A stretch of DNA of 32,516 nt from Synechococcaceae cyanobacterium (GTDB taxonomy: Bacteria; Cyanobacteriota; Cyanobacteriia; PCC-6307; Cyanobiaceae). A model generated the notes under the pieces. It had not been told where the DNA came from and did not search any database. It saw only the letters and a list, made by a program, of their open reading frames with translations. Of this stretch, positions 1 through 32,516 are shown in pieces; the stretch's first letter is position 1, and every line of letters starts with the position of its first letter. Location of the stretch: contig CANHMF010000011.1 of the NCBI GenBank assembly GCA_947461705.1, positions 1-32,516 on the forward strand, written 5' to 3'. The translations under genes and the position numbers were made by a program.

Positions 1-731
1 ACACTCAGAACCACTGTGGCCAGTGCGTAAATGCCGATGGCCTGGGCCGTGGCGGGGGCCCCTTTCACCACCGGCAGCATCGGAATGCCCACAGAGCGGT
101 AGTCATCTTTGAGCAGCAGGGCCAGGGCCCAGAAATGGGCGGGGGTCCACACCATCACCAGGCCAAACAACCACCAGCTACTCAAACCCAGATGCCCCGT
201 GGCGGCAGCGGCCCCCACCAGGGGAGGAATGGCCCCGGCCACCCCGCCAATCACGATGTTCTGGCTGGTGCGGGGCTTGAGCAGCACGGTGTAGAGCAGC
301 ACATAACTGCACAAACCGAGCAGCGACAGGCCCGCCGCCAGGCAGTTCACCCCTCCCACCAACAGGGTGGAGGCGGTGAGGGCCAGGGCCACGGCAATGG
401 CAAAGGCCGTGGTGACCGACAGGCGACCAGAGGGCAAAGCCCGGCCGCTGGTGCGCAGCATGCGGCCATCGAGCTCCTGCTCCCAGAGGCAATTGAGCAC
501 ACCGGCGGCGGCGGCGGCCAAGGCACCACCACCGAGGGTGCAGGCCAAACGGGCTGGGGGCAAAGGCCAACCCTCGGAGAGGGCCATGCCGCCCAGGGTG
601 GTGGCCAGCAGCAGCGGGATCAGCCGCGGCTTGGCGATCTCCAACCAGGGAGGCAGGCGCAGACGGGCCCGCGAAGGCACCACTTGCTCCCGCGTGAGCA
701 GGGGTGTTGCTGAAACCGGTGCACTAACCAC
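1..731 (-). CDS. ctaB: Protoheme IX farnesyltransferase (heme O synthase), partial
   Basis: UbiA-family integral membrane enzyme that transfers a farnesyl group to protoheme IX to make heme O, the precursor of heme A. About 243 codons are present; the C-terminus lies beyond the left edge. Visible motifs are the first prenyl-diphosphate site, read as NCLWEQELD then [13 protein letters not shown], and the second, [19 protein letters not shown]. Several hydrophobic helices lie between them. The first motif has Glu where many CtaB proteins have Asp (NxxxDxxxD). The start is GTG at 731, preceded by GGAGG about six bases upstream; it overlaps the ctaA stop by 8 bases, so the two are probably cotranscribed and translationally coupled. 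The product feeds ctaA next door and the oxidase opposite. Family assignment is firm. Confidence 0.93.
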
Positions 732-1671
732 GGGCCACCTCCAGGGATGTTTGGGGCCCGCAGCTGCGGCCAAGCCAGCTGCGGGCGGTAAGGGCGGAAA
801 GCACGGCCACCAGCAGGGCCGCCGTGAGCTGGTGGGCCACGGTGACCGCTGGCACCGAGAGGCTCAGCCGCAGGCTGGCGACCCCAAGGGCGATCTGAAC
901 CACCACCAGCAGGGCGGCCAGGCTGGCCAGGGGACGTTCAGAGCGCAGCCGCCACCAGGCCAGGACCGCCAGCAGCAGCACGGCCAGGGCCGCCGGCGTG
1001 GCCAGCAGGCGATGGGCGTAGAGCCAGCCACAGCCCGCGCCGGAACTGAAGCAGCGGCCAGCGGCCCACTGGGTGGCCATCAGCCCCCCCATCAGGCATT
1101 GGGCCAGCACAGCCATGGCAACCACAGGGGTCAGCCACGCCCACCAGAGCGGCAACGGCAACCGGGAGGCGCCGTTTAAACCCTGATGGCAACCGCTCAC
1201 CACAGCCACGAGCACCAGGGCCGTGACCAGGTGAGCCGTGACCACCCCGAACGGCAACAACTGGGTGACCGTGAGGGCACCGAGGGCTCCCTGCCCCGCC
1301 ACCAGCAGGAGGGTGACCGCGGCCAGAGCCGGTAGCCAGCGGGGCAGGCGCGAGCGCCAGACCCAGCTGGCCGCGGTGAGCACCAGCACCCCCATGCCCA
1401 CCACAAAGGCATCGAGACGGTGAAACCACTCCAGGAAGACCTGGAGGTTCATCTGGCGCCCCGGCAGCAGGGAGCCGTAACAGAGCGGCCAGTCGGGACA
1501 GGCCAGGCCGGCCTCCATCACCCGGGTGGCGCCACCGATCCCCACTAGGGCCACCAGGGCGATCAGCAGATGGGCCGTGAGGCTGGCGAGCCGACGGCCA
1601 ATGGGATCAGTGGACTCCCCAAGGGGGGGAGAGACCAGGCGCTGGGGTGATTGCAAACTCGGCGTTGCCAT
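724..1671 (-). CDS. ctaA: Heme A synthase (COX15/CtaA family)
   Basis: Membrane monooxygenase-type enzyme that oxidises the C8 methyl of heme O to a formyl group, giving heme A. The 315-residue product matches the family length. Four histidines of the expected kind are visible in helices ([34 protein letters not shown]), with two cysteine pairs in the loops ([11 protein letters not shown] and [11 protein letters not shown]). I chose ATG 1671 ([10 protein letters not shown]) because the longer reading frame upstream has no family-like sequence and runs into the divergent ctaC promoter region; a GAGG lies just before it. It precedes and overlaps ctaB. Together with ctaCDE on the other strand it forms one respiratory gene block. 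Confidence 0.93.
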
Positions 1672-1837
1672 GCCTCGTTTAGGCCTGTTGGGGTTCACGC
1701 TAATGACAACAATCAAAAGCGCTTGGCTAGCGCGATGACGCCGGGGAAGAGCGACACCAACAGTGATAGTTGAGTGAGCAATCCCACACGCAAACCGAGG
1801 CCTGACTGGCTGATTGACACAGCAGACAACAGCAACC

Positions 1838-1866
1838 ACGACAGGCGAGGCGAATCTCCATAGGCT
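1838..1866 (+). promoter_or_regulatory. Candidate ctaCDE promoter
   Basis: ACGACA at 1838-1843 and TAGGCT at 1861-1866 are separated by 17 bases, resembling a weak -35 and a TAnnnT-type -10. Transcription would start near 1873, 16 bases before the ctaC ATG at 1889. This is pattern matching only. A TTGACA at 1814-1819 was also seen but has no -10 at the right distance. Confidence 0.3.
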
Positions 1867-1888
1867 GGAGCGGTTATGCCCCGGGAAG

Positions 1889-2728
1889 ATGCCCATTCCC
1901 GCCACAATCCTGACGCTGCTGGCAGGAATGGCCCTTGTCCTGGCTGGCCTTTGGGTCGGTCAGAACGTCAACCTGCTGCCCCTGGATGCCAGCGCCAATG
2001 CACCGGTTTACGACGAACTTTTTAAGGTTCTGTTCAGTATTGGCACGATTCTGTTCGTTGGCATCACGGGTTTGATCCTGTTCAGCCTGGTGCGCTTTCG
2101 CCGGAGAACCGGAGATCGCACAGATGGCCTGGCCATTGAAGGCAATCTGCCGCTGGAAATTTTATGGACAGCGATCCCCGCGATCGTGGTGCTGTTTGTA
2201 GGGATTTACAGCTACGACATCTATGACCGCATGGGCGGCATGACCCCGCTGAACGACCACAGCGCCCACACCATGCAGGCCGACGACGACAGCGGCCACA
2301 CCTGGGCCGGCATCAGCCCTGCCGCCATCGATGCCGAGGCCGGCACCGCAGCCCTGCCCATCGACGTGACGGCGATGCAGTTCGCCTTCATCTTCCACTA
2401 CCCGGACGCCGACATCACCAGCGGGGAACTGCACGTGCCCGTCGGGCAACCGGTGGCGCTGCACATGAAGGCCAACGACGTGATCCACGCGTTCTGGGTG
2501 CCTCAGTTCCGCCTGAAGCAGGACGTGATTCCCGGCCAGCCAACGCTGCTCAGCTTCACCGCTACCAGGCCAGGGCGCTACCCGATCGTGTGCGCCGAAC
2601 TCTGCGGGCCGTACCACGGCGGCATGCGCTCCACGGTGGTCGTTGATGAGCCCGACACCTTCGCCGACTGGGTGGCCAAGAACAGTCCAGCGCCTACACC
2701 TGCCGCTCCCACACCGGTGCAGTCATGA
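1889..2728 (+). CDS. ctaC: Cytochrome c oxidase subunit II
   Basis: Subunit II of a heme-copper oxidase, which carries the CuA centre and accepts electrons from a soluble donor on the lumenal/periplasmic side. The 279-residue product has an N-terminal hydrophobic segment (about 5-24), two transmembrane helices (about 45-70 and 90-110) and a C-terminal cupredoxin domain. CuA ligands are visible as His200 (DVIHAFWVP) and Cys235, Glu237, Cys239, His243, Met246 in CAELCGPYHGGM. Between the helices and the CuA fold lies a His/Asp-rich insert (about 113-140). The segment usually holding W-x-W aromatics reads MQFAFIFHYP. Start ATG 1889 was preferred over an upstream TTG at 1814 because the signal-like helix begins here and GGGA precedes it. 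The stop overlaps ctaD by 4 bases. Confidence 0.95.
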   Translation: MPIPATILTLLAGMALVLAGLWVGQNVNLLPLDASANAPVYDELFKVLFSIGTILFVGITGLILFSLVRFRRRTGDRTDGLAIEGNLPLEILWTAIPAIVVLFVGIYSYDIYDRMGGMTPLNDHSAHTMQADDDSGHTWAGISPAAIDAEAGTAALPIDVTAMQFAFIFHYPDADITSGELHVPVGQPVALHMKANDVIHAFWVPQFRLKQDVIPGQPTLLSFTATRPGRYPIVCAELCGPYHGGMRSTVVVDEPDTFADWVAKNSPAPTPAAPTPVQS

Positions 2729-4410
2729 CCCTTAGCCTCTCCCCCCCCGCCACACCCAGTGCACCGCAGCCGCTGCAACCCCAGGGCTGGCTGCGCTACC
2801 TGAGCTTCAGCACCGACCACAAAGTGATCGGCCTGCAATACCTGGTTTGCGGCTTTCTGTTTTACCTGGTGGGCGGCGCCCTGGCGGGAGCCATCCGCAC
2901 CGAGCTGTTAACGCCGATCAGCGATTTCCTACCACGGGAAACCTACAACGAAATTCTCACCCTGCACGGCACGGTGATGATCTTTCTTTGGATCGTGCCG
3001 GTGGTGAATGGGGCCTTTGGCAACTATCTGATTCCCTTCTATGTGGGCGCGCGGGACATGGCCTTCCCCCGCCTAAATGCCGTGGCCTTCTGGCTGATTC
3101 CTCCGGCGGGACTGCTGTTGATCAGCAGCTATTTCATCGGCAGTGCCGCCCAGTCGGGCTGGACCGCCTACCCACCCCTAAGCCTCACCACCCCCGCCAC
3201 TGGCCAGGTGCTGTGGATCCTGAGTGTCTTGCTGCTGGGTGGCAGCTCCATCTTTGGTGGCATCAACTTCATCGCCACGATCCTCAAGCTACGCAGGCCT
3301 GGATTGAAGCTGATGCAACTCCCGATGTATTGCTGGGCCATGCTGGGCACCAGCATTCTGGTGGTGCTGTCCACGCCTGTGCTGGCGGGCACGCTGGTGC
3401 TGCTCAGCTTCGACATCATTGCCCACACCGGCTTCTTCAATCCAGCCCTTGGCGGCAATGCGGTGGTGTATCAGCACCTGTTCTGGTTCTACTCCCACCC
3501 GGCCGTTTACATCATGGTGCTGCCGGCCTTCGGCCTGGTGAGTGAGATTCTGCCGATCCATGCCCGCAAACCGCTGTTCGGCTACACCACCATGGTGTAT
3601 TCGATCATGGGCATCGTGTTTCTGGGTCTGATCGTGTGGGCTCACCACATGTTCACCAGTGGCACTCCGCCCTGGATGCGCCTGTTCTTCACGATCGCCA
3701 CCGCGTTCATCGCCGTTCCCACAGGCATCAAATTCTTCAACTGGCTGGCCACCCTCTGGGGAGGCAAGCTGGCGCTCAATTCAGCCATGCTGTTTTCCTG
3801 CGCCTTCATTGTGAACTTCGTGTTCGGCGGCATTACCGGCGTTGCCCTCGCCCAGGTGCCGTTCGACATCCACGTGCACGACACCTACTTCGTGGTTGCT
3901 CATTTCCACTACATCGTCTATGGCGGCACGGTGTTTGTGATCTTCGCCTCCGTTTACCACTGGTATCCGAAGTTCACTGGGCGGATGCTGAACGAGCCCC
4001 TCGGTCGGATCCATTTCCTGCTCACCTTCGTGGGCTTCAACCTCTGCTTCGCCCCCCAGCACTGGCTCGGCCTCAACGGCATGCCGCGGCGGGTGGCCGA
4101 GTACGACCCCCAGTTCCAGCTGATCAACCAGCTCAGCAGCGTGGGAGCCCTGCTGATGGCCATCAGCACCCTGCCCTTCCTGATCAACGTGCTCCACAGC
4201 GCGTTCAAGGGCGCCATCGCCGGCGACAACCCCTGGAATGCCCTCACCCCCGAGTGGCTCACCAGTTCCCCACCACCGGTGGAGAACTGGATCGGCGAAG
4301 CCCCACTGGTGACCGAGCCCTACGGCTACGGCCTCAAGCCGGGCGAGCTCGATCTCGCCGCCACCTCCGGCCGCCAGCTGTGGAGCAGCGGCAAACCCGA
4401 TAACCGCTGA
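2725..4410 (+). CDS. ctaD: Cytochrome c oxidase subunit I
   Basis: Catalytic subunit that reduces O2 to water at the heme a3-CuB centre and pumps protons. It has 561 residues and about twelve helices. Visible residues: His81 (heme a), Tyr256-Ser257-His258-Pro259-Ala260-Val261-Tyr262 (CuB ligand His258 and cross-link Tyr262), His307-His308 (CuB), Lys336 in VPTGIKFF (K channel), His393 and His395 in VAHFHYIVYGG (hemes a3 and a). YSHPAVY in place of HPEVY places it with the A2-type oxidases, which lack the D-channel glutamate and use a Tyr-Ser pair. The ATG overlaps the ctaC stop (ATGA). Cyanobacterial oxidases of this type act in thylakoid and/or plasma membranes; location cannot be read from the sequence. 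Confidence 0.97.
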   Translation: MTLSLSPPATPSAPQPLQPQGWLRYLSFSTDHKVIGLQYLVCGFLFYLVGGALAGAIRTELLTPISDFLPRETYNEILTLHGTVMIFLWIVPVVNGAFGNYLIPFYVGARDMAFPRLNAVAFWLIPPAGLLLISSYFIGSAAQSGWTAYPPLSLTTPATGQVLWILSVLLLGGSSIFGGINFIATILKLRRPGLKLMQLPMYCWAMLGTSILVVLSTPVLAGTLVLLSFDIIAHTGFFNPALGGNAVVYQHLFWFYSHPAVYIMVLPAFGLVSEILPIHARKPLFGYTTMVYSIMGIVFLGLIVWAHHMFTSGTPPWMRLFFTIATAFIAVPTGIKFFNWLATLWGGKLALNSAMLFSCAFIVNFVFGGITGVALAQVPFDIHVHDTYFVVAHFHYIVYGGTVFVIFASVYHWYPKFTGRMLNEPLGRIHFLLTFVGFNLCFAPQHWLGLNGMPRRVAEYDPQFQLINQLSSVGALLMAISTLPFLINVLHSAFKGAIAGDNPWNALTPEWLTSSPPPVENWIGEAPLVTEPYGYGLKPGELDLAATSGRQLWSSGKPDNR

Positions 4411-4420
4411 GGTCACGGCC

Positions 4421-5023
4421 ATGACAATCCTGAGCACCAACACCCAAGCCAGCACCGAACATCCGGTGGAAGACCATGGCGCCCACCCCGATTTCCGCCT
4501 GTTCGGCCTGGCCACCTTCCTGGTGGCCGATGGCATGACCTTTGCCGGCTTCTTCGCCGCCTATCTCACGTTTCGGGCCGTGAATCCCCTGCCAGCTGGC
4601 TCCAGCTATGAGCTGGAGCTGCTGCTGCCCACCATCAACACCGTGCTGTTGCTGGTGAGCAGTCTCACGTTCCACAGGGCTGGATCAGCACTCAAGGCGG
4701 GCAACAATCCTCTGTGCCGGCGCTGGCTGGTGCTCACGGCTGGCCTGGGCTTCACCTTCCTGGCCGGCCAGATGATCGAGTACTTCTCGCTGCCCTTCGG
4801 CCTCACCGACAACCTGTTCGCCAGCACCTTCTATGCGATCACCGGCTTCCACGGCCTGCACGTGACCCTGGGGGGGCTGATGATCCTGATCGTTTGGTGG
4901 CAGAGCCGGCCCGGTGGCCGGGTGAGCGAGCACAATCTGTTTCCCCTGGAAGCCACCGAGCTCTACTGGCACTTCGTGGATGGGATCTGGGTGGTGCTTT
5001 ACGGGATTCTCTATCTGCTGTGA
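4421..5023 (+). CDS. ctaE: Cytochrome c oxidase subunit III
   Basis: Core subunit III of the oxidase, thought to stabilise subunit I and proton uptake. The 200-residue product has about five helices, the number usual in short bacterial subunit III proteins. Family sequence is visible in the first helix (FRLFGLATFLVADGMTFAGF), in YAITGFHGLHVTLGG with its paired histidines, and at the C-terminal ELYWHFVDGIWVVLYGILYL. It starts 10 bases after ctaD with a GAGG-like site overlapping the ctaD stop, so ctaC, ctaD and ctaE form one operon. No subunit IV is seen downstream; a 124-base gap follows before the abrB-like gene. Confidence 0.95.
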   Translation: MTILSTNTQASTEHPVEDHGAHPDFRLFGLATFLVADGMTFAGFFAAYLTFRAVNPLPAGSSYELELLLPTINTVLLLVSSLTFHRAGSALKAGNNPLCRRWLVLTAGLGFTFLAGQMIEYFSLPFGLTDNLFASTFYAITGFHGLHVTLGGLMILIVWWQSRPGGRVSEHNLFPLEATELYWHFVDGIWVVLYGILYLL

Positions 5024-5147
5024 GCCTGCCCTGAACTGGGGATCGAGCGGCCAGCGGGCCCGAACCATCACGAGATGGCCATTGTTCCCAGGTTGTGGCC
5101 TTGCCGCTGAACGCAATCGATCGGCACAATTGTTGCGTACCAGGGCC

Positions 5148-5585
5148 GTGTCACCGGTGTTCGTCGAAGAGAAAGTCACCGCCCAAGTGCCGATGCTGCA
5201 GGGCAAGGCGCTACTGGACAAGGCCCGCTCCCTGAGCAACCGTCCGGAGGACCAGATCGCGCGGGCCTGCGGCTATGTAGGTCCAAGCGGCCGGGTGCTT
5301 AAAAAGAGCTTCTACCGGGCTCTTGTGGAGGCCAAGGGGTACAGCTTGCCCTCCGCAAGCTCCAGCGGCGGCAGCGGCAGCAAGGGTCGCCAGGCCGAGT
5401 TCCGCACCCGTGTGCATGGCAATGGCAACCTGCTGATCGGCCACGCCTACACCCGGCGCATGGGCCTGGAGCCCGGCCAAGAATTCAAGATTGAAATTCA
5501 CCACGAAACAGGGGCCATCTGGCTGCTGCCCCTCGAGGGAGATGGCGCGGTGCCCCCCGGCACGGACAGCGCCGAGCACCACTGA
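5148..5585 (+). CDS. cyAbrB-type AbrB family transcriptional regulator
   Basis: Small DNA-binding protein of the cyanobacterial AbrB class, whose members regulate carbon/nitrogen balance and other genes. The N-terminal half has the typical MLQGKALLDKARSLSN then ARACGYV sequence, followed by a Gly/Ser-rich linker. The C-terminal AbrB-like swapped-hairpin domain reads FRTRVHGNGNLLIGHAYTRR to GAIWLLPL. The start is uncertain: GTG 5148 gives 145 residues, GTG 5157 is 3 shorter, and ATG 5193 gives 130, closer to the usual family length but with no clear ribosome site. A short palindrome (ACAATTGT, 5126-5133) just upstream could be an operator. It stands alone and converges on the hdeD-like gene. 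Which of the two usual cyanobacterial paralogues it is cannot be told. Confidence 0.85.
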   Translation: MSPVFVEEKVTAQVPMLQGKALLDKARSLSNRPEDQIARACGYVGPSGRVLKKSFYRALVEAKGYSLPSASSSGGSGSKGRQAEFRTRVHGNGNLLIGHAYTRRMGLEPGQEFKIEIHHETGAIWLLPLEGDGAVPPGTDSAEHH

Positions 5586-5590
5586 ACCGT

Positions 5591-5640
5591 GAGCCTGTGC
5601 AGAAATGGTGCACCGTGGTGCACCATTTCTGCACAGGCTC
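5591..5640. repeat. Near-perfect 50-base palindrome between convergent genes
   Basis: The left arm 5591-5614 (GAGCCTGTGCAGAAATGG then TGCACC) is the exact reverse complement of the right arm 5617-5640; only the two central bases (GT) are unpaired. As RNA it would give a 23-bp stem with a 4-base loop on either strand. It fills almost all of the 57-base gap between the stop of the abrB-like gene and the stop of the hdeD-like gene. A bidirectional terminator is the simplest role, although no T-run follows on either side. A dispersed palindromic repeat element is the alternative. No second copy was noticed in this window. Confidence 0.9.
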
Positions 5641-5642
5641 CC

Positions 5643-6251
5643 TCACACCGGCAGGGATCCCCCAGCGGAATCCGAGCGATCCCGATCGTGAAAGGCGGCG
5701 CTGAACACGAGCAGATCAATGCCGCTGAACAGGAAGCTGATCCCCACGAGGATGCCCAGCACGCTCAGCAAGCCGCCGGCCCGCATGGTCACGATGATCA
5801 GGCCGAGCAGGAGCGTCACGACGCCATTGGCCAAACCCCAGCCCCAGCCAGGCATGTCGGTGTGGGAAAGGGACACGATGATCGCCACCACACCCTCCAC
5901 CAGGAACACAATGCCGATGGCAAAGGCCAGAGCCGCAACCTGGGCTGCAGCAGGCACGATGCCGGCACTGAACTGCTGAATGATCCAGGCGCCGGTGACC
6001 AGAAACAGGGTGGAGACCACCAGGCGCCAGAAGCAATGCCAACGACTCAGCCGCCGAGCACGGTTGAGGTTGTTGACCCAGCCGATGATGCCGCCCACCA
6101 GGAAGGCCAGGGCCACCACCACCGTGACCCAGGCGGAGGCAACCACGGGAAAGATCAGGGCCAGCAGTCCGAGCACGAGCAGCAGGATGCCCTCGGCGAT
6201 GGTGAAGCTGCGAAGGGAGCCCCGATCGAGCTCCGGTTTGTCAGAAACCAT
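5643..6251 (-). CDS. HdeD family (DUF308) membrane protein
   Basis: A 202-residue hydrophobic protein with about six predicted helices in three hairpins, the layout of the HdeD/DUF308 family. In E. coli HdeD is linked to acid resistance; the molecular activity is unknown and the cyanobacterial role is not established. Visible segments include SFTIAEGILLLVLGLLALIF, ALAFLVGGIIGWV, LAFAIGIVFLVEGVVAIIV and ILVGISFLFSGIDLLVF, with the repeated helix-Gly-helix pattern. ATG 6251 begins a charged N-terminus (MVSDKPELDRG). It lies 60 bases downstream of riboflavin synthase on the same strand and may share its transcript. Its stop abuts the 50-base palindrome. Confidence 0.85.
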   Translation of the reverse strand: MVSDKPELDRGSLRSFTIAEGILLLVLGLLALIFPVVASAWVTVVVALAFLVGGIIGWVNNLNRARRLSRWHCFWRLVVSTLFLVTGAWIIQQFSAGIVPAAAQVAALAFAIGIVFLVEGVVAIIVSLSHTDMPGWGWGLANGVVTLLLGLIIVTMRAGGLLSVLGILVGISFLFSGIDLLVFSAAFHDRDRSDSAGGSLPV

Positions 6252-6311
6252 GGAAGGTGTTCAGCCGAACGAACACGTACCCACGGACGGTAGGCATGAC
6301 GCCAGGGCTCG

Positions 6312-6977
6312 TCAGCCCCAGCCATGCTCCGCCAACCAGGCGCCCGTGATCTCCGGCGATGGGGCATTAGGCCGGCCCGTGGCTCCCGCGAGGAGCCGTT
6401 CGGTGTATTTGGCCAGCAGATCGGCCTCGAGGTTCACCGCATCCCCCACCCGCAACCGCTGCAGCGTGGTGCTGGCCCAGGTGTGAGGAATCACGGCGAT
6501 CCAGAACTCCGCGCCATCGGGGCTGCAGCCCGCAACGGTGAGGCTGATGCCATCCACCGCCACCGAGGCTTTCTCGCAGATGTAGCGGCCGTAGAGGGCC
6601 TCATCCCAGCGGAGGGCCAGGCGCCAGGAGGCGGGCTGTTGCTCGATGGCCACCACCGTGCCCAGGCCATCCACATGACCACTCACCAGATGGCCGCCAA
6701 GACGATCCGCCAAGCGCAGGGCCGGCTCGAGGTTGACCCACTCCCGCCGCTCGGCCTTGGCCGCAAGGGTGCTGCGTCCCAGGGTCTCCTCACTCACATC
6801 GGCATCGAAGCCAGTGGCGGAGCTCCGGGTCACGGTGAGGCAGACGCCATCCACCGCAACGCTGTCGCCCAGGGCCAGGCCGGCGGGATCGAGGCCTGCT
6901 CCCGCGGGGATCAACACCTCCAGCCCTCCGGCGCGGCGCTGCACTTGCCCCACGGCCTGCACCAGACCGGTAAACAT
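6312..6977 (-). CDS. ribE: Riboflavin synthase, alpha subunit
   Basis: Dismutates two molecules of 6,7-dimethyl-8-ribityllumazine to riboflavin and a pyrimidinedione, the last step of riboflavin synthesis. The 221-residue product has two tandem lumazine-binding domains. The first opens with MFTGLVQAVG, continues with GDSVAVDGVCLTV and ends before GGHLVSGHVDGLG. The second repeats SVAVDGISLTVAG and ends near residue 200. ATG 6977 was chosen because MFTG is the conserved family start; an in-frame GTG three codons earlier is less likely, and AGG lies 8 bases before the ATG. It diverges from the nuclease gene across a 55-base gap and is probably followed by the HdeD-like gene on its transcript. 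Confidence 0.95.
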   Translation of the reverse strand: MFTGLVQAVGQVQRRAGGLEVLIPAGAGLDPAGLALGDSVAVDGVCLTVTRSSATGFDADVSEETLGRSTLAAKAERREWVNLEPALRLADRLGGHLVSGHVDGLGTVVAIEQQPASWRLALRWDEALYGRYICEKASVAVDGISLTVAGCSPDGAEFWIAVIPHTWASTTLQRLRVGDAVNLEADLLAKYTERLLAGATGRPNAPSPEITGAWLAEHGWG

Positions 6978-7000
6978 GCGGCGCACCTGTCAACGATGGC

Positions 7001-7006
7001 CATAAT
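7001..7006 (+). promoter_or_regulatory. Candidate -10 element for the bfn-AKR pair
   Basis: CATAAT lies in the 55-base divergent gap between ribE and the bifunctional-nuclease gene, 27 bases before its GTG start. It differs from TATAAT at one base. No convincing -35 is seen upstream, so this is a weak call. Confidence 0.28.
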
Positions 7007-7032
7007 CGGGCAAAGGGCCCCGAGGGCAAGCT

Positions 7033-7599
7033 GTGGTTGAAATGCGCGTTGCCGGCATCGCGCTCGATGCGGCCAGTCGCAGCCCGATCGTGCTCCTCCG
7101 CGACCCCTCCGGCCGCCGCCAGGTGCCGATCTGGATCGACCAGGCCCAGGCCCAGAACATCATGGCGGGGCTCAAACAGGAGCACTCACCACGACCGCTC
7201 AGCCACGATCTGATGGCCAGCCTGATGGCGGTCGGAGGCCTCACCCTGGAGCGGGTGATCATCCACACCATCGAATCGGCCACCTTCCGGGCGGTGCTGA
7301 AGCTCAGGGACGCAGACGGCGAGACCAGCGAACTGGATGCACGCCCCAGCGATGCCATCGCACTCGCCCTGCGCACCGGCAGCAGCATCTGGATGCTGGA
7401 GGAAGTGGTGGCCGACGCCTCCATCCCCGTGGATGCCGAGGCCGATGCCGAGGATGCCGCCGATTTCCGCCGCTTCCTCGACGGCATCAGTCCCGCTGAA
7501 CTGGTGCGCAACGTGAACAAGGCCCGCAGCGAGGCCGAACAGGCCGATCGCGACAGTGACGACGACCAAGAGCCCAGCGGGGAGGACAACCCTGGCTGA
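7033..7599 (+). CDS. Bifunctional nuclease family protein (DUF151/BFN)
   Basis: A 188-residue protein whose N-terminal two thirds match the BFN domain (VEMRVAGIALDAASRSPIVL, VPIWIDQAQAQNIMAGL, RPLSHDLMASLM, ARPSDAIALALRTGSSIWML). Members in plants have been reported to cut RNA and DNA, but for bacterial members the role is largely unknown. The C-terminal third is acidic and low in complexity (AEADAEDAADF and DSDDDQEPSGED) and probably disordered. Start GTG 7033 has GAGGG six bases upstream. Its 3' end overlaps the aldo/keto reductase frame by 44 bases, so the two are likely coupled. Confidence 0.85.
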   Translation: MVEMRVAGIALDAASRSPIVLLRDPSGRRQVPIWIDQAQAQNIMAGLKQEHSPRPLSHDLMASLMAVGGLTLERVIIHTIESATFRAVLKLRDADGETSELDARPSDAIALALRTGSSIWMLEEVVADASIPVDAEADAEDAADFRRFLDGISPAELVRNVNKARSEAEQADRDSDDDQEPSGEDNPG

Positions 7600-8728
7600 G
7601 CGGCGTGCCTTCGGCCGAGGCCGCCCGGTGTCGGCATTCACCCTCGGCACCATGCGGGCCGTGGAGGGCCCCCACCAGATGGCGGCGGTGCTGGAAGCGG
7701 CCCTCAGCGCCGGGATCAACCACCTGGAAACTGCTCCCGCCTACGGACCAGCTGAGGCTTACCTGGGCCAGGCCCTGGCCGCGCTCGCCGCCAGGGATCC
7801 CGGCACGCGCGCCGGGCTCGTGCTCACCAGCAAGCTGCTGCCCGGCACGGATCTGGCCACGGCCCAGCAGGAACTGCGCGACTGCCTTCAGCGCCTGGGC
7901 AGCCCGCAACTCGACAATCTGGCCGTGCATGGTCTCAATCGTGCGGAGCATCTGGAGTGGGCCCTGCGGGGGCCAGGATCCGAGCTGCTCGCCTGGGCCC
8001 TGGGGGAGGGCCTGGCGGCCCAGGTGGGCTTCTCCAGCCACGGCAGCAACGGGCTGATCGAGAGCGCCCTGGCCTCGGAACGCTTCAGCTTCTGCAGCCT
8101 GCATGTGCATCTGTTCGACCAGACGCGCCTAGCCCTGGCCCGCACTGCCCTGGCCGAGGGCATCGGCGTGCTGGCCATTTCCCCCGCCGATAAGGGTGGG
8201 CGCCTCTACAACCCACCACCCGAGCTGAGCACCGCCTGCGCCCCATTTCACCCCCTCGAGCTGGCCTACCGCTTCCTGCTGGAGGAGGGGATCTCCACCC
8301 TGAGCCTGGGAGCAGCCCAGCCCTCGGATCTGATCTGGGCCACGCGCTGGCAGGCGGGGGAGCTGCAGGGCTCAGCCCCCGCGCTGGCTGCAGCCCTGCA
8401 ACGGCTACAGCAGCAGGCCGCTGAGCAGCTCGGCAGCGATCTCTGCGGCCAGTGCCGCGCCTGCCTGCCCTGCCCCAACGCCGTGCCGATTCCCGAGTTG
8501 CTGCGGCTGCGCAACCTGGCCGTGGGCCACGGCATGGAGGCCTTCGCCCAGGAGCGCTACAACCTGATCGGCCGCGCCGGCCACTGGTGGGAAGCGCACA
8601 ACGCTGCCGCCTGTAACCGCTGCGGTGACTGCCTGCCCCGCTGCCCCCACCACCTGGCGATTCCCGATCTGCTGGCGGACACGCACCAACGCCTGGCGGC
8701 AGCACCCCGGCGGCGACTCTGGGGCTAG
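7556..8728 (+). CDS. Aldo/keto reductase with C-terminal Fe-S domain
   Basis: A 390-residue fusion. Residues about 15-270 are an aldo/keto reductase TIM barrel: RRAFGRGRPVSAFTLGTM at the N-terminus, HLETAPAYGPAEAYLG with the catalytic Tyr, LTSKLLPG with the catalytic Lys, NLAVHGLN near strand 4. The tail carries eight cysteines in two groups: 297, 300, 303, 306 and 353, 356, 359, 363 (CNRCGDCLPRCP), which suggests one or two 4Fe-4S clusters. Substrate and electron partner are unknown. GTG 7556 is used because the barrel needs sequence upstream of residue 17; a CTG at 7592 is the alternative, and GTG 7628 would cut the first strand. It overlaps the bfn gene and converges with a 4-base overlap on the binding-protein gene. 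Confidence 0.88.
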   Translation: MTTTKSPAGRTTLAERRAFGRGRPVSAFTLGTMRAVEGPHQMAAVLEAALSAGINHLETAPAYGPAEAYLGQALAALAARDPGTRAGLVLTSKLLPGTDLATAQQELRDCLQRLGSPQLDNLAVHGLNRAEHLEWALRGPGSELLAWALGEGLAAQVGFSSHGSNGLIESALASERFSFCSLHVHLFDQTRLALARTALAEGIGVLAISPADKGGRLYNPPPELSTACAPFHPLELAYRFLLEEGISTLSLGAAQPSDLIWATRWQAGELQGSAPALAAALQRLQQQAAEQLGSDLCGQCRACLPCPNAVPIPELLRLRNLAVGHGMEAFAQERYNLIGRAGHWWEAHNAAACNRCGDCLPRCPHHLAIPDLLADTHQRLAAAPRRRLWG

Positions 8729-9765
8729 GGGCGCTCAGGGGCCGCCCGGTCCCACAGCTCCTGGCGGCGCTGCCGCTCCATGGCCGTGAGGGGCTCCAGG
8801 CTGGTGCAACGGGCCAGCACCGCTGGCGGCGGCAGCAGCAAGCCCCGCAGCTGCGGGGGCCAGCGCTTCAGGGCAGGCGCCAGCTGCTCCCGGGGCAGCG
8901 GTGGCACCCAGCCCCCCGCCAGCAGACGGTCCAGCAGGGGCAGGGTGAGGCCATCACGCAGCCATTCGAGCGGCACGGGCCTGGAGGCCCCCGCGGGGCG
9001 CAGCAGCAGGTTCCACCACAGGGGGGAGCCGGAGGCCGGCAGCAGGGCCTGCAACCGTGGATCACTGATCAGCAGGGGGACGGCCCGATAACTGGGCACC
9101 ACCACCCCATCGGCGTCGCCGGCCAGCAGCAGGTTGAAGCCATCACGCTCATCGAAGGCCAGGGCCTGCTGCCGCAGCTGCCGCAGCGGATCCACTTGGG
9201 GCGTGAGGCGTGCGGCCAGCTCCATCACCACCCTGGGGCTGGAGGGCAGCACGAGCTTGCGGCGCAGACTGGGATCCAGCAGCAGATCCCAGCCCTCTGC
9301 CCCACGCCGCACCAGATCTGGACGGTTGCGCAGCACCAGCACCCAGGTGCCAAAGGCCCAGGGAAAGGCCAGGGCCGGGAAGCCCTCGGGCTGGAACAGG
9401 CGACTCACCGGCGCAGCCATCGGCGCCAGTTGGGCCAGCAGTTGGGGGGCCGCCAAGGGCTGCAGAACCGCGGGATCCAGCTGAGCGGCCCAGCCATCGC
9501 TGAGCTGCAGCAGGGCCGCAGCGGGCGCACCCGGCCCCTGCATCGTGGCCTCCAGCACTGCCGCGGGCGAATCGAGGGGCTGCAGGCGCCAGGGCTTGGG
9601 GAGGGCCTTCACCCAGGCCGGCGGCAACTCGCCGCGGGCGGACAGCAGCAGCGGGTCGTCGCTGCTGCCGCGACAACCCGCCAGCAAGCCGCTGCCAGCA
9701 ACCGCGCCCCCCAGGGCAGCGAACCGCAGCAACCGGCGACGGGGAAGCAAGGGGGATTGCACCAT
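8725..9765 (-). CDS. ABC-type solute-binding lipoprotein, PotD-like
   Basis: A 346-residue secreted protein resembling polyamine/spermidine-type periplasmic binding proteins. The N-terminus has twin arginines and a hydrophobic stretch ending in a lipobox (PRRRLLRFAALGG, then SGLLAGC), so a lipid-anchored, possibly Tat-exported protein is inferred. Later segments such as FPALAFPWAFGTWVLVLRN, GWDLLLDPSLRRKLVLPSSP and DADGVVVPSYRAV fit a type II binding-protein fold. ATG 9765 was chosen because the signal sequence starts there; the longer upstream frame is proline-rich and overlaps the cobT-like gene. No permease or ATPase neighbours it. It is the last gene of the topA run, 10 bases after the cobT-like gene. 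The ligand is unknown. Confidence 0.75.
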   Translation of the reverse strand: MVQSPLLPRRRLLRFAALGGAVAGSGLLAGCRGSSDDPLLLSARGELPPAWVKALPKPWRLQPLDSPAAVLEATMQGPGAPAAALLQLSDGWAAQLDPAVLQPLAAPQLLAQLAPMAAPVSRLFQPEGFPALAFPWAFGTWVLVLRNRPDLVRRGAEGWDLLLDPSLRRKLVLPSSPRVVMELAARLTPQVDPLRQLRQQALAFDERDGFNLLLAGDADGVVVPSYRAVPLLISDPRLQALLPASGSPLWWNLLLRPAGASRPVPLEWLRDGLTLPLLDRLLAGGWVPPLPREQLAPALKRWPPQLRGLLLPPPAVLARCTSLEPLTAMERQRRQELWDRAAPERP

Positions 9766-9775
9766 GGCGCCGACC

Positions 9776-10897
9776 CTAGGGCTGGTGCAGCTGGCGGCAG
9801 GCCCGGTCGCAGGCCACGGCCAGGGTCTCGGAGGGGCGACCACTGAGTTCCCACAACAGGGCCAAACCGCCAGCTCCCACCCCCTCCTTCACATACCCCT
9901 GCTCGTAGGCCAGCAACTCCGGGGAACGGCACTGGTGGAAGCGCAGACCCGTGGCGAAGGCCAGGGGCCGTTCCCCCCATCGCTGCCCCAGGCGCTGCAA
10001 CAGCACCCCCAGATCACTGCTGGGCTCCTCCGCCACCCAGGCGGTTGTGCCGATGGCCACATGGGCCCCCAGAGCCTGGCGCTGCTGGGGCGTGGCCAGG
10101 GCCAAGGCCAGGGCCATCACCGCCACCATCTGGCTGCCACCAGCCAGGAGCACCGGCAGCTGGGCCTGGGCGGCCTCGAGCACCAAGGCCGCCGCCAGGG
10201 CCTGCATCGGATCTCCCACCGCCGCGAGTATCCGCGGCACCGCTGGCGGCCATGGAGCCAGCCGCGTGAGCCCAGCCGCCGCCAAGCCCCTGGCCACCAA
10301 GGCACCTTTGAGGTCATGGGCGGGCGTGAGCAGGCTCCCGCTCACCAAACCACCCGCCTCCACCCCCAGGGCCGTGAGCACCGCCTGGGCCGTGGTGGTA
10401 CCCCCAGGCACGCATTCAGCGAGCACCAAGGGCTGGTGGTGCCGGGCCAGCCCCCGCCCCCAGCGCTGGCCCAGGGCCAGCAGGTGCTGCACCCGCTCCT
10501 CCGGCATCGCCCGCCCACTGCTGAGGCAGCGGGCGGGGCCGTGGCCCAACTGCACATGGGCCACAGCAGGGGCCACCGGAGCCCCCAGATCCACCACCAG
10601 GGGCTCGAGCCCCAGTTGGGCCGCCACCACCTGGGCGATCAGAGCCGGACTGACCCCCGCCGGCAACGGCGGCAGGGCATGGGGACGGTGGGCGCCAGGG
10701 CCCAACAGCAGTAGCTCCGCATCGGCAGCGGCGGTGCAACGGCGCGCCTCCGGGGTGGCCCCCGCCGCTGAGATGCCTGGCACCGCCGCGGTGTCGGTGC
10801 CGGCCAGCAGCAGCAGCACGCGGGTGGTGGCCGCGGCTGAAGCCATCCGTGCGCACCAGGCCGCGGCTAGCTGGGGATCACCGCTCAGCTGCCGCAT
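9776..10897 (-). CDS. CobT-like nicotinate mononucleotide-dependent phosphoribosyltransferase (UPF0284)
   Basis: A 373-residue protein of the TIGR00303/UPF0284 group, related to CobT. CobT activates the lower-ligand base of cobalamin as an alpha-ribotide using nicotinate mononucleotide. Supporting sequence includes LVLAECVPGGTTTAQAVLTA, a Gly/Thr-rich signature shared with CobT, and VGDPMQALAAALVLEAA, VLLAGGSQMVAVMALALA and a C-terminal EGVGAGGLALL. The assignment is from remembered family character, not alignment. Starts at ATG 10897, 5 bases after the DUF2232 gene stop. No other cobalamin gene is present here; the surrounding operon of topA and membrane proteins gives no direct hint of function. 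Confidence 0.75.
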   Translation of the reverse strand: MRQLSGDPQLAAAWCARMASAAATTRVLLLLAGTDTAAVPGISAAGATPEARRCTAAADAELLLLGPGAHRPHALPPLPAGVSPALIAQVVAAQLGLEPLVVDLGAPVAPAVAHVQLGHGPARCLSSGRAMPEERVQHLLALGQRWGRGLARHHQPLVLAECVPGGTTTAQAVLTALGVEAGGLVSGSLLTPAHDLKGALVARGLAAAGLTRLAPWPPAVPRILAAVGDPMQALAAALVLEAAQAQLPVLLAGGSQMVAVMALALALATPQQRQALGAHVAIGTTAWVAEEPSSDLGVLLQRLGQRWGERPLAFATGLRFHQCRSPELLAYEQGYVKEGVGAGGLALLWELSGRPSETLAVACDRACRQLHQP

Positions 10898-10902
10898 CGG
10901 CC

Positions 10903-11577
10903 TCAGAGGGGATCCATCGCCACCAGGGGCCGCAGCAGCGGGGGCGGCTCACTGATGGGCGTCTGCAGCCGCGGGAAGATCCAGTAGGCCACCGCGTGCA
11001 GCGCCAACACGTAAATCAGGTTCTGCACCAGCACCAAACCCAGGGCCATCAGTTGCACCTGGAGCAGATCGGGACCACCACCCAACTGCAACAGACCACT
11101 GAGTTTCTCCAGCAACTGGGCGGCGGCGGCGGTGATCAACACCCAGAGGTTCTCCCCCAACAACACCGACAGCACCGCCACCCGCACCAGGAAGCCAGCG
11201 GCCCCGATCACCAGCCCCACCCCCCAACTGATCCACCAGCTCAGCCGGCGCGTCCAGCACCACCCCAACCAGAGGGCCAGCAGGCCATAGGGGAACAGCA
11301 CCAACGGCCCGCGGATGGGCCCCATGAGCGCCACCAGCAGCAGGGCCGCCACCGTCACCCCCTCCACGCCGCAGCGCCAATTCTGGCGCAGTTGCAGCAG
11401 AGCCAGGGGCAGGGGCAGAGCGAGGCGGAACAGGGCGCCGCCCACCGGCAGGTAGTACAGCCCCACCCAGAGCAGGGCGGTTGCAGCCGCCAGGTAGGCG
11501 GTTTCCGTGAGCTGGCGGGCCTGGCGGCGGCTCAGGCTGGCCGGGGGGGGAGCATCGGGCTGGCGGGGCTGCCTCAT
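10903..11577 (-). CDS. DUF2232 multi-spanning membrane protein
   Basis: A 224-residue protein with about six hydrophobic segments (for example YLAAATALLWVGLYYLPVGG, VEGVTVAALLLVALMGPIRG, ISWGVGLVIGAAGFLVRV and LMALGLVLVQNLIYVLALH), after an N-terminal proline- and arginine-rich cytoplasmic stretch. It resembles the DUF2232 family of cyanobacteria and Firmicutes, where the fold recalls small-molecule transport S-components but function is unproven. The ATG overlaps the stop of the upstream lipoprotein gene by 4 bases, and the next gene starts 5 bases later, so it is inside an operon. It might pair with the orphan binding protein two genes downstream, but this is speculation. Confidence 0.75.
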   Translation of the reverse strand: MRQPRQPDAPPPASLSRRQARQLTETAYLAAATALLWVGLYYLPVGGALFRLALPLPLALLQLRQNWRCGVEGVTVAALLLVALMGPIRGPLVLFPYGLLALWLGWCWTRRLSWWISWGVGLVIGAAGFLVRVAVLSVLLGENLWVLITAAAAQLLEKLSGLLQLGGGPDLLQVQLMALGLVLVQNLIYVLALHAVAYWIFPRLQTPISEPPPLLRPLVAMDPL

Positions 11578-12011
11578 CGCGGAGCCGGGGCCGGAGTGCG
11601 CAGCGGGGTGGGACTGGGCTCAGGGCCGGGGGGAATGCGTTCGATGGTTTCCACTTCGAAGGCCACGCCAGCGGCCCGAAGGGCTTCGGTAACCACTTCC
11701 GCAGGGGCGGAGGGATCGGCCGCCGGCAACTTGATCGTGACGCGGTAGGGCGACGGGGTGGTGGGCTGGTTTTTTGGCTTCGAAGCCGGAGGCGTTGCAG
11801 CCGGCACGCTGGGCTGGGCCTGCACGGCCGGCTTGGCCGTGGGTGCCGGCTTAGCGGGCACAGCGGGCGATGCGGCGACTGGCGCCTTCGGGGCCGGTTC
11901 AGGCGCCGAGAAGCTGCGGGAGAGCTGATCGCCAAAGGGCGTGCCGCTGCATCCGGCCAGCCCCAGGGCACTGGCCAACAGGGCCACGGCGGTGCGCAGG
12001 CCCCTGCCCAT
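11574..12011 (-). CDS. Small Pro/Ala/Lys-rich lipoprotein
   Basis: A 145-residue predicted lipoprotein of unknown function. The signal sequence reads [20 protein letters not shown] followed by the lipobox Cys at 21. Residues about 38-85 are a low-complexity linker of Pro, Ala and Lys (for example APKAPVAASPAVPAKPAPT) that would span the periplasm or cell wall. A short compact region follows (YRVTIKLPAADPSAPAEVV to VAFEVETIERIPPG), and the tail is again Pro-rich. Its ATG shares one base with the topA stop (TGATG) and its stop overlaps the DUF2232 start, so it should be cotranslated with both. No family was recognised. Confidence 0.7.
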   Translation of the reverse strand: MGRGLRTAVALLASALGLAGCSGTPFGDQLSRSFSAPEPAPKAPVAASPAVPAKPAPTAKPAVQAQPSVPAATPPASKPKNQPTTPSPYRVTIKLPAADPSAPAEVVTEALRAAGVAFEVETIERIPPGPEPSPTPLRTPAPAPR

Positions 12012-14710
12012 CAGCTATCGGCCGCCTTGATCACCCGCACGGCACTGGCCCGCAGACGCCCGGTCTTGGTGGTGGCGGGTGCCTTCTTGGCCGCCGGTTT
12101 CTTGGCGGCAGCTGTCTTGGTCCCACCGGCCGCTGCCGTCTTGCGGCCTTTGCCCTTGCCGGTGGCGGCCTTCGCCGCCAGCAGCTCCACCGCCTGTTCG
12201 AGGGTGAGGGTGTCGGCGGTGGTGCCCTCTGGCAGGGAGGCATTCACCTTGCCCTGCTTCACATAGAGGCCGTAGGGGCCGTCAAACAGCTGGATCACCT
12301 CATCGGCGCCCTCGGGGGTGCCGAGATCCTTGAGGGCTGTGCGGCCCCCGCGCCCCTTCTTGGGCATGGCCAGCAGTTCCATCGCCCGGGGAAGCTCGAC
12401 CAACAGCACGTCGTCCTCGGCCTTGAGGGAGCGGTAGTCCTTCTCACCCTTGCCCTTGTGATGCACCACGTAGGGCCCAAAGCGGCCCAGCCCGGCCTCG
12501 ATCCGACCGCCATCGGGGTGATCGCCCAGCAGCCGCGGCAAGCGCAGCAGACCAAGGGCATCTTCCAGGCTGAGCTCTTCGGGCTTGGCACCCTTGGGCA
12601 GGGAGGCCCGCTTGGGCTTCGGGTTCTCATCGCTCACCTGGCCCCGCTGCACATAGGGGCCGTACTGGCCGAAGAGCAGGTACACCAGATCGCCCGTTTC
12701 CGGGTCCTCACCCAGGGATTCCGGCCCATCGGCCTTTTGCCGCAGGATCAGCTCAGCTTTGTCGGCATCCAGATCCGCCGGGGTGATCTCCTGGGGCAGG
12801 GTGGCCTTGAGCAGCTCCTCGGTGCCGTCATCGGCCAGCCGCTTGGTTTCCAGGTAGGCACCGAAGCGACCGATGCGCACCACACAGGGCAAGCCCTCCA
12901 GTTCGATGGTGCGGGAGGCCGTGGGGTCGATGTCGCCCTCTCGTTGCTGCACCTGGGTTTCCAGGCCCGCATCGCCCTTGTAAAAGCTCTCCAGGTAGGG
13001 CAACCACTGCACCTGGCCGTGGGAGATCTCATCGAGGGTGTTCTCCATCCGGGCGGTGAAACTCGTGTCCACCAGGTCGGGGAAGTGCTCCTCCAGCAGA
13101 GCCGTCACGGCAAAGGCCGTGAAGCTGGGGGTGAGGGCGTTGTTCTGGAGGGTGGCGTAGCCGCGGTCCACGATCGTGCCGATGATCGAGGCATAGGTGG
13201 AAGGGCGGCCGATACCCTCCTTCTCCAGCATCTTCACCAGGGCCGCTTCGCTAAAGCGGGCGGGCGGCTGGGTTTGGTGGCCGAGGGCCTCCACCGCCTT
13301 GCAGGCCGGGCTGTCGCCCACCTTGAGGGCCGGCAGCAGCACCTCCTGACCCTCAAGGGCGGCATCGGGATCATCGGAGCCCTCCACGTAGGCGCGGAAG
13401 AAGCCGGCAAAGTCGATGCGCTTGCCTGAGGCGCGGAAGCTGGCGTCGCCGCTTTTCAGCTCCACCGAGAGCATGGTGAGCCTGGCGTCCGCCATCTGGC
13501 TGGCCACGGTGCGCTTCCAGATCAGCTCGTAGAGGGCCAGATCCTTCTCCTTGAGGCCCGTTTCATTCGGGGTGCGGAAGCTCTCCCCAGCGGGACGGAT
13601 GGCTTCGTGGGCCTCCTGGGCATTGCGGGCCTTGGTGGAAAACTGGCGCGGCGAGGGGCTCAGATAGTCCTTGCCGTACTTCTCCGCCACGCAGCTGCGG
13701 GCGGCGTTGATGGCCTGATCACTGAGATGCACCGAGTCGGTGCGCATGTAGGTGATGAAGCCGCGCTCGTAGAGCCCCTGGGCCGTGCGCATGGTTTCCC
13801 GGGCCGAGAGCCGCAGCTTGCGGTTGGCCTCCTGCTGCAGGGTGCTGGTGGTGAAGGGCGGCACCGGCTTGCGCACAGTGGGCTTCTCCTCCACCTCCGC
13901 CACGGTCCAGGGGGCGGCCTTCACCTGGGCCTGCAGAGCTTTGGCCTCCGCCTCACTCAGCAGCTTCACCTTGCTGCCGGCCTTGAGGGCTCCGGTGCTC
14001 TCGTCGAAATCGGAGCCGCCGGCGATGCGCTCGCCCTTGAGGTGGGTGAGCTTGGCGTCGAAGCCGCTACCCCCCTGCTGCAGCTGGGCCTTGAGATCCC
14101 AGTAGCTGCCACTTCGGAAGGCCCGTCGGGCCCGTTCCCGCTGCACCAGCAGGCGCACCGCCACCGACTGCACCCGGCCGGCGGAGAGGCCCCAGGCCAC
14201 TTTTTTCCACAGCAGCGGCGAGAGGGTGTAGCCCACCAGGCGATCGAGGATGCGCCGGGTTTCCTGGGCGTGCACCAGCTCCATGTCGAGCTCGCGGGTC
14301 TGCTCCAGGGCGCGGCCGATGGCCTCCTTGGTGATCTCATGGAACACCATGCGCTTCACCGGCACCTTCGGGTTCAGCAGCTGCAGCAGGTGCCAGCTGA
14401 TGCTCTCCCCTTCCCGGTCTTCGTCCGTGGCCAGCAGCAATTGGTCGGCGCCCTTGAGGGCGTCCTTGAGTTCCTTCACCACCTTTTTCTTGTCCTTCGG
14501 CACCACGTAGAGGGGCTCGAAGTTGTTGGCGGTGTTGACGCCGAGGTTCGCCCACTTCTCACCCTTGTGGGCCGCCGGGATCTCGCTGGCGTTGTTGGGC
14601 AGATCGCGCACGTGCCCCATGGAGGCTTCCACCTTGAAGTCCTTGGGAAGGAACCCGCGGATGGTGCGGGCCTTCGTGGGGCTCTCGACGATGACCAGCG
14701 TGTGCGCCAC
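12011..14710 (-). CDS. topA: DNA topoisomerase I (type IA)
   Basis: Relaxes negatively supercoiled DNA by cutting one strand through a 5'-phosphotyrosine. The 899-residue product starts with the TOPRIM domain ([20 protein letters not shown], then DEDREGE at 96-102 for Mg2+). Active-site Tyr321 lies in [15 protein letters not shown]. The C-terminal part has no cysteine zinc fingers; instead it has at least four short repeats of the type [25 protein letters not shown] and PYGLYVKQG, ending in a Lys/Ala-rich basic tail. GTG 14710 was chosen because (V/M)[10 protein letters not shown] is the family start; sequence further upstream is unlike topoisomerase. It heads a five-gene minus-strand run and diverges from ndhB. 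Confidence 0.96.
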
Positions 14711-14845
14711 AGGCAGGCGTAAAACCGCTTCCCTCTTTATCGCACCGGCGAACCACCCTGGCGAGCCACCTGGGGCAGAAGGCGACCAAACCCAAACGCC
14801 AGCGCGGCTAAAGTCCGCCTCAACGGGTGCCCCTTCCCAGCTGTG
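14711..14845. promoter_or_regulatory. Divergent topA/ndhB intergenic region
   Basis: This 135-base gap must hold promoters for both genes. On the plus strand TAAAGT at 14809-14814 is a TAnnnT-type -10, about 32 bases before the ndhB ATG. On the minus strand GATAAA (reading left from about 14741) is a possible topA -10. Neither has a good -35. No other structure stands out. Confidence 0.35.
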
Positions 14846-16423
14846 ATGTCTCTCCTGGCGGCCGCTGCTTCCGCCACCGACCCCGCTAGCCCCCTGGGCC
14901 CCATCACCTCTCTGCAGCTGAACGCTGGTGCGATCGCGCCTGAGGGTGCGGTGCTGCTGGCGATGGTGGCCTGCCTGCTGGTGGACCTGGCCGGCGAAAA
15001 GGTGGCCAGCAAGTGGGTTCCGGTGTTGTCGTATCTGGGACTGGGCACGGCCCTGGTGCTGCTGGCCCTGCAATGGGATGCAGCCCCCCTGATGCCCTCC
15101 TTTCTGGGCTCCTTCCTGGCGGACAACCTCGCGATTGCCTTCCGGGCCGTGGTGGCGGCGTCCACGCTGCTGTCGTTGCTGATCAGCTGGCGCTACGTGG
15201 AGCGGGCCGGCACGCCGGTGGGGGAGTACACCGCGATCCTGCTGGCGGCCACCCTCGGCGCGATGCTGCTCTGCGGCTCCACTGACCTCGTGAGCATCTT
15301 CGTGTCACTGGAAACCCTCTCGGTGGCCAGCTATCTGCTCTCGGGCTACATGAAGCGCGACGCCCGCAGTTCTGAGGCAGCGCTCAAATACCTCCTTGTG
15401 GGTTCTGCCGCAGCGGCGGTGTTCCTCTACGGAGCCTCACTGCTCTATGGACTCACCGGCGGTGAGACCAGCCTGGAGGCCGTGGGCCTGGCCCTTCAGA
15501 CCAGCACCACGCCGGTGGCGGCCCTGGCCCTGGTGTTCGTGCTGGCCACGGTGGCCTTCAAGATCGCTGCTGTCCCCTTCCACCAGTGGACCCCAGACGT
15601 CTACGAGGGATCCCCAACCCCGGTGGTGGCCTTCCTCTCGGTGGGGTCCAAAGCGGCGGGTTTCGCCCTGGCCCTGCGCATCCTCGTGGGCTGCTTTGAA
15701 CCCTTTGAAGCCCAGTGGAAACTGCTGTTCACCGTGCTGGCCATCCTGAGCATGGTGCTGGGCAACGTGGTGGCCCTGGCCCAGACCTCCATGAAGCGGA
15801 TGCTGGCCTACAGCTCCATTGGCCAGGCCGGCTTCGTGATGATCGGCCTGGTGTGCGGCACTGAAGACGGCTACTCCGCGATGGTGCTCTACATGGCGGC
15901 CTACCTGTTCATGAACCTGGGGGCCTTCGCTTGCATCATCCTGTTCTCGTTGCGCACCGGCAGCGACCGCATTTCTGACTACGCCGGCCTCTATCAGAAG
16001 GATCCGCTGATCACGCTGGGCCTCAGCCTCTGCCTGCTCTCCCTCGGCGGCATCCCACCGATGCTGGGCTTCTTCGGCAAGATCTACCTCTTCTTCGCCG
16101 GCTGGGCCGATCACCAATACCTGCTTGTGGTGGTGGGCCTGCTCACCTCTGTGATCTCGATTTACTACTACATCTCCGTGATCAAGATGATGGTGGTGAA
16201 GGAGCCCCAGGAGGCTTCCGATGTGGTGAAGAACTATCCCGCGTTGAGCTGGAACATTGCCGGCCTGCAACCACTGCGGGCCGCCCTGATTTCCTGCGTG
16301 GTGATCACGGCCGTGGGCGGCATCCTCTCCAACCCGCTGTTCAACTGGGCAAGTGGGGCCGTCGCCGGCACGCCCATGCTGCAGAAGGCTCTAGCGGCGG
16401 CCGGCAGCCTGCCGGTGGGCTGA
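14846..16423 (+). CDS. ndhB: NAD(P)H-quinone oxidoreductase subunit 2 (NdhB)
   Basis: Proton-pumping membrane subunit of the cyanobacterial NDH-1 complex, which serves respiration, cyclic electron flow and CO2 uptake. The 525-residue product has about fourteen helices and matches the family length. Characteristic stretches are [20 protein letters not shown] with its conserved Glu, [39 protein letters not shown] with the mid-membrane Lys, and [22 protein letters not shown] 14846 is preferred to the GTG one codon earlier. The stop shares a base with the start of the following ABC ATPase gene (TGATG), unusual company for a respiratory subunit. Other ndh genes are absent here, as expected since ndhB usually stands alone in cyanobacteria. 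Confidence 0.96.
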
Positions 16424-17148
16424 TGCCCAACCAGGCCAGCTCTGACGGACCCCTCGGCCCAGTGGTGGCCGAGCTCCAGCACGTGCGCAAGGTGTACGGC
16501 CACGGCGATACGGCTGTGGCCGCCCTGGACGATCTCTGCATGACGGTGCAGCGCGGGGAATACCTGGCGGTGATGGGCACCTCCGGCTCCGGCAAGAGCA
16601 CGGCCATGAACATCCTCGGCTGCCTGGACCGACCCAGTAGCGGCAGTTACTGGCTGAATGGCACCGCCGTGGAAGGCCTCAGCGACGATGCCCTGGCGGA
16701 TCTGCGCAACCGCGAACTGGGTTTTGTGTTTCAGCAGTTCCACCTGCTGCAGGAGCTCACGGCCTTGGAGAACGTGATGCTGCCGATGGTCTACGCCGGC
16801 GTGCCGGCGGAGGAACGGCACCGGCGGGGTGTTGCCGCCCTGGAACGGGTGGGGCTGGGGGAGCGGCTGCACAACAAGCCCAACCAGCTTTCCGGGGGAC
16901 AGCAGCAACGGGTGGCCGTGGCCCGGGCCATCATCAACCAGCCCAATCTGTTGCTGGCAGATGAACCCACCGGCGCCCTGGATTCCCGCACCACCAAGGA
17001 GGTGCTGGATCTGTTCGATGAACTGCATCAGGCCGGCATGACCGTGTTGCTGGTGACCCACGAGCACGACGTAGCCGCCAGAGCCCAGCGGGTGGTGCAC
17101 TTCCACGACGGCCGGCTGGTGGACAGCGGCGCTGGATCGCAGGCCTAG
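16423..17148 (+). CDS. ABC transporter ATP-binding protein, MacB/LolD/DevA type
   Basis: A 241-residue nucleotide-binding subunit. Walker A is GTSGSGKST (52-60), the Q-loop is [10 protein letters not shown], the signature is LSGGQQQRV (156-164), Walker B is LLLADEP (176-182) and the H-loop is VTHEHD. The NALxxRxR-type spacing and the phrase [13 protein letters not shown] are typical of the MacB/LolD/DevA branch, which works with MacB-like permeases in lipid, lipoprotein or peptide export. No permease or membrane-fusion gene is adjacent, so the partner must be elsewhere. The ATG overlaps the ndhB stop by one base; the 3' end overlaps the converging M23 gene by 4 bases. Confidence 0.9.
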
Positions 17149-18257
17149 CCGGCAGAGGGCTTGGGCCGCTCCAGGCTCTGCAGCAATTGCCCCATCAACA
17201 GGGCAATGGCATCGCTGCCTTTGATCCCACCGCCGGGGTCCAGCTCGCCGGGGTCCATGGCCACCCACCCCCCTTGTGCAGGCTGGCGCAACTCAAAATG
17301 CAGGTGCGGGCCCGTGCTCAAGCCCGTGCTGCCCACACGGCCCACCACTTCGCCCTGGCGCACCATCTCTCCCGTTTTCACATAGAGCTCGGAGAGGTGC
17401 CCATAGAGGGTGCGACGCAAGGGGCGCTGGTGCTCGATTTCGACCGCCAGGCCATAGCCACCGGCCAGGCCGCTGCTCACCACCCGGCCCGATAACGCCG
17501 CCACCACCGGCGTGCCTTCAGGGGCACCGAAATCCTGGCCGGCGTGCATGCGCAGATAGCCCAGCACCGGGTGCATGCGCCAGCCGAAGGTGCTGGTGAG
17601 GGGGGCATCGCCGATCAGGGGGAACAACAGCCGGCGATTGCCGTTGCCCAGCAGGGGCGCAGGCCGCGGACTCACACGGAACACACTGGCCAGGTTGAAA
17701 CTTCCGCCTTCACCGGCCAGCAAGGCGGACACCGGCACCGTGAGGGGCGGCAGGGGCAGGCCATCGGCGCCGATGCGGCCATAGCCAGCACCGCCCACCA
17801 GGGGATCCCCCGTTGCCGTGCCGCGCCGTCCCCAGCGGATGGCCACGCCGCTGCGGCACTCCTGGCTGGAGAGGGCTCCGGTGCGGCAAGCCCGCTGGTG
17901 CGCGCCGACGTCCAAGGGCTGGATGGCGCCGCCCCCACCCTGGATCCGGGCCCGCTCCATCGGACTCACCACCCCTTCACGCACCAGCTCATCGAGGGAT
18001 TGATCAAAGCGGCGCGGGGCGACACCGCCCAGCTGGTCCAGGTTGGGCCGCAGCGGGGCCTGGGGCGGAGCCGCTGGCAGCACCGGTGCCAGGGGGGCCG
18101 TGGAGCCACTGGGCAGACCTCGCTCCGGCGCTGGTGATGGCGTGGTGGCCTCCAGCTGAGCCCAGGCCAACCCACCCCCCAGGAGCGCCGGCAGCGCGGC
18201 CAAGAAACGCAGGGGTTGGAGGCGAGGCAAAGCAGCCGCAAACAAATCGCCCGCCAC
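17145..18257 (-). CDS. M23 family metallopeptidase (secreted murein endopeptidase-like)
   Basis: A 370-residue exported protein. The N-terminus has a signal sequence (PLRFLAALPALLGGGLAWAQ), then a Pro/Ala-rich stretch (about 36-75), a middle region with cysteines at 124 and 134, and a C-terminal LytM/M23 domain from about 220. Zinc ligands are visible as His238 and Asp242 (MHAGQDFG) and His320 in HLHFEL (318-323), with His287 (YGHL) as a further active-site residue; all four are present, so an active peptidase is expected, probably cleaving peptidoglycan cross-links. GTG 18257, two bases after the birA stop, was chosen because the signal sequence follows it directly; the upstream frame lies within birA. 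Confidence 0.88.
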   Translation of the reverse strand: MAGDLFAAALPRLQPLRFLAALPALLGGGLAWAQLEATTPSPAPERGLPSGSTAPLAPVLPAAPPQAPLRPNLDQLGGVAPRRFDQSLDELVREGVVSPMERARIQGGGGAIQPLDVGAHQRACRTGALSSQECRSGVAIRWGRRGTATGDPLVGGAGYGRIGADGLPLPPLTVPVSALLAGEGGSFNLASVFRVSPRPAPLLGNGNRRLLFPLIGDAPLTSTFGWRMHPVLGYLRMHAGQDFGAPEGTPVVAALSGRVVSSGLAGGYGLAVEIEHQRPLRRTLYGHLSELYVKTGEMVRQGEVVGRVGSTGLSTGPHLHFELRQPAQGGWVAMDPGELDPGGGIKGSDAIALLMGQLLQSLERPKPSAG

Positions 18258-18258
18258 T

Positions 18259-19014
18259 CTAGAAACGCCGCTGCAGCAGAACCACGGCAGTGCCGCGGCG
18301 CAGGCGCAGACTGCCGTCGGCCGCCAGGCCCGCCACATTCCAGCGCTGCCCCTCGTGCTCCAACCACTCCGGGCGCCAGAGGCGCTGCTCCGCCTGGCGC
18401 CGCACCAGTTCGGGCTGGCCGGCCGCCGCGGCAGCCCACTCGAGCCCCCGCAGCAGCCGCGCCGCCAACCGCTCCGGCTGGGCCTGCGGATGCCGGCGAT
18501 GCCCCAGCGCCTCCGCCAGGGGGATGCCACCGGCTGGCACTCGGTTCACCCCATTGAGACCCACCCCCAGCTGGGCATAGAGCACCCGGCCGCCGCGCCA
18601 GCGCAGCCGCGGCAGGCTGCCCGCCAGCTTGCGGCCATTGATCAGCAGATCGTTGGGCCACTTGATCTGCGGCCGCAGGCCCAGGGCCTCCAGCTGCAAC
18701 GCGATCCCCACCGCCGCCGCCAGGGCCAACGCGGCGCTGCCTGCGGGCTCCGGCGGCCAGGGCAGCGCCGCGCTCAGCCACACCCCACCGGGGGGCGCGT
18801 GCCACACCCGCCCCCGCTGCCCATGGCCATGGCGCTGCTGCCGGGCCAGCAGCGCCAGCGGTGGCGCCGCGCCAGCAGCCAGCCAGCGCTCCAGCTCCAG
18901 CTCGGTGCTGGCGCACACCGGCAGCGCCCGCAGCCGCCAGGGCAAGGGATGCTCTCCCGGCAACTGCCGCAGCGCTGCCGCAATGCCAGCGGCCCTCAGA
19001 GCTGGGCCAGCCAC
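18259..19014 (-). CDS. birA: Biotin-[acetyl-CoA-carboxylase] ligase
   Basis: Attaches biotin to the carboxyl carrier protein of acetyl-CoA carboxylase. The 251-residue protein is a class I ligase with only the catalytic and C-terminal domains and no N-terminal helix-turn-helix, so it should not act as a biotin repressor. The biotinyl-AMP loop is visible as GHGQRGRVWHAPPGGVWLS (63-81), the central motif as KWPNDLLINGRKLAG (118-132) and the small C-terminal SH3-like domain near GSLRLRRGTAVVLL. No ATG exists near the N-terminus: GTG 19014, inside the aminotransferase end (19-base overlap), leaves room for the first strand; TTG codons further in are alternatives. It is followed two bases later by the M23 gene. 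Confidence 0.88.
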   Translation of the reverse strand: MAGPALRAAGIAAALRQLPGEHPLPWRLRALPVCASTELELERWLAAGAAPPLALLARQQRHGHGQRGRVWHAPPGGVWLSAALPWPPEPAGSAALALAAAVGIALQLEALGLRPQIKWPNDLLINGRKLAGSLPRLRWRGGRVLYAQLGVGLNGVNRVPAGGIPLAEALGHRRHPQAQPERLAARLLRGLEWAAAAAGQPELVRRQAEQRLWRPEWLEHEGQRWNVAGLAADGSLRLRRGTAVVLLQRRF

Positions 19015-20213
19015 TGGGCCATCCGCTGCGCACCGGCCTCCAGTTGCTCCGCCGGATGCACCAGGGCCAAGCGGGCATAGCCCTCCCCGCCGGCCCCGAA
19101 GCCTGGACCCGGGGTGAGGCACACACCGGAGTGCTCCAGCAGCTGGGCACAGGCAGTCTCCGCCTCCAGCCCCCGGGCCGTGGCCGCCTGCGGGAGCTGC
19201 AGCCACAGATACAGGGCCATGGAGGGCAGTCGCACGGGCCAGCCCACCGCCTCCAGGGCCGCAGCCATGCGATCGCGGCGCTGGCGGTACACCGCCTTGA
19301 TCTGTTCCGGCCAGTCGGACGCCTGCTCCAGGGCCGCGATGGCACCGGCCTGCAACGCCAGGGACTGGTTGAAATCCACCACCCCCTTGAGCTGGCGCAG
19401 GGCCGTAATCAGGGGAGCAGCCCCAATCGCGAAGGCCAGGCGATAGCCCCCGAGGCACCAGCTCTTTGAGAAGGAGAAGAACTCGATGCCACAGGAGCGC
19501 CAGTGCTCACTGCGGAGCAGGGCTGGGGCCTCACCATCGAGGGCCAGATCCACATAGGGATTGTCGTGGGCGAACACCAGGCCGTAGCGCACGGCGCGGG
19601 CGGCAGCCTCGTCGACCCAGGCCTGCTGCCCGGTGGTGGCCGTGGGGTTGTGGGGGAAGCCCAGCACCATCAGCTTGAGGGCCTGCCACTGGCTGGGGCT
19701 GAGCTGGTCAAAATCGGGCGCAAAGCCGTGCTCGGCGCGCAGGCGGAGGAACTGGGGCTGGGCTGAGGCCAGGTGCAGTCCGCCCAGATGGGAGGGGTAG
19801 TAGGGATCGCAGAGCAGGGCTGCATCGCCGGGGTTCAGCACCGCCAGGGGCAGGTGGGCCGTGCCCTCCTGGGAGCCCACCAACAGCAACACTTCGGCAT
19901 CGGGATCCACCGCCACCCCGAACCGGCGCTGGGCCCAGCCAGCTACGGCCTCGCGAAAGGGGCGAGTCGCACCGTGGAGGCAGTAGGCCGCACTGGAGGG
20001 CTCCCCGAGCTGGGCACGGATCGCGGCGATGGCCGCTTCCGGCGGCTGCAGATCCGTGGATCCCAGGGAGAGATCGAGTAAGGGGGGCAGCCCCTGGGCG
20101 GCGGCCCTGGCGACGTAGTGCTGCTTGCGCTGATCGTTGCGGGCGAACACGCCGCTGCCCAGCCTGCCAACCCGCTCGGAAACAACGAAGGGCCTGTGCT
20201 CAGAGATGGGCAT
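18996..20213 (-). CDS. Class I/II PLP-dependent aminotransferase
   Basis: A 405-residue fold-type I aminotransferase related to the LL-diaminopimelate/aspartate aminotransferase branch. The PLP lysine is Lys250 in FFSFSKSWCLGGYRLAF. The cofactor-contacting aspartate is Asp217 in VFAHDNPYVDL. The usual NPTG motif reads NPTATTG, a small variation. The C-terminal substrate Arg region is near EGYARLALVHP. The substrate cannot be deduced; the neighbours (thioredoxin upstream, birA downstream) give no pathway. ATG 20213 lies 14 bases inside the trx gene end; no later start keeps the N-terminal helix RVGRLGSGVFARND. It belongs to the five-gene vipp1 run. Confidence 0.9.
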   Translation of the reverse strand: MPISEHRPFVVSERVGRLGSGVFARNDQRKQHYVARAAAQGLPPLLDLSLGSTDLQPPEAAIAAIRAQLGEPSSAAYCLHGATRPFREAVAGWAQRRFGVAVDPDAEVLLLVGSQEGTAHLPLAVLNPGDAALLCDPYYPSHLGGLHLASAQPQFLRLRAEHGFAPDFDQLSPSQWQALKLMVLGFPHNPTATTGQQAWVDEAAARAVRYGLVFAHDNPYVDLALDGEAPALLRSEHWRSCGIEFFSFSKSWCLGGYRLAFAIGAAPLITALRQLKGVVDFNQSLALQAGAIAALEQASDWPEQIKAVYRQRRDRMAAALEAVGWPVRLPSMALYLWLQLPQAATARGLEAETACAQLLEHSGVCLTPGPGFGAGGEGYARLALVHPAEQLEAGAQRMAQWLAQL

Positions 20214-20520
20214 CCAGGAACGCCTGCAGCTGGGGCTTGGCCATGGCGCCTTCGTGGCGGGCCACCTCCTGGCCGCCCTTGAACACGATCAAGGTGGGCA
20301 AGCCCTGGATCTGCAGTTGGTCGCGGCTGGCGGGATTGGGATCGGCCTCAAGCTTGCCCACGGCGAGCCGGCCGGCGTAGGCACTGGCGGCCCAGTCCAT
20401 CATCGGCGCCATCAGCCGGCAGGGGCCGCACCACTCGGCCCACACATCCACCAGCACCGGGGCCGTGGCCTCGAGCACCTCGGCTTGGAAGTTGGCGTCT
20501 GTGAGGTGGACGACGGACAC
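20200..20520 (-). CDS. trxA: Thioredoxin
   Basis: A 106-residue thioredoxin that reduces protein disulfides. The active site WCGPC has Cys31 and Cys34, preceded by VLVDVWAE and followed by the cis-proline segment GLPTLIVFKGG, and the whole length equals one thioredoxin fold without signal sequence, so it is cytoplasmic. The start is GTG 20520; no strong ribosome site precedes it. It lies 50 bases downstream of vipp1 and overlaps the aminotransferase start by 14 bases. Which cyanobacterial thioredoxin class (m, x, y) it represents cannot be settled by eye; KLEADPNP in place of the usual KVNVDENP-like motif suggests it is not a strict m-type. Confidence 0.92.
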   Translation of the reverse strand: MSVVHLTDANFQAEVLEATAPVLVDVWAEWCGPCRLMAPMMDWAASAYAGRLAVGKLEADPNPASRDQLQIQGLPTLIVFKGGQEVARHEGAMAKPQLQAFLDAHL

Positions 20521-20570
20521 GGCAGCAGCAGTCAGTGGGGCGATTGTATGGAGCGCCTTGCGGCGACCGC

Positions 20571-21347
20571 TCAGAGCTTGTCGATCGAGCGCTTGAGCTC
20601 CTCGAGATCGGCATCCACCTCCGCCACCTTCACGGGCTCCAACTGGGGCATGGGCTGATCGGGTGCCGGCAGGGCCACAGGGGTGGTGCCGCCGGCGAGC
20701 TTGCCCTTGAGGGCTGCCAACTCCGCATCCACCTCCGGGGCACCTTCCAGGGAGGCGAACTGGCTCTCCAAATCGGCCCCGGCCAGCTCAGCAGCGGCCT
20801 GGCTGCGGGCCTCCAGGGCCTGCACCTTCTCCTCCATCTGCTCAAACGCCGCCATGGAGGAGTTGGTGCCCAGGCTGCCCACGGCACTCTGCAGCTGCTC
20901 CTGGGCCTGGGCGGCCTGGGCCCGAGCCTTGAGCATGTCTTTTTTGGTCTTGGCCTCGGCGATCTTGCTCTCGAGGGCCACCAGGCTCTTCTTGAGCTGA
21001 TCCACCTGGCCGGCCTGGCTCTGCAGCTGGGTGTTCAGGGCCGTGGCGGTGTCCTGGCAGGTCTTGCGACGTCCCAGGGCTTCGCGGGCCAGGTCTTCCT
21101 CGCCCTTCTTCAGGGCCAGTTCTGCCCGCTCGTACCAGGTTTTGGCCTGGGATTCGGCCTGCTCGGCCTGATTCTGAATGCGCTTCTGGCTGGCGATGGC
21201 GGTAGCCACGGCCTGGCGCAGCTTCACCAGGTCGGACTGCATGTCCGCCACGGACTGATCCAGGATCTTGGCGGGGTCCTCCGCCTTGCTCAGCACCGCG
21301 TTGGCATTGGCGCGCACCAGGCGGCTGAGGCGATCGAAGAAGCCCAT
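20571..21347 (-). CDS. vipp1: VIPP1/IM30 (PspA family) membrane-remodelling protein
   Basis: A 258-residue protein of the ESCRT-III-like PspA/VIPP1 family, which binds and protects membranes and is needed for thylakoid biogenesis in cyanobacteria and plastids. The N-terminal amphipathic helix reads MGFFDRLSRLVRANANAVLS, followed by EDPAKILDQSVADMQSDLV and long coiled-coil helices to about residue 205. Beyond the PspA core there is an extended C-terminal tail (from GTTPVALPAPDQP to ELKRSIDKL) of the VIPP1 kind that ends in a short helix. ATG 21347 is the family start; the upstream frame is unrelated. It opens the minus-strand run with trx and diverges from the dciA-like gene. Confidence 0.92.
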   Translation of the reverse strand: MGFFDRLSRLVRANANAVLSKAEDPAKILDQSVADMQSDLVKLRQAVATAIASQKRIQNQAEQAESQAKTWYERAELALKKGEEDLAREALGRRKTCQDTATALNTQLQSQAGQVDQLKKSLVALESKIAEAKTKKDMLKARAQAAQAQEQLQSAVGSLGTNSSMAAFEQMEEKVQALEARSQAAAELAGADLESQFASLEGAPEVDAELAALKGKLAGGTTPVALPAPDQPMPQLEPVKVAEVDADLEELKRSIDKL

Positions 21348-21423
21348 GGATCGTGGGAAGGGGCAAGAACCCAAGGTAGCCAGGGTTAGCCGCATCCCCA
21401 CTGCGGGATTGCCGCACCACCGA

Positions 21424-21429
21424 TAGGGT
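21424..21429 (+). promoter_or_regulatory. Candidate -10 element of the dciA-like gene
   Basis: TAGGGT fits a TAnnnT-type -10. With normal spacing, transcription would start at about 21436, which is the A of the ATG; the message would be leaderless if that codon is used. No -35 is recognised. The rest of the 88-base divergent gap to vipp1 shows no clear signal. Confidence 0.3.
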
Positions 21430-21435
21430 TTCCCC

Positions 21436-21993
21436 ATGGCCATCGCCCCCCGCAACCAAACCCGGCGCCAGGGCGATGTGAACGTGCTGGTGCCACCGCC
21501 ACGCCCCCCGATCAAAGGGATCACCAGCTGCCTGGAGCAGCTGCAGCAGCACTGGAAAGCCGATGGCAGCCTGGCCGCCCTCTGGAACGCCTGGCCCACC
21601 ATCGCCGGCCCCCAGCTGGCCCCCCACTGCCAGCCCCTGCAGCTACGGGGTGGGCGGCTGGTGGTGGGTGCCAGTCATCCCCAGTGGCTGCAGGCCCTGC
21701 GCTTCAACAAGCATCAACTGCTCGGGGCACTGCGGGGTGCTGGTTTCTCCGTGAAAGACCTGGTGTTTCAGCACCACCTCTGCCAACCGCTGCCGGCCGC
21801 AGGCACCGAGCAGGAGGCCCAGGTGTGGGCCCAGCACCCCAGCCGCGTGGACGTCTTCGGCATGGGCAGCTGCCAGGCGTGCGGGCGGCCGGCCCCCAGG
21901 GGTGAACTGCAGCGCTGGGGGCACTGCAGCTTCTGCCAGCGGCGGCTGATGGATGAGGGCATCGCCATGGGAACTGCCAGCGACGCGGGCTAG
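21436..21993 (+). CDS. DciA-like protein (DUF721) with C-terminal zinc ribbon
   Basis: A 185-residue protein. Residues about 30-115 match DUF721/DciA, the ancestral bacterial loader or interactor of replicative helicase DnaB: LEQLQQHWKADGSLAALWNA, WPTIAGPQLAPHCQPLQL and GGRLVVGASHPQWLQALRFNK. The C-terminal part has Cys146, Cys149, Cys164 and Cys167 (CQACG and CSFCQRR), a probable zinc ribbon. The start is ATG 21436; no ribosome site precedes it. GTG 21478, preceded by AGGG, is a possible start that would give 171 residues without loss of the domain. It is monocistronic and overlaps the converging GT39 gene by 4 bases. Helicase loading is inferred from the family. Confidence 0.82.
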   Translation: MAIAPRNQTRRQGDVNVLVPPPRPPIKGITSCLEQLQQHWKADGSLAALWNAWPTIAGPQLAPHCQPLQLRGGRLVVGASHPQWLQALRFNKHQLLGALRGAGFSVKDLVFQHHLCQPLPAAGTEQEAQVWAQHPSRVDVFGMGSCQACGRPAPRGELQRWGHCSFCQRRLMDEGIAMGTASDAG

Positions 21994-23801
21994 TAGCGCT
22001 CGGGCCTGGGCTGCTGCCAATCGGGTCCCGGCACCCCCGACTGTTGCAGGGCCGCGGCCTGGCGGGCCAGGGCCGAGCGCTGCACGCGCCAGAGGCGGTA
22101 GAGCCCCTCGCTGGCCAGCTGCTGATGGGGCAGGCTCCACCAGTAGGGCAGCTGGGCCGTGCCCTGATCGATCACCACCAACAGCGTGGCCTGCGGGTGG
22201 GGCGCTGAGGGCGTCCAGCCCTGACGGCGTTCACGGGCCAGGCGATCACTGAGGTTGATCAGCCCTGCGGGTGCAATGCCTTCAAACAGCACCGGCTGAC
22301 GCGTGTAGTAGTGCAAGGAGGGCTTGAGAATGCCCACCATCGCGAGGGGCTCCCTGAGGCGGCGCTGGGCCAGCACATCGGCGGCGATACGACGAACCGG
22401 CAGCTGGCGCACCCCATCGCCCAGCACCAGCAGCGGCAGGTGAACGGTGGGCACATAGAGCAACAGGGGCAGCTGCAAACCCAGCAGCCAGCCCGCGCTC
22501 CAGCGGGGTCGCCACAGCGCCAGACCCAGCAGCAGGCTGAGGCCAAACCACAGCGCGGCCCGCAGCACCAGGCCACTGGCCAGGAGCTCTGCAGGCAGGG
22601 TGGGCAACTCCGGATCGTTGATCAGCGGGATCCAGCGGGGCGAGACAGCCAGCCCCAGCGCCAGCACAACCACCAGGCCCAGGGTGGCGAGCCGCGCCCA
22701 GCGGGGCGGCCGGGTCTGGGCCGCGAGGGCCACGAGCAGGGCCGCCGCCGGCGTGGCGGGGATCCAATAGCTGGGCAGCTTGGTGGCGGCCAGGGTGAAA
22801 AAGCCCAGCACGGCCAGCAGCCAACAGGCCGCAAACAGCTGCAGCGATTGCTCCGGCGGCAGGCTGGCCCGGCGGCAGCGCAGGCTGGCCACCAGGCCCT
22901 GCAGCAGCAGCGGCGTGAACGGCAGGGAAGCCACCACCAGCACGGGCAGGAAAAACCACCAGGGCTGCAGGTGGTTGTTCACCACGCCAGTGAAGCGCTG
23001 CAGGTTGTGATAGCCAAAGAAGCTGTCCCAGAAGGGCTGACCCTCCACCCACAGCACAGCGCCATACCAGGGCAGAGCCACTAGGGCCGTGATCAGCAGG
23101 CCGGGCCAGGGTTTCAGCCGTGCCAGCAAGCGCGCTCCATCGGCCTGGCGCCAGGCGAACAGGGCCAAGGTGATGGCGCTGAGCACCACAGCCACCGGCC
23201 CCTTGGCCAGCACGGCCAGGCCCAGCACCACCCAGGCCAGCCACCAGTGGCGGCTGGCGGAGCCTGCCGCCGCGTAACCGCGCCAGAACAACAACAACGT
23301 GATGGCGAGGGAAGCACTGAACAGGGCATCGCTCACGGCGATGCGGCTCCAGAGCAACACCAGGGGCGAGAGCCCAAACGCGAGAGCCGCACTAAAGGCG
23401 GTGATGGCCACCTGCTGGCGCCCCTGGGGCCAGCGCAGCAGGGTGGCCGCCAGGGTGAGCATCACCGCCAGGCTGGCCAGGGCCGAGGGCAAACGCGCTG
23501 CCCAGGTTCCCAGTGGATTCCAGCCCTGCTGACCAGGGATCAGATAGCCCAGCCCCATCAGCCAATACACCAGGGGCGGCTTGTCGTAGCGGGGCAGGCC
23601 GTTCACCCGGGGGGTGAGCCAATCGCCGGATTCGGCCATGGCCCGCGCCGAAGCGGCAAACAGGGGTGGGGTTTCATCCACCAGGCCGGTGCGGCCCAGC
23701 TGCCACACAAACAGCACCAGGCCGCAGGCCAACACACCCAGCAGAACCGCCAGCACCTGCCGGCGGGCGGCCGGTTGTGGCAGGTGCTGCTGCTCGGACA
23801 C
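21990..23801 (-). CDS. GT39 family (ArnT/PMT-like) membrane glycosyltransferase
   Basis: A 603-residue integral membrane protein with about ten or more helices. Its N-terminal lumenal loop has the GT-C signature: VDETPPLFAASARAMAESGD followed by WLTPRVNGLPRYDKPPLVYW, in which the Asp-Glu pair is expected to be catalytic. These enzymes use a polyprenyl-phosphate sugar to glycosylate lipids or proteins on the outer face of the membrane. The C-terminal soluble part (about 460-600) is probably periplasmic. Donor and acceptor are unknown. ATG 23801 lies 6 bases after the GT4 stop, so the two form an operon with the transporter upstream. The 3' end overlaps the dciA-like gene by 4 bases. Confidence 0.85.
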   Translation of the reverse strand: MSEQQHLPQPAARRQVLAVLLGVLACGLVLFVWQLGRTGLVDETPPLFAASARAMAESGDWLTPRVNGLPRYDKPPLVYWLMGLGYLIPGQQGWNPLGTWAARLPSALASLAVMLTLAATLLRWPQGRQQVAITAFSAALAFGLSPLVLLWSRIAVSDALFSASLAITLLLFWRGYAAAGSASRHWWLAWVVLGLAVLAKGPVAVVLSAITLALFAWRQADGARLLARLKPWPGLLITALVALPWYGAVLWVEGQPFWDSFFGYHNLQRFTGVVNNHLQPWWFFLPVLVVASLPFTPLLLQGLVASLRCRRASLPPEQSLQLFAACWLLAVLGFFTLAATKLPSYWIPATPAAALLVALAAQTRPPRWARLATLGLVVVLALGLAVSPRWIPLINDPELPTLPAELLASGLVLRAALWFGLSLLLGLALWRPRWSAGWLLGLQLPLLLYVPTVHLPLLVLGDGVRQLPVRRIAADVLAQRRLREPLAMVGILKPSLHYYTRQPVLFEGIAPAGLINLSDRLARERRQGWTPSAPHPQATLLVVIDQGTAQLPYWWSLPHQQLASEGLYRLWRVQRSALARQAAALQQSGVPGPDWQQPRPERY

Positions 23802-23807
23802 CAGGGC

Positions 23808-24914
23808 CTACACCTCGGACTTCGACCCTAGAGCCCGAGACTGCGACAACCCACTCTGCAACCAGTCCTCGAGGCGAGCGGCAAAAGCCTGGCGCGAGGC
23901 ATGGCGCTCCACCCACTCGCGGCAGCCACGGCGATCCAGGGCCACCGCCTCCTGGGCTGCGAGGGCCAGGGCCGGCACGTCGTCGGGCTCCACCAGCAGA
24001 CCATTCACCCCCGGCTCCACCAGCTCCCCGGGACCGCCGCGGCGGTAGGCCACCACCGGGACACCACAGGCCATGGCCTCCACCACCACGTTGCCGTAGG
24101 CCTCGTTCCACTTGGGGGTGTTGAGCAGGGCCCGGCAGCGGCCGAGCTGCCGCTGAAGCTCCGCCGTGGGCAGGAATCCGCGCCAGTCCAGCGTGCCGGC
24201 GGGCACCGAGGCCTCCACCGCCGCCGCATAGACCGAATCTTCCACCAGCCCCCACACAGCCAGCCGCTCCCCCAGCTGGGCGGCGGCGGCGGCGGCATCC
24301 TCCAGACCCTTTTCCGGGGCAATCCGGCCCACCCAACCCAGCAGCGGTTCGGGCTCAGTGCAGAAGCTGTAGGCCTCCAGATCAAAGCCATTGCCCACCA
24401 CGACCGGCCGGCTGGGCAGGGCAAAATCCCCGGCCTGGGCCTGGGTATGGAAGGCCAGGCGGCGCTGATCCCAGGCTGCCACCTCGGCGATCACGGCATC
24501 CATGGCCCCGGACACCGAGCCCATGCTCACCAGGTGAAAGATCGGGACCGCAGCCGTGGGAGTGAGCCAGAACGGCAGCCAGTCGTAGGCCAGGTTGAGC
24601 ACCGCATCGAAGCGCTCGCCAGGGGCGGCCTCGAGGGCCCGCCGCCAGAGGTTGCCCAGCAGCCCGCCGGCGGGCAGGCTCACGGGCGCATCGCGGCCCT
24701 GGTGCTGACAACTGGGCTGCAGGGCACCAGGGCAGGTCCACAGGGCGGCCCCGGTGCAGGCCGGCGACAGCTCTGATCCCTCCGCCGCCAGCACGGTGAG
24801 CTCGTGCCCCCGCTGCAGCAGGCCCGCCACCAGGCCCGTGAGGGTGAGCTCCACCCCGCCGCCGCGGCCACTGCCCAAAGGCCCCACAGGGGTGCTCACC
24901 ACCAACAGCTTCAT
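23808..24914 (-). CDS. Glycosyltransferase family 4 protein
   Basis: A 368-residue GT-B fold glycosyltransferase. The N-terminal domain begins MKLLVVSTPVGPLGSGRGGG, an unusually clear nucleotide-sugar/acceptor loop. The C-terminal donor site has LLGWVGRIAPEKGLEDAAAA and the retaining E-x7-E motif in EAYGNVVVEAMACGVPVV, followed by the diphosphate-binding GGPGELVEPGVNGLLVEP. The N-terminus resembles what I remember of UDP-glucose:tetrahydrobiopterin glucosyltransferases of Synechococcus, but this is not verified; a role in surface polysaccharide is equally possible given the GT39 neighbour. ATG 24914 shares one base with the EamA gene stop (TGATG). Confidence 0.85.
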   Translation of the reverse strand: MKLLVVSTPVGPLGSGRGGGVELTLTGLVAGLLQRGHELTVLAAEGSELSPACTGAALWTCPGALQPSCQHQGRDAPVSLPAGGLLGNLWRRALEAAPGERFDAVLNLAYDWLPFWLTPTAAVPIFHLVSMGSVSGAMDAVIAEVAAWDQRRLAFHTQAQAGDFALPSRPVVVGNGFDLEAYSFCTEPEPLLGWVGRIAPEKGLEDAAAAAAQLGERLAVWGLVEDSVYAAAVEASVPAGTLDWRGFLPTAELQRQLGRCRALLNTPKWNEAYGNVVVEAMACGVPVVAYRRGGPGELVEPGVNGLLVEPDDVPALALAAQEAVALDRRGCREWVERHASRQAFAARLEDWLQSGLSQSRALGSKSEV

Positions 24915-25843
24915 CAGGGCGCCTCCCAGAGCTGCTGGCGGCGGTTGATCAGCACCACACTCCCGAGCGCCAGCACCGCTCCCAACCATTGCAGAGGCCG
25001 CAGCTCCTCCCCCAGCAGCACGAGCCCACAGAGCAGGGCAAACATCGGCGTGAGGAAGGTGAGCGAGGTGAAGCTGGTGAGGTTTTCCTGGTTGGCAAAC
25101 CAGAAGAAGAGCCCATAGGCCAGAGCACTGCCCAGGAGAGCGGCATAGGCCATCAGGCCCCATTCAGCCCCACTCCAGGCGGGCCAGAAGGCCGGAGCCG
25201 CTGGATTCAAGAGGGGCGCCACCGCGGAGGCCAGCAGCAGCGGCAGCCCCCCCAGCACCATGTGCCAGCCCGTCACAGCCACCGGATCGCTGTGGCGGCA
25301 GGCATAGCGGCTGAGCACCGTGCCGAAGGCCATGGCCAGGGCTGCGCCGAGCATCCACAGCTCGCCATGGCTCCAGGCCCGCTCCCCGATGGACTCCGGG
25401 CCCATCAACCACCACTGCTGCAGAAGCGGACCAGGCAGCCCCAGACACAGGATCCCCGCCAAGCCCAGCAACAGGCCCAGCCAGCCGACGGGATTGATCG
25501 CCTCACCAAACAAGCTGCGGGCCAGCAGGGCCACCGCCAGGGGCTGGGAATCAATCAACACCGATCCAAGACCGGCGCCGGTGCCCTCCAGACCCCGGGC
25601 CAGCAACCCCTGAAACGCAGTGGCATCCACCAGGGCAAACAGCAGCAGCCAGAGGCGATCCCGGGGGTCCACCCCCGGCGAGCGCCGCCACAGCGTCGCC
25701 GCCAGCAGGAGCACCAGCCCTGCCGGCAGCAACCGCATCCAGGCGAGGGTGAGGGGGCCGCTGTCGGCCAGCAGGGGCTTCATCGCCGCCATGGCCGTGC
25801 CCCAGAGGGCAAAGGGCAACACCATCAGCAGCCAGCGCAGCAT
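24914..25843 (-). CDS. EamA/DMT-family transporter
   Basis: A 309-residue membrane protein with ten helices in two homologous EamA halves, as in drug/metabolite transporters (RhaT/YdcZ-type). The first half runs from LRWLLMVLPFALWGTAMAAM to LLGLAGILCLGLPGP, and the second begins GELWMLGAALAMAFGTVLSR. The conserved proline/glutamate-bearing EamA helix reads LTFLTPMFALLCGLVLLGE. The substrate cannot be told. ATG 25843 is used; GTG 25846 one codon earlier is the alternative. It is the first gene of a run with the two glycosyltransferases, so it may move a precursor or product of theirs, but that is only positional. Confidence 0.86.
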   Translation of the reverse strand: MLRWLLMVLPFALWGTAMAAMKPLLADSGPLTLAWMRLLPAGLVLLLAATLWRRSPGVDPRDRLWLLLFALVDATAFQGLLARGLEGTGAGLGSVLIDSQPLAVALLARSLFGEAINPVGWLGLLLGLAGILCLGLPGPLLQQWWLMGPESIGERAWSHGELWMLGAALAMAFGTVLSRYACRHSDPVAVTGWHMVLGGLPLLLASAVAPLLNPAAPAFWPAWSGAEWGLMAYAALLGSALAYGLFFWFANQENLTSFTSLTFLTPMFALLCGLVLLGEELRPLQWLGAVLALGSVVLINRRQQLWEAP

Positions 25844-25874
25844 CACCAGCCCAAGCTGCCTACAGGCACCTTTT

Positions 25875-25899
25875 TAAGATCCAGCCACTGCACAGTGCA
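25875..25899 (+). promoter_or_regulatory. Candidate -10 and palindrome upstream of sppA
   Basis: TAAGAT (25875-25880) after a T-run is a TAnnnT-type -10, giving a start near 25887. Immediately downstream TGCACAGTGCA (25889-25899) is a perfect 5-1-5 palindrome ending 3 bases before the sppA ATG, where it could mask ribosome binding or bind a protein. No Shine-Dalgarno sequence is seen. Confidence 0.3.
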
Positions 25900-25902
25900 T
25901 CG

Positions 25903-26715
25903 ATGGCCTGGCCCTGGCGACGCAAGTCCCGCCGCAAACTGGCACGTATCGCCATCGAGGGGCCCATTGCCGGCCCCACCCGGGAGCGAGTGCTCAAGGC
26001 GCTACGGGAGGTGGAGCAGCGGGAATGCCCCGCCCTGCTGCTACGCATCGACAGCCCCGGCGGCACCGTGGGCGACAGCCAGGAAATCCACGCCGCCATC
26101 ACACGTCTGCGCAGCAAGGGCTGCCGGGTGGTGGCGAGCTTCGGCAACATCTCCGCCTCCGGGGGGGTGTACGTGGGCGTGGCGGCCGAGCAGATCGTGG
26201 CCAACCCCGGCACCATCACCGGCTCCATCGGCGTGATCCTGCGGGGCAACAATCTCTCGCGGCTCCTCGAGCGGGTGGGAATCAGCTTTGAAACCGTGAA
26301 GAGCGGCCTCTACAAGGACATTCTCTCGCCGGATCGCGCCCTCACCGCCGCCGAGCGCGATCTGCTGCAAAGCCTGATCGATTCCAGCTACAGCCAATTT
26401 GTGACGGCCGTGGCCGAAGGCCGGGGCCTGAGCCAGGAGGTGGTGCGGAGCTTCGCCGATGGGCGTGTGTTCAGCGGAGCCCAGGCCAAGGAGCTGGGCC
26501 TCGTGGATGAGCTGGGCGATGAGGACGCCGCGCGCCGCCTGGCCGCCCGCCTGGCGGATCTCGATGAGGAGAAGACTCGGCCGATCACCTTCGGCAAGCC
26601 GCCCAAGCGCTTTGGGGGGCTGATTCCGGGCCGTGCCCTGCTGGGCCGCCTCGGTGCCGCCCTCAGCCTGGAGCTGGCCTGGAGCGGCCAACCCCTGTGG
26701 CTCTACCGGCCATGA
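25903..26715 (+). CDS. sppA: Signal peptide peptidase SppA-type serine protease
   Basis: A 270-residue S49-family protease. The catalytic pair is visible as Ser86 in GNISASGGVYVG and Lys138 in SGLYKDILSPDR, with the oxyanion/substrate loop RIDSPGGTVGDSQEI at 49-62 and TGSIGVILRG at 106-114. It is a short single-domain form. The N-terminus is basic (MAWPWRRKSRRKLARI) and has no transmembrane anchor, unlike E. coli SppA, so it may be peripheral or cytoplasmic. Family members degrade cleaved signal peptides; in Synechocystis an SppA is linked to phycobilisome breakdown. ATG 25903 is the only reasonable start. The stop overlaps aroH by 4 bases. Confidence 0.92.
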   Translation: MAWPWRRKSRRKLARIAIEGPIAGPTRERVLKALREVEQRECPALLLRIDSPGGTVGDSQEIHAAITRLRSKGCRVVASFGNISASGGVYVGVAAEQIVANPGTITGSIGVILRGNNLSRLLERVGISFETVKSGLYKDILSPDRALTAAERDLLQSLIDSSYSQFVTAVAEGRGLSQEVVRSFADGRVFSGAQAKELGLVDELGDEDAARRLAARLADLDEEKTRPITFGKPPKRFGGLIPGRALLGRLGAALSLELAWSGQPLWLYRP

Positions 26716-27095
26716 GCAGCCCCCGCAGCCTGCGCTCGCTCCGGGGTGCCACCACCGCCAGCGCCAACAGCGCCGAGGCCATCGCCGAGGCCGTGGCTGA
26801 ACTGCTGGATGCCCTGGTGGCGCGCAATGGGCTGGAGGGCAGACAGTTGCTGTCGATCACCTTCTCGGTGACGGCTGATCTCAATGCCTGCTTCCCGGCA
26901 GCCATCGCCCGGCGCCGTCCCGGCTGGGATGGCGTGGCCCTGCTCGACTGCCAGCAGATGGCCGTGGAGGGGGACCTGCCCCGTTGCATTCGCCTGCTGG
27001 CCCATGCCTGGCTGGAGGAGCATCAACCGGCGCGCCATGCCTACCTGCGCGAAGCCGCCCGACTGCGACCCGACCTCTCCGACCAGACCAGCTGA
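26712..27095 (+). CDS. aroH: Chorismate mutase, AroH type
   Basis: A 127-residue monofunctional chorismate mutase converting chorismate to prephenate for Phe and Tyr synthesis. It aligns by eye over its full length with the Bacillus AroH fold: Arg11 in LRGATT, the SVTADLNACFP segment, Arg94 in RCIRLL (Bacillus Arg90) and Tyr111 in HAYLREA (Bacillus Tyr108). The position of Bacillus Glu78 appears to be Gln82 (CQQMAVEG), which is odd because that Glu contacts the chorismate hydroxyl. The ATG at 26712 overlaps the sppA stop (ATGA); an in-frame start at 26697 is less likely. It probably shares the sppA transcript. Confidence 0.9.
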   Translation: MSSPRSLRSLRGATTASANSAEAIAEAVAELLDALVARNGLEGRQLLSITFSVTADLNACFPAAIARRRPGWDGVALLDCQQMAVEGDLPRCIRLLAHAWLEEHQPARHAYLREAARLRPDLSDQTS

Positions 27096-27151
27096 GTCAC
27101 ATCTGGTCACCACTGCCAGCTGGGCTGCCGCCCACCTACGGGTCCGCGGGC

Positions 27152-27167
27152 CTCAGCCCCTGCTGAG
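27152..27167 (+). terminator. Weak hairpin after aroH
   Basis: CTCAGC and GCTGAG form a 6-bp stem with a 4-base loop, followed by AATTCGTCT rather than a clean T-run. It lies 57 bases after the aroH stop and before the DUF2808 gene. It is a possible weak terminator. The rest of the 110-base gap has no recognised signal. Confidence 0.3.
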
Positions 27168-27205
27168 AATTCGTCTACGGCATCAGCCCTCCTCCCACAC
27201 CCTCC

Positions 27206-27787
27206 ATGTCTTTCCTCCGCGCTGCGACAGCCGCCACGGCCATCGGCCTGGCGGGCATCGCCGCCAGCTTCACACCCCTGGCACCGCTGGCTCCAGCCCG
27301 CGCCCAGGGCACCCCTGGCCTGATGGAGTTCCGCTGGGACACCACGAAGGACTACCGCAAGCTCTACTACTTCATGACCGACACGGCTCGGCTGAAGCGC
27401 TCGGAGTATTACCTGCTGCTGAAACCCAAGGATCGCAAAACAGCCATCCTCAAGCTCACGGTGGGCATCCCCAAGAGCTTTGACGTGGACATCAATCCCA
27501 AATACGTGCAGCTCTGCTACATGAAGGAAGGAGGCATGCTGGCGCGCACCCGCTGCGAGAAGCAAATCCCTGCTGTGGTGGAGGTTTCCAAGGACGGGAC
27601 CGCCATCGAAATCTTCCCGAACACCCCGGTGCCGGTCGGCAAGACCATCGGGGTTTACATGAACATCTTCAATCCGTTCAATGCGGGCATGTATCAGTTC
27701 AATGCCCTGGCCCAGGCCCCTGGGGATATCCCCATCTCGGGCTATCTGGGCAGCTGGCTGATCCAGATCGATCCGCCCAACAACTGA
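27206..27787 (+). CDS. DUF2808 exported protein
   Basis: A 193-residue protein with an N-terminal signal sequence (MSFLRAATAATAIGLAGIAA ending near APARAQ, residue about 34) and a single compact domain rich in beta strands. Typical-looking stretches are YLLLKPKDRKTAILKLTVGI, PVPVGKTIGVYMNIFNPFNA and DIPISGYLGSWLIQID. Two cysteines (CYMKEG and TRCEKQ) could form a disulfide in the periplasm. It resembles the cyanobacterial DUF2808 family, whose function I do not know. ATG 27206 follows a pyrimidine-rich leader with no strong ribosome site. It lies between aroH and rpmH with gaps on both sides and is probably transcribed alone. Confidence 0.8.
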   Translation: MSFLRAATAATAIGLAGIAASFTPLAPLAPARAQGTPGLMEFRWDTTKDYRKLYYFMTDTARLKRSEYYLLLKPKDRKTAILKLTVGIPKSFDVDINPKYVQLCYMKEGGMLARTRCEKQIPAVVEVSKDGTAIEIFPNTPVPVGKTIGVYMNIFNPFNAGMYQFNALAQAPGDIPISGYLGSWLIQIDPPNN

Positions 27788-27792
27788 GCCCC

Positions 27793-27810
27793 GTGGGCGG
27801 CTGGGCCCAC
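27793..27810 (+). terminator. Possible terminator hairpin after the DUF2808 gene
   Basis: GTGGGC and GCCCAC form a perfect 6-bp GC-rich stem with a 6-base loop, starting 6 bases after the DUF2808 stop. No T-run follows. It would separate this gene from the rpmH promoter just downstream. Confidence 0.35.
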
Positions 27811-27820
27811 CCCCAGCTGA

Positions 27821-27826
27821 TAGGTT
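27821..27826 (+). promoter_or_regulatory. Candidate -10 element of rpmH
   Basis: TAGGTT (in CTGATAGGTTGGG) fits a TAnnnT-type -10; a start near 27833 would give a leader of about 30 bases before the rpmH ATG, carrying GGAG at 27858-27861. A matching -35 is not evident because the terminator-like hairpin occupies that position. Confidence 0.33.
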
Positions 27827-27863
27827 GGGCGATCGACGTTGAAGGCGTAGCCGAGCCGGAGCC

Positions 27864-28001
27864 ATGACCAAACGGACCCTCGAAGGAACCAGCCGCAAGC
27901 GCAAGCGGGTCTCCGGCTTTCGCGTTCGCATGCGCAGCCACACCGGCCGCCGTGTGATCCGCACCCGCCGCAAGCGTGGCCGCGCCCGCCTGGCGGTCTA
28001 G
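27864..28001 (+). CDS. rpmH: 50S ribosomal protein L34
   Basis: A 45-residue basic ribosomal protein of the large subunit. It begins [20 protein letters not shown] and continues [20 protein letters not shown], the standard L34 pattern of a basic N-terminal arm, a GFRxRM turn and a helical RxRRxKGR tail. The ATG has GGAG three bases upstream. It is followed after 80 bases by rnpA, the usual bacterial neighbour; the two are probably cotranscribed. Confidence 0.96.
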
Positions 28002-28081
28002 AGCCTGGATCTGGAGCGCCAGCTCCTCATCCCCGCCGCCCGCACTCCAACGTCCCCGTCGCCACCCCGAGCCAACCAGCC

Positions 28082-28471
28082 ATGGTTTTGCCCCGGGAAC
28101 ACAGGCTGCGGGGACGTTTTGTGTTCGATCGCCTCTACCAGAAGGGCCGGCGGTTCCATGGCACCTGGATGGTGCTGCGCACCATGGCCGCCGAGCCGGC
28201 CCTGCTCAAGCCGGACCCCCGCGACCCCAATCCCCTGAGCTGCCGCCTTGGGGTGGTGGTGAGCGCCAAGGTGAGCAAGAAATCGGTGCGTCGCAACCAA
28301 TTGCGGCGGCTGTTCCACAGCCACCTAGTGGCCGCCGCAGCAGCACGGCAGGCCCAGATGGCCAACACCTGGCTGCTGATCTCCCTCAAGCCCGGTAGCG
28401 CGGACGCAGGTGACGAGGTTCTGCTGGGAGAATGTTCTGAACTCCTCGAGAAGGCAGGGCTGCGCCCATGA
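28082..28471 (+). CDS. rnpA: Ribonuclease P protein component
   Basis: A 129-residue basic protein that assists the RNase P RNA in trimming the 5' leader of precursor tRNAs. The N-terminus MVLPREHRLRGRFVFDRLYQ fits the family. The conserved RNR-like signature is SKKSVRRNQLRRLFHSHL with the expected Arg/Asn spacing, and LGVVVSAKV is the strand before it. Length and order fit a normal RnpA. Its 3' end overlaps the PH-domain protein by 4 bases (ATGA), linking translation of the two. The RNA subunit gene is not in this window. Confidence 0.94.
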   Translation: MVLPREHRLRGRFVFDRLYQKGRRFHGTWMVLRTMAAEPALLKPDPRDPNPLSCRLGVVVSAKVSKKSVRRNQLRRLFHSHLVAAAAARQAQMANTWLLISLKPGSADAGDEVLLGECSELLEKAGLRP

Positions 28472-28914
28472 CTGCTGCGGCGAATTCCGGACCGGTCGCC
28501 CCCGGCGCGAGCATCAATGAGGCCGTCTTCTATGAGGGCGGTCCCGCCAAGGGGGATCTGATCACCAACCTGCTGTTCGGCCTCACCCTGATCGGGATTC
28601 CCTTCGCCGTGGGGGCGATCGTGCGGGCCCTCTGGCTGCGGTTCACCATCACCAGCCGCCGGGTATCGGTGAGCGGCGGCTGGCTTGGCCGCGACCGCAC
28701 CCAAGTGGTGTACAAGCAGATTCGTGAGGTGCGTTCCGTGGCCCGTGGCCTGGGCTTCTGGGGCGACATGGTGCTGGTGCTCAACGACGGCATGAAGCTC
28801 GAGATGCGCGCGGTGCCCAACTACCGCGAGGCCGAGGCCTACATCCAGGAGCGCATGGCGGCGAGCACCACCGCCAAGGCCCCCAAAGCAGCCAACAGCG
28901 GCTTCGCGGCCTGA
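28468..28914 (+). CDS. PH-domain (bPH2/DUF304-like) membrane-associated protein
   Basis: A 148-residue protein with a short polar N-terminus, one or two hydrophobic helices (about 31-52, NLLFGLTLIGIPFAVGAIV) and a bacterial pleckstrin-homology-like domain (FTITSRRVSVSGGWLGRDRT, then QVVYKQIREVRSVARGLGFW and DMVLVLNDGMKLEMRAVPNY). The Ala-rich C-terminus is probably flexible. Function is unknown; in this locus it sits between rnpA (4-base overlap) and yidC, which suggests a role at the membrane during protein insertion, but this is positional inference only. Confidence 0.78.
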   Translation: MTAAANSGPVAPGASINEAVFYEGGPAKGDLITNLLFGLTLIGIPFAVGAIVRALWLRFTITSRRVSVSGGWLGRDRTQVVYKQIREVRSVARGLGFWGDMVLVLNDGMKLEMRAVPNYREAEAYIQERMAASTTAKAPKAANSGFAA

Positions 28915-28957
28915 CACACTGGCCCCCAACACCCACCCCCTCTGACGTAACCACGCC

Positions 28958-30094
28958 GTGATCGGCTACATCTCCGACAACCTGCTGCTCCCGATCCTCG
29001 ATTTCTTCTACGGATTGGTGCCGAGCTACGGGCTAGCCATCATTGCCCTCACGGTGGTGATCCGTCTGGCGCTGTTCCCCCTCAGCGCTGGCTCCATCCG
29101 CAGTGCCCGCCGCATGCGCATCGCCCAACCGGTGATGCAGAAACGCCAGGCGGAAATCAAGGCCAAGTACGCCAACAATCCCCAGAAACAGCAGGAGGAG
29201 CTGGGCTCCCTGATGAAGGAGTTCGGCAGCCCCCTGTCCGGCTGCCTGCCCCTGCTGGTGCAGATGCCGATCCTGTTCGCCCTGTTCGCCACCCTGCGGG
29301 GCTCACCGTTCGCCGATGTGCCCTACACCTTCAATCTGAAGGTGCTGCCGGCCGATCAGATCGCTGCGGTGGAACCGAAGCCGTTCAACAGCCCCAGCCA
29401 TTCGATCTTCGTCACCGCCACCAACCACGTGCCGGTGATCGCCAGTCTGGAGAAGGGCACCAAGATCGGTGTCGGCGACACCGAAACCGTGAGCCTGCAC
29501 ACCAAGACGGGCGACAGTTTCGCCTCGGTGCTCTCCGGTGTGGAGAACGGCAGCAGCTTCAACCCCACCTGGAGCGTCACCAAGGGTGAGGGTCTGGTGA
29601 GCGTCGATCAGAACGGCACCATCCACGCAATTGCCCCGGGCGATGCCGTGGTGGAAGCCAAGATCCCCGGCCTGGCAGCCCGCAGTGGCTTCCTCTTCAT
29701 CAAGGCACTGGGCCAGGTGGGCTTCTACACCGATGGCGCCCTCAACTGGGACATCGCGATCCTGGTGGCCGCCTTCGGCGCCAGCCTGTTCGTGTCCCAG
29801 ATCCTCTCGGGCATGGGCATGCCCGCCAACCCGCAGCAGTCCACCGCCAACAAGATCACCCCTGTGATGATCACGGGCATGTTCCTGTTCTTCCCCCTGC
29901 CGGCGGGCGTGCTGCTCTACATGGTGGTGGCGAACATCTTCCAGGCCCTGCAGACCTTCCTGCTCACCCGGGAATCCCTGCCCGACAACCTGCAGGCCAT
30001 CCTCGACCAGCAGATGGCCCAGCAGACGGTGACGGCCACAGCCACCACGGCCGGCAGCGAGCGGCTCCCCTTCGAGCCCAAGGGCAAGAAGTAG
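28958..30094 (+). CDS. yidC: Membrane protein insertase YidC/Alb3/Oxa1
   Basis: A 378-residue insertase that places proteins into thylakoid and plasma membranes. The first helix and groove arginine lie in [20 protein letters not shown] (Arg36). A charged cytoplasmic hairpin follows ([20 protein letters not shown] onward), then helix 2 (about 93-114). Helices 3-5 are near 264-285, 300-320 and 322-337. Between helices 2 and 3, residues about 120-252 form a long lumenal insert; 165-250 looks like a bacterial Ig-like group 2 domain ([19 protein letters not shown], then [18 protein letters not shown]). It lacks the large periplasmic first domain of E. coli YidC. Start GTG 28958 follows the PH gene by 43 bases. 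Confidence 0.95.
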
Positions 30095-30098
30095 GGCC

Positions 30099-30656
30099 AT
30101 GGCTGAGTCCCGCCAGGCTGCCGCCACCAGCGGCGACGATCTGCAGCCGCTGCCGATCCAGGAGCTCAAGCTCCTGGCCGAAGGTCGGCAGTGGCAGCTA
30201 GATCAGCACCTGAGCGAACTGGAGAGCCTCACCCCCGTGCGGGGCGTGGTGAAGGCCCAGCACCGCGGCAACGTGCTGGAGGTGGAAGGCCAGGCCAGCA
30301 CGATCGTGACCCTCTGCTGCGACCGCTGCCTTCAGCACTTCAACCACCCCCTGAGCTTTGACACCAAGGAGCTGCTCTGGCTCGGCGAGGAGGCCCGCGA
30401 GGCGGGCATCAGCGAAGCCACCGTTCTGGAGGCCGGCAGCGCGGTGTTGGATCTCGATGCCGATGCGCTCACGGAGAGCCTCGACCCACGGGGCGACTTC
30501 GATCCGGCCCACTGGGCCTTCGAGCAGCTCAGCTTGCAGCTACCGCTGGTGAACCGCTGCGGCTCTGGGTGCCCCGGCCCCAACCTGCAGGGCAGCGGCA
30601 GCGGCGACATGATCGATCCCCGCTGGGCCGCCCTCAAGGGCCTCAACCAGCGCTAG
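30099..30656 (+). CDS. DUF177 (YceD-like) protein
   Basis: A 185-residue protein with the DUF177/YceD fold, which in many bacteria is encoded next to rpmF and in plants is linked to 23S rRNA maturation. Here it follows yidC by 4 bases. Segments include PIQELKLLAEGRQWQLDQHL, VRGVVKAQHRGNVLEVEGQA and the cysteine pair CCDRCLQHF (about 73-80). A later pair lies in NRCGSGCPGPN, so a metal site is possible. ATG 30099 is clear. Its function is not established in cyanobacteria; the translation- and membrane-insertion-related neighbours support a ribosome-assembly role only loosely. Confidence 0.82.
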   Translation: MAESRQAAATSGDDLQPLPIQELKLLAEGRQWQLDQHLSELESLTPVRGVVKAQHRGNVLEVEGQASTIVTLCCDRCLQHFNHPLSFDTKELLWLGEEAREAGISEATVLEAGSAVLDLDADALTESLDPRGDFDPAHWAFEQLSLQLPLVNRCGSGCPGPNLQGSGSGDMIDPRWAALKGLNQR

Positions 30657-30681
30657 AACCCACGCCGCGCGATCCCGCCCC

Positions 30682-32175
30682 ATGAGCCAGGCCTGGGCCG
30701 ACCACCTCGATCTGCTGATCCGCGCCCGCACTCCCATCCTCTGGATCCGCAGCCAGGAGGAAGAGCGGATCGCAGCGCTGCTAGCCGCTGCCGCCAGGCG
30801 CCTCGGCAACCGGGCTCTCGCCCGCTGGGATTTCATCTCGGGCCTGAGGGGATTTCCGAGTCACGACGGTGAAGCCGCGCGCAATCCCCTGGCCGCCCTC
30901 GACAGCCTGGCCACCCTCGCCCAGGGGCAAGCGGCGATTCTGGTCCTGCACGACTTTCACCGCTACACCGACGACAGCAGCATCTGCCGCAAGCTGCGCA
31001 ACCTCAGCACCTCCCTGCAGCAACAGCCCCACACGGTGGTGATCACCGCCGCCGAATGGCAGGTGCCGCGAGAGCTGGAGGAATGCATCACCCTGCTGGA
31101 TCTGCCTCTGCCCCAGCAGGATGAGATCCGCGGGCTCCTGCAGAGCATTGGGGAGGCCACGGGCCAAGGCCTGGAATCCGAGGTGCTGGAGCAACTCACC
31201 CACAGCTGCAGCGGCCTGAGCGAGCAACGCATCCGCCAGGTGGCGGCCCGGGGCCTCGCCCGGCGGGGGCAGCTGGGGGCCGGCGATCTCGAGGAAGTGC
31301 TGGAAGAGAAGCGCCAGGCCATCGCCCGCAGCGAGCTGCTGGAGTACTGCCCCAGCGAGGCCACCCCTGCCGATATCGGCGGCCTCGATGCCCTCAAGCA
31401 CTGGCTGGCGCAGCGGCATCTGGCCTTCAGTGATGAAGCCCGCCGCTACGGCCTGCCACTACCGCGGGGGGTGCTGCTGGTGGGCCCCCAGGGCACGGGC
31501 AAATCGCTCACCGCCAAGGCCGTGGCCCACAGCTGGAGCATGCCGTTGCTGCGCCTGGATGTGGGCCGTCTGTTCGCCGGGCTGGTGGGGGCCTCCGAGG
31601 CCCGCACCCGCGACATGATCCAACGGGCCGAAGCCATGGCCCCCTGCGTGCTGTGGATCGACGAGATCGACAAGGGCTTCGGGGCGGCCGCAGGTGATGG
31701 CCGCAGCGACGGCGGCACCAGCCAGCGAGTGCTGGCCAGCCTGCTCACCTGGATGGCGGAAAAAAGCAGCGCCGTGTTTGTGGTGGCCACGGCAAACGGA
31801 GTGGACAAACTCCCCCCGGAACTGCTGCGCAAGGGCCGCTTCGATGAGATCTTCCTGCTGGATCTGCCGGACGCCAAGGAGCGCCACGCGATCCTCGACC
31901 TGCAGCTACGCCGGCGCCGACCGGCCCATGACCTGCCACTCGACGTGGTGGTGGACCGCACGGCTGGGTTTTCAGGGGCTGAACTGGAACAGGTGGTGAT
32001 TGAGGCCATGCACCAGGCCTTCGGCGAGCGGCGCGAGTTTGGCGAAGCCGATCTGATCGGGGCCGCTGCCAAGCTGGTGCCCCTCTCCCGCACCGCCCGC
32101 GAACAGCTGGAAGCCCTGCAGCAGTGGGCCAGCAGCGGCCGGGCCCGCCCCGCCTCCAGCCATTGCGCCAGGTAA
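30682..32175 (+). CDS. ycf46: Ycf46-type AAA+ ATPase
   Basis: A 497-residue AAA+ protein. The N-terminal half (about 1-225) is a degenerate AAA-like domain (RTPILWIRSQEEERIAALLA and AILVLHDFHRYTD). The second half is active-looking: Walker A GPQGTGKS (268-275), Walker B VLWIDEID (323-330), sensor 1 ATANGVDKLP (370-379) and an arginine finger in GRFDEIF (385-391). The domain order matches plastid Ycf46 and its cyanobacterial homologue, which in Synechocystis has been tied to photosynthesis and CO2 uptake. ATG 30682 follows DUF177 by 25 bases. The stop (TAA) lies inside the first copy of the 12-bp direct repeat. Confidence 0.92.
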   Translation: MSQAWADHLDLLIRARTPILWIRSQEEERIAALLAAAARRLGNRALARWDFISGLRGFPSHDGEAARNPLAALDSLATLAQGQAAILVLHDFHRYTDDSSICRKLRNLSTSLQQQPHTVVITAAEWQVPRELEECITLLDLPLPQQDEIRGLLQSIGEATGQGLESEVLEQLTHSCSGLSEQRIRQVAARGLARRGQLGAGDLEEVLEEKRQAIARSELLEYCPSEATPADIGGLDALKHWLAQRHLAFSDEARRYGLPLPRGVLLVGPQGTGKSLTAKAVAHSWSMPLLRLDVGRLFAGLVGASEARTRDMIQRAEAMAPCVLWIDEIDKGFGAAAGDGRSDGGTSQRVLASLLTWMAEKSSAVFVVATANGVDKLPPELLRKGRFDEIFLLDLPDAKERHAILDLQLRRRRPAHDLPLDVVVDRTAGFSGAELEQVVIEAMHQAFGERREFGEADLIGAAAKLVPLSRTAREQLEALQQWASSGRARPASSHCAR

Positions 32176-32199
32176 CGAAGGCCAACTCCAGGTAACGAA
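32168..32199 (+). repeat. 12-bp direct repeat at and after the ycf46 stop
   Basis: CCAGGTAACGAA occurs at 32168-32179 and 32188-32199, spaced by 20 bases start to start, about two helical turns. The first copy contains the ycf46 stop codon. The repeat lies upstream of the 53-residue peptide gene and could be a paired regulator site or a chance duplication. Confidence 0.8.
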
Positions 32200-32266
32200 C
32201 CCGCCGAGAGCGATTGGGGGAACAGCAATCCGCTCCCATGCTGCAGCGCAAGTCGCCCTGCGCCCC

Positions 32267-32428
32267 GTGGAAAGCCGCCCCGCCATCACCACCCAGCTGG
32301 CCGTGGCCTGCCTCGGTGCCGGCGTGATCACCACCTTCGCCGTGGCCCAGGGGCAGAACCCCTTCACCGCCCTCGGCATCACGCTGTTCTCGGCCGTGGC
32401 CGCCGTGGCCCTGGGCCAGGTGATCTGA
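32267..32428 (+). CDS. Small hydrophobic protein (53 residues)
   Basis: A 53-codon reading frame from GTG 32267, reading VESRPAITTQLAVACLGAGV and then ITTFAVAQGQNPFTALGITL and FSAVAAVALGQVI. It has two hydrophobic segments (about 9-26 and 32-52) with a polar turn (AQGQNP) between them, the shape of a small two-helix membrane protein. There is no clear ribosome site. An overlapping ATG at 32238 in another frame runs only 30 codons. It is flanked by ycf46 and a class V aminotransferase. No family is recognised; many cyanobacterial small membrane subunits look similar. Confidence 0.6.
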   Translation: MESRPAITTQLAVACLGAGVITTFAVAQGQNPFTALGITLFSAVAAVALGQVI

Positions 32429-32441
32429 GGCATCAGGCTGG

Positions 32442-32516
32442 ATGCAGCCATCCCGCCCTCGGTTGACCCAGCTGCGCAACCAGATGCCCGCCTTGGCGGG
32501 CAAGACCTACTTCAAC
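32442..32516 (+). CDS. Class V aminotransferase / cysteine desulfurase-like, N-terminus only
   Basis: Twenty-five codons reach the right edge: MQPSRPRLTQLRNQMPALAG followed by KTYFN. The sequence ALAGKTYFN is the usual first strand of fold-type I class V aminotransferases and cysteine desulfurase/lyase-like proteins, where it is followed by a Tyr/Asn-Gly stretch. The ATG at 32442 lies 13 bases after the small-protein stop. The PLP lysine and everything else needed to decide the activity are outside the window. Confidence 0.55.
   Translation, partial: MQPSRPRLTQLRNQMPALAGKTYFN

Follow-up and report, generated by a model that had tools for sequence, protein, structure and literature searches.

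The 50-base palindrome in the convergent gap behind an abrB-like gene is probably one copy of a small, non-autonomous, REP/RPE-like dispersed palindromic repeat of a picocyanobacterial genus, whose cores have been exchanged at old sites in one lineage after another and which forms a hairpin in RNA at gene 3' ends. The element is a hairpin of about 36–50 bp, made up of an outer frame, which in most copies is TSTCC...GGASA, a stem specific to the copy and a core specific to the lineage. In two of the families the core consists of a pair of 8-bp palindromes in tandem, separated by two bases, which in the window (the whole stretch analysed, 32,516 nucleotides) takes the form GGTGCACC-NN-GGTGCACC. 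The elements are dispersed, fall into at least four core families, occupy shared sites at 3' ends and in a coding linker, and are missing from the window site in relatives. A copying event would add copies at spots that tolerate insertion, such as 3' ends and protein linkers, and the core at an old site would later be replaced by the one then active in the lineage. At mRNA 3' ends the hairpin may block 3' exonucleases or contribute to termination, an effect that would follow from where copies can survive.

The window palindrome and its locus

The left arm at 5591-5614 reads GAGCCTGTGCAGAAATGGTGCACC, and its exact reverse complement stands at 5617-5640 (Table 1). An earlier note on this DNA had described 24-bp perfect arms around two central bases, and the description held up. 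No perfect arm in the window exceeds these 24 bp; once the element is masked the maximum falls to 11, and 20 dinucleotide-Markov sequences of window length reach 8–11. The best hairpin in an 800 kb sample of four related genomes (G011, G014, G003 and G001) scored 17 vs 24 for the window palindrome. RNA folding, suggested in the same note, gave -46.2 kcal/mol (z -10.1, with 0 of 200 shuffles as good), and the DNA fold gave -30.1. The two GTGCACC units that had been noticed are the GGTGCACC octamers at 5607 and 5617, the only occurrences in the 32.5-kb window and both inside the element, which rules out an iterated octamer of the HIP1 type. Rfam returned no match at gathering score, the hairpin-like matches lying far below it (e.g., a microRNA model at 35 vs 150 bits). 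The TSTSCAG frame is found in five of the seven aligned own-genome copies (C11, C83, C22, C57 and C76), the exceptions being C183, where it is on the left side only, and C39, which has CTCCTG. The outer frame of the window copy is TGTGC, not TGTCC, which counts against reading it as a mobile repeat.

Table 1. Coordinates of the palindrome, its parts and the flanking genes in the window
Feature	Position	Strand	Basis
Whole palindromic dispersed element (probable), 24-bp arms and GT centre	5591..5640	.	sequence reading, fold, genome search
Outermost left arm GAGCC, partner of 5636-5640; the other listed own-genome copies are without GAGCC	5591..5595	.	
Left outer frame TGTGCAG	5596..5602	.	alignment of own copies
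Inner stem AAAT	5603..5606	.	
Left core octamer GGTGCACC, self-palindromic	5607..5614	.	
Centre GT	5615..5616	.	
Right core octamer GGTGCACC	5617..5624	.	
Right inner stem, outer frame and outermost arm, ATTTCTGCACAGGCTC	5625..5640	.	
AbrB-like regulator gene (PF14250), element 3' of the gene	5157..5585	+	domain match
DUF308 membrane protein gene (PF03729), convergent 3' neighbour	5643..6251	-	domain match

The AbrB-like frame stops at 5585 and the DUF308 frame at 5643, leaving between them a convergent gap of 57 bases that is filled by the element; the earlier note had it occupying nearly the whole gap. The DUF308 neighbour is presumably HdeD by name. Upstream of these neighbours lies a gene for cytochrome c oxidase subunit III (PF00510; 4421-5023), and downstream one for a lumazine-binding, riboflavin synthase-like protein (PF00677; 6312-6986).

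In the nearest relative compared, Synechococcus sp. HJ21-Hayes (G019), the abrB-hdeD flanks are 93% identical over 4 kb and the stop-to-stop gap is 21 bases with the hairpin absent, as against 57 in the window genome. Relatives with the locus number 21, and the element is absent from this gap in all 18 that can be resolved stop to stop, G019 included (G007, G018 and G011 are left out as unresolvable); their gaps span 5 to 48 bases or the genes overlap, and no such hairpin is found there. The 36-base difference between the window and G019 equals the element stretch from TGCAG to CTGCA, and CTGCAG is present in the gaps of both G019 and G023. Judged by these alignments the window copy looks young, and we infer that it was inserted at the CTGCAG hexamer; no clean target duplication is visible, a point against a mobile repeat.

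Dispersed copies and the core families of the genus

A similarity search and a covariance model (R1) placed eight elements in the window's own genome (G000), on contigs C11 (the window), C83, C183, C22, C57, C76, C39 and, in degenerate form, C24. These copies share AATGGTGC..GGTGCACCATT, with an outer stem that varies between them. Four of the 25 genus genomes were positive with R1: G000, G019 with nine places, and G023 and G020 more weakly. A dispersed palindromic element was among the roles first proposed for the palindrome, and these copies, with the related elements elsewhere in the genus, support it. Leaving the window copy aside, four own-genome copies stand at orthologous places in G019. 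Among the genome contigs searched for the exact core ATGGTGCACCNNGGTGCACCAT, a set that may exclude the window's own genome, it was found in HJ21-Hayes only, in five stretches. One worn copy (L015:3000-3036 in G000 C24, and L084 in G019 C19) is adjoined by a half-element-like stretch, GGTGCCCCATCTGGCGCC, which in G019 is accompanied by GGTGCACC. When 300 family genomes were scanned with a stricter filter, the positives were G000, G019, G023 and G053, the last being the only genome from outside the genus; it was rejected as a carrier, as its hairpin is a different one within a predicted gene and looks unrelated, and it was dropped from the location, shared-site and outer-motif counts. Covariation within the own family is weak, the count of pairs with two-sided changes being reached by 200 of 500 shuffles and the covariation score by 11 of 500, and this too was counted against a mobile repeat.

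Elements of like build but with other cores were found in other lineages, with GGCTCGCC, GGATATCC-NN-GGATATCC, GTGGGNCCAC and, tentatively, GTCGAC at their centres. The GGCTCGCC family, whose full core is GGCTCGCC-AT-GGCGAGTC, belongs to G020, G021 and G023; a model (R2) made from the weaker R1 matches and run over 39 relatives located nine places in G023, four in G021, three in G020 and one weak place in G019. Alongside it, G021 and G023 (L277-L283) have another family, GTGGGACCAC...GTGGTCCCAC, in which a middle part of about 11–13 bases varies. The pattern GGATATCC-N0-6-GGATATCC occurs as 64 pairs in eight of 25 genomes (7, 4, 8, 15, 11, 6, 3 and 10), with none for the reversed-pattern control. 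REPs in other bacteria reach higher copy numbers than these 3–15 per positive genome, a low count that speaks against a mobile repeat. On the complete chromosome of G014 (C1), five of the eleven GGATATCC pairs lie at 42-124 kb, a span of about 82 kb. A prediction drawn from polA, that GTGGGNCCAC would be dispersed, held in G021 (four places) and G023 (three); G002, G007 and G016 have one place each and the control has one, in G006. These figures include the polA copy in the case of G016's single place and of one in G021, the polA form of G012 falling outside the pattern. GTCGAC was seen at three places in 400 kb of G011, polA included, and at two in one G022 locus, these being the fetched loci, with unclear frames at two of the five places.

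The outer motif, mostly TGTC, TCTC, CCTC or CGTC, is common to all families and was present in 114 of 158 half-elements vs 59 of 483 control zones. Copies of the GGATATCC family differ in the five bases that separate core from frame, yet within a copy these bases complement each other: across 47 distinct copies of the 64, 120 of 235 positions pair, compared with a shuffle mean of 87 and a maximum of 112 in 5000 shuffles, and 13 copies have fully paired stems where 0.85 would be expected, orthologous copies being non-independent in this shuffle and in the gene-context counts given below. A complementary stem with changing letters fits either selection for a hairpin or a template-directed correction in which one arm is copied from the other. 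A tree of the polA and trxB proteins (with G020 polA left out for a cut contig, no polA match in G000 or G010 and a partial one in G024) unites the eight GGATATCC genomes in one group with local support of 0.87, and G000 with G019 in another. The GGCTCGCC core is found on two separate branches, G021 with G023, and G020, which was scored against a mobile repeat and means that the cores are lineage-bound but do not follow simple descent.

A search of the own genome (89% complete) for Y1_Tnp (PF01797) gave no match, while five of 14 controls were positive, and the lack of a mobilising enzyme there speaks against a mobile repeat; the idea of a REP moved by a RAYT was set aside on this result, which at that completeness is not decisive. 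A phage origin was also rejected, as the exact own core is in none of the viral contigs and none of the 11 viral contigs that match the GGATATCC pair combines the outer frame with a paired stem; 16 fixed bases are expected about that often by chance (set size estimated), and so those matches were discounted. By eye, a de novo search of 800 kb (G011, G014, G003 and G001) gave no further recurrent hairpins at a threshold strict enough to miss G011's own polA palindrome. In a literature search made mostly outside subscription journals, no published report of these cores was found.

Shared sites, transcript ends and competing readings

The linker of polA between the 5'-3' and 3'-5' exonuclease domains holds a palindrome in 13 of 22 compared genomes, the other nine having no recognisable one. 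G019, G023 and G020 have one copy each, GGATATCC pairs are found in G002, G009, G013, G014 and G017 (one half worn in G017), GTGGGNCCAC in G016, G012 and G021, and GTCGAC in G011 and G022, and the polA reading frames stay open with the palindrome inside. This interdomain linker of DNA polymerase I (L078:6988-9990; L118-L139) is thus a palindrome hot spot with at least four, perhaps five, core types in frame. More broadly, 81 fetched copies (79 distinct) of the own, GGCTCGCC and GGATATCC families occupy 35 sites, and at seven of these orthologous sites different species hold different cores: polA, the gap beside cysS, the trxB 3' end, the mqo-serS gap, gltX-rplS, and the places beside G23_C26 and own_C22. 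Each pair of families has five sites in common, where 0.10–0.19 would be expected with 1500 random gaps and 0.29–0.57 with 500. Outside polA, the same site means the same gap with an offset of up to 250 bases, which weighs against a mobile repeat.

Simple gene calls put 15 of 40 GGATATCC loci in convergent gaps, 18 in co-directional gaps, one in a divergent gap and six in genes, as compared with 3 convergent, 32 co-directional and 23 divergent among the remaining gaps of the same loci, so that convergent gaps are favoured (Fisher p 1e-5) and divergent ones avoided (p 5e-5). For the 79 distinct copies the figures are 27 convergent, 30 co-directional, 6 divergent, 12 in predicted genes and 4 at ends. 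A large operator, once suggested as a role for the palindrome, finds no support here, as few copies separate divergent genes and the majority are intragenic or stand at the 3' end of a gene. The suggestion of a bidirectional terminator is only partly plausible: the position fits, but an intrinsic terminator has a U-tract after its hairpin, and there is no T-run 3' of the window palindrome on either strand, as the earlier note had remarked, nor a TTTT run in more than 7 of 84 sense 3' tails of the family. Three sites were listed when 5000-6400 was scanned for terminators, and the palindrome is not among them. The family therefore occupies terminator positions, mostly without a U-tract. At one orthologous site (L161, L179, L184 and L196) a sense-strand T-run follows the element in four of five genomes, and there it has the look of an intrinsic terminator. 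For the two window genes, the most likely effect, as read from the sequence, would be that both mRNAs carry a strong hairpin at the 3' end, as a by-product of a tolerated position. Cyanobacteria are without Rho, and in the one cyanobacterial strain studied most transcript ends are left unexplained by canonical mechanisms, according to the part of PMC13289151 available; a family of strong 3'-end hairpins in picocyanobacteria may bear on this question.

How the shared sites came about can be read in several ways. It is possible, if short of probable, that hairpin sites are a genus-wide property in which outer frame and chromosomal address persist and the central palindrome is swapped in place, each lineage rewriting most of its sites. 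Such swapping, if true, would call for an activity working in trans, by copying or recombination, that can recognise an old hairpin and put a new core into it with no Y1 transposase involved. With different cores at fixed addresses, most markedly in the polA linker, the sites would then form a natural record of how one tiny repeat displaces an earlier one, and might reveal by what means small palindromes that have no transposase are moved. A reading that deserves serious weight without being the expected one is that the polA linker and certain tolerant gaps were each hit repeatedly and independently by different palindromic elements, with no replacement of cores. The offsets outside polA, the insertion-tolerant nature of the sites, and the presence in G012 and G016 of GGATATCC copies together with a different polA core would all fit, but the outer motif is common to all families, and the bases just outside the right polA frame are GGACAGTGCTGC in both G002 and G019 despite their different cores, which points to one insertion whose core changed.

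It is rather unlikely that the hairpins are simply selected terminators or stabilisers of mRNA 3' ends, with the shared cores merely serving as building sequence. The bias to 3' ends and convergent gaps agrees with this, as do the T-runs directly after the element at three sites, the lack of Rho (PMC13289151, as far as available) and the situation at trxB, where seven of 25 genomes have a downstream element and the non-carriers G009, G017, G003, G008 and G015 have ordinary A/T-flanked hairpins near the same place. However, a terminator needs no fixed core octamer repeated at unrelated genes, copies lie within polA, TTTT tails are few, and the 18 resolved relatives manage the abrB-hdeD gap with no such hairpin. 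Improbable, in our view, is that the cores are putative sites of a fast-evolving DNA-binding protein (a recombinase, nucleoid protein or segregation factor) whose specificity they track. Two families do have cores of two 8-bp dyads 10 bp apart, or one helical turn, each lineage has a near-exclusive core, and in G014 the stretch at 42-124 kb of a 2.75 Mb chromosome holds five of eleven copies, but GGCTCGCC is not self-palindromic, the G002 copies are spread out, and the origin was not placed by sampled GC skew, with no dnaA motif in the end stretches read. An incidental single hairpin in the abrB-hdeD gap can practically be dismissed: the site is indeed empty in G019 and the resolved relatives, but the eight dispersed copies in the same genome rule out a lone hairpin. 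The earlier note would have taken a single, non-conserved copy as the sign of such a hairpin; the window copy is indeed absent from the resolved relatives, whereas the family proved to be dispersed.

Comparison with known repeat systems

The repeat that we favour as the explanation resembles the REPs and REPINs with GTAG and CGTC tags, which, in the available part of PMC3733652, are small dispersed palindromes mostly in convergent or co-directional gaps near 3' ends. The same part describes CGTC-tagged REPs, whose tag varies to TGTC and CCTC, as having no associated transposase, and the TGTC/TCTC/CCTC/CGTC outer motif of the present family is similar to these variants. So far as the accessible literature goes, CGTC repeats have been reported in five phyla, Cyanobacteria not among them, and GTAG repeats in Anabaena, Nostoc and Cyanothece. 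Like REPs, these are many-copy, mostly extragenic small palindromes (eight own copies, with 12 of 79 distinct copies in predicted genes). In contrast to the single unpaired tag of a REP, here each end has the tag, and the two mirror-image tags usually pair; instead of the 8–9 bp stem and 4–5 base loop of CGTC-REPs there are arms of up to 24 bp with mostly 0–2 central bases. There is also no CCA tail, and the stem changes by copy and the core by lineage. As the REP layout of an unpaired tag and a short stem with a loop is absent, we class the element as a new form of small dispersed palindromic repeat and not as a REP.

Changes of class at one place also have precedents. Different REP classes at corresponding places in related strains, specifically at orthologous RAYT genes, were named an “orthoswitch” (PMC3686654, in the portion available); here, the changes are at dispersed sites without a RAYT gene. 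Among the palindromic elements of Rickettsia, RPE-4, RPE-6 and RPE-7 are cases of different groups near the same place in orthologous genes, and RPEs lie inside frames without breaking them, as far as the available text of PMC3767692 describes them, just as the polA linker frames remain open. RPEs, however, are 100–150 bp long, compared with about 36–50 bp and a strict central palindrome here, and the likeness is one of general resemblance. Lineage-specific 8-bp palindromes in cyanobacteria are known from the HIP1 kind (PMC4390886, available in part) and are also present here, but HIPs are single octamers at hundreds to thousands per Mb, whereas at the loci counted octamers are scarce and almost always belong to an element pair. 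The nearest known kinds are the REPs, for position, the tag-like motif and the lack of a linked transposase in the CGTC type, together with the Rickettsia RPEs, for in-frame insertion and the change of group at one place.
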